A stretch of 64,000 nucleotides of DNA from Poseidonibacter lekithochrous (GCF_013283835.1 NZ_CP054052.1:1860001-1924000), one strand, 5' to 3'; counted from the stretch's first letter, positions 1 through 64,000 are shown. Made by a program: numbers and translations. Notes: generated by a model from the sequence alone, not told the origin.

Positions 1-440
1 CCTAAGATTGAACATATCTCCCTTGAAAAAGATAATCTTGTATTATCATAATAGTCTTTTCCTAGTTGAGCATTTAATGCAAGATATGGAATGTTAACTA
101 AACTAAATCCAATATAGGTTAATACGGAGAAAACTAATAAATACAGTATTGAGCTACTAGAAGTAGGGTGTGTTAGAAAATAAAATCCAATTAGAATTAA
201 AACCGAACCAATTAGAATCATATTTTTTCTTTTTATTCGAGTATCACTTAATCTACCAATAAAAGGGTCAGCAAGCATATCTAATAATCGTGCTATAAAT
301 AAAACAGCTCCTACAACAGCTACATTCATACCTACTTCATTTACATAAAAGTTTGGTAAATATATATAAAGTGGTAATCCTAAAAAAGCAATTGGTATTG
401 CTAATATTCCGTATGTTAATACTCTTAATAAATTTTTCAT
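1..440 (-). CDS. MFS transporter, N-terminal part (cut by window edge)
   Basis: The first 146 residues of a membrane transporter are visible; the rest lies beyond base 1. Translation from the ATG at 438-440 gives hydrophobic segments near residues 8-30, 40-55, 75-92 and 100-120. A loop between the second and third segments reads ADPFIGRLSDTRIKRK, the conserved D-x5-G-x-x-S-D-x5-R type loop of the major facilitator superfamily, here closest to the glycoside-pentoside-hexuronide (MelB-like) branch. The start codon overlaps the stop of the NTF2-like gene as ATGA, so the two are translationally coupled in one operon behind the SDR gene. The substrate cannot be read from the sequence. Superfamily confident; branch inferred. 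Confidence 0.8.
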   Translation of the reverse strand, partial: MKNLLRVLTYGILAIPIAFLGLPLYIYLPNFYVNEVGMNVAVVGAVLFIARLLDMLADPFIGRLSDTRIKRKNMILIGSVLILIGFYFLTHPTSSSSILYLLVFSVLTYIGFSLVNIPYLALNAQLGKDYYDNTRLSFSREICSIL

Positions 441-868
441 GTTTTTATCTTATTTTTTATAAATATTAATATATTTTTTAATATTGGTATTTTTTCAAAA
501 ACATTTTTAGAACTATCCCAATAATCTATATGAGATATTACTTTTCCATTTTCAGCAAATTCAACTCTACTTACTCCGGTTATACTCTCAAAAGAAGATT
601 TCTCATTCATTTTAAAGGAAAAAGTCCATTGAATATATGCTATATTTTGATTTATTGCACATTCATTAATTTTAAACTCTGGCTTATGTAAATTTTGAAA
701 CATCTCTTCATATATTTTATATAAAGCATTTAATGTATATGTTTTTTGAAAAGGGTCCTCAAAATATATATGTTCTTCATATATCTCTGCATATTTATCG
801 ATTTTTATATCTTTGTTTAGTTTCTCAAAGAAGTTTATATACTCTTCAAGTTTTTTTTCATAACTCAT
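437..868 (-). CDS. NTF2-like (SnoaL-type) small protein
   Basis: A 143-residue protein of the length and pattern of the nuclear-transport-factor-2 fold: an N-terminal helix, the segment YEEHIYFEDPF typical of the pocket entrance, then beta strands ending in ISHIDYWD. It has no signal peptide. Members are single-domain enzymes or binding proteins; the reaction here is unknown. ATGA overlaps join it to the SDR gene upstream and the MFS gene downstream, and an AAGG ribosome binding site sits at the SDR gene end. SDR plus NTF2-like plus MFS recalls clusters that, in other proteobacteria, also carry a cyclopropane-fatty-acid-synthase-like enzyme and an FAD oxidoreductase; those would lie beyond base 1 and are not seen. 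Confidence 0.75.
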   Translation of the reverse strand: MSYEKKLEEYINFFEKLNKDIKIDKYAEIYEEHIYFEDPFQKTYTLNALYKIYEEMFQNLHKPEFKINECAINQNIAYIQWTFSFKMNEKSSFESITGVSRVEFAENGKVISHIDYWDSSKNVFEKIPILKNILIFIKNKIKT

Positions 869-1617
869 TTTAAAAACCTTTTAGTAATTGATAGGGATAA
901 TTTGTAAGGAAGAAGATTTAAAAATCTTAGAAATAGGGATAATTTATAAGGAAATCTAATTTCAAATTTATAGGTATCATTTAAATTATTGTATATCTGT
1001 TTCGCTGCATCTTCTGGATCCATTAATTCAGGCATATCAAAATCATTTTTTGCTGTAAGTCTTGTTTTTACAAAACCATGATTTATTATTTGTATTTGTA
1101 TGTTTTTTGCTAATAATTCAGGTTGAATGGATTGAGCAAAATTTACTAATGCAGATTTAGAAGCACTATATGCTCCTCCATAAGGTAAACCAAAATAAGT
1201 AGATAAACTTGCATTAAAAACACAGTGTCCAAAACCTTGTTTTTCAAAATAGGGTATTAAAGTATTTAGAACTCTAACAGCTCCTAGATAGTTTATATTT
1301 GTCATATTCTCAAAGTCTTTTATATTCCATTCATTATATTTCATACTTTCATAAACACCAGCATTAAAAAAAACTGTATCCAAATGATCATTGGCTGAAA
1401 ATACTTCTTTTGTTGCTTTTATAATTGATTCAATATTTGAAACATCAACATTAAGTAAAAGTAAGTTTTCATACTCTTTTTTTAGTTCATTTAAAGCAGT
1501 TGAGCTTTCCGCGCTTCTTGCACTTGCAATTACATTTGAACCATCTTTTAAAAATTCTTTTACTAAGTTTAGTCCAATGCCACTACTACTACCTATAATC
1601 CATATATTCTTTTTCAT
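865..1617 (-). CDS. Short-chain dehydrogenase/reductase (SDR)
   Basis: A 250-residue classical SDR, an NAD(P)-dependent oxidoreductase with a Rossmann fold. The cofactor glycine motif is GSSSGIG near residue 9, NAG (FFNAGVY) lies near residue 87, and the catalytic Ser and YxxxK are seen in FNASLS and YSASK near residues 137 and 150. There is no signal peptide; a basic, Leu-rich C-terminal tail may associate with membrane. The start is supported by AAAGGA upstream of the ATG. It is the first gene of the operon with the NTF2-like and MFS genes, and the 151-base gap to the adhesin gene must hold its promoter. The substrate is unknown; the lipid or carotenoid context is only a guess. Confidence 0.85.
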   Translation of the reverse strand: MKKNIWIIGSSSGIGLNLVKEFLKDGSNVIASARSAESSTALNELKKEYENLLLLNVDVSNIESIIKATKEVFSANDHLDTVFFNAGVYESMKYNEWNIKDFENMTNINYLGAVRVLNTLIPYFEKQGFGHCVFNASLSTYFGLPYGGAYSASKSALVNFAQSIQPELLAKNIQIQIINHGFVKTRLTAKNDFDMPELMDPEDAAKQIYNNLNDTYKFEIRFPYKLSLFLRFLNLLPYKLSLSITKRFLK

Positions 1618-1743
1618 AATATGTCCTTTTAGAACAAAGTTATTAATATTTCTTATTATGTTAGTTTAGCTTTTATATATAGTTTTTTGTAGGAATAATA
1701 TGTCAGTTAAAAATCAAGTATATTTTGTGTAATTAAATAGAGG

Positions 1744-1773
1744 TATAACACCTAACCGAAGTTAGATGTTATA
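1744..1773 (-). terminator. Hairpin at the end of the adhesin gene
   Basis: A 13-pair stem (1744-1756 with 1761-1773, one G-U pair in the minus-strand RNA) closes on the tetraloop CGAA and contains the adhesin stop codon at 1769-1771. The following minus-strand bases are U-rich but broken, so it may be a modest terminator. It separates the secretion operon from the SDR operon. Confidence 0.6.
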
Positions 1774-4700
1774 TTACTACTGTGTCAGCTATTTCTTGTT
1801 GTACAAGTACTTTATATGATGAATCTTCACTATTTGTATATACATCATAAGTTACTGTATCAATCTCTTGTGTAGATGTAGAAGTCCAAGCTCCTGTACC
1901 ATCTTTTAATTCTACATTATCAGAAGAATCACCTGTAATTCTTAGTGTTTTATCTGCACTATCTGTCATATCTATTACATCTTGTAAAGATAGTTTTTCT
2001 AGAGTATGATCCCCATCTCTTAAGTTTAAGGTATCAATATTTTTTAGAGCACTATTATCTAAAGTAGAGAAGTCTATTCCATCATTCCCTTCTAATAATA
2101 AAGTATCATTATCAGTTGAGCTATTAGAACCTCCATCTAGTTTTAGATCATTAGGATCAAATACAAGTGTATCATCACCTAAACCAGCATCAATAGTGTC
2201 AGCTCCCGCTTTACCATCAATTAGTTCATCTGCTGCTGTACCATTTATTGTTTCAGCACTTGCTGTACCATCAATTTCAGCTTTTACATTTACTGTAACT
2301 GTTTCTGTATCATTACCATGAAGTTCTGTTGTATCAATGCTAGCTGTAATATCATCTATATCACCATTTGCTAACTGTGTATCACTAATTAATGTTGCTG
2401 TTGCATCACCATTAGCATCAACTTCTACACTATAAGTCCCATCTCCATTAGCAACAATTTCAACATCATTGCTATCTTTTAGAGTGATTCCACTTGGTAA
2501 ATTATCTAAGATTACTTTATCAGATAATACTTCACTTCCATCATTATCAAGTAAACCTGCATTTATTGTCATATCATATTGATATATATTTGTTATAGGA
2601 GCAAATGTTCCAACAATATTAAAGTCATCAATTTCCACCCATTCACTATTACCACCAGAGTGTACTATAAACTTAACATCTAAACTACCATCTGGTTTTA
2701 AGAAGACATTTGTCAAGGTATGAGTTTCCTCATTTAAATCTGAACTGTCTTTTTCACTATAAACTTCTGTACCATTAATTTCAACTACAAATTCATCTGT
2801 TCCACTGTCCCATTTACTTCCTCCATTAGTATCAATATCAGTATCAAAACTAATTGTTAGGGGCTGTCCAACATAAGCAGTATCAAAATAGAATGTTTTT
2901 ATAGCTTCAGAATTATTTCCTGATTCTATTTCCATTTCATTACTACTTCTACTAATATCCCCAGTCCAACCTTCTAGATTTGAATTGAAATTATTCGTTA
3001 CATCTATAACACTTCCAGCAACTGGGATTAATGTCTCATTACCTAAACTTACATCTAAAATAGCAGGAGATGCAATAACATCAACATCAACATTAATTGT
3101 AATATCAAAAGTTGTAATATCACCATTGGCATCTGAAGCATTTACTGTAATAACTTCACTTACATCAGCCATGAAGTTTGATGAATTTGCTTCATAAGTA
3201 TATGCGCCCGTATCAAAATTGAATTTAAACGTAGCACCTTCCGCTGTTGTTTCTTCTAGTTCTGTTGGTGATGAATTATTATATGTTGTTCCATCAATTA
3301 TGATTGAATCAATTTGTCCTGCACCATTGTAGTTAAAGTCAATATTATCTAATGCATTTCCACTTACAGAGCCATCAACAATCGTATCTTGTAGTGTTGC
3401 ATCTAAGTCATTTGGATCTGTTACAATAACAACTGGATCTGATGTTACTTTTAATTCATTTAAATATGTTAATGAAATACCAGTACCAACACCAATTACA
3501 TTTAGTTGATCTACTTGTAAAGTTGTATTAATAAAATCATCCCAATCACTAACAAAACTTGGACTTAATAAATCAGAATCTGGATCATCTGATTCAGATG
3601 TAGGTTCTCCATCTGTAATAAAGAAACCTAATGTATTAACAGATGGATCTGTACTAGGTGTAAAAGTAGTATTATCTATGGCTGATTCAATTGCTTCTTC
3701 ATAATTTGTTGAACCTCCATCTGTAAGAGCATTAATTGCAGCAATTGCAGCATCACCACTTGTAAAGTTGATTGATGTTGCACTTCCTGCAAATTCTACT
3801 AATTGTACATTTACATCACCAATATTATCATAAGCGGTGATTAGATTTTCTAAAGCATCTTTTGCTAAAGACAATCTAGTTTGACCATTACCTGCTGAAT
3901 TACCCATACTACCTGAAGTATCAAGAATTAATACAATATTTGTAGTTGCTGAGCCATTAAAGTCAAATGTAAGTGTTTGTTCTTCGTCAACTGATGTAGG
4001 TAAAGTGTTTATATCTTGTATAGTACCCGTATCACTATTAGTACCTAAAATTGCATTACTTGGGTTACTTATCTCCATTGTTAAGACTTCACTTGCTTCA
4101 TAAATATTATCTTGAGCAACTGTTATCACAATAGAAGGTGCTGATAAACTATTTGCTTCAATTTTTAGTGTATCACCATTTGATACAAAATCATTTATTT
4201 CACTAGTAGAGTTTAATACAACAATTGTTCCACTAGAATCTGTGTAAGTTATTGTATCAATATCTTCAACTTCAACAGTTCCAAGTGTAAGATCTAAATC
4301 TACAGTTGTATCAAATTCACTAAGTTTATCTTGTGATACTGTAAATTCTAATGTTGTATTTCCAACACTACCTTCTATTGCTAAGTCATCACTTGCAATA
4401 ATACTAACAACTGGAATTGTTTGATCATCTGTAATTGTACCTACACCTAATCCATCTGCAATTGTTGCATTTACACTTGGAGCACTTAAATTCATATTGA
4501 ATGATTCTGTATTTTCATATACATTATCATCTAGAATTGGAACTTCAATTGTAGTTGTTGTAGTTCCTGCTGTAATTGTTCCAGTTCCTCCAACTGCTGT
4601 GTAATCTGAACCAGCTATTGCTGTTCCATCTGATGTTGCATAAGTAAATGTTACATCTGCATCTGCTTCTCCACTTAATGTTACTGTAAATGTCATTGTT

Positions 4701-7700
4701 CCGGCATCTTCATCTACTGTTCTATCATTAATAGTTAAACTTGGTTTCGCTTCATCATCTGTAATTGTACCTACACCTAATCCATCTGCAATTGTTGCAT
4801 TTACACTTGGAGCACTTAAATTCATATTGAATGATTCTGTATTTTCATATACATTATCATCTAGAATTGGAACTTCAATTGTAGTTGTTGTAGTTCCTGC
4901 TGTAATTGTTCCAGTTCCTCCAACTGCTGTGTAATCTGAACCAGCTATTGCTGTTCCATCTGATGTTGCATAAGTAAATGTTACATCTGCATCTGCTTCT
5001 CCACTTAATGTTACTGTAAATGTCATTGTTCCGGCATCTTCATCTACTGTTCTATCATTAATAGTTAAACTTGGTTTCGCTTCATCATCTGTAATTGTAC
5101 CTACACCTAATCCATCTGCAATTGTTGCATTTACACTTGGAGCACTTAAATTCATATTGAATGATTCTGTATTTTCATATACATTATCATCTAGAATTGG
5201 AACTTCAATTGTAGTTGTTGTAGTTCCTGCTGTAATTGTTCCAGTTCCTCCAACTGCTGTGTAATCTGAACCAGCTATTGCTGTTCCATCTGATGTTGCA
5301 TAAGTAAATGTTACATCTGCATCTGCTTCTCCACTTAATGTTACTGTAAATGTCATTGTTCCGGCATCTTCATCTACTGTTCTATCATTAATAGTTAAAC
5401 TTGGTTTCGCTTCATCATCTGTAATTGTACCTACACCTAATCCATCTGCAATTGTTGCATTTACACTTGGAGCACTTAAATTCATATTGAATGATTCTGT
5501 ATTTTCATATACATTATCATCTAGAATTGGAACTTCAATTGTAGTTGTTGTAGTTCCTGCTGTAATTGTTCCAGTTCCTCCAACTGCTGTGTAATCTGAA
5601 CCAGCTATTGCTGTTCCATCTGATGTTGCATAAGTAAATGTTACATCTGCATCTGCTTCTCCACTTAATGTTACTGTAAATGTCATTGTTCCGGCATCTT
5701 CATCTACTGTTCTATCATTAATAGTTAAACTTGGTTTCGCTTCATCATCTGTAATTGTACCTACACCTAATCCATCTGCAATTGTTGCATTTACACTTGG
5801 AGCACTTAAATTCATATTGAATGATTCTGTATTTTCATATACATTATCATCTAGAATTGGAACTTCAATTGTAGTTGTTGTAGTTCCTGCTGTAATTGTT
5901 CCAGTTCCTCCAACTGCTGTGTAATCTGAACCAGCTATTGCTGTTCCATCTGATGTTGCATAAGTAAATGTTACATCTGCATCTGCTTCTCCACTTAATG
6001 TTACTGTAAATGTCATTGTTCCGGCATCTTCATCTACTGTTCTATCATTAATAGTTAAACTTGGTTTCGCTTCATCATCTGTAATTGTACCTACACCTAA
6101 TCCATCTGCAATTGTTGCATTTACACTTGGAGCACTTAAATTCATATTGAATGATTCTGTATTTTCATATACATTATCATCTAGAATTGGAACTTCAATT
6201 GTAGTTGTTGTAGTTCCTGCTGTAATTGTTCCAGTTCCTCCAACTGCTGTGTAATCTGAACCAGCTATTGCTGTTCCATCTGATGTTGCATAAGTAAATG
6301 TTACATCTGCATCTGCTTCTCCACTTAATGTTACTGTAAATGTCATTGTTCCGGCATCTTCATCTACTGTTCTATCATTAATAGTTAAACTTGGTTTCGC
6401 TTCATCATCTGTAATTGTACCTACACCTAATCCATCTGCAATTGTTGCATTTACACTTGGAGCACTTAAATTCATATTGAATGATTCTGTATTTTCATAT
6501 ACATTATCATCTAGAATTGGAACTTCAATTGTAGTTGTTGTAGTTCCTGCTGTAATTGTTCCAGTTCCTCCAACTGCTGTGTAATCTGAACCAGCTATTG
6601 CTGTTCCATCTGATGTTGCATAAGTAAATGTTACATCTGCATCTGCTTCTCCACTTAATGTTACTGTAAATGTCATTGTTCCGGCATCTTCATCTACTGT
6701 TCTATCATTAATAGTTAAACTTGGTTTCGCTTCATCATCTGTAATTGTACCTACACCTAATCCATCTGCAATTGTTGCATTTACACTTGGAGCACTTAAA
6801 TTCATATTGAATGATTCTGTATTTTCATATACATTATCATCTAGAATTGGAACTTCAATTGTAGTTGTTGTAGTTCCTGCTGTAATTGTTCCAGTTCCTC
6901 CAACTGCTGTGTAATCTGAACCAGCTATTGCTGTTCCATCTGATGTTGCATAAGTAAATGTTACATCTGCATCTGCTTCTCCACTTAATGTTACTGTAAA
7001 TGTCATTGTTCCGGCATCTTCATCTACTGTTCTATCATTAATAGTTAAACTTGGTTTCGCTTCATCATCTGTAATTGTACCTACACCTAATCCATCTGCA
7101 ATTGTTGCATTTACACTTGGAGCACTTAAATTCATATTGAATGATTCTGTATTTTCATATACATTATCATCTAGAATTGGAACTTCAATTGTAGTTGTTG
7201 TAGTTCCTGCTGTAATTGTTCCAGTTCCTCCAACTGCTGTGTAATCTGAACCAGCTATTGCTGTTCCATCTGATGTTGCATAAGTAAATGTTACATCTGC
7301 ATCTGCTTCTCCACTTAATGTTACTGTAAATGTCATTGTTCCGGCATCTTCATCTACTGTTCTATCATTAATAGTTAAACTTGGTTTCGCTTCATCATCT
7401 GTAATTGTACCTACACCTAATCCATCTGCAATTGTTGCATTTACACTTGGAGCACTTAAATTCATATTGAATGATTCTGTATTTTCATATACATTATCAT
7501 CTAGAATTGGAACTTCAATTGTAGTTGTTGTAGTTCCTGCTGTAATTGTTCCAGTTCCTCCAACTGCTGTGTAATCTGAACCAGCTATTGCTGTTCCATC
7601 TGATGTTGCATAAGTAAATGTTACATCTGCATCTGCTTCTCCACTTAATGTTACTGTAAATGTCATTGTTCCGGCATCTTCATCTACTGTTCTATCATTA

Positions 7701-10700
7701 ATAGTTAAACTTGGTTTCGCTTCATCATCTGTAATTGTACCTACACCTAATCCATCTGCAATTGTTGCATTTACACTTGGAGCACTTAAATTCATATTGA
7801 ATGATTCTGTATTTTCATATACATTATCATCTAGAATTGGAACTTCAATTGTAGTTGTTGTAGTTCCTGCTGTAATTGTTCCAGTTCCTCCAACTGCTGT
7901 GTAATCTGAACCAGCTATTGCTGTTCCATCTGATGTTGCATAAGTAAATGTTACATCTGCATCTGCTTCTCCACTTAATGTTACTGTAAATGTCATTGTT
8001 CCGGCATCTTCATCTACTGTTCTATCATTAATAGTTAAACTTGGTTTCGCTTCATCATCTGTAATTGTACCTACACCTAATCCATCTGCAATTGTTGCAT
8101 TTACACTTGGAGCACTTAAATTCATATTGAATGATTCTGTATTTTCATATACATTATCATCTAGAATTGGAACTTCAATTGTAGTTGTTGTAGTTCCTGC
8201 TGTAATTGTTCCAGTTCCTCCAACTGCTGTGTAATCTGAACCAGCTATTGCTGTTCCATCTGATGTTGCATAAGTAAATGTTACATCTGCATCTGCTTCT
8301 CCACTTAATGTTACTGTAAATGTCATTGTTCCGGCATCTTCATCTACTGTTCTATCATTAATAGTTAAACTTGGTTTCGCTTCATCATCTGTAATTGTAC
8401 CTACACCTAATCCATCTGCAATTGTTGCATTTACACTTGGAGCACTTAAATTCATATTGAATGATTCTGTATTTTCATATACATTATCATCTAGAATTGG
8501 AACTTCAATTGTAGTTGTTGTAGTTCCTGCTGTAATTGTTCCAGTTCCTCCAACTGCTGTGTAATCTGAACCAGCTATTGCTGTTCCATCTGATGTTGCA
8601 TAAGTAAATGTTACATCTGCATCTGCTTCTCCACTTAATGTTACTGTAAATGTCATTGTTCCGGCATCTTCATCTACTGTTCTATCATTAATAGTTAAAC
8701 TTGGTTTCGCTTCATCATCTGTAATTGTACCTACACCTAATCCATCTGCAATTGTTGCATTTACACTTGGAGCACTTAAATTCATATTGAATGATTCTGT
8801 ATTTTCATATACATTATCATCTAGAATTGGAACTTCAATTGTAGTTGTTGTAGTTCCTGCTGTAATTGTTCCAGTTCCTCCAACTGCTGTGTAATCTGAA
8901 CCAGCTATTGCTGTTCCATCTGATGTTGCATAAGTAAATGTTACATCTGCATCTGCTTCTCCACTTAATGTTACTGTAAATGTCATTGTTCCGGCATCTT
9001 CATCTACTGTTCTATCATTAATAGTTAAACTTGGTTTCGCTTCATCATCAATAATGATTGCAGTGTCACTAGATACGCCTAAAGTAGCGTTCATTACACC
9101 TGAAATATTCATTGCTAAAGATTCAGCATTTTCAGATACATTGTCATCATATACAGCAATTGTAAAGCTTGGTTTTCCAGAACTTCCTACTGGAATTAAT
9201 ACTTCTAATCCAGTTCCATCTGTAAGTGATGTTATTTGTCCTGCACTTAATACTGTTGCAGTTCCTCCTGCATCTGTATATGTTATAGAATCTATATCTG
9301 CTAATTCTACTTCATCTAAATCAAGTTTTGCAACAACTTTTGTTTCAAAGTTACTTACATTATCTTGTGAGATTTCAAAGACTATCGTATCATTTGCTAC
9401 ACCTTCTACGGCTAAGTCATCTGTTGCTACGATTTTTACTGTTGGTTTATCTCCTTCTTTGTCCTCTTCATCTTCTATTGCTGCTGTATCACTTGATACT
9501 CCAAGATCTGCATTTACTGCTCCTGAGATATTCATTCCAAATTCTTCTGATTGTTCATAAATATCATCATCTACTGCTGTTATTGTAAAGCTTGGTTTTC
9601 CAGAACTTCCTACTGGAATTAATACTTCTAATCCAGTTCCATCTGTAAGTGATGTTATTTGTCCTGCACTTAATACTGTTGCAGTTCCTCCTGCATCTGT
9701 ATATGTTATAGAATCTATATCTGCTAATTCTACTTCATCTAAATCAAGTTTTGCAACAACTTTTGTTTCAAAGTTACTTACATTATCTTGTGAGATTTCA
9801 AAGACTATCGTATCATTTGCTACACCTTCTACGGCTAAGTCATCTGTTGCTACGATTTTTACTGTTGGTTTATCTCCTTCTTTGTCCTCTTCATCTTCTA
9901 TTGCTGCTGTATCACTTGATACTCCAAGATCTGCATTTACTGCTCCTGAGATATTCATTCCAAATTCTTCTGATTGTTCATAAATATCATCATCTACTGC
10001 TGTTATTGTAAAGCTTGGTTTTCCAGAACTTCCTACTGGAATTAATACTTCTAATCCAGTTCCATCTGTAAGTGATGTTATTTGTCCTGCACTTAATACT
10101 GTTGCAGTTCCTCCTGCATCTGTATATGTTATAGAATCTATATCTGCTAATTCTACTTCATCTAAATCAAGTTTTGCAACAACTTTTGTTTCAAAGTTAC
10201 TTACATTATCTTGTGAGATTTCAAAGACTATCGTATCATTTGCTACACCTTCTACGGCTAAGTCATCTGTTGCTACGATTTTTACTGTTGGTTTATCTCC
10301 TTCTTTGTCCTCTTCATCTTCTATTGCTGCTGTATCACTTGATACTCCAAGATCTGCATTTACTGCTCCTGAGATATTCATTCCAAATTCTTCTGATTGT
10401 TCATAAATATCATCATCTACTGCTGTTATTGTAAAGCTTGGTTTTCCAGAACTTCCTACTGGAATTAATACTTCTAATCCAGTTCCATCTGTAAGTGATG
10501 TTATTTGTCCTGCACTTAATACTGTTGCAGTTCCTCCTGCATCTGTATATGTTATAGAATCTATATCTGCTAATTCTACTTCATCTAAATCAAGTTTTGC
10601 AACAACTTTTGTTTCAAAGTTACTTACATTATCTTGTGAGATTTCAAAGACTATCGTATCATTTGCTACACCTTCTACGGCTAAGTCATCTGTTGCTACG

Positions 10701-13700
10701 ATTTTTACTGTTGGTTTATCTCCTTCTTTGTCCTCTTCATCTTCTATTGCTGCTGTATCACTTGATACTCCAAGATCTGCATTTACTGCTCCTGAGATAT
10801 TCATTCCAAATTCTTCTGATTGTTCATAAATATCATCATCTACTGCTGTTATTGTAAAGCTTGGTTTTCCAGAACTTCCTACTGGAATTAATACTTCTAA
10901 TCCAGTTCCATCTGTAAGTGATGTTATTTGTCCTGCACTTAATACTGTTGCAGTTCCTCCTGCATCTGTATATGTTATAGAATCTATATCTGCTAATTCT
11001 ACTTCATCTAAATCAAGTTTTGCAACAACTTTTGTTTCAAAGTTACTTACATTATCTTGTGAGATTTCAAAGACTATCGTATCATTTGCTACACCTTCTA
11101 CGGCTAAGTCATCTGTTGCTACGATTTTTACTGTTGGTTTATCTCCTTCTTTGTCCTCTTCATCTTCTATTGCTGCTGTATCACTTGATACTCCAAGATC
11201 TGCATTTACTGCTCCTGAGATATTCATTCCAAATTCTTCTGATTGTTCATAAATATCATCATCTACTGCTGTTATTGTAAAGCTTGGTTTTCCAGAACTT
11301 CCTACTGGAATTAATACTTCTAATCCAGTTCCATCTGTAAGTGATGTTATTTGTCCTGCACTTAATACTGTTGCAGTTCCTCCTGCATCTGTATATGTTA
11401 TAGAATCTATATCTGCTAATTCTACTTCATCTAAATCAAGTTTTGCAACAACTTTTGTTTCAAAGTTACTTACATTATCTTGTGAGATTTCAAAGACTAT
11501 CGTATCATTTGCTACACCTTCTACGGCTAAGTCATCTGTTGCTACGATTTTTACTGTTGGTTTATCTCCTTCTTTGTCCTCTTCATCTTCTATTGCTGCT
11601 GTATCACTTGATACTCCAAGATCTGCATTTACTGCTCCTGAGATATTCATTCCAAATTCTTCTGATTGTTCATAAATATCATCATCTACTGCTGTTATTG
11701 TAAAGCTTGGTTTTCCAGAACTTCCTACTGGAATTAATACTTCTAATCCAGTTCCATCTGTAAGTGATGTTATTTGTCCTGCACTTAATACTGTTGCAGT
11801 TCCTCCTGCATCTGTATATGTTATAGAATCTATATCTGCTAATTCTACTTCATCTAAATCAAGTTTTGCAACAACTTTTGTTTCAAAGTTACTTACATTA
11901 TCTTGTGAGATTTCAAAGACTATCGTATCATTTGCTACACCTTCTACGGCTAAGTCATCTGTTGCTACGATTTTTACTGTTGGTTTATCTCCTTCTTTGT
12001 CCTCTTCATCTTCTATTGCTGCTGTATCACTTGATACTCCAAGATCTGCATTTACTGCTCCTGAGATATTCATTCCAAATTCTTCTGATTGTTCATAAAT
12101 ATCATCATCTACTGCTGTTATTGTAAAGCTTGGTTTTCCAGAACTTCCTACTGGAATTAATACTTCTAATCCAGTTCCATCTGTAAGTGATGTTATTTGT
12201 CCTGCACTTAATACTGTTGCAGTTCCTCCTGCATCTGTATATGTTATAGAATCTATATCTGCTAATTCTACTTCATCTAAATCAAGTTTTGCAACAACTT
12301 TTGTTTCAAAGTTACTTACATTATCTTGTGAGATTTCAAAGACTATCGTATCATTTGCTACACCTTCTACGGCTAAGTCATCTGTTGCTACGATTTTTAC
12401 TGTTGGTTTATCTCCTTCTTTGTCCTCTTCATCTTCTATTGCTGCTGTATCACTTGATACTCCAAGATCTGCATTTACTGCTCCTGAGATATTCATTCCA
12501 AATTCTTCTGATTGTTCATAAATATCATCATCTACTGCTGTTATTGTAAAGCTTGGTTTTCCAGAACTTCCTACTGGAATTAATACTTCTAATCCAGTTC
12601 CATCTGTAAGTGATGTTATTTGTCCTGCACTTAATACTGTTGCAGTTCCTCCTGCATCTGTATATGTTATAGAATCTATATCTGCTAATTCTACTTCATC
12701 TAAATCAAGTTTTGCAACAACTTTTGTTTCAAAGTTACTTACATTATCTTGTGAGATTTCAAAGACTATCGTATCATTTGCTACACCTTCTACGGCTAAG
12801 TCATCTGTTGCTACGATTTTTACTGTTGGTTTATCTCCTTCTTTGTCCTCTTCATCTTCTATTGCTGCTGTATCACTTGATACTCCAAGATCTGCATTTA
12901 CTGCTCCTGAGATATTCATTCCAAATTCTTCTGATTGTTCATAAATATCATCATCTACTGCTGTTATTGTAAAGCTTGGTTTTCCAGAACTTCCTACTGG
13001 AATTAATACTTCTAATCCAGTTCCATCTGTAAGTGATGTTATTTGTCCTGCACTTAATACTGTTGCAGTTCCTCCTGCATCTGTATATGTTATAGAATCT
13101 ATATCTGCTAATTCTACTTCATCTAAATCAAGTTTTGCAACAACTTTTGTTTCAAAGTTACTTACATTATCTTGTGAGATTTCAAAGACTATCGTATCAT
13201 TTGCTACACCTTCTACGGCTAAGTCATCTGTTGCTACGATTTTTACTGTTGGTTTATCTCCTTCTTTGTCCTCTTCATCTTCTATTGCTGCTGTATCACT
13301 TGATACTCCAAGATCTGCATTTACTGCTCCTGAGATATTCATTCCAAATTCTTCTGATTGTTCATAAATATCATCATCTACTGCTGTTATTGTAAAGCTT
13401 GGTTTTCCAGAACTTCCTACTGGAATTAATACTTCTAATCCAGTTCCATCTGTAAGTGATGTTATTTGTCCTGCACTTAATACTGTTGCAGTTCCTCCTG
13501 CATCTGTATATGTTATAGAATCTATATCTGCTAATTCTACTTCATCTAAATCAAGTTTTGCAACAACTTTTGTTTCAAAGTTACTTACATTATCTTGTGA
13601 GATTTCAAAGACTATCGTATCATTTGCTACACCTTCTACGGCTAAGTCATCTGTTGCTACGATTTTTACTGTTGGTTTATCTCCTTCTTTGTCCTCTTCA

Positions 13701-16700
13701 TCTTCTATTGCTGCTGTATCACTTGATACTCCAAGATCTGCATTTACTGCTCCTGAGATATTCATTCCAAATTCTTCTGATTGTTCATAAATATCATCAT
13801 CTACTGCTGTTATTGTAAAGCTTGGTTTTCCAGAACTTCCTACTGGAATTAATACTTCTAATCCAGTTCCATCTGTAAGTGATGTTATTTGTCCTGCACT
13901 TAATACTGTTGCAGTTCCTCCTGCATCTGTATATGTTATAGAATCTATATCTGCTAATTCTACTTCATCTAAATCAAGTTTTGCAACAACTTTTGTTTCA
14001 AAGTTACTTACATTATCTTGTGAGATTTCAAAGACTATCGTATCATTTGCTACACCTTCTACGGCTAAGTCATCTGTTGCTACGATTTTTACTGTTGGTT
14101 TATCTCCTTCTTTGTCCTCTTCATCTTCTATTGCTGCTGTATCACTTGATACTCCAAGATCTGCATTTACTGCTCCTGAGATATTCATTCCAAATTCTTC
14201 TGATTGTTCATAAATATCATCATCTACTGCTGTTATTGTAAAGCTTGGTTTTCCAGAACTTCCTACTGGAATTAATACTTCTAATCCAGTTCCATCTGTA
14301 AGTGATGTTATTTGTCCTGCACTTAATACTGTTGCAGTTCCTCCTGCATCTGTATATGTTATAGAATCTATATCTGCTAATTCTACTTCATCTAAATCAA
14401 GTTTTGCAACAACTTTTGTTTCAAAGTTACTTACATTATCTTGTGAGATTTCAAAGACTATCGTATCATTTGCTACACCTTCTACGGCTAAGTCATCTGT
14501 TGCTACGATTTTTACTGTTGGTTTATCTCCTTCTTTGTCCTCTTCATCTTCTATTGCTGCTGTATCACTTGATACTCCAAGATCTGCATTTACTGCTCCT
14601 GAGATATTCATTCCAAATTCTTCTGATTGTTCATAAATATCATCATCTACTGCTGTTATTGTAAAGCTTGGTTTTCCAGAACTTCCTACTGGAATTAATA
14701 CTTCTAATCCAGTTCCATCTGTAAGTGATGTTATTTGTCCTGCACTTAATACTGTTGCAGTTCCTCCTGCATCTGTATATGTTATAGAATCTATATCTGC
14801 TAATTCTACTTCATCTAAATCAAGTTTTGCAACAACTTTTGTTTCAAAGTTACTTACATTATCTTGTGAGATTTCAAAGACTATCGTATCATTTGCTACA
14901 CCTTCTACGGCTAAGTCATCTGTTGCTACGATTTTTACTGTTGGTTTATCTCCTTCTTTGTCCTCTTCATCTTCTATTGCTGCTGTATCACTTGATACTC
15001 CAAGATCTGCATTTACTGCTCCTGAGATATTCATTCCAAATTCTTCTGATTGTTCATAAATATCATCATCTACTGCTGTTATTGTAAAGCTTGGTTTTCC
15101 AGAACTTCCTACTGGAATTAATACTTCTAATCCAGTTCCATCTGTAAGTGATGTTATTTGTCCTGCACTTAATACTGTTGCAGTTCCTCCTGCATCTGTA
15201 TATGTTATAGAATCTATATCTGCTAATTCTACTTCATCTAAATCAAGTTTTGCAACAACTTTTGTTTCAAAGTTACTTACATTATCTTGTGAGATTTCAA
15301 AGACTATCGTATCATTTGCTACACCTTCTACGGCTAAGTCATCTGTTGCTACGATTTTTACTGTTGGTTTATCTCCTTCTTTGTCCTCTTCATCAATAAA
15401 TCTAGCTTCATCTGTAGAAACACCAAGCATAACATCAGTTTCACCAGCACTTAAAGCTATATTACCAGTAAAAGTTTCTTCTCTTTCATAAATATCATCA
15501 TCTACTGGTGTTAATCTAACAGTTGGTGTATCTGTAGTATTTGCTCCAATAGTTAATGTAACTCCATTTAAAACAAAATCTGAAATATCAGTAGGATTAG
15601 TTAATGTAGTACTTCCAGTTGAATCCGTATATGTAATACTTAATATATCTGCAGCTTCAATTTCTAAATCTCCAAGTGTAAAATCAACACTTGTATCGAA
15701 ATTACTTTCATTATCTTGAGATATAGTAAATAATACAGATTCTAGTTCTCCATAACTCTCTTCTTGATCATATAATTCTTGTTCAAAATAGGAATCATTC
15801 ATATATAATTCTTTTTCAGAATTAAGATATTCACCCTCAGTTGCAGTATCAATTGTAGCTTCTATAGATACTGTTGGTTTATCTCCTTCATTTGTATCTC
15901 CTTCATCTACAAACTTAGCTGTATCTGTTGATATTCCTAAGATAGCATCTGTTTCACCAGCACTTAATGCAATATTTCCAGCGAAGTTTTCCATTATTTC
16001 ATGAATATCATCATCTACTGGTACGATTGTCACTGTTGGAGTATCCGTAGTATTTGCACCAATTTTTAATGTAACTCCATTTGCGATAAAGTCTGCGATA
16101 TCTGTTACGGCTGTTGTTCCTGTTGAATCTGTGTAACTAATTGAGGCTATATCTGCTAGTTCTAGTTCATTCATTGTTACTGTGAAGTCTACTTCTGTAT
16201 CAAAGTTACTTTCATTTGTTTGAGAGACAGTAAATACAACGCCTGTAGTTTCACCTTCTTTTGCAGTATCCGTTGTAGCTTCTATAGATACTGTTGGTTT
16301 ATCACCTTCATTTGTATCTCCTTCATCTACAAACTTAGCTGTATCTGTTGATGTTCCTAAGATAGCATCTGTTTCACCAGCACTTAATGCAATATTTCCA
16401 GCGAAGTTTTCCATTACTTCATGAATATCATCATCTACTGGTACGATTGTTACTGTTGGAGTATCCGTAGTATTTGCACCAATTTTTAATATAACTCCAT
16501 TTGCGATAAAGTCTGCTATATCTGTTACTGCTGTTGTTCCTGTTGAATCTGTGTAACTAATTGAGGCTATATCTGCTAGTTCTAGTTCATTCATTGTTAC
16601 TGTGAAGTCTACTTCTGTATCAAAGTTACTTTCATTTGTTTGAGAGACAGTAAATACAACGCCTGTAGTTTCACCTTCTTTTGCAGTATCTGTTGTAGCT

Positions 16701-17728
16701 TCTATTGATACTATTGGTTTATCGCTTTCATTACCATCTGTATCATCAAATATTGTACCAAAGGCTTCAGTAACTCCTAAAATTCCATTTACAGGACTAG
16801 AAATAGTCATACTAAGTTCTTCACTTATTTCATATATAATGTCATTTTTAACAAATAATGAAATAAGAGGAGCAGTAGTAGATCCTGCTGGAATTGAAAT
16901 TGTTGCACCATTATCAACAAAATTTTGTATATCTACTTGAGAGGATAGGGTAACTAAAGTTCCTGCACTATTTGTATATTCAATAAATGCGAAGTCTTCA
17001 ACTTCTGCTTCACCTAGATTTAGATTAATATTTACTAAAACATCTAATGTTGATACAACATCTTGAGATACTGTAAATTCTAAATTATCAAGTTCTTCTT
17101 CTGATTCAATTTGACGAGAAAGGAAAAAACTAGATTCATAGGCTGTACTTTTAGTCGCTGCTATTGAAATTGAAGGATTAGCTAATTCATCTTCAATAAC
17201 TTCAGCTTCAGGATCATCAACTAATAATCCTCCTCCAAAAGTAGAAGAATCACGTAAATCTGTATTTACATCAACTTCACCACCAGTTCTATTTTCAAGT
17301 CTAGCAGTTAATACTTCTGTATTTTCAGCTGTTTCATCACCAGCGGCTGCTTCACTTAAATTCTCAATTTCTTCTAATGTTAATGTAGCTTGTTCTTGTC
17401 CATCTTCGGGAACTAATGTTTCACCGGATGCTTCTAATAATAATGATTCATTAAGCTCATCATCTAAAACTACAGTCTCACTACTTAGTTCAGAAGTAAG
17501 CATAGTTTCATCAAATAGTTGTTGTGAATCACCAAAAACATTAATAGTTTTAGAGTTATCAGCTAGTAAAACTTTTGCAAAATTAGAATTACTATTTGAA
17601 CCACTACCTAAGATAACATCACCATCATAAAGAGTATCTCCCTCATTTAGAACGCTGATTTTACCTTCTGCATTTCTGACAAAAAATGAACCATCTAGTT
17701 CATTTACTTTTCCAATAACCTGAGCCAT
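1769..17728 (-). CDS. Giant type I-secreted repeat adhesin (LapA/BapA class)
   Basis: A 5319-residue acidic protein, predicted cell-surface adhesin. Residues 1-75 match the N-terminal retention module of LapA-like proteins (MAQVIGKV..., DGDVI). A linker follows with AAAG at 127-130, a possible LapG-type cleavage point. Then come Calx-beta/T1SS-143-like beta domains: one unique (about 185-336), two 140-residue copies (337-616), one with a 30-residue acidic insertion (617-786), 15 copies of 141 residues (787-2897, the last shortened and diverged), 14 copies of 110 residues (2898-4437) and one more unique. A von Willebrand A domain has its MIDAS DTSGS at 4603-4607. The C-terminus has a short RTX-like glycine/aspartate-rich stretch (about 5150-5200) and an uncleaved type I secretion signal. 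An AAGGAG site precedes the ATG. It is last in its operon, 86 bases after the regulator. Confidence 0.93.
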   Translation of the reverse strand: MAQVIGKVNELDGSFFVRNAEGKISVLNEGDTLYDGDVILGSGSNSNSNFAKVLLADNSKTINVFGDSQQLFDETMLTSELSSETVVLDDELNESLLLEASGETLVPEDGQEQATLTLEEIENLSEAAAGDETAENTEVLTARLENRTGGEVDVNTDLRDSSTFGGGLLVDDPEAEVIEDELANPSISIAATKSTAYESSFFLSRQIESEEELDNLEFTVSQDVVSTLDVLVNINLNLGEAEVEDFAFIEYTNSAGTLVTLSSQVDIQNFVDNGATISIPAGSTTAPLISLFVKNDIIYEISEELSMTISSPVNGILGVTEAFGTIFDDTDGNESDKPIVSIEATTDTAKEGETTGVVFTVSQTNESNFDTEVDFTVTMNELELADIASISYTDSTGTTAVTDIADFIANGVILKIGANTTDTPTVTIVPVDDDIHEVMENFAGNIALSAGETDAILGTSTDTAKFVDEGDTNEGDKPTVSIEATTDTAKEGETTGVVFTVSQTNESNFDTEVDFTVTMNELELADIASISYTDSTGTTAVTDIADFIANGVTLKIGANTTDTPTVTIVPVDDDIHEIMENFAGNIALSAGETDAILGISTDTAKFVDEGDTNEGDKPTVSIEATIDTATEGEYLNSEKELYMNDSYFEQELYDQEESYGELESVLFTISQDNESNFDTSVDFTLGDLEIEAADILSITYTDSTGSTTLTNPTDISDFVLNGVTLTIGANTTDTPTVRLTPVDDDIYEREETFTGNIALSAGETDVMLGVSTDEARFIDEEDKEGDKPTVKIVATDDLAVEGVANDTIVFEISQDNVSNFETKVVAKLDLDEVELADIDSITYTDAGGTATVLSAGQITSLTDGTGLEVLIPVGSSGKPSFTITAVDDDIYEQSEEFGMNISGAVNADLGVSSDTAAIEDEEDKEGDKPTVKIVATDDLAVEGVANDTIVFEISQDNVSNFETKVVAKLDLDEVELADIDSITYTDAGGTATVLSAGQITSLTDGTGLEVLIPVGSSGKPSFTITAVDDDIYEQSEEFGMNISGAVNADLGVSSDTAAIEDEEDKEGDKPTVKIVATDDLAVEGVANDTIVFEISQDNVSNFETKVVAKLDLDEVELADIDSITYTDAGGTATVLSAGQITSLTDGTGLEVLIPVGSSGKPSFTITAVDDDIYEQSEEFGMNISGAVNADLGVSSDTAAIEDEEDKEGDKPTVKIVATDDLAVEGVANDTIVFEISQDNVSNFETKVVAKLDLDEVELADIDSITYTDAGGTATVLSAGQITSLTDGTGLEVLIPVGSSGKPSFTITAVDDDIYEQSEEFGMNISGAVNADLGVSSDTAAIEDEEDKEGDKPTVKIVATDDLAVEGVANDTIVFEISQDNVSNFETKVVAKLDLDEVELADIDSITYTDAGGTATVLSAGQITSLTDGTGLEVLIPVGSSGKPSFTITAVDDDIYEQSEEFGMNISGAVNADLGVSSDTAAIEDEEDKEGDKPTVKIVATDDLAVEGVANDTIVFEISQDNVSNFETKVVAKLDLDEVELADIDSITYTDAGGTATVLSAGQITSLTDGTGLEVLIPVGSSGKPSFTITAVDDDIYEQSEEFGMNISGAVNADLGVSSDTAAIEDEEDKEGDKPTVKIVATDDLAVEGVANDTIVFEISQDNVSNFETKVVAKLDLDEVELADIDSITYTDAGGTATVLSAGQITSLTDGTGLEVLIPVGSSGKPSFTITAVDDDIYEQSEEFGMNISGAVNADLGVSSDTAAIEDEEDKEGDKPTVKIVATDDLAVEGVANDTIVFEISQDNVSNFETKVVAKLDLDEVELADIDSITYTDAGGTATVLSAGQITSLTDGTGLEVLIPVGSSGKPSFTITAVDDDIYEQSEEFGMNISGAVNADLGVSSDTAAIEDEEDKEGDKPTVKIVATDDLAVEGVANDTIVFEISQDNVSNFETKVVAKLDLDEVELADIDSITYTDAGGTATVLSAGQITSLTDGTGLEVLIPVGSSGKPSFTITAVDDDIYEQSEEFGMNISGAVNADLGVSSDTAAIEDEEDKEGDKPTVKIVATDDLAVEGVANDTIVFEISQDNVSNFETKVVAKLDLDEVELADIDSITYTDAGGTATVLSAGQITSLTDGTGLEVLIPVGSSGKPSFTITAVDDDIYEQSEEFGMNISGAVNADLGVSSDTAAIEDEEDKEGDKPTVKIVATDDLAVEGVANDTIVFEISQDNVSNFETKVVAKLDLDEVELADIDSITYTDAGGTATVLSAGQITSLTDGTGLEVLIPVGSSGKPSFTITAVDDDIYEQSEEFGMNISGAVNADLGVSSDTAAIEDEEDKEGDKPTVKIVATDDLAVEGVANDTIVFEISQDNVSNFETKVVAKLDLDEVELADIDSITYTDAGGTATVLSAGQITSLTDGTGLEVLIPVGSSGKPSFTITAVDDDIYEQSEEFGMNISGAVNADLGVSSDTAAIEDEEDKEGDKPTVKIVATDDLAVEGVANDTIVFEISQDNVSNFETKVVAKLDLDEVELADIDSITYTDAGGTATVLSAGQITSLTDGTGLEVLIPVGSSGKPSFTITAVDDDIYEQSEEFGMNISGAVNADLGVSSDTAAIEDEEDKEGDKPTVKIVATDDLAVEGVANDTIVFEISQDNVSNFETKVVAKLDLDEVELADIDSITYTDAGGTATVLSAGQITSLTDGTGLEVLIPVGSSGKPSFTITAVDDDIYEQSEEFGMNISGAVNADLGVSSDTAAIEDEEDKEGDKPTVKIVATDDLAVEGVANDTIVFEISQDNVSNFETKVVAKLDLDEVELADIDSITYTDAGGTATVLSAGQITSLTDGTGLEVLIPVGSSGKPSFTIAVYDDNVSENAESLAMNISGVMNATLGVSSDTAIIIDDEAKPSLTINDRTVDEDAGTMTFTVTLSGEADADVTFTYATSDGTAIAGSDYTAVGGTGTITAGTTTTTIEVPILDDNVYENTESFNMNLSAPSVNATIADGLGVGTITDDEAKPSLTINDRTVDEDAGTMTFTVTLSGEADADVTFTYATSDGTAIAGSDYTAVGGTGTITAGTTTTTIEVPILDDNVYENTESFNMNLSAPSVNATIADGLGVGTITDDEAKPSLTINDRTVDEDAGTMTFTVTLSGEADADVTFTYATSDGTAIAGSDYTAVGGTGTITAGTTTTTIEVPILDDNVYENTESFNMNLSAPSVNATIADGLGVGTITDDEAKPSLTINDRTVDEDAGTMTFTVTLSGEADADVTFTYATSDGTAIAGSDYTAVGGTGTITAGTTTTTIEVPILDDNVYENTESFNMNLSAPSVNATIADGLGVGTITDDEAKPSLTINDRTVDEDAGTMTFTVTLSGEADADVTFTYATSDGTAIAGSDYTAVGGTGTITAGTTTTTIEVPILDDNVYENTESFNMNLSAPSVNATIADGLGVGTITDDEAKPSLTINDRTVDEDAGTMTFTVTLSGEADADVTFTYATSDGTAIAGSDYTAVGGTGTITAGTTTTTIEVPILDDNVYENTESFNMNLSAPSVNATIADGLGVGTITDDEAKPSLTINDRTVDEDAGTMTFTVTLSGEADADVTFTYATSDGTAIAGSDYTAVGGTGTITAGTTTTTIEVPILDDNVYENTESFNMNLSAPSVNATIADGLGVGTITDDEAKPSLTINDRTVDEDAGTMTFTVTLSGEADADVTFTYATSDGTAIAGSDYTAVGGTGTITAGTTTTTIEVPILDDNVYENTESFNMNLSAPSVNATIADGLGVGTITDDEAKPSLTINDRTVDEDAGTMTFTVTLSGEADADVTFTYATSDGTAIAGSDYTAVGGTGTITAGTTTTTIEVPILDDNVYENTESFNMNLSAPSVNATIADGLGVGTITDDEAKPSLTINDRTVDEDAGTMTFTVTLSGEADADVTFTYATSDGTAIAGSDYTAVGGTGTITAGTTTTTIEVPILDDNVYENTESFNMNLSAPSVNATIADGLGVGTITDDEAKPSLTINDRTVDEDAGTMTFTVTLSGEADADVTFTYATSDGTAIAGSDYTAVGGTGTITAGTTTTTIEVPILDDNVYENTESFNMNLSAPSVNATIADGLGVGTITDDEAKPSLTINDRTVDEDAGTMTFTVTLSGEADADVTFTYATSDGTAIAGSDYTAVGGTGTITAGTTTTTIEVPILDDNVYENTESFNMNLSAPSVNATIADGLGVGTITDDEAKPSLTINDRTVDEDAGTMTFTVTLSGEADADVTFTYATSDGTAIAGSDYTAVGGTGTITAGTTTTTIEVPILDDNVYENTESFNMNLSAPSVNATIADGLGVGTITDDEAKPSLTINDRTVDEDAGTMTFTVTLSGEADADVTFTYATSDGTAIAGSDYTAVGGTGTITAGTTTTTIEVPILDDNVYENTESFNMNLSAPSVNATIADGLGVGTITDDQTIPVVSIIASDDLAIEGSVGNTTLEFTVSQDKLSEFDTTVDLDLTLGTVEVEDIDTITYTDSSGTIVVLNSTSEINDFVSNGDTLKIEANSLSAPSIVITVAQDNIYEASEVLTMEISNPSNAILGTNSDTGTIQDINTLPTSVDEEQTLTFDFNGSATTNIVLILDTSGSMGNSAGNGQTRLSLAKDALENLITAYDNIGDVNVQLVEFAGSATSINFTSGDAAIAAINALTDGGSTNYEEAIESAIDNTTFTPSTDPSVNTLGFFITDGEPTSESDDPDSDLLSPSFVSDWDDFINTTLQVDQLNVIGVGTGISLTYLNELKVTSDPVVIVTDPNDLDATLQDTIVDGSVSGNALDNIDFNYNGAGQIDSIIIDGTTYNNSSPTELEETTAEGATFKFNFDTGAYTYEANSSNFMADVSEVITVNASDANGDITTFDITINVDVDVIASPAILDVSLGNETLIPVAGSVIDVTNNFNSNLEGWTGDISRSSNEMEIESGNNSEAIKTFYFDTAYVGQPLTISFDTDIDTNGGSKWDSGTDEFVVEINGTEVYSEKDSSDLNEETHTLTNVFLKPDGSLDVKFIVHSGGNSEWVEIDDFNIVGTFAPITNIYQYDMTINAGLLDNDGSEVLSDKVILDNLPSGITLKDSNDVEIVANGDGTYSVEVDANGDATATLISDTQLANGDIDDITASIDTTELHGNDTETVTVNVKAEIDGTASAETINGTAADELIDGKAGADTIDAGLGDDTLVFDPNDLKLDGGSNSSTDNDTLLLEGNDGIDFSTLDNSALKNIDTLNLRDGDHTLEKLSLQDVIDMTDSADKTLRITGDSSDNVELKDGTGAWTSTSTQEIDTVTYDVYTNSEDSSYKVLVQQEIADTVVI
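4418..9037 (-). repeat. 14 tandem 330-bp repeats in the adhesin gene
   Basis: The array repeats every 330 bases, seen for example by ttggtttcgc recurring at 4741, 5071, 5401 and on to 9031. By eye the copies are identical at DNA level. Each encodes a 110-residue Calx-beta-like domain beginning KPSLTINDRTVDED and ending TDDEA. The last copy ends TDDQT and joins a diverged domain. Confidence 0.95.
9038..15370 (-). repeat. 15 tandem 423-bp repeats in the adhesin gene
   Basis: The array repeats every 423 bases. Each unit encodes a 141-residue domain beginning KPTVKIVATDD and ending EDEEDKEGD. Fourteen units appear identical at DNA level. The fifteenth (9038-9448) keeps the first half but diverges after SFTI and is 137 residues long. 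It directly abuts the 330-bp array. Confidence 0.95.
15881..16720 (-). repeat. Two tandem 420-bp repeats in the adhesin gene
   Basis: Two nearly identical 140-residue domains beginning KPIVSIEATTD and KPTVSIEATTD. Unlike the long arrays they differ by scattered bases, for example 16020-16040 against 16440-16460, so they are an older duplication. A third, more diverged relative follows. Confidence 0.85.
17339..17350 (-). other. Possible LapG-type cleavage site in the adhesin (AAAG)
   Basis: These bases encode Ala-Ala-Ala-Gly at residues 127-130, between the retention module and the first repeat domain. LapG proteases cut the related adhesin LapA after the two alanines of TAAG, and this is the only close match in the linker. 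No lapG or lapD gene is in the window, so function is inferred. Confidence 0.45.
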
Positions 17729-17814
17729 AATAAACTCCTTATTATTTATAATTAACTAAAGTATATATTTTTAGTATGAGAAAATCTATTGTACTTTGGT
17801 GCAAGGAAGTGTAT

Positions 17815-18420
17815 TTATTGATTAAATAAAAGTAAAAAAGCTAATCTATTTGATACATTAAACTTTTCATAAATATTTTTTGTATGTGCTTTTACTGTTC
17901 TTAATGAGATATCTAATTTTTCAGATATTTGTTGATATGACAATTTTTCTATGACTAAAAGAGCAACATCTTTTTCTCTATGGGTAAGGATATCTAGTTT
18001 TAACTCTATCGTATGAGGGTTAGATTCATATCTCATTCTAGATACTGTTTCATTAATAAACTCAGGGTAAAGCCAAATATTACCATCCATTACGCTATTA
18101 ATTGCTTCTTTTAAATGAATATCATCCATCATTAGATTTCCATAAGCTCTTATTCCTACCGAAATCAATTTTTTACCTTTTTCATAAGTAGGGTAGGAAT
18201 CAAGAATTATAAGATAAGAATATTGTTCTATTAATGGATTTAAAAACATAGATAATTCATCTTTACATTCATCAATATCCATAATTATAATTAGATTACG
18301 CTTTTGTGCTTCAACACAAAGTTGATCGTAATCTTTTATTATTTCATATGAAAAATTCATTAATAAATGTTTATATCTATCAGTAAATGTCACATCATTT
18401 GAGAATAGTATTACTTTCAT
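17815..18420 (-). CDS. LuxR-type regulator with degenerate receiver domain
   Basis: A 201-residue DNA-binding protein. Residues 1-115 look like a response-regulator receiver (MKVILFSND, an aspartate pair at 48/50, LDS near 75). The conserved lysine after beta-5 is replaced by methionine (GNLMMDD, residue 98), so ordinary phosphorylation switching is doubtful. Residues 143-200 are a clear LuxR helix-turn-helix (LTHREKDVALL, SEKLDISLRTVKAHTKNIYEKF). It lies one base after the HlyD-type gene and 86 bases before the adhesin, inside the secretion operon, so it probably controls adhesin expression. CsgD and VpsT are family precedents in which an atypical receiver regulates biofilm matrix genes; whether this one binds c-di-GMP cannot be told. 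Confidence 0.85.
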   Translation of the reverse strand: MKVILFSNDVTFTDRYKHLLMNFSYEIIKDYDQLCVEAQKRNLIIIMDIDECKDELSMFLNPLIEQYSYLIILDSYPTYEKGKKLISVGIRAYGNLMMDDIHLKEAINSVMDGNIWLYPEFINETVSRMRYESNPHTIELKLDILTHREKDVALLVIEKLSYQQISEKLDISLRTVKAHTKNIYEKFNVSNRLAFLLLFNQ

Positions 18421-18421
18421 T

Positions 18422-19750
18422 TTATCTTTCCGTAAATGTATATTGTTTTGCTTTTAAAATTGGCTTTAAGATGTAATCTAGAATTGTTTTTTTACCAGTT
18501 AAAATATCAACATTAACAACCATTCCAGGAATAATAGATAATTCTCTATCACCTTTTGTTAAATGATTTTCATTTGTTTGTATGTGAACTGTGTAAAAAC
18601 TATCTTTATTTTCATCCATTTCTGTATCTGCACTAATTTTAATAACACTTCCTTCTAATCCACCATAAATAGAATAATCATATGCTGTGAATTTTACTTT
18701 CGCATTTTGTTTAAAATATATAAAAGCGATATCAGCAGGTTTTATTTTTGTTTCTATTAATAGTGTTTCACCTGTAGGTACAATCTCAACTAGGTTTTCA
18801 CCTGGTTTAATAACTCCACCAATTGTATTAAAAAATATTTGTTGTACTATCCCATTAGTAGGGGAATAAACATCCGTTCTTACTACTTTATCTTTTAAAT
18901 TATTTACATTTGCATTAACTCTTTCAAGTTCAGCAACTGTTTTATTTAATTCTTCTTGAGAAACCTTTCTAAATTTATCTCTGATTTCAACCATTTTCTT
19001 TTTTACTTCATTTATCAAAGATTGAGTTTTTGGAATAGAAATTCTCACATTAGCTAACTCTTTTCTAATATTATTAGCTTCTCTTTTTAATTTAAGAAAA
19101 TCAACTTTTGATCTAATTTTTCTTGCCACTAAAGGCTTAGCAATTCGTACCTCTTCAGAGATAAGATTATATTCATTTCTTAAATATCCAATACTAGACC
19201 TAGCCGAAGATAAGTCATTTTTCTTTTGTTTTAACTGCTCTTCTAAAACTAATATTTCAGATTCAATATTATTCTTATTGATTATGTATAGTTTTTTTTC
19301 ATTCATAATATATTGACTAATAGCATTAGAAGAAAACTCTTCCGCATTAAATTCTTTATTATTAACTTCAGCTTCTAATCGAACTATTTTTGCAGTAAGT
19401 TCTAATGACTTTAAATTTGTAGCTTCATAGTCAGATTGAGATTTACCATTATCAATTTTAAGTAATATTTGTCCTTTTTTTACAACATCACCTTCTTTTA
19501 CTAGTAATTTCTCTACAATTCCTCCTTCAAGGTTTTGTACCATTTTGTTCTCACTACGAGGAACTACAGTTCCTTCACCACGCACAATTTCATCGATTTG
19601 TGCAAAATAAGCCCATGAAATCAAGGCAATTACGGTAACAATCCAAAACCATAAAAATAATCTGAATTTTTTTGGACTTTGCTCTAGAATAGCAGCACTA
19701 AAACTATTCATAAATTCATAATCTTCTTGAGTATAGTTATATTTATTCAT
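18422..19750 (-). CDS. Type I secretion membrane-fusion protein (HlyD/LapC family)
   Basis: A 442-residue periplasmic adaptor. A short cytoplasmic N-terminus leads to one membrane segment near residues 30-48 (FLWFWIVTVIALISWAYFA). The lipoyl/barrel region follows with GTVVPRSENKMVQNLEGGIVE, a signature of HlyD/LapC adaptors. Residues about 90-285 are charged, Lys/Glu-rich and predicted coiled coil, reaching toward TolC. A second lipoyl half and beta-barrel follow (DVYSPTNGIVQQIF, GENLVEIVPTG). AAGGAGG precedes the ATG, and the first 8 bases overlap the ABC exporter gene. With the exporter and TolC-like protein it forms the channel for the adhesin encoded in the same operon. Confidence 0.93.
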   Translation of the reverse strand: MNKYNYTQEDYEFMNSFSAAILEQSPKKFRLFLWFWIVTVIALISWAYFAQIDEIVRGEGTVVPRSENKMVQNLEGGIVEKLLVKEGDVVKKGQILLKIDNGKSQSDYEATNLKSLELTAKIVRLEAEVNNKEFNAEEFSSNAISQYIMNEKKLYIINKNNIESEILVLEEQLKQKKNDLSSARSSIGYLRNEYNLISEEVRIAKPLVARKIRSKVDFLKLKREANNIRKELANVRISIPKTQSLINEVKKKMVEIRDKFRKVSQEELNKTVAELERVNANVNNLKDKVVRTDVYSPTNGIVQQIFFNTIGGVIKPGENLVEIVPTGETLLIETKIKPADIAFIYFKQNAKVKFTAYDYSIYGGLEGSVIKISADTEMDENKDSFYTVHIQTNENHLTKGDRELSIIPGMVVNVDILTGKKTILDYILKPILKAKQYTFTER

Positions 19751-21908
19751 AACTTCCTCCTTCTGATAAAAGTTTAATTACTTCTTCTTTATCACCATTA
19801 ATATAAACAGAGTTGTTATTAAGAACAATCACTTTATCAACTAATTCTAGTAAAGACATTTTTTGAGTAACTAAAATCATTGTTTTATTTAATAAGTTAA
19901 ATTTCATATTATTTAAAACTTTTTTTTCTGTTTGTTTGTCCATTGAACTGGTTGGTTCATCAAATATCATTATTGGATAATTAAATAAAAATACTCTTGA
20001 AATACCAACAGCTTGTATCTGTCCACCTGATAGTCCATCGCCATTTTCACCAACTTCCATTTCATAACCTCTTGGATGTGCATTAGCAAAAGAATCAACA
20101 CAAGAAAGTTTTGCAGCTTTTGCCATATCATAGTCACTAACAAATGATGCTCTAAAGGTAATATTCTCTTTTAATGTACCATGAAATAGAGATACTCGTT
20201 GAGAAACATAACCCAAATTACGACGTAAATCAGCAGGATCAATTTGAGATAAATCAATATCATCAACAAAAATTGAACCTGATGTTGGTTCATAAAGTTT
20301 TAATACTAGTTTTAAAATAGTACTCTTACCAGATCCAATTTTCCCTAGTATTGCTACTTGCTCACCTGGATTAATAACAAAGGAAACATTTTTTAAAACT
20401 TCTACATCCGTATTTGGATATGAAAAAGATACATTTCTAAATTCAATTTTTCCTTCAAATCCGCTATGAGATACAAAATTTTTCTCACTTGGTCGCTCAA
20501 CTTCTTTATGCATAACATCATTTAACATATTATATGCATTTGAGGCATCCTCATAGTTTGTAATTAATGATGCAGCTTGCCCCATAGGTGAAACTGCACG
20601 GGAACCTAAAATAACAACAGCAATTAAAGCACCCATTGAAAGTTGAAAGTTATTTATTAAATAAACACCATAAATAATCACACCTACAGTATTTAATTGA
20701 ATTAAAAAGGCAGTAAATTGAGGAATAAATGATGAAAGCATTCTTGATGTAAGCCCTTTATGAGCAATCTTTCCATTACTTTCTTCCCAGTCCCATTGTA
20801 TATGGTTTACATTACCTAAACTTTTTAATGTTTCTATATTATTTAGGACTTCAATCAATATTGAATTCTTTTTTGAAACAACTTCATTTATTTTTCTGAT
20901 ATTTCTTTGGATTGGACTTTTTAAAATTAAACCTGTAATTAATATAAGAAATATAACAACAGCAGGAATAATAACAATATTTCCACCAATATAATAAATA
21001 ACAGCTAAAAATATGAATGTAAAAGGTAAATCAATAAAAGAAACTAATGTTGCATTTGTAAGGAAAGATCTAATCATGTCAAAGTTCTTTAATGTATTAG
21101 CAAATGCGCCAATTGGTTTTGGTATATTCTCTAATTTTAAACCTAATATTTTTTCAAAAATTAGGGATGACATAATAATATCACTTTTTCGTGCTGCAAT
21201 TTCAAGAAAATAACTTCTTACTAATTTTAAGAAGATATCTAATATATATACAACAAATACACCAGCAGCAAAAAACCATAAGGTTTCAATTGCATTATTA
21301 GGTATTACTCTATCATATACACTCATTGTAAATAAAGGAGTTGCTAAAACAAAAAGGTTAACTAAAAAAGAAGCAAAAATTACATCAAAATAAATACTTC
21401 TTGAAAGTTTTAAAGTACTCCAGAACCAATGTTTTTTTTCAATATTTAAACTTTTATCAAGTTCTGATTCTTTATAATTAAAACCTTTTTTAATTAAAAC
21501 TGCATAACCTAAATATTCTTCATTGATTGATTCAACTTCATACCATTGCTCAACTACTTCTCCACCAAGTTCTGAGATAATTTTAATTTTTGATCTATCA
21601 TCAGAAAAAGAATCTAGTAAGGCACAATGTTTATTTTTCAATAATAATATTACAGGTAATTGTAGTTTTGAGAAATTTTCAAGTTTTCTTTTTATAAACT
21701 TTGTTTTTAATCCTGCATGTGACGCAGCTCTTGAAAATAGTCCTTTTGCACTACTAATTGAAAAAAGAATAGGATCTTCTTTACCTTTTTCAATAGGAAG
21801 CCCATAAATAAGGGCTTCTTTAGTATAAGGTTTATGATAAAATTTCGTATAAGTAACCAAACAATCAAGTAAAGAGTTTAGTCCTTCTTCATTATTATAA
21901 TTTTCCAT
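19743..21908 (-). CDS. Type I secretion ABC exporter (LapB/HlyB class)
   Basis: A 721-residue inner-membrane ATPase/permease. Residues 1-140 form a C39-peptidase-like domain: a cysteine is present (LLDCL) but the catalytic surroundings are lost, as in exporters of giant adhesins, where the domain holds substrate instead of cutting it. Membrane segments lie at about 165-430. The nucleotide-binding domain has Walker A GKIGSGKST (about 521-529), signature LSGGQ (626-630) and Walker B IMIFDEPTS (about 645-653). The H-loop position reads VTQK, with Gln682 in place of the usual histidine, which is unusual. AAAGGGG precedes the ATG. It is second in the operon, 36 bases after the TolC-like gene. Confidence 0.93.
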   Translation of the reverse strand: MENYNNEEGLNSLLDCLVTYTKFYHKPYTKEALIYGLPIEKGKEDPILFSISSAKGLFSRAASHAGLKTKFIKRKLENFSKLQLPVILLLKNKHCALLDSFSDDRSKIKIISELGGEVVEQWYEVESINEEYLGYAVLIKKGFNYKESELDKSLNIEKKHWFWSTLKLSRSIYFDVIFASFLVNLFVLATPLFTMSVYDRVIPNNAIETLWFFAAGVFVVYILDIFLKLVRSYFLEIAARKSDIIMSSLIFEKILGLKLENIPKPIGAFANTLKNFDMIRSFLTNATLVSFIDLPFTFIFLAVIYYIGGNIVIIPAVVIFLILITGLILKSPIQRNIRKINEVVSKKNSILIEVLNNIETLKSLGNVNHIQWDWEESNGKIAHKGLTSRMLSSFIPQFTAFLIQLNTVGVIIYGVYLINNFQLSMGALIAVVILGSRAVSPMGQAASLITNYEDASNAYNMLNDVMHKEVERPSEKNFVSHSGFEGKIEFRNVSFSYPNTDVEVLKNVSFVINPGEQVAILGKIGSGKSTILKLVLKLYEPTSGSIFVDDIDLSQIDPADLRRNLGYVSQRVSLFHGTLKENITFRASFVSDYDMAKAAKLSCVDSFANAHPRGYEMEVGENGDGLSGGQIQAVGISRVFLFNYPIMIFDEPTSSMDKQTEKKVLNNMKFNLLNKTMILVTQKMSLLELVDKVIVLNNNSVYINGDKEEVIKLLSEGGSYE

Positions 21909-21944
21909 GTGAACCCCTTTAAATAAATTTATTTAAAGTTGTGT

Positions 21945-23744
21945 TTAATTGTAACTAAAATATAAATCTTTTACATTTTCTAAATTATCCATATAAGGCT
22001 TATTAACTTTCACGACATTTGATAATTTCGACATTGCAATAACTGCATTTTCTTTATTATCATATAATCCAGAAACAATTTTGTACAACTGTCTATTTGT
22101 GTTTTTAGTAGTATATGGAATAACTAAATAATTATTCACTATGTTGCTATTTGCTAAAAACTTATCAACTTCTTTTTTAGAAGAAAAAGTTGCTAAACTT
22201 AAAGTATAACCATCATTTTTTGAAAAGAAATTATTTTTAAAAGAATTATTAGTATTTGAACTACTATTATTCTCTTTATTCATATCCTCTTTTCCTGTTG
22301 AACACCCATACATATCAATGGCTAAACCTAGTGTTGTGTTATCACATAGATCCATTTCATCTTTTATATTATCTCCATCTCTATCAAAACTATGAGGTTC
22401 ATCGCTTTTAGAAACTGGTTTATACTCTGCAATTACAGGTTTATAATATTTAGCTGTTGCATCATCAAATAATGAATTAACCATCTCACCCATAGAATCT
22501 AAAATTCTATATTTAGAAAATAACCAATCGTATTGAGCAATAATCAATTTATTTCTAGCTGAGATATAATCATCTTGTGCTGTTAATAAATCTATTAAAG
22601 TTCTTGAACCATCTTCAAACTCTTCTCTATATAAATCTAATGTAGCTTTACTTTCTTCTTGATAAGAGTTTAAGAAAACTAATTGTTTTTCAATCATTGA
22701 ATATGCTGACCACGAAAGTTGTAAGCCTTCAATAATTTGTCTTTTTATTTCTCTTTGGATTTCATATTCTTGCATTACATTTAATCTATTTTTTCTCATT
22801 GTATTTACATCAAAGTTACCTCTGTATAAATTATGTTTAAATACTAATAATGCTGTATATCCTTTAGAATGTCCTTCTTCTCCACTAGTATTTTTATCTA
22901 AGTTATAAGCAAACTCAAAATCTAAAGTAGGAGAGAATTTACTTTTACTTTGATCTAGTGCATATTTTGCAGTACCAATATTATAATTAGTAACTAACAT
23001 AGAAGGGTTGAAGTTTACTGCATGTTTTGTAGCATTTTCTAAAGAAGTTGGTAATGAATAACTGAAATCTGGTTTACTTAATTCAACATGTCTTACTTTT
23101 TTACCAAGTAATTTACCAAGGTTGAATTCAGAATCTAAGAGATTATTTTTTTGTGTTAGAAAGTTAAACTCAGCAAGTTGTAAGCTTGAATCAACTTTTT
23201 TCACATCAGATAGCGGTCCAGCACCTGAATCACTAAGTTCTTGTGTTTTACCTAATATATCTTGAGTTAAGAGAATATTTTCTTGTTCAAGATTATATAA
23301 ACGATCATATTTTAAAACATTTAAATACTCTTTAACAACATTAAAAGCAACATCATTTGTTTTTTCAACATAATTATATGCGGCTGCCATTACTCTTGCT
23401 TTTTCATATTTAATTTTGTAACGTGTTGCTAACCCATTAAATAAATTTTGTGTTAAAGTTAAAGAGTTTCTATATATATGAAGCCCTTTTTCTTCAAAAC
23501 CAGTGGTGGTATGTTTACTATACGTTTTTTCATACCCAAATCTACTAACAAAATCTATAGTAGGTGCATATTCTGATTTTGCGATTTTCAAATCATAAGC
23601 TGTTTTATCATAATTTTTCAAACGCTCGAGAATAACTGGGTTAGTTCGTAATGCGTCATTTAAAGCTTCATTTAATGTTAAAGCATTTAAATTTATTGTT
23701 GAAACTGCTGAAAGTATTAAAGCAGAAGTCACTATCGCTTTCAT
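21945..23744 (-). CDS. TolC-family outer-membrane protein with C-terminal SPOR domain
   Basis: A 599-residue outer-membrane channel for the secretion operon. A signal peptide (residues 1-21, ending NLNA) is followed by two outer-membrane-efflux repeats (about 25-430) rich in coiled-coil helix, including FSRFGYEK-like and LYREEFEDGSRTLIDLLTAQDDY segments split here as LYREEFEDGS and LIDLLTAQ. Residues about 460-485 carry a calcium-type DRDGDNIKDEMDLC motif, as in thrombospondin type 3 and OmpA-linked linkers. After a Ser/Asn linker, residues about 520-599 resemble a SPOR domain (GYTLSLATFSSKKE, YKIVSGLYDNKENA), which binds denuded peptidoglycan. The first part is typical of AggA/LapE; the fused tail is the odd feature. 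AAGGAG precedes the ATG. Confidence 0.9.
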   Translation of the reverse strand: MKAIVTSALILSAVSTINLNALTLNEALNDALRTNPVILERLKNYDKTAYDLKIAKSEYAPTIDFVSRFGYEKTYSKHTTTGFEEKGLHIYRNSLTLTQNLFNGLATRYKIKYEKARVMAAAYNYVEKTNDVAFNVVKEYLNVLKYDRLYNLEQENILLTQDILGKTQELSDSGAGPLSDVKKVDSSLQLAEFNFLTQKNNLLDSEFNLGKLLGKKVRHVELSKPDFSYSLPTSLENATKHAVNFNPSMLVTNYNIGTAKYALDQSKSKFSPTLDFEFAYNLDKNTSGEEGHSKGYTALLVFKHNLYRGNFDVNTMRKNRLNVMQEYEIQREIKRQIIEGLQLSWSAYSMIEKQLVFLNSYQEESKATLDLYREEFEDGSRTLIDLLTAQDDYISARNKLIIAQYDWLFSKYRILDSMGEMVNSLFDDATAKYYKPVIAEYKPVSKSDEPHSFDRDGDNIKDEMDLCDNTTLGLAIDMYGCSTGKEDMNKENNSSSNTNNSFKNNFFSKNDGYTLSLATFSSKKEVDKFLANSNIVNNYLVIPYTTKNTNRQLYKIVSGLYDNKENAVIAMSKLSNVVKVNKPYMDNLENVKDLYFSYN

Positions 23745-23787
23745 GATATGCTCCTTATTTTAATTAGACTGTAAATCTTTTACTCTT

Positions 23788-23793
23788 AGTATA
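23788..23793 (-). promoter_or_regulatory. Candidate -10 box of the secretion operon
   Basis: The minus strand reads TATACT here, with T/A-rich periodic runs upstream and no clear -35, as is usual for sigma-70 promoters of Campylobacterota. Initiation about 7 bases on would give a leader of roughly 37 bases to the TolC-like ATG at 23744. Not tested. Confidence 0.45.
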
Positions 23794-23865
23794 CTCCCAG
23801 CAATTTTAAACGAATCTTAAAATTAAATTAAGTTTAAAAGTTTAAAAAAATAAAATAATTATTAA

Positions 23866-23882
23866 ATCAAAGTATTTTTGAT
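23866..23882. promoter_or_regulatory. Inverted repeat upstream of the secretion operon
   Basis: ATCAAA and TTTGAT flank a five-base spacer, a perfect 6+6 palindrome about 75 bases upstream of the candidate -10 box. It could be an operator for the operon's LuxR-type regulator or a CRP/FNR-like protein (spacing is one base longer in the spacer and the half-sites are reversed relative to TTGAT-N4-ATCAA). In such AT-rich DNA chance is possible. Confidence 0.35.
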
Positions 23883-23939
23883 CATAAACATGGTTATCTA
23901 GGGATTTATAAATAAAAACTTAATAAAAAAATAATTTAT

Positions 23940-24530
23940 TTAAAATATGTCTATATCAAGTACTGCATTAAATTTGTCAGATTGACTAGTTTTTAAACTA
24001 GAATTAATCTTATTTAACGATAAATTTCCCTGTATAGTTTGAAGTATATGCCAGAACCTTTCAGAAAAAGGTGTTTCAATTTCTTTAATTTTATTTTTTT
24101 GTATAATCTCTACAATAGTTTCAATACAGTGAATATAAAAAATTTTATTTTTAGCTCTTTGAATTTTATACTCTCTCATTATTTTAAGATTATTAACAAA
24201 AGCATCTTTTTCTAATTCTTTAAGTTGTAAGTTATTACGAACACTCTCTTCTTCTTTATCTAAATGGAGTAAATAAGAATCAATTTCTGTATTCATAGTT
24301 CGTTCAAGAGTAGGATGAAATCCTAATAGAATATCGACAATATCATGTGAAGAGAGACGCTCTTCATTAAGACTGTGTGAATATTTTCTTTTTTTCTCAT
24401 AATCATGGTTAATTGCAGTTAAAATATCAATTGCATATTTTAAGTATTTATATTTATCTTCTTTCCCATCTTTAAAAGTTATCCCATGTTCACTTATAAT
24501 AGGTTTTAAACCTGCATATTCTAATTTCAT
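23940..24530 (-). CDS. Unknown protein, 196 residues, charged and helical
   Basis: I do not recognise this protein. It is cytoplasmic by appearance, with no signal peptide or membrane segment. The middle (about 45-150) is highly charged and predicted helical (DKEEESVRNNLQLKELEKDA, RAKNKIFYIHCIETIVEIIQKNK), and the C-terminus ends VLDIDIF. It lies 108 bases after the formate dehydrogenase cytochrome b gene, beyond that gene's hairpin, and reads the same way. The next gene on the strand (the secretion operon) starts 195 bases later. A compact start (ATTATATTCC-like spacing before the ATG is weak) gives no strong ribosome binding site. It may be lineage-specific. Confidence 0.65.
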   Translation of the reverse strand: MKLEYAGLKPIISEHGITFKDGKEDKYKYLKYAIDILTAINHDYEKKRKYSHSLNEERLSSHDIVDILLGFHPTLERTMNTEIDSYLLHLDKEEESVRNNLQLKELEKDAFVNNLKIMREYKIQRAKNKIFYIHCIETIVEIIQKNKIKEIETPFSERFWHILQTIQGNLSLNKINSSLKTSQSDKFNAVLDIDIF

Positions 24531-24617
24531 TATATTCCTTTACATAAGTAATAAATAAATTATTAATCTACAATAATTTTAGTACGCAAAGCATTAACAT
24601 CAAATAAATTGATATAA

Positions 24618-24644
24618 AAATAAAAGAGAAAAACTCTTTTATTT
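24618..24644 (-). terminator. Hairpin at the end of fdhC-like gene
   Basis: AAATAAAAGAG (24618-24628) pairs perfectly with CTCTTTTATTT (24634-24644) around a five-base loop, includes the stop codon at 24639-24641, and is followed on the minus strand by a U-rich run. Confidence 0.65.
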
Positions 24645-25526
24645 CTTGTTTTTTTCTAACTCTTTGTAATAAGAACTATGTAAAATTGCTACTTCCTCTT
24701 CTTCTTTATATCCATTTATAATACTAAGTATTGCACCTTTTATAGCAAATATAGACATATATACATGAGTAAAGAATAAGGCAACCATTGCTAAACCAAC
24801 AGTATTATGAGCAATAATACATAATCTTAACATTTCAATTTTACTTAATCCAAACATAGTTAATACAGCAAGATTTAAATCTTGAACATATAATGTTGCA
24901 CCTGTAAAAATCATCATAACTCCACCAATAGTACAAACCCAAAACCACATTTTTTGACCAGCATTAAACTTACCAGCAGGAACAGGCTTTTTCTCTTTTG
25001 ATAAATATCCACCTAATATCATAAACCATTTAATATCTTCACCTGTAAATAACATACTTTTAAGCCACATTAAAAACATAGGAATCACACTAATCATAAA
25101 TAATACTGTTGCTACAGCATGGAGTTCTTTACATGCCTTAACAAACTCACCACCACCAAATGTAGAACCAAACATCATTATAAGACCTGTTGGAATAATG
25201 ATAATAAATGAAATAGCAGCAATACCGTGAATAATTCTATTAAATAAAGTAAATACATAATACTTTTTACCGTCATGCTTAAACTTCTTTGGTCCAATAA
25301 TCATATAGTGAATAAAAAATACTAAAGGAACTAAAACAATTACAAAAAGATATGCATTTTCAAAAAGTTTAGTTTGAAGATATACAAATAAATCTCCAAG
25401 ATGTGTATTTCCATCTTTTTCATAAGACAACATATTATTGATAATTTCTTGATTAGCTTCACTTACCGTTGAATAAGCAAAAAGGGCAGAAGAGAGCGCC
25501 AACATTAAGAACAAATATTTTTTCAT
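24639..25526 (-). CDS. fdhC: Formate dehydrogenase cytochrome b subunit (FdhC/FdoI type)
   Basis: A 295-residue membrane protein with an N-terminal signal-like segment (MKKYLFLMLALSSALFA) and four further membrane helices (about 58-78, 95-118, 135-155, 190-215, 240-265). Histidines suited to haem b binding appear in NRIIHGIAA, CKELHAVAT and CIIAHNTVGL with LFFTHVYMS. This is the pattern of the gamma subunit that passes electrons from periplasmic formate dehydrogenase to menaquinone in Campylobacterota. The catalytic (fdhA) and iron-sulfur (fdhB) genes are not next to it, so it is an orphan here; its partners should be elsewhere. It is followed by a hairpin terminator and an unknown gene. Confidence 0.85.
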   Translation of the reverse strand: MKKYLFLMLALSSALFAYSTVSEANQEIINNMLSYEKDGNTHLGDLFVYLQTKLFENAYLFVIVLVPLVFFIHYMIIGPKKFKHDGKKYYVFTLFNRIIHGIAAISFIIIIPTGLIMMFGSTFGGGEFVKACKELHAVATVLFMISVIPMFLMWLKSMLFTGEDIKWFMILGGYLSKEKKPVPAGKFNAGQKMWFWVCTIGGVMMIFTGATLYVQDLNLAVLTMFGLSKIEMLRLCIIAHNTVGLAMVALFFTHVYMSIFAIKGAILSIINGYKEEEEVAILHSSYYKELEKNKK

Positions 25527-25665
25527 TATATACTCCTGTATAAATATGAGAAATTATTACGTTCCAAAATGACTTTAGTATGACTTTTTGATTTAAAGTA
25601 AATAAATATTTACTATTTATGAGCTGTAAATAGGGAGTTAAAAAATAAAAGTTAAGTTTTATTTA

Positions 25666-25691
25666 CTAAAAAGGAAAAGATTCCTTTTTAG
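25666..25691 (-). terminator. Hairpin after trpB
   Basis: CTAAAAAGGAA (25666-25676) pairs perfectly with TTCCTTTTTAG (25681-25691) around the loop AAGA, five bases past the trpB stop codon on the minus strand. The U-tract that follows is interrupted. Confidence 0.65.
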
Positions 25692-25696
25692 TCTTA

Positions 25697-26914
25697 TTAG
25701 AATTTAGCGTTTGGAATAGGGTGATTATCAACAACAAAGTCAATATCTTTATCACCACGACCACTTAAGTTAACTAATATAGTTTTGTCACTTGGTAAAG
25801 TTTTAGCTAATTTCATAGCAAAACCTACTGCATGAGCTGATTCTAAAGCAGGAATAATTCCTTCTAATTGAGATAATTTATAGAATGCATCTACAGTTTC
25901 TTCATCATTACATAAACCAACTTTAGTTCTACCAATTTCTTTAAGATGCGCTTGTTCAGGTCCAACTGATGGATAATCAATACCAGAACCAATTGAATAA
26001 ACCGGTGCTGGTTCACCGTTTTTATCTTTTAGCATTATAGAATTAAAACCGTGCATTACTCCTTCTTCTCCATAAGTTAAAGAAGCAGCGTGATCACCTA
26101 AGTCTTCACCTCTACCCATTGGCTCAACTCCATAAAGATTCACATCCTTATCGTCAATAAATCCAGCAAAGATACCCATAGCATTAGATCCACCACCAAT
26201 ACAAGCAACAACATTATCAGGAAGATTTTCTTCATGTTCAGAAAATTGCTCTTTTGATTCAAATCCTATTACACTTTGGAAGTCTCTAACCATCATAGGG
26301 AATGGGTGTGGTCCAACAACAGAACCAATACAATAAATTGAGTTTTCTGGATCATTTAAATAAGATTCAAAAGCAGAATCTACAGCTTCTTTTAATGTTT
26401 TAAGTCCATGAGTTGCAGGAATTACATTTGCTCCTAGAATTTTCATTCTAACTACATTTGGATGCTCTTTAGCAATATCAACTTCACCCATATGAATTTC
26501 ACATTCTAAACCAAAATATGCTGAAGCAGTAGCAAGTGCAACACCATGTTGTCCAGCACCAGTTTCAGCAATAACTTTTTTCTTACCTAAATGATTAGCT
26601 AAAATTACTTCTGCCATACAATGATTAAGTTTATGTGCACCTGTATGGTTTAAATCTTCTCTTTTTAAATAAATCTTTGCGCCACCACAGTGCGCAGTTA
26701 AATTCTTAGCAAAAGAGATAGGAGTAGGTCTACCTTGGTAATGTTTTCTAACATACTTAAGTTCTTCTAAAAACTTTGGAGAGTTTTTAATCTCTTCATA
26801 TGCCTTAGTAATGTCTGCGAAAGGTTGTTCTAAAACAGGAGGAATAAAAGATCCTCCGAATTTACCAAAATAACCATTTTCATCAGGATGTGATTCTAAA
26901 TAACTCATACCCAT
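25697..26914 (-). CDS. trpB: Tryptophan synthase beta subunit
   Basis: A 405-residue PLP enzyme that joins indole and serine to give tryptophan. The PLP lysine is K95 in HTGAHKLNH, the catalytic glutamate E117 in AETGAGQHG, the phosphate loop is GGGSNAMG, and the C-terminal SGRGDKD motif is intact. These match the TrpB1 type that pairs with TrpA. The stretch after the lysine (NHCMAE) differs from the usual NNALGQ. It is not in a trp operon: neighbours are fdhC and a sensor kinase, and trpA is not in the window, while trpD is at 44124. AAGGAAG supports the ATG at 26914; a second ATG two codons on is possible. It could be the sole or a second trpB. Confidence 0.93.
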
Positions 26915-27005
26915 TTATGCTTCCTTTTATATATAATATCCATTTTAAATAGGCATTATTATATTATATTTATTTTAATTTCTTATGAAATATCAATACA
27001 TTAGA

Positions 27006-30000
27006 TTAATATAAAGGCAAGCTTATTAAAACTTTTGTACATTTGTCATAATAAACATTTTCAAAAGTCTCAGAAGTGTTAAAAATATTAATTTCACCTT
27101 CCAAACTTTCTGTGATTATTTTGTGTGTCATATATAAACCAAGACCTGTTCCTTGACTTTTATGTTTTGTTGTAAAATAAGGTTCAAATAGTTTATCAAT
27201 AATATTACTATCAACTCCACCAGCATTATCAATTATCTCAATAAGATATTTACTATTTTCCTCTTTTGTTTTAATAGATATATATCTATTATTCATATCA
27301 ATACCACATAATGCATCTTTAGAATTATTTAGAATATTTAAAAGTGCTTGATTTAACTCATTTTCATAACTATGAATAATTAAATTTTCATCTAAATCTA
27401 ATTTGACATTAATAGAGTGATTTATAAATGAACCTTTTACAATATTTAGAATTTTTTCAACACAAGAATTAATATTAAATTCATTTTTCTGTTTATCTTC
27501 TTTTAAATAGTTTTGAAAATCTTCAATAGTTTGAGATAAAAATTTTGTTGTTTCATTTATACCATCTAATGTTTCAACAAATATTTGATCATTTAATTGA
27601 TCAAACTCTTTTTGTAGTTTTAAACCACTTGCAGCTGTTGAAATAAAACTAAGAGGTTGTCTCCATTGATGAGCAATATTACCAATCATTTCACCTAAAC
27701 TTGCCATTTTAGATTGTTGTATTAATAAATTCTCTTTATTTTTTATTTCACTCATATCAATAATTAGAATAATATCTGCTTTGTTATATTCAAACATAAT
27801 TTTTTGAGATTTAATAATAGAAGGAAACTTATCTTCGTTATTACGAAGTGCCGTTATTTCATAAGTTTTAGAATCAGAATTAAATATAATTTCATTTATA
27901 TTTTCTTTTTGTTTCTCAACAAAAAAATCATTTATATTCATACTTAAAACATCATTTTCACTATCTATATTAAATATTCGTAAAAGCTCTTTATTTACAA
28001 AAACAATCTTTTTATCTTTTACAATGAATATACCTTCTATTGTTAAGTCAACTAAAGTTTTAAAACTATTTAATGAATATTCTAATTCTAACTGTGTTAA
28101 TTTCAGTGTTTTTTGATAATTTAACAATTGTCTATTTTTATATAAAATTATGATTATAATTAATCCTAAAGGTAAAAAGTATTTCCATAAAGTTGAATAA
28201 TCAAAAGTTTGAATATATTCAACAGAAGACCATTTATTAAATATTTCTTCTTTTTCACTAGGGCTCATTCTTCTTAATACTTTGTTTATAATCGATTGTA
28301 ATATTTCATAATCATCTCTAATCATTACTTGTAAATTAAAATCAATCCCAGTATTACCAGATATTTTTATATCACTAAAACCATTTTTCTTTATATTATA
28401 AGTAAGAATTGGCATATTATCAACTAATGCAAATACTTTATTTTGTGATAATAACTCTAAACCTTCTTCAATATTTAAAACTGGAACAAAATCAATTTTA
28501 GGGTAAGATTTTTTTAGTAAATGATGAGCAGTATAGTTTTTACCAACAGCAACTCTTTTCCCAATTAAATAAGATGCATCAGGAATAAAGTTCTGATCTT
28601 TTAATGTAGCAATTCCCATTGGAGCTTTATAGTATGAATCTGAGAAAATAGCATATTTTGATCTTTCTTTAGTTTCAGAGGTAGTAATAATTACATCATT
28701 ATTCTTATTTTTAATACTATTTAAAGCTAATGAAAATGTATCTTGTGAATTGTTATTAGTTTTTAAATTAGCTTTATCTACAATATATGACCAAAAATCA
28801 AAGCCTAAACCATAAGGTTTATTATCAGAAATAAAACTCAAAGGCGCCCAGTTTGGTGTAAAAGCAACATTTACAATTTTACTATCAATAAAACCTAACT
28901 CTTCTTCTGTAAAGTTAATCTCTTTAGATTTTCTAATCCATTTAAGTTCAATTGCGTTTAGTTCATCTTCTTTTACTTTTAACATAGTTTTATTGATAAT
29001 GCTTTCAAGGATTTTATTCTCTTTTTGGACAGCCATATAAAGTTCATTCTTAAAATCATTAAATACTACATCTGCTGATATTTTTAGTTTATCACTATAC
29101 ATCTTGTTAATAGTATATTGAGATAAAATTTTATTTTGAATTGTAGCACTAGCAACATTATTTATTAAAGCAGAAAAAACTTCATCCAAGCTATCTACTA
29201 AAATAAAATTGATTTCAGGATAATTAGAAACTAAAGTATTTGTGGAATTCCATCCTTTTACTAATACAACTTTTCTGTCATTTAAATCATCTAAACTTAA
29301 TATATCTGTATTGGATAACTTTGTAATGATTGAGTGATTTTGTTTTAAATAAGAATTTGTAAATCTTAACTCTTTTTCTCTTTTTTCATTATATGTAAGA
29401 ACAGGTAATAAGTCAATATCACCTTCTTTAAAGCCCTTATATAAATTCTTCCATGTATCAGTAACAAATACTGGTTCAAAACCTGCTTTTGAAAATATAA
29501 GTTTTACATAATCAATTATATAACCTTTTGGTTTACCATTCTCATTATAATCATAAGGCACCCAATCTAATTCATTTGCAACAATTACTTGTTTATTATT
29601 TGCAATATAGTTCTTCTCAGTTTGAGTTAATTTAGTTTCAACAGGTAAATTTCCAATCCAAGTATTTATAATTTTTCTTTTTTCTTTTTCTGAGAAGTTA
29701 TCTAATGTTTTTTGAATAATATCTCTTAAAATTGTCATATCATTTCTTGTAGCCATATGAAGTTTATTAGAATTAAATTTTAGAGAAAAATCTGCATGAA
29801 CACCAGTTAAAGAATTTTTTTGCATTAGATAATTAATTATTGCAGGATTTGATATTAAAGCATCAGCCTTGTTAGTAATTACACTATCTAAGGCATCAAG
29901 AATACTATTAACTTTTAATATTTTAATGTTTGGATAATTTTCATTTAAAAAATTACCTTGGGAATAACCCGAAGGAATAGCTATTGTTTTATTTTCTAAT

Positions 30001-30401
30001 TCATCTAGATTTTTAAAATTATTTTTTGAGTATAAGTATGCTCTAATTGAAATGTAATCATTAGTAAAAGTTAAATATTCTTCTCTTTCATCATTTTTAA
30101 CTAAAACAGGTAAGAGATCAATTTGTTTATTTTTTGATAGGTTTAATAAGTTATCCCAAGAATCTGAGGTAATATAGTTAAAAGTTAGACCAGTATTTTT
30201 TTCTATTAAATCTAAGTAATCCCTAGCAATACCAGTATATTGCCCATTTTCAACAAAATCAAAAGGTGGCCAGTTAGTTTCAGCACCAACATTAATAATA
30301 GGATTAGTTTTAATGAATTCTTTTTCTTTAATAGTTAAATCAACAGAATTAGAATAAACAGTAGAGAGAAATAAAAAGAATAAAAATAAATATTTAAACA
30401 T
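27006..30401 (-). CDS. Sensor histidine kinase with three periplasmic solute-binding domains and PAS
   Basis: A large hybrid-free sensor kinase of about 1131 residues. I place the start at the ATG at 30401, which has AAGG seven bases upstream and opens a signal peptide (FKYLFLFFLFLSTVYS). Three SBP_bac_3 domains follow in tandem (about 25-250, 258-490, 500-740), each with a PPFDF/VPYDY/APLSF ligand-pocket segment. One membrane helix (about 748-766) leads to a PAS domain (about 785-885), then a HisKA with GNIAHQWRQPLS and a HATPase with NILNNSKDAL, DNAGG and GTGLGLYM. It autophosphorylates on the H-box histidine. No response regulator is adjacent, so the partner is unknown. Ligands are likely amino-acid-like, by family. 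Confidence 0.9.
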   Translation of the reverse strand: MFKYLFLFFLFLSTVYSNSVDLTIKEKEFIKTNPIINVGAETNWPPFDFVENGQYTGIARDYLDLIEKNTGLTFNYITSDSWDNLLNLSKNKQIDLLPVLVKNDEREEYLTFTNDYISIRAYLYSKNNFKNLDELENKTIAIPSGYSQGNFLNENYPNIKILKVNSILDALDSVITNKADALISNPAIINYLMQKNSLTGVHADFSLKFNSNKLHMATRNDMTILRDIIQKTLDNFSEKEKRKIINTWIGNLPVETKLTQTEKNYIANNKQVIVANELDWVPYDYNENGKPKGYIIDYVKLIFSKAGFEPVFVTDTWKNLYKGFKEGDIDLLPVLTYNEKREKELRFTNSYLKQNHSIITKLSNTDILSLDDLNDRKVVLVKGWNSTNTLVSNYPEINFILVDSLDEVFSALINNVASATIQNKILSQYTINKMYSDKLKISADVVFNDFKNELYMAVQKENKILESIINKTMLKVKEDELNAIELKWIRKSKEINFTEEELGFIDSKIVNVAFTPNWAPLSFISDNKPYGLGFDFWSYIVDKANLKTNNNSQDTFSLALNSIKNKNNDVIITTSETKERSKYAIFSDSYYKAPMGIATLKDQNFIPDASYLIGKRVAVGKNYTAHHLLKKSYPKIDFVPVLNIEEGLELLSQNKVFALVDNMPILTYNIKKNGFSDIKISGNTGIDFNLQVMIRDDYEILQSIINKVLRRMSPSEKEEIFNKWSSVEYIQTFDYSTLWKYFLPLGLIIIIILYKNRQLLNYQKTLKLTQLELEYSLNSFKTLVDLTIEGIFIVKDKKIVFVNKELLRIFNIDSENDVLSMNINDFFVEKQKENINEIIFNSDSKTYEITALRNNEDKFPSIIKSQKIMFEYNKADIILIIDMSEIKNKENLLIQQSKMASLGEMIGNIAHQWRQPLSFISTAASGLKLQKEFDQLNDQIFVETLDGINETTKFLSQTIEDFQNYLKEDKQKNEFNINSCVEKILNIVKGSFINHSINVKLDLDENLIIHSYENELNQALLNILNNSKDALCGIDMNNRYISIKTKEENSKYLIEIIDNAGGVDSNIIDKLFEPYFTTKHKSQGTGLGLYMTHKIITESLEGEINIFNTSETFENVYYDKCTKVLISLPLY

Positions 30402-30404
30402 AAC

Positions 30405-30449
30405 AAACCTTATCACGCATATAAAAATTATTATACTGTGATAAGGTTT
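30405..30449. promoter_or_regulatory. 12-bp inverted repeat around the kinase promoter
   Basis: AAACCTTATCAC (30405-30416) is repeated inverted as GTGATAAGGTTT (30438-30449), 21 bases apart. The minus strand has a perfect TATAAT (30435-30430) between the arms, so the arms flank the likely -10 box of the kinase gene. The proximal arm contains the AAGG ribosome binding site. It may be an operator, or in read-through RNA from dnaJ a hairpin masking that site. Confidence 0.55.
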
Positions 30450-30478
30450 ATAAAAAAGACTAAAAAGTCAAATTATTA

Positions 30479-31606
30479 TTAAGAAAACCACTTTTTAACT
30501 TTGTCAAACATATTTTCAAAGTTAGTTTCACTTGGCTTACTCTCAACACCAAAGCTTTCTTGTAATTTTTCTAATAAATCTTCTTGTTCAGCATTTAATG
30601 ATTTTGGATATTCAATTGTAATTTGTACAACTAAATCACCTTTTCCATAACCTTGAACAGATTTAACACCTTCTCCTCTAAATTTAAACTGTTGTTTATC
30701 TTTAGCTCCAGATGGAATTTCAAGTTCTAATTCTCCTCTAAGACCTGGAATCTTAATAGTCGCTCCAAGTGCTACTTGTGTGAAGAAAATTGGTGCTTCT
30801 AAATAGATGTCATCATCATGTCTAACAAAGTGAGAATCTTCTCTTACATGTACTTGTAAGTATAAATCACCTCTTGTTCCATCAGGAGCAATATTTCCTT
30901 TATTAGAAACTCTAATTCTCATACCGTCATTAACACCCTCAGGAATATCAACTTTAAATGAGTCTTTAACTTCATCATAACCTTTACCAGAACATTTTTT
31001 ACAAGATGAACTAGCAGCTTGACCAGAACCTTCACAAGTAGGACAAGTTTGAGCAAATGTCATAAAACCTTGTCTTGCATGAACTTGACCTTGACCAGCA
31101 CATGTTTTACAAGTAGATAATTTACCGTCTTTTGCACCTGTACCTTTACAAGGTTTACAAGCGGTTTTATATTTGTAATCAATTTCTGTATTACATCCAA
31201 ATACAGCTTCATTAAATTCAAGATTAACATCAACTGCAACATCTAAGTTATAGTTATACGTTTTTCTCTCTCTTCTAGAGCCTCTACCTCCGCCACCAAA
31301 AGCAGAACCAAACATCTCTTCAAATACAGAACTTAAATCATCAAAGCCTCCGCCTCCGAAGCCTCCACCTTGACCATGACCTTCTAAACCTTGTTTTCCA
31401 TATCTGTCATAAATTGATTTTTTTTCTTCATCACTTAAAACTTGATATGCTTCATTTACAGCTTTAAAATTCTCTTCTGCTTCATGATCACCTGGGTTTT
31501 TGTCAGGATGATATTTCATAGCCATTTTTCTATAAGCTTTTTTAATTGTACTTTTATCGGCGCTTCTATCTACACCTAATAATTCATAATAGTCTTGATC
31601 AGTCAA
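30479..31606 (-). CDS. dnaJ: Chaperone DnaJ
   Basis: A 375-residue Hsp40 co-chaperone that delivers unfolded protein to DnaK and stimulates its ATPase. The J domain (1-70) holds HPD in [11 protein letters not shown] Gly/Phe linker follows ([11 protein letters not shown]), then four zinc-binding CxxCxGxG-type repeats ([32 protein letters not shown]) and two substrate-binding beta domains. Length is as usual. The start codon is TTG at 31604-31606, preceded by TAGGAG at eight bases, which fits the conserved start of the J domain. It stands alone, divergent from recR, with no dnaK or grpE nearby. Confidence 0.97.
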
Positions 31607-31732
31607 CTATATATCTCCTAAATAATTTTTTGTATATTATATATACGCGATTCTACCTAATTGATTATAAAAATATATTTAAATGAAAGTACCAAAAAAA
31701 CATGACTTATAGCTTTTTACTAGTAATTTGGT

Positions 31733-31738
31733 TATAAT
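31733..31738 (+). promoter_or_regulatory. -10 box of recR, implying a leaderless mRNA
   Basis: A consensus TATAAT ends seven bases before the recR ATG at 31745, and T-rich runs precede it. Transcription should begin at or within two bases of the A of the start codon. No ribosome binding site is present in CCCAAA. Confidence 0.65.
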
Positions 31739-31744
31739 CCCAAA

Positions 31745-32317
31745 ATGAAAAGAGGATTAGAAAAATTTTATGAATTAGTTGAAGCTTTTGAATCATTGCC
31801 TACTATAGGTAAAAAATCAGCTTTAAGACTTGCTTATCATGTTGTTATGAATGACAATTATTGTGGAATTAAAATTGCACATAGTATTGAAAATGCTTTA
31901 AAAAACATTACAAAATGTGTGAAGTGTGGTTCAATGAGCGAACATGAAATCTGCGAGTTTTGTTTGGATGATTCAAGAGATAGCACAAAAATATGTATAG
32001 TTCAAAGTGCAAAAGATATATTTATTATTGAAGACTCTAAGCAGTTTGATGGTAAATATTTTGTAATTGAAGAATTAGATCAAGAAGCAATAGATGCTCT
32101 TACAAATTTTGTTGATGATAATGAAGTAGAAATGGTACTATTTGCCATTACTCCATCAATCGCAAATGATGCATTTATTTTATATATAGAAGATAAATTA
32201 AAAAATAAAGATATTAGATTTTCAAAAATTGCTCAAGGTGTGCCAACAGGTGTTAGCCTTGAAAATGTAGATATTTTATCACTATCAAAAGCAATACAAA
32301 GTAGGGTAGAGATTTAA
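31745..32317 (+). CDS. recR: Recombination mediator RecR
   Basis: A 190-residue DNA-binding protein that, with RecO and RecF, loads RecA at gaps. It has an N-terminal helix-hairpin-helix (LPTIGKKSALRLA), a C4 zinc finger (CVKCGSMSEHEICEFC, residues about 57-72) and a Toprim domain (ICIVQSAKDIFIIE), and ends GVPTGVSLENVD, near the usual family end. It is about ten residues shorter than the E. coli protein. It is transcribed away from dnaJ and ends in a palindrome shared with the convergent PAS gene. Its promoter sits so close to the ATG that its mRNA is probably leaderless. Confidence 0.96.
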   Translation: MKRGLEKFYELVEAFESLPTIGKKSALRLAYHVVMNDNYCGIKIAHSIENALKNITKCVKCGSMSEHEICEFCLDDSRDSTKICIVQSAKDIFIIEDSKQFDGKYFVIEELDQEAIDALTNFVDDNEVEMVLFAITPSIANDAFILYIEDKLKNKDIRFSKIAQGVPTGVSLENVDILSLSKAIQSRVEI

Positions 32318-32326
32318 ATCTCTACC
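32305..32326. terminator. Bidirectional hairpin between recR and the PAS gene
   Basis: A perfect 22-base palindrome with arms GGTAGAGATTT and AAATCTCTACC contains the stop codons of both convergent genes (32315-32317 plus, 32322-32324 minus). T-rich sequence follows on the plus strand. Confidence 0.7.
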
Positions 32327-32726
32327 TTCTTTCTTCTTCGTTCCATTGTTTATATAACTTTTCAGCTTCAGAAATTTCTTTCACACTTGCTTTTCTTCTA
32401 CAAGACATATATCCATTTGTTCCATCACATGACTCAAAAGGATAAACTGTTGCAAAAACCCAATAAAATCCACCATTTTTAGTAGCATTTTTTACGTAAC
32501 CTGTCCAAATTTCACCTTTTTGTACAGTATCCCATAAAGATTTAAAAGCCTTTCTTGGCATATCTTGATGTCTTACCATACTATGTGGTTGCCCTAATAA
32601 TTCATCCAAAGTATATTCTGCAATACTACAAAAATCATTATTTGCAAACCTAATAATTCCTTTAGCATCAGTTTCACTTACTAAAAAGGCATAATCATCT
32701 AAAACTGTTTCTTGTCCTCTTGCCAT
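32322..32726 (-). CDS. PAS sensor protein of energy taxis (CetB/Aer-PAS type)
   Basis: A 134-residue single PAS domain, soluble. Motifs match the FAD-binding PAS of Aer and CetB: DAKGIIRFANNDFC, ELLGQPHSMVRHQDMPRKAF, SLWDTVQKGEIWTGYVKN and GGFYWVFATVYP. In Campylobacter jejuni the separate PAS protein CetB senses redox or energy state and signals through the membrane receptor CetA, which lacks a sensor domain. Here the gene directly follows (11-base gap) a receptor of exactly that kind, so the pair is very likely the same bipartite system. C-terminal residues are charged and helical. The flavin and the partner contact are inferred, not seen. Confidence 0.85.
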   Translation of the reverse strand: MARGQETVLDDYAFLVSETDAKGIIRFANNDFCSIAEYTLDELLGQPHSMVRHQDMPRKAFKSLWDTVQKGEIWTGYVKNATKNGGFYWVFATVYPFESCDGTNGYMSCRRKASVKEISEAEKLYKQWNEEERR

Positions 32727-32737
32727 AATTTTCCTTT

Positions 32738-34138
32738 TTAATTAAATTTTTTATTTTGAGCATCAGTTACTAAAGTATTAGCCATTTCAGATACTTCATT
32801 TGAAATTCCTGAAATCTGATTAGCTTCGCTTGCATTTTCTTGAGTAACTCTATCAAGCATAGTAATTGCATCATTGATTTGCTCGATTCCTGTCATTTGT
32901 TCTCTTGATGAAGAACTAACATTATCAATAATTTCAATAGTTTGTGTAATATGAGTATTTAAATCTTTATAACCATTAATCATCTCATCAGAAATAATTT
33001 TACCTTCGTTTGCTTTTGTATTTGCATCTTCAACTAAGTCTTTAATCTCTTTAGCAGCTTCTGCTGATCTTGATGCTAAGTTTCGCACCTCTTGAGCAAC
33101 AACTGCGAAACCTTTACCAGCTTCACCTGCTGTTGCTGCTTCAACTGCTGCATTTAATGATAGAATATTTGTTTGGAATGCAATTTGATCAATAACAGTA
33201 ATTGCTTCATTAATAGAAGAAACTTTTGTATTAATCTCCTCCATAGAATCCGCAGTTTTAGAAGCTAAATCTTGTCCATTTGATACAGCAGTTCTTACTG
33301 TTTGACCTAATGTAGCCATTTTAGTTGCATTTTGAGTATTGTTTCTTGTAATTGTAGTAATTTGTTCAACAGTAGCTGAAGTCTCTTCAAGAGATGCCGC
33401 TTGTTCATTTGCTTTTGTTGATAAGTTTTCCATAGAGCTTTTCATAACTGAGGCATTACTTTCTAATGTTTGACCATTGTTTAAATTCAGTTTCGCATTA
33501 GAGCCTAAAGAATCACCTAACATATTAATTGACTCCATAAGATCTAACATATCTTTTTTCATGTTATCTGGAATATCAATTTTTTGAGTAAAGTCATTAT
33601 TAGTGTAAGAATTAGAAACAGTTCTAATTGAAGTCATATTTTCTTCTAAAACATCTAACATACCATTTAAAGCATTTTTTAAAGCATGAATCATAAAGTT
33701 AGACGAATCAGATTTTACTCTACAAGAAAAAATACCTTGTTCAACTTTATTTAATGAAAGAATAATTTCACCTAAAACTTTCATGTCTTCTTTTCGCATA
33801 CTATCAAATGTGTCATAATAAAGATTCATCTCTTTTAATATTAAACCAATCTCATCATTTTTCATATATTGAGCTTTTTCAACACTATTACTTCTCATAA
33901 AAGTAAAATTAACTAAATCATTTAGATATCTCTTAAATCTATTGATTCCACCTACAATTCTTTTTGCCGCAGCGTTAGTTGTAATAAAAATTAAAACCGC
34001 AAATACAACGTTTATTGCAATGATTGCAATCATGTCAGAAGTAGTCATAATAGCAATAATACTAATACAAGCAAATCCTAGTTGTGTTATTAACATATTA
34101 AGTAATAACTTTTTATTCGTACTAATATTTGTAAACAT
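32738..34138 (-). CDS. Methyl-accepting chemotaxis receptor without sensor domain (CetA-like)
   Basis: A 466-residue chemoreceptor. Two membrane helices lie close together (about 13-35 and 37-58), with no periplasmic ligand domain between them. A HAMP-like and linker region follows (about 60-220), then the cytoplasmic signalling hairpin with the conserved tip [27 protein letters not shown], split here as [15 protein letters not shown] and SAEAAKEI, near 335-365. It should bind CheA and CheW and be methylated by CheR. Lack of an input domain plus the adjacent PAS gene is the CetA/CetB arrangement for energy taxis. It stands first in the two-gene unit; no strong ribosome binding site beyond AGGAGAATT just upstream. 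Confidence 0.9.
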
Positions 34139-34218
34139 AATTCTCCTAAATCAATTTATAATTGATTACATATTTTTTATTAACTATTATTATAGTTACT
34201 TTTAGATAAAATGCTATT

Positions 34219-34392
34219 ATGGAAAAAAGAATAATTTGTCAAAAATGTATACACTATTATGTTACATGGGAACCATCTAACCCCCACGGTTGCAATGCAT
34301 ATGCCTTTAAATCTAAAGCAATACCATCAGTTGTTGTAAAAAGATCAAGTGGTGCAGATTGTAACTTTTATCAACAAAAATCACAAAATTAA
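34219..34392 (+). CDS. Small Cys-rich conserved-looking protein, 57 residues
   Basis: An ATG at 34219 opens 57 codons ending TAA at 34390. The product has a paired-cysteine layout: CQKC near residue 7, GC near 25, and a C-terminal SSGADCNFYQ. Together with W17 and FKSKAIPS this looks like a small zinc-binding domain, and I have a memory of similar short proteins in Campylobacterota, sometimes misnamed uracil-DNA glycosylase, that I cannot check. TAAAAT at 34207-34212 ends seven bases before the ATG, and there is no ribosome binding site, so the mRNA may be leaderless. It lies between the CetA-like gene (divergent) and the dUTPase gene. Function unknown. Confidence 0.7.
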   Translation: MEKRIICQKCIHYYVTWEPSNPHGCNAYAFKSKAIPSVVVKRSSGADCNFYQQKSQN

Positions 34393-34625
34393 ATAGATTT
34401 TTCAAAAAATATTAGTAAATAATTTTTATCTTTTAGATAAAAAATAATAAAATTGTTTGAATTATTGATAAAAAAATAATAAAAAAATGTGCTTGTAAAA
34501 AATAAAAAATAAAAAAAGCTAAAATTTATTATGAAAATCAAAGAACTATTCATGGAAATTTGGATAATATACGAGATTAAATAGTATGATAAAAAATCAT
34601 ATAAGCATTAAAATAGGAGATAAGT

Positions 34626-35549
34626 TTGTTATATAAAGATTTAAAAGAGAGCATTAAATCACTTGGATTTGTATCTATAGAAGATTTTGTTCAATATATT
34701 GGAGTAACATCATCAGATGTATTAGAATGGGAAGAAAAAGATGATGTACCTTATACTATCTCACTAATCATTCACTTATTAAAAGGTGAAAAAGAACTAC
34801 CAAATACTTTATCATTAGACAGTATGGTTGAAGAGTGTTTACCATTAGCTGAACTATTAGAAGAAGCATCTTCATTCCCTCATAAATTAGAAGAAATGTT
34901 TTTATTACAAAAAGAGTTAAATGACTCAACAAATGGTAAAAATTGGGAATTAGGTGCAAACAAATTTGGAAAAGAAATTAACTGGCTTAGATGTATCCAT
35001 ATGGAAGTTGCAGAATTAATTGATTCTACTCCATGGAAACACTGGAAGAATATTAATGCAGAACCTGATATGAATAATATTCATGTTGAACTTGTTGATA
35101 TTTGGCACTTCTTAATGTCTTATATTTTACAAGAAACAAATGTACCAAAAGCTGTATCATTAGTAAATACTCACTGTATTTATGAAGCAGTTGAAGATGT
35201 AGATGTAAAACCAATGATTAAAGAATCAGAAAAATTATCATATATTGCATTAGCAATTGAAACTGGTAACATGCCTTCATTTAGTGGAATTGAAAGATTT
35301 ATTGATCAATTCTTTAGATGTTGTAAAATTTCTGGATTATCATTTACTTGGTTACAAAAATTATACATTGGTAAAAACTGTTTAAATAAATTTAGACAAG
35401 ACAATGGATATAAAGAGGGTACTTATATTAAAATTTGGAATGGCGATGAAGATAACGTAGTTATGGTTGCTATTTTAGAACAAATGGAAAGTGTAAGTTT
35501 TGATATTTTATATAATAAACTAGAAGAAGCTTATAAAACTTGTAAATAA
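34626..35549 (+). CDS. dut: Dimeric dUTPase with an N-terminal helix-turn-helix-like extension
   Basis: A 307-residue protein. The C-terminal two-thirds (about 90-307) match the all-alpha, MazG-related dimeric dUTPase: WLRCIHMEVAELIDSTPWKHW carries the EVxELxD metal ligands, and NNIHVELVDIWHF the second ExxD set. It hydrolyses dUTP to dUMP, keeping uracil out of DNA. The first 60 residues (VQYIGVTSSDVLEWEEKDDVP) look like an XRE-type helix-turn-helix and are not part of the roughly 230-residue enzyme of relatives such as Campylobacter jejuni. The start is TTG at 34626, six bases after AGGAGA; no later ATG fits. A convergent hairpin ends it. Confidence 0.85.
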   Translation: MLYKDLKESIKSLGFVSIEDFVQYIGVTSSDVLEWEEKDDVPYTISLIIHLLKGEKELPNTLSLDSMVEECLPLAELLEEASSFPHKLEEMFLLQKELNDSTNGKNWELGANKFGKEINWLRCIHMEVAELIDSTPWKHWKNINAEPDMNNIHVELVDIWHFLMSYILQETNVPKAVSLVNTHCIYEAVEDVDVKPMIKESEKLSYIALAIETGNMPSFSGIERFIDQFFRCCKISGLSFTWLQKLYIGKNCLNKFRQDNGYKEGTYIKIWNGDEDNVVMVAILEQMESVSFDILYNKLEEAYKTCK

Positions 35550-35554
35550 ATCAC

Positions 35555-35582
35555 ATAGCTAAAAAGATTTCTTTTTAGCTAT
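35555..35582. terminator. Bidirectional hairpin between dut and the gamma-CA-like gene
   Basis: ATAGCTAAAAAG (35555-35566) pairs perfectly with CTTTTTAGCTAT (35571-35582) around a four-base loop. It contains the stop codon of the minus-strand gene (35575-35577) and serves convergent genes. Confidence 0.75.
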
Positions 35583-36075
35583 AGTCGTTTTTATAATCTA
35601 CATAATGAGCTGCATGAGTAACTAAACCAGCTTCATCTTCTTCTGTTAATTGTTTTACAACTTTTGCTGGACTTCCCATGATTAATGATCTTGGTGGAAA
35701 TTTCTTTCCTGATGTAACTAATGAATTAGCTCCAACAATACTACCTTTACCAATAACAGCACCATCTAAAACTGTAGCACTCATACCAATAAGACAATTG
35801 TCTTCAATTTTACAACCATGTAACATTACTTTATGTCCAATAGTAACATTATCACCAATAACTGTAGAAGTGTGAGTATCTGTATGAATCATTGATAAAT
35901 CTTGAATATTAGTATTTTTACCAATTCTTACTTTATTTACATCTGATCTAATAACACATTGAAACCATACTGATGAGTCTTCACCAATTTCAACATCACC
36001 AATAATATCTGCACTTGGTGCTATCCATGCTTTTGTATCAATCTTTGGGTAGAATTCTTTAAATTTTAATATCAT
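35575..36075 (-). CDS. Gamma-carbonic-anhydrase-like hexapeptide protein
   Basis: A 166-residue left-handed beta-helix protein of the YrdA/PaaY group. Hexapeptide repeats run from about residue 15 to 130 (ADIIGDVEIGEDSSVWF, GKNTNIQDLSMIHTD, GDNVTIGHKVMLHGC, GKGSIVGANSLVTSG). The three zinc-type histidines are seen in SMIHTD, IGHKV and MLHGC. A short C-terminal helix follows. Family members are trimers; some hydrate CO2, many have no known substrate. It has its own short upstream gap and no operon partner; the M14 gene begins 77 bases downstream on the same strand but belongs to another unit. Confidence 0.85.
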   Translation of the reverse strand: MILKFKEFYPKIDTKAWIAPSADIIGDVEIGEDSSVWFQCVIRSDVNKVRIGKNTNIQDLSMIHTDTHTSTVIGDNVTIGHKVMLHGCKIEDNCLIGMSATVLDGAVIGKGSIVGANSLVTSGKKFPPRSLIMGSPAKVVKQLTEEDEAGLVTHAAHYVDYKNDYS

Positions 36076-36152
36076 ATTTGCTTCCTATAAAATTTTGAGA
36101 ATTATTATATCTAGTAGTATTTAAAAAGGCAAGGTAAAACAAACAAAGAGTA

Positions 36153-38750
36153 CTACTCTTTATTTGCTTTGTATTCAACAATAATAGGTTCAGAATAATT
36201 AGGAACATCATCATAAGTAAATATTGCATAATATTTATCTATATCTTTTGCTCCAAAATCATCATAAGTATAATCATCACTACCTGCATAAAGTTTTTGT
36301 CCATCATGAGAAGAAAGAGGTTTTCTATAGGCATTTTTAATAACCTTAACACCCTTAAAATCAGGATGATCTGGATTATCCCAAGTAAGTTTAATACGAC
36401 CACTGTCATTGATTATTTTTCCATTTGAAGGCTTATCTAAAGGAAATCTTCTTTTAGGAATATACTCAACAATTAATTTAGGAGATAAAGAAAGATTTTT
36501 AATTTCCCATGAAACTTTTTTGTCCTTAATAGCTCTTTTTGCAGAAGTTGGTTTTAAAACAAAAGCAACTGTAGCTTTCTCTTTTAATTTTTCATTTAAT
36601 GTAATTTCAGAGAAAGAATCAAACATAAAATATTGAGTTTGATTATTTTTAAGTTCAGTTGCACTTACATCATAACCAACATTTTGAATAATTTCTCTAT
36701 TTGTAATATTTTGATAATCTTGATCTATACTAGTATCTACAAACTCAAGATGGAATCTAATATCATCTTTTATATAAATACGAGTAGAGTTTAATTCAAA
36801 ATATGCTTTTGTAATCATTGTTTCATCATATGGAGGCAGGGCTGATAAATCAAATTCAAAACTAGAATAGATTGGAGCACCAGATTCATCAAAACCTGCT
36901 GTGATTTCATCTGTAATTACATTCTCTTTACTTACTGTATAAACAGCTTTTGGATAAAGAGCTGAAATATTTGGTTTTTCAGTATATGTTAATTCAAGTC
37001 TTGGTCTATATGGTAAACCCATACCAAACTTACCATATCCAATATCCCATTGCATCATTTGTCTACTTCGACCAATTCTTAACTCTTTTGGTCCTTCAAT
37101 TCTTAATACAATTTTTTCATCAACAATAGATTTTTTTAGATATTCACACTCAATTCCAGAGAAATGCCAAGATCTCCAAATACCTTGAGTTAATTGATGC
37201 GAAGCAGTTGGTCTTCCTACATATTTTAATAATTCCATATTTTCAACATCATCAAAAGATGTAATATCACCCATTTTTGTTTGATCAACAATAGCAACAT
37301 TCCACTCACCATATTTTTCAATAGTAGTTGATACTCTATTAATTGGATACAAATTAAAATCCGCAGATTTAATAAGTGCATTACTTGGTAAAGATTTTAG
37401 ATTAATAGTAACAACAGCATAAGAAACACCCTTATTTTCATCAACACCTACAAATAAAGAGTTTATTCCAAAGTGTTTAGCATTATTATTAATATTTTCA
37501 GAAACATAACCAGTCTCTTTAGCACTTGCATAATATGTTCTACTAAATTCATCATATTCAACTGTTGTTCGAACTTTAATTTGAGGATAAAATGGTGATT
37601 TTTGGAAATTATCTTTATGAACAACTCTAATATTGTAATAATAGTCTTTATTTGATGATAGGTTTATATCAGAAAATTCTAGACTTTTTGTTTTTGCAAT
37701 TAAATTACTATTATTACAATAAGTTTTATCTTTTAAACTTCTATAAATTTCAAAAAATACATCATTTTTAGATATATCATAATCCCATTTAAGATTTACA
37801 TGGTTTGAACCAAATTCTGTTACTTCAAAAGAGTTAACTCTTTTTACAATGTTATTCTTGCAATAATAAGGTGCTTCTTTAACAGCAGCTAATAAAGCAG
37901 GAATATGTTCTCTTAAATTTTCATTCATATCATCTAAATAATCAGAAATATTTCTTGTACCTACTTCAACAACACTAGAGATTATTCCCTTTGAATAATA
38001 AAACTCTCTACCACTTCCTGAAATTAATTTTGAAGGCGGTTTACCTTGGTGAATTCCATACTCTCTACCTGAAATCTTTTTAATCTCTTCTGCCATATTT
38101 GCACATAAAGTATTCATATCAGTTGTATCAATAGTATCTTCATGTCTAAAATCATGAGCAGGGAAAAATACATTTCCTTGAGAGTGATAATCTAAAGCAA
38201 TAGTAATATGATCTACATTTTTTTCTACAAAATCTTTAAGTGCTCTTGTTTCTGGTTCTGAAAAAGGTTCAGGTCCTCCATAAACATTAGAAGTTGTAGC
38301 AGTTGATTTAATAAAACCAATAGGGAAGTTTCTATTTAAATCAACACCATAGGTTCCATCAGCATTAACACGTCTATTTTTTCTCCAAAAAGAAAAATGG
38401 TTTCTAGAATATTCATAACCATCTGGATTTGCACATGGAACCATATATATAGTTGTTGTATCTAAATAAGCTTTTAGTGTTCTATCATTTTCATAATTTT
38501 CTAGAACATATTTAGCAAATTCAATAGCTAACTCATGCCCAACCCATTCTCTAGCATGAATAGTCCCTGTAAAGAATAGGGCAGGTCTTTTATTGGCTGT
38601 TTTGATATCTTTAGAGATAGTAATTAAATTAATATCTCTTTTTTCCCAAGTTTGTCCAATTGATTCTAAAGAAAAATGTGCAGGAAATCTTTCCTGCAAA
38701 TCTTTAAATATCGCTGTTGATTCATCATATGATCTATAAAGTTGTTTCAA
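36153..38750 (-). CDS. M14 zinc carboxypeptidase with FN3 and DNRLRE-like domains
   Basis: An 865-residue metallopeptidase. Residues 1-290 are an M14 carboxypeptidase with zinc ligands H65 and E68 (HAREW) and H189 (DYHSQG), substrate residues in VDLNRNF, and a catalytic glutamate at 262 (VEVGTR). Residues about 300-395 resemble fibronectin type III. About 400-590 and 595-765 look like two DNRLRE-type beta domains, and a last FN3-like domain ends the protein. There is no signal peptide, which is odd for such an architecture. The start is TTG, eight bases after AGGAG, two bases past the ATP-grasp gene. It is last in the four-gene ligase/peptidase operon and may trim a product of its ligases. 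Domain names past 300 are tentative. Confidence 0.85.
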   Translation of the reverse strand: MKQLYRSYDESTAIFKDLQERFPAHFSLESIGQTWEKRDINLITISKDIKTANKRPALFFTGTIHAREWVGHELAIEFAKYVLENYENDRTLKAYLDTTTIYMVPCANPDGYEYSRNHFSFWRKNRRVNADGTYGVDLNRNFPIGFIKSTATTSNVYGGPEPFSEPETRALKDFVEKNVDHITIALDYHSQGNVFFPAHDFRHEDTIDTTDMNTLCANMAEEIKKISGREYGIHQGKPPSKLISGSGREFYYSKGIISSVVEVGTRNISDYLDDMNENLREHIPALLAAVKEAPYYCKNNIVKRVNSFEVTEFGSNHVNLKWDYDISKNDVFFEIYRSLKDKTYCNNSNLIAKTKSLEFSDINLSSNKDYYYNIRVVHKDNFQKSPFYPQIKVRTTVEYDEFSRTYYASAKETGYVSENINNNAKHFGINSLFVGVDENKGVSYAVVTINLKSLPSNALIKSADFNLYPINRVSTTIEKYGEWNVAIVDQTKMGDITSFDDVENMELLKYVGRPTASHQLTQGIWRSWHFSGIECEYLKKSIVDEKIVLRIEGPKELRIGRSRQMMQWDIGYGKFGMGLPYRPRLELTYTEKPNISALYPKAVYTVSKENVITDEITAGFDESGAPIYSSFEFDLSALPPYDETMITKAYFELNSTRIYIKDDIRFHLEFVDTSIDQDYQNITNREIIQNVGYDVSATELKNNQTQYFMFDSFSEITLNEKLKEKATVAFVLKPTSAKRAIKDKKVSWEIKNLSLSPKLIVEYIPKRRFPLDKPSNGKIINDSGRIKLTWDNPDHPDFKGVKVIKNAYRKPLSSHDGQKLYAGSDDYTYDDFGAKDIDKYYAIFTYDDVPNYSEPIIVEYKANKE

Positions 38751-38753
38751 GGA

Positions 38754-40256
38754 TTACTCTCCTATTTTTAATCTCGATTTTAATTGAGCTAATTTATTTT
38801 TTCCAATCCCATCAAGTTCTTTTAATTGATCTAAATCGCTAAACTTTTTAACTTCTTCTTTGAAGTTTAAAATAATTTTTGCTAACTTTGAACCAATACC
38901 TTTAATCTTTTTTAAAGTATCTTCATCTGCATCATTAATATTAACTCTCATATCATCAATACTATCATCCCATACTTTTATTAACTGCTCATCTACAGAT
39001 TCTAATTCTAATAAATCACTTGAATCTGTAACAACATTATCTAATAAGTACTCTTGGATTTCTAATGCTAATTCTTCTTCCATTCCATGTAAAGTCATTA
39101 TTTGAGTTAAAGAAGCTGTGTTAAAATTAATTTTATTTACTTCAATTTTACTCTTTTTTGTATCTTTTAATAAATCTTTTTTTATAGGTAACTTCTCTGG
39201 TGCAATTGAAGCAGGAACATCATTTGGATTACTTAATAATGCTTCTTCCATATCAAACTTATCTTCTGGATCATTAATATACCAAGTACCATCACAAGAA
39301 GGTTTGTATTTACTAAATCCTATATGTCTCATAGTTCTAAGTAATGATGAATCAACTTTACCTAACTCTTCCCATGAGAATAATGGAACATGAGGCATAG
39401 GGAATCTACCATTTGAGAAGTCCCACATTAAATATTGACCAATCCAATCTCTAATATAAGGGAATGCAGCAAACGCAGTAGCACACTCTAATATATAAGC
39501 TTTATCAGTTTTTGCACAAATAGCAATATCACAAGCCCAATACTCAGCTTTTGCAGCCTTAGAAGCTTCAACTGCCAATTCTAAAGCATTCATTGGTACA
39601 TTTTCATAAGACATTGAACCACCTTGAGAAGTGTTTGTAATCCACTCCCCATCACCAGAGAATCTCCAGAATGCACAAATTGGTTTATGTCCAATTAACA
39701 TAACTCTTAAATCCCCAGAGAATTTTAAATCAATTGCATCCTGAGTATATATAGGAGAGTATTTTTTATCTTCTAACAGCTCAAAAGCTTCTTTAAAATT
39801 ATCAGCTTTATGTACATAATAACCACCATAATTAGATGGACCATAAGATCTTTTAATAATTTGAGGATATTTAGCTTTATTTTTTAAATACTTGTATCCT
39901 TTTTCATTATCATAATAGATTTTTGTTTTAGGTGCAGATAGATTATACTTATCACAAAATAAAGTAACATTCTCTTTTGACTTATTAGGAAATTGAGTTT
40001 CTAAAGATGGTACAAATCTAACATGAGGTAGTTCTTTCGAGATTTCAACAAAAGTATCATAAGCAGTTGCAGGAATATTACCAATTAATACATCGATATT
40101 CTTTGCTTTAACTTCTTTTATAAATCTCTTTTTATCATTTTTCCAATGATATACAACTTCTTCAATTTTGTCAGGCCATCCTTTAAAATTTGAGTGATCA
40201 AAAAATCTTAATACGTAATCAAGATATAAAAATCCCAATTTAGGTAATTTTGTCAT
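38754..40256 (-). CDS. ATP-grasp protein fused to helix-hairpin-helix domains
   Basis: A 500-residue protein with two parts. Residues about 1-280 form a RimK/GshB-like ATP-grasp fold: YPQIIKRSYGPSNYGG binds ATP, and GDLRVMLIGHKPICAFWRF and GGSMSYENVP follow the family path. The acidic C-lobe motif, normally ExN, reads LECATAF, so an asparagine magnesium ligand is missing and activity may be altered. After a Lys-rich linker, residues about 375-500 hold two ComEA-like helix-hairpin-helix units (INFNTASLTQI..., NINDADEDTLKKIKGIG, LDGIGKNKLAQLK), which in other proteins bind DNA. Start overlaps the previous stop as TAATG. Third gene of the operon. I know of no characterised protein of this architecture. 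Confidence 0.85.
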   Translation of the reverse strand: MTKLPKLGFLYLDYVLRFFDHSNFKGWPDKIEEVVYHWKNDKKRFIKEVKAKNIDVLIGNIPATAYDTFVEISKELPHVRFVPSLETQFPNKSKENVTLFCDKYNLSAPKTKIYYDNEKGYKYLKNKAKYPQIIKRSYGPSNYGGYYVHKADNFKEAFELLEDKKYSPIYTQDAIDLKFSGDLRVMLIGHKPICAFWRFSGDGEWITNTSQGGSMSYENVPMNALELAVEASKAAKAEYWACDIAICAKTDKAYILECATAFAAFPYIRDWIGQYLMWDFSNGRFPMPHVPLFSWEELGKVDSSLLRTMRHIGFSKYKPSCDGTWYINDPEDKFDMEEALLSNPNDVPASIAPEKLPIKKDLLKDTKKSKIEVNKINFNTASLTQIMTLHGMEEELALEIQEYLLDNVVTDSSDLLELESVDEQLIKVWDDSIDDMRVNINDADEDTLKKIKGIGSKLAKIILNFKEEVKKFSDLDQLKELDGIGKNKLAQLKSRLKIGE

Positions 40257-41173
40257 TATGCTTCCTTTATAGTTTGTTTAGTTTTTCTATCAATTAAATC
40301 AACAATAGCATCGATTTTTTTATTATTAAAATCTAATCCCATTTTTTCTTGTTCTGGTGTTGCAAAAGCAGGTATTCCGTTAACTTCCAAAACAACATAT
40401 TCTTCTTTTTTTCTATCATAAATAATATCAACACCAGCTATATCTAAGCCCGTAACTTTAACAGCCTTAAGCGCCAAATCGATTACAGCTTCGTCTGGAT
40501 CCCTTAAAAACACGCTTCCACCACTTGTTACATTTGTTCTCCAATCTTCAGAACTAGCTTTTCGTCCATAACAAGCAATATATTTACCATCTACAATATC
40601 TACTCTATAATCAGTATTATCATAATCAATAAATTTTTCAACGTAAAAATATCTTAAGTCCATTTGATTTAAAAAAGGCATTAACATATCTAAAGTTTCT
40701 TGATTTTCAATTTTTGTAAGTCCTACACCACCCCAACCATCAGTTGGTTTATAAACCATTTTGTCCCATTTTTTCATAATTGCTTTTAAATGAAAAGTAT
40801 CATCTCTATGACAAAGTTTATAATCTGCTGTATTAATCTTATTCTTTCTTAATAAAAATGATGTTTGAAATTTATCTTCAGTTAATTCAAATGCATCATA
40901 AGAATTAATCATAGGTACAACATGACTTAATGCTTTATATAAATACATTTGATATTGAGTTTGTTCCCCTGCATTATAAGAGAAAAACAAATCTAATTTA
41001 TCCAGTTTCATATCATCATATAAGATATGACCATTTTTAGCAATTGCATCTCTTAAATTAATATTTGGAATTACTTTAATATCTCTCTCTTCCAATTTTT
41101 CGATAATTTTCTTTTGAATTTCATCACCACCACCATTTTGATACATCCACATTCCAATTTTTCTACTAGCCAT
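40256..41173 (-). CDS. ATP-grasp ligase, RimK/LysX-like
   Basis: A 305-residue ATP-grasp enzyme that should form an amide bond between a carboxylate and an amine through an acyl phosphate. The ATP-binding loop is VYKPTDGWGGVG, followed by DYRVDIVDGKYIACYGRK and GGSVFLRD. The metal-binding tail is complete (AGVDII, then VLEVNGIPAF with ExN), unlike its neighbour. There is no carrier protein gene such as LysW nearby. AGAGGG precedes the ATG; the stop overlaps the next start as TAATG. Second gene of the operon, eight bases after the M20 gene. Likely substrates (amino acid, peptide or protein C-terminus) cannot be told. Confidence 0.88.
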   Translation of the reverse strand: MASRKIGMWMYQNGGGDEIQKKIIEKLEERDIKVIPNINLRDAIAKNGHILYDDMKLDKLDLFFSYNAGEQTQYQMYLYKALSHVVPMINSYDAFELTEDKFQTSFLLRKNKINTADYKLCHRDDTFHLKAIMKKWDKMVYKPTDGWGGVGLTKIENQETLDMLMPFLNQMDLRYFYVEKFIDYDNTDYRVDIVDGKYIACYGRKASSEDWRTNVTSGGSVFLRDPDEAVIDLALKAVKVTGLDIAGVDIIYDRKKEEYVVLEVNGIPAFATPEQEKMGLDFNNKKIDAIVDLIDRKTKQTIKEA

Positions 41174-41181
41174 AATTCCCT

Positions 41182-42285
41182 CTAATCCTTAAAAAATACT
41201 TCTTGATAATGACTCAATATTGTTGTCATCATCCCAATTCTTTGCTCAAATGAACTTTTCAAAGCTCTCTCTTTTTTTGTATGATCTCCATCGCCATAGG
41301 GACCAAAACCATCAAGTGTTGTTACTCCAAAAGAAGAAACAATATTTGCATCACTCACTCCACCTCTTGATTCTAAAGGTATTTTACTTTTCGTAAGTGT
41401 TTCAAAAAACTGAACTAATTGAAGTTGTTTTTCATTCTCTTCCATAACATCTCTTTGGATTATTCCATCAGCTGTTGATTTTGTGCCTTCAACAAAAGAA
41501 GTGTTAGTGATTTTTTCAACTTCATTCATAATTCGTTTTTTTTCAGATTTTTTGTCAAATCTGAACTCCATCATCATTTCACAATGGGGAGAAACAGTGT
41601 TAATTCCAATTCCACCTTCAAATTTACCAACATTGACAATGGAGCCTTCTTTCAAATTAATTAATTCAGAATATTTTTGTAGTTTTATTGCACCTTCTAA
41701 ATTAGCATTAATACCTTTTTCATAAGATGTTCCAGCATGTGAAGCTTTACCTTCAATTTTTATAATATATCTTCCAACACCTTTTCTTGCAGTAACTAAT
41801 TCTAAGTCTTTTCCAGCAGCTTCAAATACAAAACAATAATCGTAGTTTTTAGCAAGTTCTGATGTAATTTCTTTGGAATCATCACTTCCTGTTTCTTCAT
41901 CTGAAACAAGTAAAAAATCAATATTAAATATTTCTCCATTATTTTTAAAAATATTTCGTAAAGCTTCTAAAGCAACAACATTACCACCTTTCATATCACA
42001 AACCCCAGGACCATAAATCCAGTTCTCATCTTGGGTAAAACCTTCAAAATAACCTTTTGGAAATACTGTATCGTTATGACCTAATAATAAAATTCTAGGT
42101 CCTTCTTTTTGATTAGATTTAAATAATAAATGATCACCAATTAGTTCTCTTTTAAAAGTTTCTTTTTTAAAACCTAATTCTAAAAGCCATGAGGACATAA
42201 CATTGCCAACTTCGTCAACGCCATGTTTATTTTGTGTATGAGAGTTAATAATAACTATTTTTTCTAAATCTTCTAAATAGCCCAT
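41182..42285 (-). CDS. M20 metallocarboxypeptidase, CPG2-like
   Basis: A 367-residue dinuclear zinc peptidase of the M20/ArgE-DapE-CPG2 family, cytoplasmic. Metal ligands read H70 and D72 (LLLGHNDTV), D97 (GVCDMKGG), E131 with catalytic E130 (SDEETGS), E155 (FEAA) and a late His (GDGDHTKKE). HAGTSYEKGINAN marks the dimer domain. Carboxypeptidase G2 of this family removes C-terminal glutamate. It is the first gene of the ATP-grasp/peptidase operon; its promoter lies in the 265-base gap before argG. Its job may be turnover of the ligase product or release of a building block. Confidence 0.9.
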   Translation of the reverse strand: MGYLEDLEKIVIINSHTQNKHGVDEVGNVMSSWLLELGFKKETFKRELIGDHLLFKSNQKEGPRILLLGHNDTVFPKGYFEGFTQDENWIYGPGVCDMKGGNVVALEALRNIFKNNGEIFNIDFLLVSDEETGSDDSKEITSELAKNYDYCFVFEAAGKDLELVTARKGVGRYIIKIEGKASHAGTSYEKGINANLEGAIKLQKYSELINLKEGSIVNVGKFEGGIGINTVSPHCEMMMEFRFDKKSEKKRIMNEVEKITNTSFVEGTKSTADGIIQRDVMEENEKQLQLVQFFETLTKSKIPLESRGGVSDANIVSSFGVTTLDGFGPYGDGDHTKKERALKSSFEQRIGMMTTILSHYQEVFFKD

Positions 42286-42465
42286 TTGATATCCAATAAG
42301 TAAAATATTTCACTATAACACTATGAAAAATTTGCATTAAATAACTATAAATAATTTTATTGCAAATTACATTCTTTGATTATAACATAAAATCAACTTA
42401 TAAAATAACATGAGATGGTAACAATTTAGTAGCATTTTGGAAGAAAAAAAGTTTTTTTATAAAAA

Positions 42466-42501
42466 AAAAGGGAAAGTAGCAAAAATGCTACTTTCCCTTT
42501 T
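42466..42501 (-). terminator. Terminator of argG
   Basis: A 15-pair stem (42466-42480 with 42487-42501) with a six-base loop, followed on the minus strand by U-rich runs. It lies about 50 bases past the argG stop and insulates the downstream M20 operon. Confidence 0.85.
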
Positions 42502-42550
42502 ATAAGAATGAGATAAATTAATTATTTATTCTGAGTTATCTCTGTGGTTT

Positions 42551-43798
42551 TTATAAATGATAATATTTTTTATTTTCACCTGAAATGATGAATCTTAATG
42601 CATTAAGTCTAATAAACCCTTCTGCATCTTTTTGGTTATAAACTTCATCTTCTTCAAAAGTAGAGTGAGCTTCAGAGAATAATGATTTTTCAGATTCTCT
42701 TCCAACAACAACTACATTACCTTTGTAAAGTTTTAATTTAACTGTACCTTCAACATTTTGTTGTGTAGTATCAATTGCAGCTTGCATCATTTCTCTCTCT
42801 GGAGAGAACCAGTAACCTTGGTAGATTAACTTTGCATATTTAGGCATTAACTCATCTTTTAAGTGAGCAGCTTCTCTATCAAGAGTAATTGATTCAATAG
42901 CTCTGTGAGCTTTTAACATGATAGTTCCACCTGGAGTTTCGTAACAACCTCTAGCTTTCATTCCAACATATCTATTTTCAACAATGTCAATTCTTCCTAT
43001 ACCATGTTTGTTACCGTAAGTGTTTAATGTTTCTAAGATAGTTGCAGGTGACATTTCTTCACCATTAATAGAAATAGGATCACCACTTTTGTATCCAATA
43101 GTGATATATTCAGCTTCATCAGGTGCATTCTCAGGAGAATTAGACCATAACCACATTGATTCTTCAGGTTCAGCATTAGGATCTTCTAAAGATAAACCTT
43201 CATAAGAGATATGTAAAAGGTTAGCATCCATTGAATATGGGCTAACAGCTGGATTACCATTTTCATCAATATGTTTTTTATCGATTTCAATTCCATTTTC
43301 TTTTGCATATGCAAGTAATTTTTCTCTAGAGTTTAAGTCCCATTCTCTCCATGGAGCAATAACAGTAATATCAGGATTTAATCCTAAATATCCAAGTTCA
43401 AATCTAACTTGATCATTACCTTTTCCAGTTGCACCGTGAGATACAGCATCTGCACCCATTTTATTTGCAATTTCAATCTGTTTTTTAGCAATAAGCGGTC
43501 TAGCAATAGAAGTTCCTAATAGATATTCACCTTCATAAATAGCATTCGCTCTGAACATTGGGAATACGTAATCTTTTACAAATTCTTCTTTAATATCTAA
43601 TATAAAAATATTTTCTGGTTTAATTCCACAAGCTAATGCTTTTTCTCTTGCAGGTTCTACTTCTTCGCCTTGACCTAGGTCAGCAGTAAAAGTAATAACT
43701 TCAGCATTATACTCATCTTGAAGCCATTTTAAAATTGTAGAAGTATCAAGCCCACCACTGTAAGCTAGTACTACTTTTTTAACATCTTTTTTACTCAT
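42551..43798 (-). CDS. argG: Argininosuccinate synthase
   Basis: A 415-residue enzyme that joins citrulline and aspartate with ATP in arginine synthesis. The N-terminal PP-loop [36 protein letters not shown] and the citrulline-site GRIDIVENR are all present and length is normal. AGGATAAG supports the ATG. argF lies in the window at 58131, so arginine genes are scattered. Ends in a strong terminator; divergent from the S4 gene. Confidence 0.97.
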
Positions 43799-43855
43799 TT
43801 AACTTATCCTATACATCTAATAAATTTTAAGGTAATTATTTTATCTAATATTAGC

Positions 43856-43861
43856 TATAAT
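43856..43861 (+). promoter_or_regulatory. -10 box of the S4 gene, nearly leaderless
   Basis: Consensus TATAAT ends seven bases before the ATG at 43869, so the transcript would have at most a two-base leader. No ribosome binding site is seen. The same spacing occurs in front of recR. Confidence 0.6.
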
Positions 43862-43868
43862 CTTAATT

Positions 43869-44120
43869 ATGAGAATAGATAAATTTTTAAATGCAGTAAA
43901 TATTACAAAAAGAAGAGCAGTTGCTGAAGACATGCTGGAACACAAAGTTGTTCATATAAATGGCATAGCAGTGAAAAAAGCCAAAGAAGTTAAAGTTGGA
44001 GACATGGTTGAGATTAAATATCTTGAGAAAACCGACAAATTTCAAGTTTTACAAATCCCAACAAATAAATCAACTCCAAAATCTAAAATGGATGAATACG
44101 TTAAGAAAATTGAAGGATAA
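43869..44120 (+). CDS. S4-domain RNA-binding protein (Hsp15/RqcP-like)
   Basis: An 83-residue protein that is little more than an S4 domain (MRIDKFLNAVNITKRRAVAEDML, HINGIAVKKAKEVKVGD; residues 1-55) plus a basic tail. S4 domains bind structured rRNA or tRNA; relatives Hsp15 and RqcP act on 50S subunits stalled with nascent chains. Which job applies here is unknown. It starts the operon S4-trpD-tsaE-lptB, four bases before trpD's ATG region. Its mRNA appears leaderless. Confidence 0.85.
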   Translation: MRIDKFLNAVNITKRRAVAEDMLEHKVVHINGIAVKKAKEVKVGDMVEIKYLEKTDKFQVLQIPTNKSTPKSKMDEYVKKIEG

Positions 44121-44123
44121 ATA

Positions 44124-45104
44124 ATGTTTAATTCAGCAAAGTTAAAATTTGATGATATCTTTGAAAATAGACTTCCGGAACAAGAAGTAAAAGACTATTT
44201 AATCGAATTATATGAAAGAGGAGAAGATGCAGCTGAAATAGCAGGTGCAGCTAGTGCTATGAGAGATCATCTTATACCTTTACCAATTCATTATGATTTA
44301 AAAGAAAAACTAATTGATAATTGTGGAACAGGTGGAGATAAATCAAACTCTTTTAATGTATCTACAACTGTTTCGATTTTATTATCAGCTTGTGATTGTT
44401 ATGTTGCAAAACATGGTAATAGAAGTATTACTAGTAAATCAGGTAGTGCTGATATGCTTGAAGCATTAGGTATAAATCTTGATATGACATTAGAAAACTC
44501 AGCTAGAATGTTAGAAGATGCAGGTTTTTGTTTTATGTTTGCACAAAAACATCACCCGGCTATGAAACATATTATGCCAATAAGAAAATCAATTCCACAT
44601 AGAACAATTTTTAATATTTTAGGACCATTATCAAATCCTGCAACTGTTTCAAAACAATTAATTGGAGTATTTGATAAATCATTTATCAATAAAATTGCTT
44701 ATGCTTTAGACATGTTAGATACAAAAAGATCTATTATTGTTTCATCTAAAGATGGAATGGATGAAATTTCAATTTCGGATATTACATATGCAACATCTTT
44801 ATATAATGGAAAAGTTGAAGACTTTGAAATTAATCCAGAAAATTATGGATTAAAATTAGCTCCTAAAGAAGAGATTGTTGGTGGAGATGCAATATTTAAT
44901 GCTCAAATAACAAAAGATATTTTATCTAATAAAACAAATGATGCAAAACTTGATATTGTTCTAATTAATGCTGCTGCTGCACTTATAGTAGATGAAAAAG
45001 CTAGAGATTTCCAAGATGGAATTGAGATTGCAAGAGATGCCATTCTAAGTGGAAGAGCTAAAACTAAATTAGAAGAAATTATCAAAATTTCTAATCAATT
45101 ATAA
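44124..45104 (+). CDS. trpD: Anthranilate phosphoribosyltransferase
   Basis: A 326-residue enzyme of tryptophan synthesis that transfers phosphoribose from PRPP to anthranilate. The PRPP loop DNCGTGGDKSNSFN, the KHGNRSITS motif and the magnesium-binding DMDEIS-like DGMDEIS are present. AAGGATAA precedes the ATG. It sits alone among housekeeping genes; other trp genes but trpB (25697) are not in the window. There is no glutamine amidotransferase fusion. Length is normal. Confidence 0.95.
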   Translation: MFNSAKLKFDDIFENRLPEQEVKDYLIELYERGEDAAEIAGAASAMRDHLIPLPIHYDLKEKLIDNCGTGGDKSNSFNVSTTVSILLSACDCYVAKHGNRSITSKSGSADMLEALGINLDMTLENSARMLEDAGFCFMFAQKHHPAMKHIMPIRKSIPHRTIFNILGPLSNPATVSKQLIGVFDKSFINKIAYALDMLDTKRSIIVSSKDGMDEISISDITYATSLYNGKVEDFEINPENYGLKLAPKEEIVGGDAIFNAQITKDILSNKTNDAKLDIVLINAAAALIVDEKARDFQDGIEIARDAILSGRAKTKLEEIIKISNQL

Positions 45105-45116
45105 GATAGGATAGTT

Positions 45117-45533
45117 TTGCAAAAAGAGTTTATTTTAGAATTAGAAGAGATTGATACAATAACTCAATCCTTAAAAGAGACTATTTCAAATGAAGATTGT
45201 ATTGTAATACTAAGAGGAGATTTAGCAAGTGGAAAAACGACACTAGTTAAAAACTATGTTAAATCTCTAGGAATAGATGATTTAGTTACATCTCCTACTT
45301 TTTCACTACAATCAATTTATTCAGAAATGATATTTCATTATGATGTATATAACAAATCATTAGAAGAATTTATTGCATTAGGAATGCTAGAAGAGTTTGA
45401 AAAATCTGGTATTCATTTTGTAGAGTGGGGTGATGAAAAACTTCATAAACTTTTACTTGAATATGGTTATAACGTAATACTAGTAAAAATCACAAAAAGA
45501 GATAATAAAAGGCAATATAAAATTGAATCATAG
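45117..45533 (+). CDS. tsaE: tRNA threonylcarbamoyladenosine ATPase subunit TsaE
   Basis: A 138-residue P-loop ATPase that partners TsaB and TsaD in making t6A37 of ANN-decoding tRNAs. Walker A reads GDLASGKTTLVK, followed by the switch-type TSPTFSLQSIY and HYDVY, and WGDEKL near the end. The start is TTG at 45117, after AGGAT, twelve bases past trpD. Its last 11 bases overlap the lptB start. Confidence 0.92.
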   Translation: MQKEFILELEEIDTITQSLKETISNEDCIVILRGDLASGKTTLVKNYVKSLGIDDLVTSPTFSLQSIYSEMIFHYDVYNKSLEEFIALGMLEEFEKSGIHFVEWGDEKLHKLLLEYGYNVILVKITKRDNKRQYKIES

Positions 45534-46248
45534 ACTAGAAGTAAAAGATATTACAAAATCAATTAAAAAAACTCAAATTTTACATGGTATCTCACTAGAA
45601 GTAAAATCAGGTGAAATTGTTGGCTTACTTGGACCAAATGGAGCAGGAAAAACTACAACATTTTATACTGTATGTGGTCTTGTAAAACCATCAACTGGAA
45701 ATGTATATTTTGATGATAAAGATATTACATCATTACCTTTACATAAAAGGGCCCTAAAAGGTATTGGTTACTTACCACAAGAGTCTTCAATTTTCAAAGA
45801 CTTATCTGTTGAAGACAACTTAATGTTAGCAGCACAAATTGTTACAGATGATAAAGAAGAGCAACACAAAAGAGTTGAAGAGCTACTTGAAATCTTTAAT
45901 ATTGAACCAATTAGACAAAGAAAAGGTGTTTCTTTATCTGGTGGTGAGAGAAGAAGAACAGAAATAGCAAGAGCTTTAGTTTCTCATCCAAAATTCTTAT
46001 TACTTGATGAACCTTTTGCAGGTGTTGATCCAATTGCAGTAAAAGATATTCAAGAAATTATTCATCAATTAACTAAAATTAATATTGGTGTTTTAATTAC
46101 AGATCATAATGTTAGAGAAACATTAGAAATTTGTGATAGAGCTTATGTTATGAAAGCAGGGTCTTTATTAGTTAGTGGAACAAGTGAAGAGATTAAAAAA
46201 GATACAAAAGTAAGAGAACATTACTTAGGTGAAGACTTTAGTTTCTAA
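45523..46248 (+). CDS. lptB: LPS export ATPase LptB
   Basis: A 241-residue cytoplasmic ATPase that powers lipopolysaccharide transport with LptF and LptG. Walker A GPNGAGKTT, Q-loop LPQESS, signature LSGGERRRTEIARA, Walker B LLLDEPFAGVDP and H-loop ITDHNVRET are intact and typical of LptB. The start is TTG at 45523, inside the end of tsaE, where KIES and MNHRLEV frames overlap by 11 bases. In several Campylobacterota rpoN follows lptB; here a terminator follows, and no rpoN is seen. Confidence 0.95.
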   Translation: MNHRLEVKDITKSIKKTQILHGISLEVKSGEIVGLLGPNGAGKTTTFYTVCGLVKPSTGNVYFDDKDITSLPLHKRALKGIGYLPQESSIFKDLSVEDNLMLAAQIVTDDKEEQHKRVEELLEIFNIEPIRQRKGVSLSGGERRRTEIARALVSHPKFLLLDEPFAGVDPIAVKDIQEIIHQLTKINIGVLITDHNVRETLEICDRAYVMKAGSLLVSGTSEEIKKDTKVREHYLGEDFSF

Positions 46249-46285
46249 AACAAAAAGTAATAACTACATAGTTATTACTTTGTTT
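46248..46285. terminator. Bidirectional hairpin between lptB and the response regulator gene
   Basis: AAGTAATAACTA and TAGTTATTACTT form an almost perfect stem with a tight loop, extended after one bulge by A/T pairs. It sits between convergent genes, includes the minus gene's stop (46264-46266) and reads T-rich out of each side. Confidence 0.7.
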
Positions 46286-47583
46286 CTCCCTTGATTTTTT
46301 GCTTCATATAAAGCATCATCAACTCTAGCAATAAAACTATCTTCTTCATCTTCAAGTTTTAGTACAGATACACCAAAACTAGCTGTAATAGAAAGATCTA
46401 AAGAACTTATCTTTTTATTTTCAATTGCCTCTCTAATTTTTTCAGCAACATTTCTTGCACCTTCAAGGTCAGTTTCTGGTAATAAGATTAAGAATTCTTC
46501 TCCACCCCAACGTACAACAGTGTCATGTTCTCTAACACTTGCTAATACTATTTGAGAAATATCTTTTAAAACTTCATCCCCAATTTGGTGTCCATGAGTA
46601 TCATTTATATTTTTAAACAGATCTAAATCAAATAAAACAAGTGATAGATCATTTTTATATCTAATACCTCTTCTTATTTCTTTACCAAATAACTCTTTGA
46701 ATTTATTTCTATTATTTAAACCTGTTAAAGAATCATGACTTGCTTGATACTCTAATAAATTAGATTTTTCTTTTAATTCTGTAACATCAGTTAATGAGAT
46801 AACAAAATAGTCTATCTTATTATCATAGTTATCAATATTTACAGTAAAAACTCTCTCTTCATTATTTTTATTTTTTATTTTTACAACTCTATCAACTTCT
46901 GGAAGATTCTTAATATATTTAATCCAACAATCTTGTTTTATTAATAAAGTTCTAGTTACAAAGCCATATTCTTCTTGGAAAAAATCATAAATATTATCAG
47001 TCTTTTCTGTAAATTCATCAATTGAATTAACTTCAAAGAAATCTAAGAATTTCTTATTAACATTCGTAATAGTTTCATTGTTTGTAACAATTACAATATT
47101 ATCTTGTGCATCAAGAATTGATTTTATCTTTTGAATTTCTTGTTCAACTCTAGTTTCTAATGAAATATTTAGTTGTTCAAGTTTTCTTTTTAAAATAATA
47201 GGCTCAATTGCTTTAATCATACTCTCAACTAATTGGTATAAATCAATTGGTTTCATAGCATAAGTATTTACACCTACATCAATAGCTTTTTTTAGAAAAT
47301 TTGGATCATTATGAGCACTTGTAATAACAATAGGAATTAAATCATTTATTTTTTTAATTCTAGTACACATTTCTAAGCCATCCATTTTTGGCATATTAAT
47401 GTCAGAAACAATTAAATCAATCTGATCTTGATGTTTTTCAAATGTTTCTAATCCTACTAATCCATTTTCAGCAGAATATACTTTTTTTACAAGAGATCCT
47501 AATAATTTTGATGTAAACTCTCTTACATCATTTTCATCTTCAACATATAAAACAGAAATGTCTTGTAATATTTCTTTATTCAT
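46264..47583 (-). CDS. Response regulator with diguanylate cyclase output (REC-PAS-GGDEF)
   Basis: A protein of 439 residues that should make c-di-GMP. I choose the ATG at 47583, since AGGAG lies five bases upstream; an in-frame ATG seven codons earlier lacks a site. The receiver (about 5-125) has acidic VEDEND, phospho-Asp in IVSDINMPKMDG and KPID. A PAS-like segment (about 150-270) leads to the GGDEF domain with RWGGEEF and the allosteric RxxD (REHD) five residues before it, so it is probably active and product-inhibited. Its start overlaps the end of the EAL gene by eight bases, so the two opposing enzymes are coupled. Confidence 0.9.
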   Translation of the reverse strand: MNKEILQDISVLYVEDENDVREFTSKLLGSLVKKVYSAENGLVGLETFEKHQDQIDLIVSDINMPKMDGLEMCTRIKKINDLIPIVITSAHNDPNFLKKAIDVGVNTYAMKPIDLYQLVESMIKAIEPIILKRKLEQLNISLETRVEQEIQKIKSILDAQDNIVIVTNNETITNVNKKFLDFFEVNSIDEFTEKTDNIYDFFQEEYGFVTRTLLIKQDCWIKYIKNLPEVDRVVKIKNKNNEERVFTVNIDNYDNKIDYFVISLTDVTELKEKSNLLEYQASHDSLTGLNNRNKFKELFGKEIRRGIRYKNDLSLVLFDLDLFKNINDTHGHQIGDEVLKDISQIVLASVREHDTVVRWGGEEFLILLPETDLEGARNVAEKIREAIENKKISSLDLSITASFGVSVLKLEDEEDSFIARVDDALYEAKNQGRNKVITM

Positions 47584-49561
47584 TTGTATCTCCTGGAAAT
47601 TCATATAAATCTGGTTTTGATATTGGTGCAGAGAAATAATAACCTTGTGAAAAGTCAGCTCCTAAATCTTTAATAATATCAAATATCTTTTCATTCTCAA
47701 CAAACTCTGCAATTGTTTGTAAGTTTAAACTTTTTGCAAATTCTATAATTGTTTTTGTAATCTTATATGAGTTTTCATCTGTTGCAATATTCTTAATTAA
47801 TGATGCATCAATTTTTAAATAATCAACATTCATTTTTAATAAATGCTCAAAGTTTGAGTATCCTGAACCAAAATCATCAATTGCAACTTTACAACCTAAT
47901 GCTTTAATCTCATCAATAAAAGAGATTAAAAAACTATAGTTTTTTACATTTTCATCTTCTAGAATTTCAAATACAACTCTATTTCCAACTTTATATTTTC
48001 TTAGCATTTCTTTAATAAAATCTAAGAACCCAGGTTCTTCAATATCTTCATAAGAAATATTTACAGAAAATTCAAATGGTAAATTTTCAAATCTTTTAAA
48101 AGATTTTTCAATTACTATCTTTGTAAGTTTTGTATATTGGTTAGATTTTTTTGAAATATCTAAGAAAAAGAATGGTGAAATAACCTTTTCTTCTTCATCA
48201 ATTAGTCTTACTAAACACTCATACTTATCAACTTTCATTGTATTATTGTTAATTAAAGGCTGAAAAAATACTTCAATTTTATCATTAATAAATGCAGCTT
48301 TTAGTTTTTTAGTCCAAAGCATATTATTTTCATACTCTTGAAATTTGTCAAGTTCATCATAAAATACTAAGTAATCTTTATGATCTTTTTTTGCTGATTG
48401 CAATGCAATATCAGCAGTAATTAGCTTATTATTCTTATGAGAAAAAGAGATTCCGCAAGTAAGTTTTACATCAATCTCATATTGATCAAAATGGAATACT
48501 TTTTTATATACAGAATCAACTATATCTCTTATTATCTCAAGAAATTTATCTTGTTCTAAAGTTGTATTAGTAACACAATAAGTATCCGCAGGGAACTTAT
48601 ATAGACTTAAATCTGGATAGTTTTCAATACTTGCATAAATTAGTTCTCCAACACCTTTTAGTATGGAATCACCAATTTTATGACCAAAGAAGTCATTAAT
48701 CTCTTTAAATGAGTTAATATCTAAAATAGAAATTGATTCTAATATTAAATCTTTATTACTTTGTAATTGTTCAATTAATCTTGCTCTATTAGGTAACTTT
48801 GTTAAGTTATCTGTATATAAAAGATTATCTAGATCATTTTTATATTTTATTTCATGGCTAATATCAGTTAGTAAAATAATACTTGTATTGTTATGTGTTA
48901 AATTAATTCTTTGAATTGAGAAAAATTTCTTTTCATCATTTTCATTAATAATACAAACTTTTGTGCCTTTTTCATCACAATATTTTAACCAGTCTTTATT
49001 TTCTTTAGTAACTGTAGATGTTTCTTCAATTTCAAAAGCATTAGAAATTACATTGTATTTTCTATTAACTTCATTCTCATTTTCACAACCAGTAAGTTTA
49101 TTAAAATGATCATTTGTAAAAATGGCATTAAAACCATCTGTTATGAAAAGTGGATTATTTATATTTTTGATTACTGAACTTGAAAGTTCATGTTCTTTTT
49201 GTAAGAAACTATCTTTTTTGAATGCTCGTGTGTAATATTCAAATTTTGAAAGAATTTCTTCATAGTTTAAAGGTTTGATTAAAATATCCATTTCTCTTAA
49301 TGATGAACTACCAGAGGGTAGTTCATTTGCTAAAAGAATTACATAGATACCTAAATCATTACATTTCTCTATTATCTCACTATGATTGTCAATACTCGTA
49401 CTTAACAAAACAAGATTACTATTTTCAATATTAAATAGAATTTCATCACCATTTGATGAAAAACTTATATTAATATCATCTAATTTATCTTTAATAAACT
49501 GATTGAAATCTTTGAAATCTTTTAGACTAATATCAGCTATTAATACATTGAAACGCATCAT
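47576..49561 (-). CDS. c-di-GMP phosphodiesterase with inactive GGDEF (PAS-GGDEF-EAL)
   Basis: A 661-residue signalling protein. The first 120 residues resemble a receiver (LIADISLKDF, LIKPLNYEE) but lack a clean phospho-acceptor pocket. A PAS-like domain (about 130-235) is followed by a GGDEF domain whose motif reads PADTY, so it cannot be a cyclase. The EAL domain (about 410-650) keeps the glutamate in KYECLVRL, the NISYEDI, FEILED, DDFGSGYSN, KIDASLI and QGYYFSAP motifs, so it probably degrades c-di-GMP to pGpG. The gene starts with ATGATG after AAGGTAA. It precedes the REC-GGDEF gene in one unit; together they could set c-di-GMP and so adhesin retention, an inference. Confidence 0.9.
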   Translation of the reverse strand: MMRFNVLIADISLKDFKDFNQFIKDKLDDINISFSSNGDEILFNIENSNLVLLSTSIDNHSEIIEKCNDLGIYVILLANELPSGSSSLREMDILIKPLNYEEILSKFEYYTRAFKKDSFLQKEHELSSSVIKNINNPLFITDGFNAIFTNDHFNKLTGCENENEVNRKYNVISNAFEIEETSTVTKENKDWLKYCDEKGTKVCIINENDEKKFFSIQRINLTHNNTSIILLTDISHEIKYKNDLDNLLYTDNLTKLPNRARLIEQLQSNKDLILESISILDINSFKEINDFFGHKIGDSILKGVGELIYASIENYPDLSLYKFPADTYCVTNTTLEQDKFLEIIRDIVDSVYKKVFHFDQYEIDVKLTCGISFSHKNNKLITADIALQSAKKDHKDYLVFYDELDKFQEYENNMLWTKKLKAAFINDKIEVFFQPLINNNTMKVDKYECLVRLIDEEEKVISPFFFLDISKKSNQYTKLTKIVIEKSFKRFENLPFEFSVNISYEDIEEPGFLDFIKEMLRKYKVGNRVVFEILEDENVKNYSFLISFIDEIKALGCKVAIDDFGSGYSNFEHLLKMNVDYLKIDASLIKNIATDENSYKITKTIIEFAKSLNLQTIAEFVENEKIFDIIKDLGADFSQGYYFSAPISKPDLYEFPGDTNE

Positions 49562-49643
49562 TTACCTTAAACTTATAATTTTTATAGTTTTCCATAAAAT
49601 TGCTTTAATATTACTTTATATTCTTATTTTTACTCTGTTTTTA

Positions 49644-50369
49644 TTATTTATTAAAAATTTTTAACGCATTATCCAAATCTTCTTGAGTATCAATACCAAA
49701 AGATTTTGATTCAACTTTAACCATTGCTATTATATTTCCGTTGTCAATTGCTCTTAGTTGTTCTAATTTTTCAACTGATTCCAATTTAGAAGGAGATAAT
49801 GAGCAAAAATTATTTAATGATTTTTTAGTGAATCCATAGATACCTAAATGGCCATTATAAATTGCATTTTCATAGTGATCTCTATGATAAGGAACTTTAG
49901 CTCTGGAGAAATAAATTGCATTAGTATTTTCATCCAGTACAACTTTAACATGGTTTGGATCATCAGCAAGTTCTGAGCTAATTTGTTTATGACAAGATAC
50001 AATCATTACATCTTCATTATCTTCATTTACTTTTTTAACTCTATTTATTACAGCTTGAACTACCTCTGTTTCAATAAAAGGTTCATCAGCTTGAACATTA
50101 ATAATAATTTCATTGTCATCTAAATTTAACTTGTTTACTGCTTCATTAATTCTATCCGTACCACTTTGGTGTTCACTTGATGTCATTACAGCATCAAAAC
50201 CATGTTCTTTTGCTAAATCTATAACTTCTTGTGAATCTGTTGCAATTACAACTTTATCTAATGAACTAACTTGTTTAGCTGTTTTGATTACCATTGGTAA
50301 GCCTAAAATATCAACCAATATTTTATTAGCAAATCTACTTGAATTCAATCTTGCAGGGATGATTATCAT
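49644..50369 (-). CDS. kdsB: 3-deoxy-manno-octulosonate cytidylyltransferase
   Basis: A 241-residue enzyme that activates KDO as CMP-KDO for lipid A core synthesis. MIIIPARLNSSRFANKIL is the CTP-binding start; VQADEPFIE, SFGIDTQEDL near the end and YFSRAKVPYHRD are family motifs. AAGGAAT precedes the ATG. Divergent from polA with an 86-base gap; lgt and lptB nearby also serve the envelope. Confidence 0.95.
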   Translation of the reverse strand: MIIIPARLNSSRFANKILVDILGLPMVIKTAKQVSSLDKVVIATDSQEVIDLAKEHGFDAVMTSSEHQSGTDRINEAVNKLNLDDNEIIINVQADEPFIETEVVQAVINRVKKVNEDNEDVMIVSCHKQISSELADDPNHVKVVLDENTNAIYFSRAKVPYHRDHYENAIYNGHLGIYGFTKKSLNNFCSLSPSKLESVEKLEQLRAIDNGNIIAMVKVESKSFGIDTQEDLDNALKIFNK

Positions 50370-50455
50370 ATTTATATTCCTTCTTGTAAAACCTTATTTA
50401 AAGTAGATGTATTATATTATAAAATCTTTAAATAACTATATGAAAGAAGAAATTA

Positions 50456-53143
50456 ATGAAAAAAACAATAACTGTTATAGATACTTTTGGATTCTTATTT
50501 AGAGCTTATTATGCTCTACCTCCATTAAAATCAAAAACTGGTTTCCCAACAGGATTACTAACTGGTTTTATGAATTTTGTTTCAAATGTAGGTAAAGATT
50601 TTCAAACAGACTATATAGTATTTGCACTTGATTCTAAAGGTGATACTTTTAGAAGTGATATATATCCAGAATATAAATCTCATAGACCAGATGTTCCAGA
50701 AGATTTATTAAAACAATTACCAATTGCAATTGATTTCATTGAAAAAATGGGCTTTAAATCAGCTATTAAAACAGGTTTTGAAGCAGATGATCTTATCGCA
50801 TCTATTGCATATGATGCAAAAGAAAAAGGTTTAGAAGTAAGAGTTGTATCACATGATAAAGATTTATACCAACTAATACAAGAAGATATATTCTTATTTG
50901 ACCCAATTAAAAAAACAGTTATTACAGAAGTAGAATGTTATGACAAGTATGGAGTTTATCCTAGCCAATTTACTGATTATCAATCATTATTAGGGGATAG
51001 CGCGGATAATGTTCCTGGAGTTAAAGGAGTAGGGGCTAAAACAGCTGAAGCTTTAATCAAAGAATACGGGACACTTGATAATATTTATGAAAACTTAGAA
51101 AATATTGAGAAAAAAAGATGGAAAACTTTATTAACAGATGGTAAAGAATTAGCTTATATTTCAAAACAATTAGTTACTTTAAGTACAGATTGTCATTGTA
51201 TTGATAATTTAGATGAGTTTCAATTACCCAATGAGAATCCAATTTTAAAAATCTCTGATACTTTAATGGAATATGATTTACATAGAATTATTGACAGAGT
51301 AAATAAAAATGGCTTGAATTATAAAACAAAACTTCCAGATGCTCCTGCACCAAAAGTAGAAATAAAAAGAGATTATATTCTTCTAAATAATGAAAATGAA
51401 TTAATCAAAGTAATTAATTCAATTCCAAAAGATTCTATTGTAGCTTTTGATACAGAAACTACAGATGTAGATACTAAAAGTGCAAAAATAGTAGGATTCT
51501 CATTTGCATGGGAAGATGATAAAGCTTATTATGCACCAATAGGGCATTTTTATTTAGGAGTAGAAGATCAAATAAGTTTAGATAGTGCAAAAAAAGCTAT
51601 TGAATTATTAAATAACTACAAATTAGTTTTACAAAACTTCAAATATGATTATGTAATTGTTAAAAAGAATTTAAATATAGAATTAACTTTATACGCAGAT
51701 ACAATGATTTTAGCTTGGTTATTAAATACAAGTGAAAAAGTGGGATTAGATTATCAAGTAGATAAATATTTTGACCATAAAATGATTGCTTTTAAAGATG
51801 TAGTAAAAAAAGGTGAAAACTTCTCTAATGTAGAATTATCAAAAGCTTGCGAATATGCAGCTGAAGATGCTTTAATGACATTAAAGCTATTTAATAAGCT
51901 TTTAGAGAGATTTAAAGAGACAGAAAATGAAACTTTATTAGAATTAGCATTTAGTACTGAATTTGACTTTATTAATGTATTAGCGAATATGGAAGATAAC
52001 GGTGTTAAGATCAATACTAAGCAATTAGAGGACTTAAAAGTATCAAATAGTGCATTTGTTCAAGAATTAACTTCTAAGATATATGAAGCAGCTGGTGGAG
52101 AGTTTAATATTAACTCGCCTAAACAATTAGGAGTTATATTATTTGAAACACTAGGACTACCAGTAGTTAAAAAAACAAAGACTGGGTATAGTACAAATGA
52201 AGTGGTATTACACAAACTAATTGATTCACATGAAATTATTCCTTTACTATTACAATATAGAGAAGCTTTTAAACTACAATCAACTTATATTGAACCATTA
52301 TTAGAACTTGCGCTTAAAAATGATGAAAATAAAATTTTTACTTCATTTTTACAAACTGGAACTGCAACAGGTAGATTAAGTTCAAAAAATCCTAATTTAC
52401 AAAATATTCCAGTAAGAAGTGAAGCAGGTGGGAAAATAAGAAAAGCATTCATTGCAAGAGAAGGCTACAAACTTGTTGGTATTGATTACTCTCAAATTGA
52501 ATTAAGACTTCTTGCTCACTTTAGTGAAGATGAAGCTTTATTAAATGCATTCAATAGTGGCCTTGATATTCATAGACAAACAGCCGTTAAAATTTTCGGT
52601 GAAGAATTAGCAGATGAAAAAAGATCAATAGCAAAATCAATTAACTTTGGATTACTATATGGTATGGGTTCAAAAAAACTTGGAGATACTCTTGGAATTC
52701 CTTCTAAAGAAGCAAAAGTTTATATTGAATCATATTTTGATGCATTCGTTAGTGTAAAAAATTATCTTAAATCAATTGAAGAGTACTCATATGAGCATGG
52801 ATTTGTAAAAACATTATTAAATAGAAAACGATTATTTGACTATGATTCAGCAAATGGAATGCAAAAAGCAGCATATTTAAGAGAATCAGTTAATACTTTA
52901 TTTCAAGGAAGTGCAGCCGATTTAATTAAACTTTCAATGATTGAAATTGATAAAAAATACAAAAATAACCAAGATATTAAAATGCTACTTCAAATCCATG
53001 ACGAACTTATCTTTGAGATTAAAGATGACATGATTGAAGAAATAACTAAAGATTTAGTTAGTATTATGGAGAATATTTTAGAGTTAAAAGTACCTTTAGA
53101 GGTGTCAAAGTGTGTAGGAATGACATGGCAGGATTTAAAATAA
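50456..53143 (+). CDS. polA: DNA polymerase I
   Basis: An 895-residue enzyme for repair and Okazaki-fragment maturation. An N-terminal 5'-3' exonuclease domain (about 1-270, TVIDTFGFLFRAYYALP, LGDSADNVPGVKGVG) is followed by a 3'-5' exonuclease domain with the metal pair DTE in AFDTETTD (about 340), so proofreading seems intact, as in E. coli and unlike Thermus. The polymerase part has TGRLSSKNPNLQNIPVR, DYSQIELRLLAHFS, NFGLLYGMG and IHDELIFE. A purine-rich stretch precedes the ATG. Length is normal for the family. Confidence 0.97.
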   Translation: MKKTITVIDTFGFLFRAYYALPPLKSKTGFPTGLLTGFMNFVSNVGKDFQTDYIVFALDSKGDTFRSDIYPEYKSHRPDVPEDLLKQLPIAIDFIEKMGFKSAIKTGFEADDLIASIAYDAKEKGLEVRVVSHDKDLYQLIQEDIFLFDPIKKTVITEVECYDKYGVYPSQFTDYQSLLGDSADNVPGVKGVGAKTAEALIKEYGTLDNIYENLENIEKKRWKTLLTDGKELAYISKQLVTLSTDCHCIDNLDEFQLPNENPILKISDTLMEYDLHRIIDRVNKNGLNYKTKLPDAPAPKVEIKRDYILLNNENELIKVINSIPKDSIVAFDTETTDVDTKSAKIVGFSFAWEDDKAYYAPIGHFYLGVEDQISLDSAKKAIELLNNYKLVLQNFKYDYVIVKKNLNIELTLYADTMILAWLLNTSEKVGLDYQVDKYFDHKMIAFKDVVKKGENFSNVELSKACEYAAEDALMTLKLFNKLLERFKETENETLLELAFSTEFDFINVLANMEDNGVKINTKQLEDLKVSNSAFVQELTSKIYEAAGGEFNINSPKQLGVILFETLGLPVVKKTKTGYSTNEVVLHKLIDSHEIIPLLLQYREAFKLQSTYIEPLLELALKNDENKIFTSFLQTGTATGRLSSKNPNLQNIPVRSEAGGKIRKAFIAREGYKLVGIDYSQIELRLLAHFSEDEALLNAFNSGLDIHRQTAVKIFGEELADEKRSIAKSINFGLLYGMGSKKLGDTLGIPSKEAKVYIESYFDAFVSVKNYLKSIEEYSYEHGFVKTLLNRKRLFDYDSANGMQKAAYLRESVNTLFQGSAADLIKLSMIEIDKKYKNNQDIKMLLQIHDELIFEIKDDMIEEITKDLVSIMENILELKVPLEVSKCVGMTWQDLK

Positions 53144-53185
53144 GCTTAATGCTAACTTAATATTGTAAAATATCCTACTATTATT

Positions 53186-53214
53186 TTGACAAATAAAGAA
53201 ATATTTGTTATTAT
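53186..53214 (+). promoter_or_regulatory. Consensus sigma-70 promoter
   Basis: TTGACA (53186-53191), 17-base spacer, TATTAT (53209-53214), giving a start near 53221 and a leader of about 27 bases to the response regulator ATG at 53248. A clear -35 is uncommon in this group. Confidence 0.75.
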
Positions 53215-53247
53215 TATGTCTTAAATCAATATATAAAGAGTATTTAC

Positions 53248-53949
53248 ATGTTAAAAACAGTTAGAAATATAAGAAAATTATATAACGCAAAGTTACTTTT
53301 TATTAGTAGTGACGAAAACGTACAACAAACGATTGAGAATGAGTTTGATGATTATTTTAAAGAATTAAAAATTGCAACAAATATTAATGACGCGCTTGAA
53401 TTAGCATGTTCTAACAGTTATGATATGGCTGTTATTGATACTAATATCAAAGATGTATCTTTTTCAGAATTATGTTCTGAATTAGGTCAGTTAGCACCAA
53501 CATTACCAAAAATTGTAATTTCTGATTCTGATGAAAATGAAAACATCGTTTCAGCTATTAATAATGGTGCTTATACTTTTCTTTCTAAACCATTAAGAGC
53601 TAAAGATATTAAATTAGCTGTTATTATGTGTTTAAACCAAACTAAAAGAGGCGATAAAATCGAATTTGATAATGGTATCTACTTTGATGAGTATAGAGAC
53701 CAATTTTTTAAATCAGGTGGAGTTCTAATTGACTTTACAAGATTAGAAAAATCATTCCTTAAATTATTAATTACTAAGCGAAATGATATAACAGATTATG
53801 ATATGATTAAAGAAGTAGTTTGGAAAGGTAAGGATATGTCAATTTATACGATGAGAAATATCGTAAATAAAATTAGACAAAAAACTTACTATGAAATTAT
53901 TAAAAACCACTCTAACAAAGGGTATACAATAGACAATCTTAAAAAATAA
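53248..53949 (+). CDS. OmpR-like response regulator
   Basis: A 233-residue protein. The receiver (about 14-130) has the phospho-Asp in MAVIDTNIKD and the lysine in FLSKPLRAKD, but the acidic pocket reads SSDEN, slightly unusual. Residues about 140-230 form a winged helix (TRLEKSFLKLLI, YTMRNIVNKIRQKTYYEIIKNHSNKGYTI, cut here as MRNIVNKIRQKT). No kinase is adjacent. A consensus promoter precedes it and two small genes follow. Target genes unknown. Confidence 0.85.
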   Translation: MLKTVRNIRKLYNAKLLFISSDENVQQTIENEFDDYFKELKIATNINDALELACSNSYDMAVIDTNIKDVSFSELCSELGQLAPTLPKIVISDSDENENIVSAINNGAYTFLSKPLRAKDIKLAVIMCLNQTKRGDKIEFDNGIYFDEYRDQFFKSGGVLIDFTRLEKSFLKLLITKRNDITDYDMIKEVVWKGKDMSIYTMRNIVNKIRQKTYYEIIKNHSNKGYTIDNLKK

Positions 53950-53988
53950 GATTGCCTATTTGCAAAATATTAATAAAAAAGTTATAAT

Positions 53989-54180
53989 ATGGAAGAACTA
54001 ATCGTTTCAAAAGAAGAATTAGTCCAATTGTTTGAAGATCAGACTATCGAAGATACTGGTCGAGGATGGTTAATGGAAGGTAAAGAAGTAGAAATTATTG
54101 CTTTACATGATGTTGATCCTAAATTCCTTCAAGACGTAACAAATGCTAAGTTCTACAAATTAATTCAAAAAGGTAAATAA
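53989..54180 (+). CDS. Small unknown protein, 63 residues
   Basis: An acidic 63-residue protein with no recognisable domain, membrane segment or cysteine. It begins EELIVSKEELVQLF and ends FYKLIQKGK; the middle reads TGRGWLMEGKEVEIIALHDVDP. No ribosome binding site precedes the ATG, and TATAAT abuts it directly, so either translation depends on upstream RNA or the start is elsewhere. It is followed two bases later by the zinc-ribbon gene, with which it may be co-expressed. Confidence 0.7.
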   Translation: MEELIVSKEELVQLFEDQTIEDTGRGWLMEGKEVEIIALHDVDPKFLQDVTNAKFYKLIQKGK

Positions 54181-54182
54181 TA

Positions 54183-54446
54183 ATGTCGCATTGTCCTTAT
54201 TGCAAAAAGAAGATTGCTATGAGTAAGGCTTTTTGTTCAAGAAGCTGTAAAGAAAACTATTTTCAACTAATCGCTATTCAAATTCCAAAGCCATTTTTAA
54301 AAAGAATATTTGTTTTTTGTACACCAGAACAAAGAGAAACTGAAATCGAAAATTTTGCTAACAGACATGGCTGGAGATTAGATTTATTAAAGAAAAAGAT
54401 TGATGAACTGGCTATTGAGTCAGGTTACATTGAAGAGAATAGTTAA
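54183..54446 (+). CDS. Small zinc-ribbon protein, 87 residues
   Basis: An 87-residue protein with CPYCKKK at residue 4 and CSRSCKENYF at 18, a four-cysteine zinc site, followed by two basic helices (RRxxGWRLDLLKKKIDELA-like). It resembles short zinc-binding proteins common in Campylobacterota but I cannot name it. It lies two bases after the 63-residue gene and ends near a palindrome shared with lgt. Function unknown; a nucleic-acid role is possible. Confidence 0.75.
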   Translation: MSHCPYCKKKIAMSKAFCSRSCKENYFQLIAIQIPKPFLKRIFVFCTPEQRETEIENFANRHGWRLDLLKKKIDELAIESGYIEENS

Positions 54447-54462
54447 CATATATTGTTAACTA
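54440..54462. terminator. Palindromic hairpin between zinc-ribbon gene and lgt
   Basis: TAGTTAACA and TGTTAACTA pair over nine bases around a five-base loop. It includes the stop of the zinc-ribbon gene and is followed by T-rich DNA on the plus strand. Modest GC makes termination only likely. Confidence 0.5.
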
Positions 54463-54468
54463 CTATCT

Positions 54469-55293
54469 CTAATTATTTTTTAATTTACTTCTTTTACTAA
54501 TGTAAAAAAATGTTGCTAAGCATATTAGTAATACACCCATTGACTGTAAAATTCCCATAGTTAACCAATCACTATATAAGAACCCTAACTGTACATCAGG
54601 CTGTCTGAAAAACTCTGCTGTAATTCTCATTGCAGAATAAAGAATTCCATACATTAAAGCTAATTGTCCATCAAAAGATTTTCTTTTTCTGAAGTAAGCT
54701 AAAATTGCAAATACAACTAAACCTTCTAATATTGCTTCATAAAGCTGTGAAGGGTGTCTTAATGTATTTCCTACATAAATTCCCCAAGGAACATCTGTAA
54801 CTCTACCTACTAATTCTTGATTAAAGAAATTACCTATTCTTCCAAAAACATAAGCGGCTGAAATACCAAGTACTGCAATATCTGTTAAGAACCAAAAAGA
54901 AACTTTATTTTTTCTACAGAATAAATAAGAAGCTAAAATAAACCCAATAAAAGCTCCATGATAACTCATCCCTGAGATACCTGTAAAAGTTCCATCAACA
55001 AAAGGATTAAATATTTGCCATGGATTTGTTAAGTAATACATTGTATTAGGATCATAGAATAATATATATCCTATTCTAGCGCCTAAGATTACACCAATTT
55101 CTGCCCACCAAATATAAGAATCAAATAAATCATTTGATATTGGTAATTTATCTTTTTTGATAAACCACTTTGCTATCATAATAGCTGAAAGTAGGGCAAG
55201 CGCATACATAATTCCATACCAGTGTACAGAAATAGACCCAAGGCTAAACGCCACTGGGTCAAAGTTTGAATATATATTTTGCCAATATTCCAT
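54469..55293 (-). CDS. lgt: Prolipoprotein diacylglyceryl transferase
   Basis: A 274-residue inner-membrane enzyme that adds diacylglycerol to the lipobox cysteine of prelipoproteins. About seven membrane helices are visible. Motifs SYHGAFIGFI (with the conserved His/Gly), YVFGRIGNFFNQELVGR and HPSQLYEA match the family; the catalytic arginine and the second conserved histidine lie in these. It begins four bases after the iron-sulfur gene and belongs to its transcript, with little ribosome binding site of its own. Confidence 0.95.
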   Translation of the reverse strand: MEYWQNIYSNFDPVAFSLGSISVHWYGIMYALALLSAIMIAKWFIKKDKLPISNDLFDSYIWWAEIGVILGARIGYILFYDPNTMYYLTNPWQIFNPFVDGTFTGISGMSYHGAFIGFILASYLFCRKNKVSFWFLTDIAVLGISAAYVFGRIGNFFNQELVGRVTDVPWGIYVGNTLRHPSQLYEAILEGLVVFAILAYFRKRKSFDGQLALMYGILYSAMRITAEFFRQPDVQLGFLYSDWLTMGILQSMGVLLICLATFFYISKRSKLKNN

Positions 55294-55297
55294 TATA

Positions 55298-56596
55298 TTA
55301 GTCTAATGCCTCCGCAATTAATTCAATAGGATTTTTAAACTTAACATCTACATCAGATTGATATAAAGAGTTAGTTATTTGCATCCTACATGCAGAACAC
55401 TCAGCACTAACTATTTGAGCTTTAGTTTCTTTAATCATTGCAGCTTTTGGAGCACCTGCAGCTTTTGCGAAATCATATTTCTCAGTTTGCATAGTAACAC
55501 CACCAAATCCACAACATCTATTAGAATCACTCATTTCAGTTAATACATAATTTTGTTTTAATAGATTTCTAGGTTCTTGCCAAACACCTTGCATTTTCTT
55601 AGCATGACAAGGATCATGGTAAGTAATAGTTTCGTCAAATTTCTTTTCAGATTTAGCTAAAAGAGCAGCTAACTGAGTATTTTGATCTAACCATTTTGTA
55701 GCCATAAAGATTTTTTTAGAAATCTTAGCAGCTCTCTCTTTCCATTCTGGTTGATCATGTAAATAATGTTCCCAGTCTTGGTTAATCATTGCAGAACATG
55801 TAGCTTCTGGAATAATAACAGCATCAACTTCATCAATCCAAGTTTCAAAATATTGAATGTTTTCTTTTACTAAATAATCAACAGTATCAAAAGCACCTGT
55901 AAAATATGCAGGAGCTCCACAACAAAGTTGTTTTTTAGGAATCATAATATCAAGTTCTAGTTTTTTAAGAATTTTAACTAGTGAATCACCAGTATTAGTA
56001 TATGTATAATTACTCATACAACCAATAAAAATTGCCACTTTGTTCTTTTTATTTTCTTCAATTTTTTTATGTTTTGCAAAAATATTTTCAGGATATTTTC
56101 TTAAGAAACTTCTCATATCTGCAAAAGGTAAAACTCTATCTTTTTTAACAATTGGAAGAGAGAATCTTGGAAGTCCTGATTGTTTTGTTTTATCGATTTT
56201 TAATGCACAAGTTTGGAACATCCATCCAAGAGATGATAATAAGTCCATAGTTTTTCTATGTCTTAGTAAGTAGAAAAATAGTCTTTTGTACCACGCAATT
56301 CCATATTTCTTAGCAATATCACTTCTTACTTGTTCAATAACCATATCCGTAGGTAAATCATTTGGACAGGCTTCAACACAGTTAGTACATAAGAAACATG
56401 ATTCAAAAATATCTTTAGCATTTTGATCTAGTTCTAATTCATCATTTTCATAAGCACCAAGTAAATCAATAAATCCTCTTGGACTTGTTGTTTCATCTTG
56501 ATTAATATTAAAAATAGTACAAACTGGTTTACATTTACCACACTTTACACAATCATCTACGATTGCATTATAATTAAATTTATTTGTTGTTGCCAC
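55298..56596 (-). CDS. (Fe-S)-binding oxidoreductase subunit (GlcF/HdrD-like)
   Basis: A 432-residue protein with two N-terminal 4Fe-4S sites (CVKCGKCKPVC near 15-25 and CFLCTNCVEACP near 67-78) and two CCG domains (QLCCGAPAYFTG, RCCGFGGVTMQ) as in heterodisulfide reductase D, GlcF and LutA. It carries electrons between a dehydrogenase and quinone or another carrier; the partner flavoprotein is not adjacent. In Campylobacter jejuni the corresponding gene (Cj0991c, from memory) also neighbours hemN and argF, so the order is conserved. Start is GTG at 56594-56596 with AAGGG upstream. lgt follows. Confidence 0.9.
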   Translation of the reverse strand: MATTNKFNYNAIVDDCVKCGKCKPVCTIFNINQDETTSPRGFIDLLGAYENDELELDQNAKDIFESCFLCTNCVEACPNDLPTDMVIEQVRSDIAKKYGIAWYKRLFFYLLRHRKTMDLLSSLGWMFQTCALKIDKTKQSGLPRFSLPIVKKDRVLPFADMRSFLRKYPENIFAKHKKIEENKKNKVAIFIGCMSNYTYTNTGDSLVKILKKLELDIMIPKKQLCCGAPAYFTGAFDTVDYLVKENIQYFETWIDEVDAVIIPEATCSAMINQDWEHYLHDQPEWKERAAKISKKIFMATKWLDQNTQLAALLAKSEKKFDETITYHDPCHAKKMQGVWQEPRNLLKQNYVLTEMSDSNRCCGFGGVTMQTEKYDFAKAAGAPKAAMIKETKAQIVSAECSACRMQITNSLYQSDVDVKFKNPIELIAEALD

Positions 56597-56755
56597 TTTA
56601 TCTTAACCCTTAATTTATAAATATTTATATTTAATATAAGCAATTTAATATACAATAATTTGTGTTAATAGTTTATAAATAGTAGCAGTATGGTAGCAAA
56701 ACAGGGGTGTGATTAAATTTTGAAAAGAGATTTATAAGGGGAAAGGAAAAAGAGA

Positions 56756-56779
56756 TTCTAAGACTATATAGTCTTAGAA
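56756..56779 (-). terminator. Palindromic hairpin after hemN
   Basis: A perfect 24-base palindrome (arms TTCTAAGACTAT and its complement) includes the hemN stop codon at 56764-56766 and is followed on the minus strand by a pyrimidine-rich run. Confidence 0.7.
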
Positions 56780-58131
56780 AATCTTCTTTTATCTTCAGGA
56801 ATTTTATTTAAATACGCATCAAATGGCATACAAATATTTCTAATAAGCATAGTTCCTGTTTGTGAAACTTGAATTTTATCTTCAGTAATTTCAACAAGTT
56901 CAGCTTCAATGAATTCTTGAAGTGCTTCAATTGCATCTGCAAAATATTCATTAAAGTTTACGTTAAATTCTTCCTCAACTCTTTTGATATTTAAAGAGAA
57001 GTTAGACATAAGTTCCATAATTACAAATTGTCTTAATTGATCATCATCAGATAATCTATAACCTTTGAATACTGGTAAATCACCATTATCTAAAGCTTCT
57101 TCATAAGTTGGAATATCTTTAAAGTTTTGAGCATAATAATCAACTCCATTACCAATAGAAGTTAAACCAATTCCAATTAAATCAGCTCCACCTTTAGTAG
57201 TATATCCTTGGAAGTTTCTATGTAACTCACCTTTTTCAATAGCTTTGAATAATTCATCTTCAGGTTTTGCAAAGTGATCCATTCCTACCATTTTATAACC
57301 ATTAGATGTAAAGAAGTCTATTGTATCTTTTAACATCTCTAGTTTTTCCTCTGGTTGAGGGAAAGTAGTTTCATCGAACTTTCTCATAGTTTTCATAAGC
57401 CATGGAACATGAGCATAATTAAATACTGCAAATCTATCAGTATCTAATGTAATCATCTTTTCTAATGTTCTTTTGAAACTTTCTCTAGTTTGATGAGGAA
57501 GTCCATAAATTAAGTCTGTATTAACAGAGTGAATTCCAGCTTCTCTAGCAATTTTAATTACATTTTGAGTTAATTCAAATGGTTGAATTCTATGAATTGT
57601 TTTTTGAACAGTTTCATCTAAGTCTTGTACTCCAAAACTTAATCTATTACATCCACCAGCTTTAAGAACATCCATATGCTCTTTAGTAAAGAATCTAGGA
57701 TCAACTTCACATGATACTTCAGCATCTGCTCTAAAGTTAGGGAAAACTTCTTTTACAGCGTTAATAACTTCTTCTAATTGCTGTGGAGAGAAGAACGTAG
57801 GAGTTCCTCCACCAAAGTGCATTTGAGTTACTTCTCTATTAGTATTTAGATGATCTTTTAATATATTTAATTCTTTTTTTAAGTATGTAATATATTCAAC
57901 TTTTTTCTCTTCTTTAGAAGTGAAAATTGTGTTACATCCACAGAAATAACATGCACTTCTACAAAATGGCATGTGAATATAAATAGATAAAGATCTATCA
58001 TCACTTTGATTTTTATAATACTCTTTTAAATCAACTTGTGTAAACTCTTCGCTAAACTCAGGAGCTGTAGGATATGAAGTATATCTAGGTCCTGGTCTTG
58101 AATATTTTTTAAATTTTGAAAAATCAATCAT
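56764..58131 (-). CDS. hemN: Oxygen-independent coproporphyrinogen III oxidase
   Basis: A 455-residue radical-SAM enzyme that decarboxylates coproporphyrinogen III to protoporphyrinogen IX without oxygen. The cluster motif is CRSACYFCGCN near residue 60, followed by HFGGGTPTF and GVDYYAQNFKD. YTSYPTAPEF at the start is typical of true HemN, not HemW. Its ATG overlaps the argF stop as TAATG, so it is translated from the argF transcript. The promoter region upstream of argF carries an FNR/CRP-type palindrome shared with nrdD. Confidence 0.95.
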   Translation of the reverse strand: MIDFSKFKKYSRPGPRYTSYPTAPEFSEEFTQVDLKEYYKNQSDDRSLSIYIHMPFCRSACYFCGCNTIFTSKEEKKVEYITYLKKELNILKDHLNTNREVTQMHFGGGTPTFFSPQQLEEVINAVKEVFPNFRADAEVSCEVDPRFFTKEHMDVLKAGGCNRLSFGVQDLDETVQKTIHRIQPFELTQNVIKIAREAGIHSVNTDLIYGLPHQTRESFKRTLEKMITLDTDRFAVFNYAHVPWLMKTMRKFDETTFPQPEEKLEMLKDTIDFFTSNGYKMVGMDHFAKPEDELFKAIEKGELHRNFQGYTTKGGADLIGIGLTSIGNGVDYYAQNFKDIPTYEEALDNGDLPVFKGYRLSDDDQLRQFVIMELMSNFSLNIKRVEEEFNVNFNEYFADAIEALQEFIEAELVEITEDKIQVSQTGTMLIRNICMPFDAYLNKIPEDKRRFSKTI

Positions 58132-59057
58132 TATACGTTTCTCTTTTTATCTAGCCAAACCATTACACCTTTTTGTGCATGTAATCTGTTTTCAGCTTCT
58201 TGGAATACTAAACTTCTTTCTGATTCAAAAACTTCTTCACTTACTTCATAACCTCTATATGCAGGTAAACAATGTAAGAAAATAGCTTTATCATCTGCTT
58301 TATTCATCATTTCAGTATCAACAATATAACCATCAAATTCTTTTACTTTTTGCTCTTTTTCATCTTCTTGTCCCATTGATACCCAAGTATCAGTTGTAAC
58401 AACAGTTGAACCCTCAACTGCAGCTTTAGGATCATTACCAATAATGATTTTTGCGCCTGATTCTTTTGCAAACTCTAAAGCTGTAGCTAAAATATCAGCA
58501 TCAACTTCATAACCTTTAGGAGTTGCAATTCTTAATTCAAAACCTAATTTTGCAGCCATATTAAGCCAAGAGTGTGCTAGGTTATTTCCATCACCAACAT
58601 ATGCAACTACTAAGTTTTCATCTAATCCAGCTTCTTGAATAGTCATATAATCAGCCATTAATTGAACTGGATGATATTCATTTGTAAGCCCGTTAATTAC
58701 AGGAACTTTTGAATGATGTGCAAATTCTTCTAGCTTACTTTGTTCAAAAGTTCTAATCATTACCATATCAACCATTCTTGAAATTACTCTAGAAGTGTCG
58801 CTCATTGGCTCTCCACGTCCTAGTTGAATATCATTTGATGAAAGAAATAGTCCAACTCCACCTAATTGGTAAATACCAGTTTCAAAAGAAACCCTTGTTC
58901 TAGTTGAACTTTTTTCAAAAATCATTCCCAAAGTTTGTTTTGGCATATAATCTTTAAATTCTCTTCGTTTCGTCTCATCTTTGATTTGTTTAGCTAAATC
59001 TAGTATTTCAAGAATCTCTTCTTTTGAATAGTCTGCTAATGTTAAGAAATGTCTCAT
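58131..59057 (-). CDS. argF: Ornithine carbamoyltransferase
   Basis: The enzyme that makes citrulline from ornithine and carbamoyl phosphate; 308 residues from the start chosen here. The ATG at 59057 ([11 protein letters not shown]) has AGAGGA seven bases upstream and matches the usual N-terminus; an in-frame ATG ten codons earlier lacks a site. Carbamoyl phosphate motif [22 protein letters not shown], and HCLPAYRG with the catalytic cysteine are intact. Followed directly by hemN. Confidence 0.95.
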
Positions 59058-59156
59058 AATTATTCCTCTGTAAATTAATAAAAACAAACATTCTATTTAA
59101 TTTAGCTTTACTTCTAACTTAAATTTTATTCTTTTTATATTTATTTTTAGAAATTA

Positions 59157-59170
59157 TTGATGGCTATCAA
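59157..59170. promoter_or_regulatory. Perfect FNR/CRP-type palindrome
   Basis: TTGAT-GGCT-ATCAA matches the FNR consensus TTGAT-N4-ATCAA exactly. It lies between divergent argF-hemN and nrdD, 113 bases before the nrdD ATG and 100 before argF's. Its centre is about 43 bases ahead of a start expected from CATAAA at 59195-59200, fitting activation of the anaerobic reductase. No factor is shown. Confidence 0.65.
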
Positions 59171-59282
59171 GCCTCGCATTATTAGCTACAATGCCCATAA
59201 AATGACACTTTAGTGACAAAATATATTATACGACATTAAGAGATTCTGCTTTAGAATTACAAATATTTTTAAGGATAAATTA

Positions 59283-61400
59283 ATGGTAGAAGAGATTTTA
59301 AAACGAGATGGTAAAAAAAAGAAATTTGAATCATTTAAAATAGAAGATGTAATAAAAAAAGCGTTTAAAAGTGTAAACACAAAATATAGCCAAGCTATTT
59401 TTTTTAATATATTAGATGTAATAAATGAAAAAAGAGTAATTACAGTTGAAGATGTACAAGATATAATCGAGAAAGAATTATACAAAGCTAGATACTTTGA
59501 TGTAATGAAATCTTTCATGTTATATAGACATTTACATAAAATCCAAAGAGAACAAGTTCTACAAATTGATAAAGATACTACATATATAAATTCAACACAA
59601 ACTATTCAAGAATATATAGATGGAACTGATTGGAGAATTAATGCTAATTCAAATACTGGATACTCACATGCAGGTCTTATTAACAATAGTGCAGGAAAAG
59701 TAATTGCAAATTATTGGCTTGATAAGATTTATTCAAAAGAAGAGGGTTATGCACATAGAAATGCTGATTATCATATTCATGACTTAGATTGTCTTAGTGG
59801 ATATTGTGCAGGTTGGAGTTTAAGAGCTTTACTTGATGAAGGATTTAATGGAGTTCGTGGAAGAGTTGAGAGTACTGCACCTTCTCACTTTAGAGAGGCT
59901 CTTGGTCAAATGGCTAACTTCTTAGGTATTTTACAAAGTGAATGGGCTGGAGCTCAGGCCTTTTCATCATTTGATACTTATTTAGCACCTTACGTATTCA
60001 AGGACAAATTAGAATTTAATGAAGTAAAAAAACATATAAGAAGTTTTATTTATAATCTAAATGTTCCAGCACGTTGGGGACAAAGTCCATTTACAAATAT
60101 TACAATTGATTGGATTGTTCCAGATGATTTAAAAGATCAAATTCCAACAAGAAATCAAAACCATTTACTAAAAGACACAAATGATGATGAATTATTAGAA
60201 TTAATAGCAGATAAGGGTTATGACTCATTTGAAGAATTAACATATAAAGATTTTCAAAAACAAATGAATATGATTAATAAAGCTTATTATGAAGTAATGA
60301 CCGAAGGTGATAAAACAGGGCAACCATTTACATTCCCAATTCCAACAGTAAATATTACTGAGGATTTTGATTGGCATGGAGAAAATACTGATTTATTATT
60401 TGAAAATTCTGCAAAAGTTGGTTCTTCTTATTTCCAAAACTTTATTGGTAGCCAATATAAAAGAGATGAAAACGGTAAGTTAGTTGAAAATGAAAGTGCA
60501 TATAAACCAGGTCATGTAAGATCTATGTGTTGTAGATTGCAATTAGATTTAAGAGAATTACTAAAACGTGGTGGTGGATTATTTGGTAGTGCAGAGATGA
60601 CAGGAAGTATTGGTGTTGTTACAATCAACATGGCAAGACTTGGATTCTTATATAAAAATGATATTAATGGACTATTAGAAAGACTTGAAGAGTTAATGAT
60701 ATTAGCAAAAACTACTTTAGAGAAAAAAAGAGTGTTTATTCAAGATTTATATGATAGAGGATTATTCCCATATACACAAAGATATTTAACAGGTTTTAAT
60801 AATCACTTCTCAACTATTGGTATTAATGGTATGAATGAAATGGTTAAAAACTACTTTGAAGATCAAACAGATTTATCATCAGAATTAGGAAATACTTTTT
60901 GTATTGAAGTATTAGACTTTATGAGAGAAAAAATTGTTAATTATCAAGAAGAAACTGGAAATTTATATAACCTTGAAGCAACACCAGCAGAAGGTACTAC
61001 TTATAGATTTGCAAAAGAAGATAAGAAAAGATACAAAGATATTATTCAAGCAGGTAGTGGAAAGAATATTTATTATACAAACTCATCTCAATTGCCTGTT
61101 GACTTTACAGAAGATCCATATGAAGCCTTAGAGTTACAAGATGAATTACAATGTAAATATACTGGTGGTACTGTATTACACTTATACATGAGAGAAAAAA
61201 TCTCTTCAACAGAAGCTTGTAGAAAGTTTATCAAAAGTGTAATCACTAACTTTAGATTGCCATATATTACAGTTACTCCAGTATTCTCTGTTTGTCAAAA
61301 ACATGGATATATAACTGGAGAACATGAATTTTGTCCAAAATGTGATGAAGAAATCTTAAAAAAGGAGGAAGAAGAAAATGCAAAAACAAGAAGTGCTTGA
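59283..61400 (+). CDS. nrdD: Class III anaerobic ribonucleotide reductase, main chain without glycyl radical site
   Basis: A 705-residue protein that reduces ribonucleotides to deoxyribonucleotides without oxygen. Residues 1-90 are an ATP-cone (EILKRDGKKKKFESF). The barrel follows with HDLDCLSGYCAGWS, CCRLQLDLREL and GSIGVVTINM. The C-terminus has the zinc site (SVCQKHGY, EFCPKC). It then ends in a Glu-rich stretch and TGA at 61398-61400. The RVxGY glycyl-radical motif that ends other NrdD chains is missing, but is encoded just downstream in the +1 frame with its own start. AAGGATAA precedes the ATG. Regulated probably by the palindrome at 59157. Confidence 0.93.
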   Translation: MVEEILKRDGKKKKFESFKIEDVIKKAFKSVNTKYSQAIFFNILDVINEKRVITVEDVQDIIEKELYKARYFDVMKSFMLYRHLHKIQREQVLQIDKDTTYINSTQTIQEYIDGTDWRINANSNTGYSHAGLINNSAGKVIANYWLDKIYSKEEGYAHRNADYHIHDLDCLSGYCAGWSLRALLDEGFNGVRGRVESTAPSHFREALGQMANFLGILQSEWAGAQAFSSFDTYLAPYVFKDKLEFNEVKKHIRSFIYNLNVPARWGQSPFTNITIDWIVPDDLKDQIPTRNQNHLLKDTNDDELLELIADKGYDSFEELTYKDFQKQMNMINKAYYEVMTEGDKTGQPFTFPIPTVNITEDFDWHGENTDLLFENSAKVGSSYFQNFIGSQYKRDENGKLVENESAYKPGHVRSMCCRLQLDLRELLKRGGGLFGSAEMTGSIGVVTINMARLGFLYKNDINGLLERLEELMILAKTTLEKKRVFIQDLYDRGLFPYTQRYLTGFNNHFSTIGINGMNEMVKNYFEDQTDLSSELGNTFCIEVLDFMREKIVNYQEETGNLYNLEATPAEGTTYRFAKEDKKRYKDIIQAGSGKNIYYTNSSQLPVDFTEDPYEALELQDELQCKYTGGTVLHLYMREKISSTEACRKFIKSVITNFRLPYITVTPVFSVCQKHGYITGEHEFCPKCDEEILKKEEEENAKTRSA
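61361..61368 (+). promoter_or_regulatory. Strong ribosome binding site inside the end of nrdD
   Basis: AAAGGAGG is a near-perfect Shine-Dalgarno sequence, nine bases before an ATG at 61378 in the +1 frame. In the nrdD frame it merely encodes Lys-Glu-Glu. It decides that the downstream frame is translated separately. Confidence 0.75.
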
Positions 61401-61542
61401 GAAAAACTCTCATAAAAGAAGTAAATGTATAGTTTATACTAGGGTTATGGGTTACCATAGACCAATCGAAAGTTTTAACATTGGTAAAAAAGGTGAACAT
61501 GAACAAAGAATTAAATTTGTTGAATCTAAAAAATGTTTATAG
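61378..61542 (+). CDS. Separate glycyl-radical peptide of NrdD, 54 residues
   Basis: A 54-codon frame from the ATG at 61378 to TAG at 61540. It reads ...SKCIVYTRVMGYHRPIES, where RVMGY is the glycyl-radical motif of class III ribonucleotide reductases, with Gly25 the expected radical. GKKGEHEQRIKF completes the usual C-terminal tail. It overlaps nrdD by 23 bases in the +1 frame and the activase start by about 44. The Shine-Dalgarno at 61361 favours separate translation. A disrupted nrdD or a +1 frameshift is the alternative. It would have to pack into the NrdD barrel as the missing C-terminus. Confidence 0.85.
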   Translation: MQKQEVLEKNSHKRSKCIVYTRVMGYHRPIESFNIGKKGEHEQRIKFVESKKCL

Positions 61543-62197
61543 TCTAACTAAATTTACTACTACAGATTATGCAGGACATTTGTCTTGTGTAGTTTGGTTA
61601 AATAGATGTAATTTTAGATGTTTGTATTGCTATAATAATGATTTAGTCTTTAACAAAATTGCAAATCATACATTAAATGATGTTTTAGAATTTCTTAAAA
61701 AACGTACTGGACTATTGGATGCTGTTGTTATTTCAGGTGGAGAAGCAACACAACATGATTTAATAGATTTTTGTAAAGAAGTAAAAGCTTTAGGCTTTAA
61801 AATAAAACTAGATACTAATGCTACAGATTTAAAACAAATACAAAAACTTATAGAGTTAAACTTGCTTGATTATATGGCAATAGATTTTAAAGCCCATGAA
61901 GATAAGTTTTATGAGATAACAAAAAAGAATTTATATAATAAATTCATAAAAACTATTCAATATTTAATAAGTATAGATTTTGATTTTGAATTAAGAACTA
62001 CTGTAAATTCACTTCTTTTAGATGAAGAAGATATAAATAGAATGATCGATGTACTAATAAAACTTGGCTATAAAAACACCTATTATTTACAAAATTTTTT
62101 ACTTACCTCATCAAATATTGGAAATATTAAAGAGGGTTTAGACTTAGACAAAAGCCTAATTAATGCAAAAGGTCTAGATATACAATGGAGAAATTAA
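61499..62197 (+). CDS. nrdG: Anaerobic ribonucleotide reductase activase (radical SAM)
   Basis: A 232-residue radical-SAM enzyme expected to install the glycyl radical. Cys37, Cys41 and Cys44 (CNFRCLYC) bind the 4Fe-4S cluster; GGEATQH is the SAM-binding stretch. I choose the ATG at 61499, after AAGGTG, over a TTG six codons earlier. It overlaps the glycyl peptide gene and ends tail-to-tail over the response regulator by 24 bases. The type is nearer the PflA-like NrdG2 branch than E. coli NrdG. Confidence 0.88.
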   Translation: MNKELNLLNLKNVYSLTKFTTTDYAGHLSCVVWLNRCNFRCLYCYNNDLVFNKIANHTLNDVLEFLKKRTGLLDAVVISGGEATQHDLIDFCKEVKALGFKIKLDTNATDLKQIQKLIELNLLDYMAIDFKAHEDKFYEITKKNLYNKFIKTIQYLISIDFDFELRTTVNSLLLDEEDINRMIDVLIKLGYKNTYYLQNFLLTSSNIGNIKEGLDLDKSLINAKGLDIQWRN

Positions 62198-62854
62198 GTA
62201 TCCTTGTCCTGAAGCATTTTCTATAATATCCTTAGAAGTTTTAAGTCTAAGTCTTTTGATAAATGTTCTAAGTCTTTCATCACTTACAGGATCATCCCAT
62301 AATATATCTTTTATCTTTTGGGAATCTACTACTTCATTACTATGTTTTAATAGAATATAGAAAAACTCTTTTTCTCTTTTTGTAAGATTAACTAACTTAT
62401 CATTTTTATACAAAGACCTTGAGTTATTATCAAAAGTATATGAATTCTTTAGTTTAATCTTTCTTCTTTTATTTAAATTAGGAGCGATTTTATTAATATG
62501 CTCTATTAACTCATCTGGATCAAAAGGTTTAATAAAATATTTATTAATTCCTATATCAATCGCTTTTAATAGTTTCTCTTTATCCGAATATGCACTAAGA
62601 ACAATAATAGGTATTAACTCATCTATATCTTTAATACTCTGAGTCATTTCTAATCCATCACAATTAGGCATCATAATATCTGTTATTACGATATCTGGCT
62701 TATTTGCTTTGAATTTCTTAAGTCCTTCATTTCCATCTCTTGCTATGATAACTGAGAAGAAGAACTCTCCTATTGCGTCTTTTAAAAGTTTTGATAATCT
62801 ATCTTCGTCTTCAACTATCAATATTTTAAGTGTTTTTAATAAATTGTAATCCAT
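62174..62854 (-). CDS. OmpR-family response regulator
   Basis: A 226-residue transcription factor. The receiver (about 10-125) has VEDED, the phospho-Asp in IVITDIMMPNCDG, SAY and KPFDPDEL. The winged helix (about 145-225) has LTKREKEFFYILLK and RLRTFIKRLRLKTSK. It lies five bases after the histidine kinase gene and is its likely partner. The coding end overlaps that of nrdG on the other strand. Confidence 0.93.
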   Translation of the reverse strand: MDYNLLKTLKILIVEDEDRLSKLLKDAIGEFFFSVIIARDGNEGLKKFKANKPDIVITDIMMPNCDGLEMTQSIKDIDELIPIIVLSAYSDKEKLLKAIDIGINKYFIKPFDPDELIEHINKIAPNLNKRRKIKLKNSYTFDNNSRSLYKNDKLVNLTKREKEFFYILLKHSNEVVDSQKIKDILWDDPVSDERLRTFIKRLRLKTSKDIIENASGQGYLISPLYI

Positions 62855-62859
62855 CTATA

Positions 62860-64000
62860 TTATTCCATTGGTATGCTAATTGTAAATTTTGAACCATTCT
62901 TATAGTTTTTATGCTCAATTATTCCATCTAAACTTTTTTCTATAATCATCTTTGACATAAATAATCCAAGTCCTGTACCTTGACTTTTATGTTTTGTAGT
63001 AAAATATGGTTCAAATATTTTATCTATGTTTTCTTTTGATATACCACAAGCATTGTCATATATGTTTAAAACAGCATAACTCTTGTCTGAGAGAGTTTTA
63101 TGCTCTAATGTAATATCAATATGCCTATTTTTAATATCTTTGCTTATAAAGGCATCTTTTGCATTTTGTATTAGGTTTATTATTACTTGAGATAACTCAT
63201 TTGAAACACCTAATACTTTACAATCATTTTTTATTACAAGCTTAATGTTAATATCTTCTTGTAATATTATCTTATTCAAAATATTAATAGATTCATCTAC
63301 AGCATCTTTTACCATAAAAACTTTTTTTTCTTTCTTTGGATTAAAAAAGTTTGTAAAATCTTCTATTGTATTAGACATATTCTGTATTAAGTTCTTACTA
63401 TCAGTATATAACTCTAATACCTTCTGATCATCATTTTGAACTGAAGCTTTTTTCATATTAAACATCACTAAAGATAACTCTGTTAATGGTTGTCTCCACT
63501 GGTGTGCAATATTACCTAACATTTGACCAAGACTTGCCATTCTTGATTGCCAAAATAGGATTTTTTGTTTTTCTTTGTTTTTTGCTACTTCAGTTTTAAC
63601 TCTTTTTTCTAAATTTGCATTTAAATCTTTTAATTCTTTTGTTTGTTGCTCAACTCTATGCTCTAGTGTTTTATTTAGAAACTCTAACTCTTTTTCTTTT
63701 AACTCTAAACTCTTTTGTAACTCAACTTCTTTAGTAACATCATAACGAATAGCAATAAACTCTTTTATGTCCCCATGTATATTAAGAATAGGAGTTATTG
63801 TAGTATTTAAATAAACTGTATTACCATTTTTACTTAAGTTCTTAACTGTAGCCTTATATGGTTTCTTTGAAAGAATAGTATCCCAAAGCATTGTAAAATT
63901 TGTAGGTGATACATCAGGATGTCTCACGATATTATGGTTTTGACCAATTAATTCATCGTAAGAGTATCCTGATATTTTACAGAACTCATCATTTACAAAA
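62860..64000 (-). CDS. PAS histidine kinase, N-terminus cut by window edge
   Basis: The gene is open past base 64000; the frame there reads FVNDEFCKISGYSYDELIGQ, a PAS domain continuing into NHNIVRHPDVSP and SKNGNTVYLNTTITPI. A long coiled coil follows (KELEFLNKTLEHRVEQQTKEL), then HisKA (GNIAHQWRQPLTELSL with the phospho-His) and HATPase (NLIQNAKDAF, DNACGISKENI, GTGLGLFMSK). The PAS resembles the CetB-type domain at 32322. No membrane segment is visible in this part. It is paired with the OmpR-type regulator downstream. The ligand is unknown. Confidence 0.92.
   Translation of the reverse strand, partial: FVNDEFCKISGYSYDELIGQNHNIVRHPDVSPTNFTMLWDTILSKKPYKATVKNLSKNGNTVYLNTTITPILNIHGDIKEFIAIRYDVTKEVELQKSLELKEKELEFLNKTLEHRVEQQTKELKDLNANLEKRVKTEVAKNKEKQKILFWQSRMASLGQMLGNIAHQWRQPLTELSLVMFNMKKASVQNDDQKVLELYTDSKNLIQNMSNTIEDFTNFFNPKKEKKVFMVKDAVDESINILNKIILQEDINIKLVIKNDCKVLGVSNELSQVIINLIQNAKDAFISKDIKNRHIDITLEHKTLSDKSYAVLNIYDNACGISKENIDKIFEPYFTTKHKSQGTGLGLFMSKMIIEKSLDGIIEHKNYKNGSKFTISIPME

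Follow-up and report, generated by a model that had tools for sequence, protein, structure and literature searches.

The stretch of DNA analysed here, called the window, is 64,000 nucleotides long and covers positions 1860001-1924000 of a complete 3.57-Mb genome of the Arcobacteraceae. A cassette of four genes, encoding two ATP-grasp proteins and two metallopeptidases, occupies its middle part. The features of the locus, in window coordinates, are as follows.

42501-42466, minus strand: argG terminator (16-bp stem and T run), the upstream border of the cassette
42285-41182, minus strand: M20-family metallopeptidase, 367 aa, the first gene; Pfam M20 (E=8e-18) and M20_dimer
41173-40256, minus strand: RimK/ArgX-like ATP-grasp ligase, 305 aa; Pfam RimK (E=7e-19)
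40256-38754, minus strand: second ATP-grasp protein with a helix-hairpin-helix part (ATP-grasp-HhH), 500 aa; Pfam RimK (E=8e-13) and HHH_3 (E=4e-21)
38750-36153, minus strand: M14A metallocarboxypeptidase, 865 aa, TTG start; Pfam Peptidase_M14 (E=2e-60)
35575-36075, minus strand: gamma-carbonic-anhydrase-like gene; NCBIfam CarbAnhydGPos, 205 bits
35583-35554, minus strand: terminator behind the gamma-carbonic anhydrase gene

The preliminary description had placed the four genes head to tail behind the argG terminator, and the coordinates, strand, Pfam families and terminator were confirmed. The M20 and RimK-like genes are 8 bp apart, the RimK-like and ATP-grasp-HhH genes overlap by 1 bp, and 3 bp separate the ATP-grasp-HhH and M14 genes. 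Among named relatives, an Arcobacter sp. MAG comes closest at this locus; its ATP-grasp-HhH protein is 99% identical. The gamma-carbonic anhydrase gene starts 77 bp downstream of the M14 gene. Since no terminator-like site was found between these two genes, the transcript may continue into the gamma-carbonic anhydrase gene in the Arcobacteraceae lineage. This gene adjoins the cassette in Arcobacter-type loci and is mostly absent beside it elsewhere; it is a neighbour in Arcobacteraceae-type loci and lies outside the cassette. Elsewhere in the window, an ORF of 5319 aa (1769-23744, minus strand) carries Calx-beta and VWA domains in its last 1000 residues and is followed by HlyD, ABC transporter and OEP/SPOR genes, in a region of higher GC than its surroundings. 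Together they probably encode a giant adhesin and a type I secretion system dedicated to it.

When genomes were scanned with the ATP-grasp-HhH protein, relatives were found to be encoded in 268 stretches, and the 80 best of these were taken as loci. Of these best 80 loci, 63 have the four genes side by side, with the M20 gene divergent in six. Among the other 17, 11 reach a contig edge, five contain solo ATP-grasp-HhH copies, and one (L081) lacks only the M20 gene. The hosts of the best 80 loci belong to the Campylobacterota, the Desulfuromonadales and Thiomicrorhabdus, and are mostly marine according to the habitats given in record titles. When 59 related genomes were compared, 27 contained all four genes, 27 contained none, and 5 contained partial sets. 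Every pairwise association of the genes in these genomes has a Fisher P value below 1e-11, uncorrected for relatedness. The family is found in 52 of 397 well-assembled genomes of the phylum. The adjacency of the four genes is far beyond chance. The proposal that they form a single functional set is borne out by this co-conservation outside the source strain: they constitute one conserved functional unit that is not peculiar to that strain.

In one genome (G051), the ATP-grasp-HhH gene lies beside efp, 0.84 Mb from M20-RimK-M14, and all four genes are retained. Two genomes, G044 with only the M20 and RimK-like genes and G032 without the second ATP-grasp gene, are listed as near complete, yet both are draft assemblies. 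G044 (L113) is listed as 100% complete, and its contig stops 0.6 kb downstream of the two genes; it is possible that this genome has a two-gene version of the cassette. In G032 (L114), efp is two genes away from M14-RimK-M20, and in three related genomes (L105, L074 and L077) an unlinked ATP-grasp-HhH gene stands directly behind efp. The idea that solo ATP-grasp-HhH loci are a separate system was rejected, since in three genomes (L036, L075 and L078) they are second copies, which accompany the cassette or what is left of it on a short contig. In a relative of Thiomicrorhabdus (L127, G483), the ATP-grasp-HhH gene is split into two overlapping frames; the frameshift may be genuine or an artefact of the assembly.

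The surroundings of the cassette differ among lineages. It is flanked by argG and carbonic anhydrase in the Arcobacteraceae and by rpsP-rimM-trmD-rplS in Sulfurimonas-like genomes, so it is the block itself that is conserved, not the neighbourhood. In 19 loci rplS flanks the cassette, mostly together with rpsP-rimM-trmD, and this linkage is limited to the Sulfurimonas-like lineage. A functional link to efp or rplS was set aside because it is lineage-restricted and may reflect position only. Neither a conserved fifth gene nor a small conserved ORF of the graspetide-precursor type (at least 60 aa) was found beside the cassette in the best 80 of the 268 loci. The nearby precursor peptide considered earlier has no candidate of this size there; a shorter one would be possible. 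On a tree of the ATP-grasp-HhH core, the phylum label has to change more than once. Thiomicrorhabdus carries the cassette in 2 of 63 genomes of its family, and in one Photobacterium all four genes, with M20 divergent, are on a 2.1-Mb replicon. The cassette has been transferred between phyla as a whole four-gene unit. Phage or prophage cargo was considered and rejected, since no relative occurs in viral contigs and PHROG matches are only distant ones, to the RimK-like and M20 proteins. Anti-phage defence was likewise dismissed, as none of the four proteins has a PADLOC match.

The catalytic domain of the M14 carboxypeptidase (residues 1-300) is followed by approximately 560 residues of all-beta domains that extend to the C-terminus. 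One of these is of the DNRLRE type (NCBIfam DNRLRE), a type of domain typical of surface proteins. The stop-to-stop frame is 866 aa, one codon beyond the gene, which leaves no room for a signal peptide and indicates a cytosolic enzyme. Being leaderless, the M14 protein can share one compartment with the other three. The zinc ligands and the catalytic Glu are conserved in the motifs HAREW, LDYHSQG and VVEVG. The predicted structure (pLDDT 85) has the fold of carboxypeptidases A, B and O (CPA/CPB/CPO), with CPO among the best matches. Arg248 aligns without gaps with Asp255 of carboxypeptidase B (CPA/CPB position 255), and this position is Arg in 60 and Lys in 1 of 61 homologues. Residue 255 governs specificity, and Arg at this position confers acidic preference in carboxypeptidase O (PMC9925722). 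Removal of C-terminal Glu or Asp is therefore predicted for the cassette enzyme, and the residue that it trims is probably acidic. In carboxypeptidase O and the cytosolic M14 deglutamylases, too, the S1' pocket has a basic residue at its base, and their C-terminal specificity is acidic, as predicted here (PMC9925722). In contrast to these enzymes, the cassette M14 is bacterial and leaderless, with the beta-domain region as an addition.

The closest solved relative of the M20 peptidase is carboxypeptidase G2 (CPG2; PDB 1cg2, E=9e-27). The motifs GH.DTVF, CDMKGG, DEE.GS, EAAG and GDGDHT are conserved in 64 homologues. The protein scores 178 bits against the glutamate carboxypeptidase model NF004788, below its curated cut-off of 349. 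Furthermore, Lys208 and Ser210 of CPG2, which we take to be substrate-specificity residues, are not kept in the alignment with the cassette M20, which makes its specificity for glutamate doubtful.

In the RimK-like ligase, the metal-binding E-x-N motif (EVNGIPAFATPEQEK) is intact, and EVN is invariant in 68 homologues. A W-x-T-N-x-T-S-G-G motif is also conserved. The closest solved structures are ArgX (3vpb) and RimK (5zct). The best NCBIfam scores, 142 bits for MptN and 129 bits for rimK_fam, are both below cut-off. The RimK equivalog NF007764 (cut-off 331) gives 52 bits for this protein and 15.5 for the second ATP-grasp, and none of the four proteins reaches a curated NCBIfam equivalog. The RimK-like gene is the most exchangeable member of the cassette: two subfamilies alternate in this place, some clusters have two RimK genes, and its distances correlate least with those of the other three genes. 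A solo second RimK-like ligase, 62% identical to that of the cassette, stands behind a cold-shock-protein gene in L112 (8552-9478; approximately 1426550-1427480 of its own genome, minus strand). In L021, a sister of this ligase lies behind the cassette, together with a stand-alone HhH gene of 145 aa.

The second ATP-grasp protein combines a RimK/LysX-type core (residues 1-330) with a C-terminal ComEA-type helix-hairpin-helix tail (residues ~380-497). Its AlphaFold2 model has a pLDDT of 77.8, and RimK, ArgX and LysX folds match it at Z ~20. The core is highly conserved, and the place of the E-x-N of other ATP-grasps is taken by an invariant ECATAFAAFP. In the profile alignment, the Glu of E-x-N is kept and the Asn is lost in all homologues; catalytic motifs are conserved in three of the four enzymes. 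With this motif replaced, the chemistry of the second ATP-grasp may differ, or the protein may support its partner ligase. By its sequence it may be a pseudoenzyme or an enzyme with other chemistry. The HhH part had been taken as a defining feature and proved to be optional, with several versions: the window protein has HHH_3, a sister clade has HHH_5, and no HhH is recognised in a large Sulfurimonas-like group. About two dozen linked copies, including those of Thiomicrorhabdus, have no recognised HhH tail. Of the 26 genomes whose linked copy lacks the tail, only 4 have a second copy and 22 have no second tailed copy, which makes the tail accessory. An essential DNA-binding role of the tail was rejected because it is optional among homologues. 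In one genome (L036, G427), the cassette copy has no HhH tail, and in an unlinked second ATP-grasp-HhH copy (L036:9989-11446) the HhH domain is preceded by a linker very rich in lysine.

These features suggest, with a probability of roughly 0.4, that the cassette encodes a self-contained pathway in the cytosol for the synthesis and remodelling of a short acidic peptide, as a metabolite rather than a protein tail. Synthesis and trimming had been proposed from the presence of ligases and peptidases, and this is still the simplest account of a set in which two ligases stand with two exopeptidases; to judge from the M14 pocket, the trimmed residue is probably acidic. An acidic peptide as the thing made and trimmed is suggested by the two enzyme pairs in one compartment, the basic M14 pocket and ligase relatives of the Glu/aminoadipate type. 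The nearest solved relatives point the same way: ArgX adds Glu onto LysW, RimK adds Glu onto S6, and CPG2 removes Glu. In the proposed scheme, the RimK/ArgX-like enzyme would activate a carboxylate with ATP, in the form of an acyl phosphate, and join it to an acidic amino acid. We infer that glutamate is the most likely amino acid added, as we infer the order of the steps and the metabolite nature of the product. The second, divergent ATP-grasp would make a further bond or assist the first ligase. The M14 enzyme would trim C-terminal Glu or Asp, and the CPG2-related M20 enzyme would release a terminal residue or recycle the product. Since the set crosses phyla as exactly four genes, each recipient should already offer the acceptor. 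The simplest candidate is an amino acid or common metabolite, the next a universal protein; a common small molecule would be likelier than a dedicated protein. Against a metabolite pathway, surface-type DNRLRE domains would be unexpected on a metabolite-trimming enzyme. Other points that count against the pathway are the doubtful glutamate specificity of M20, the second ATP-grasp without the metal-binding Asn, and the partial sets of G044 and G032.

The same enzymes could instead form a reversible protein-tail system, in which an acidic C-terminal tail is put on by the ligases and taken off by the carboxypeptidases. Its target would be some widely conserved protein, but not S6. Both ligases are nearest to RimK and LysX/ArgX by fold and family, and in Pseudomonas RimK and RimB write and erase poly-glutamate on RpsF (PMC11957791). 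Translation genes occur near the cassette (rplS and rpsP-rimM-trmD in the 19 loci, efp in three), and HhH tails could place a ligase on nucleic acid. However, no gene for a target accompanies the cassette, and the rplS link is confined to a single lineage. S6 itself was rejected as the target. It ends in ...AAKKAN in the genome of the window, and its C-terminus is basic (-KKAN, -KKAAK or similar) in nearly all of 30 relatives. No terminal Glu was found on S6 in these relatives, nor a consistent difference between those with and without the cassette, although S6 of one cassette-positive genome has a near-acidic end (-EEKAEA). S6 polyglutamylation by RimK-RimB (RimABK) is the best functional analogue that was found, as there, too, a RimK-family ligase has a partner peptidase that takes acidic residues off the C-terminus (PMC11957791, PMC10092738). 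RimK-RimB has one ligase and a retropepsin, whereas the cassette has two ligases and two metallopeptidases, has no RimB-type gene, and encodes ligases below the RimK equivalog cut-off, in a host whose S6 lacks an acidic C-terminus. On balance a protein tail is unlikely, though worth keeping in view.

In amino-group-carrier pathways such as those of LysW/ArgW, LysX or ArgX attaches an amino acid to a carrier protein, from which LysK, an M20-family enzyme, releases the product. An M20 enzyme is present in the cassette, and for both ligases the best solved matches include ArgX/LysX. Fold and sequence are near ArgX/LysX; the LysX_arch score is 100 bits, with the cut-off at 275.6. A LysW-like carrier had been considered as a possible neighbour, but the LysW/ArgW carrier model (TIGR01206) gave nothing above cut-off in any of 60 genomes, in a search where positive controls worked. 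Moreover, no conserved small ORF of 60 aa or more adjoins the cassette in the 80 loci, the unit lacks LysZ-, LysY- and LysJ-type genes, and the carrier pathway has no role for an M14 carboxypeptidase; a pathway of this kind is improbable. A modification or stress system linked to DNA or the nucleoid, with the HhH tail targeting a ligase to DNA, is likewise improbable. The HHH_3 tail with intact GIG hairpins, the different HhH type (HHH_5) of the sister clade and the lysine-rich linker in L036 agree with it, but the tail-less linked copies, and the 22 of 26 such genomes without a tailed copy, Thiomicrorhabdus included, argue against it. The cofactor ligases MptN and CofF (alpha-L-glutamate ligases for methanopterin and F420) are related through the best NCBIfam score of the RimK-like protein, but this score is far below the 350-bit cut-off, and the cassette has no cofactor pathway genes. 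The NAGGN osmolyte operon, with an ATP-grasp ligase, an amidotransferase and a peptidase, makes a small peptide. It resembles the cassette in having a peptide-bond ligase and a peptidase in one operon, and differs in ligase architecture, peptidase family and the amidotransferase, which the cassette lacks.

The preliminary description recognised no known pathway with this exact set. This held in the model libraries and the open-access literature searched, which do not describe the set and do not include a 2009 amidoligase gene-neighbourhood survey; no characterised amidoligase pathway fitted. Operons of ligases and peptidases are of a known kind; the searched literature seems to hold no description of the present combination, of where it occurs or of the acidic specificity predicted for it. 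Taking an acidic metabolite and a protein tail together, it is an even bet that the cassette is an undescribed system for a Glu/Asp-rich peptide, with paired ATP-grasp ligases and two cytosolic exopeptidases, that spread as a four-gene unit.

Time and again, new peptide metabolites or protein tags have been discovered through co-inherited sets of ligases and peptidases. The cassette is compact, occurs in cultured Poseidonibacter, Malaciobacter and Thiomicrorhabdus, and is missing from close relatives. Together with the concrete prediction that M14 cleaves C-terminal Glu or Asp, the compact cassette and cultured carriers make the question of its product directly testable. If the acidic-peptide reading is true, the product would be a new class of peptide metabolite, such as a compatible solute, a storage compound or a signal, or else the first acidic C-terminal protein tail beyond S6, made by a system that has spread among marine Campylobacterota, Desulfuromonadales and Gammaproteobacteria.
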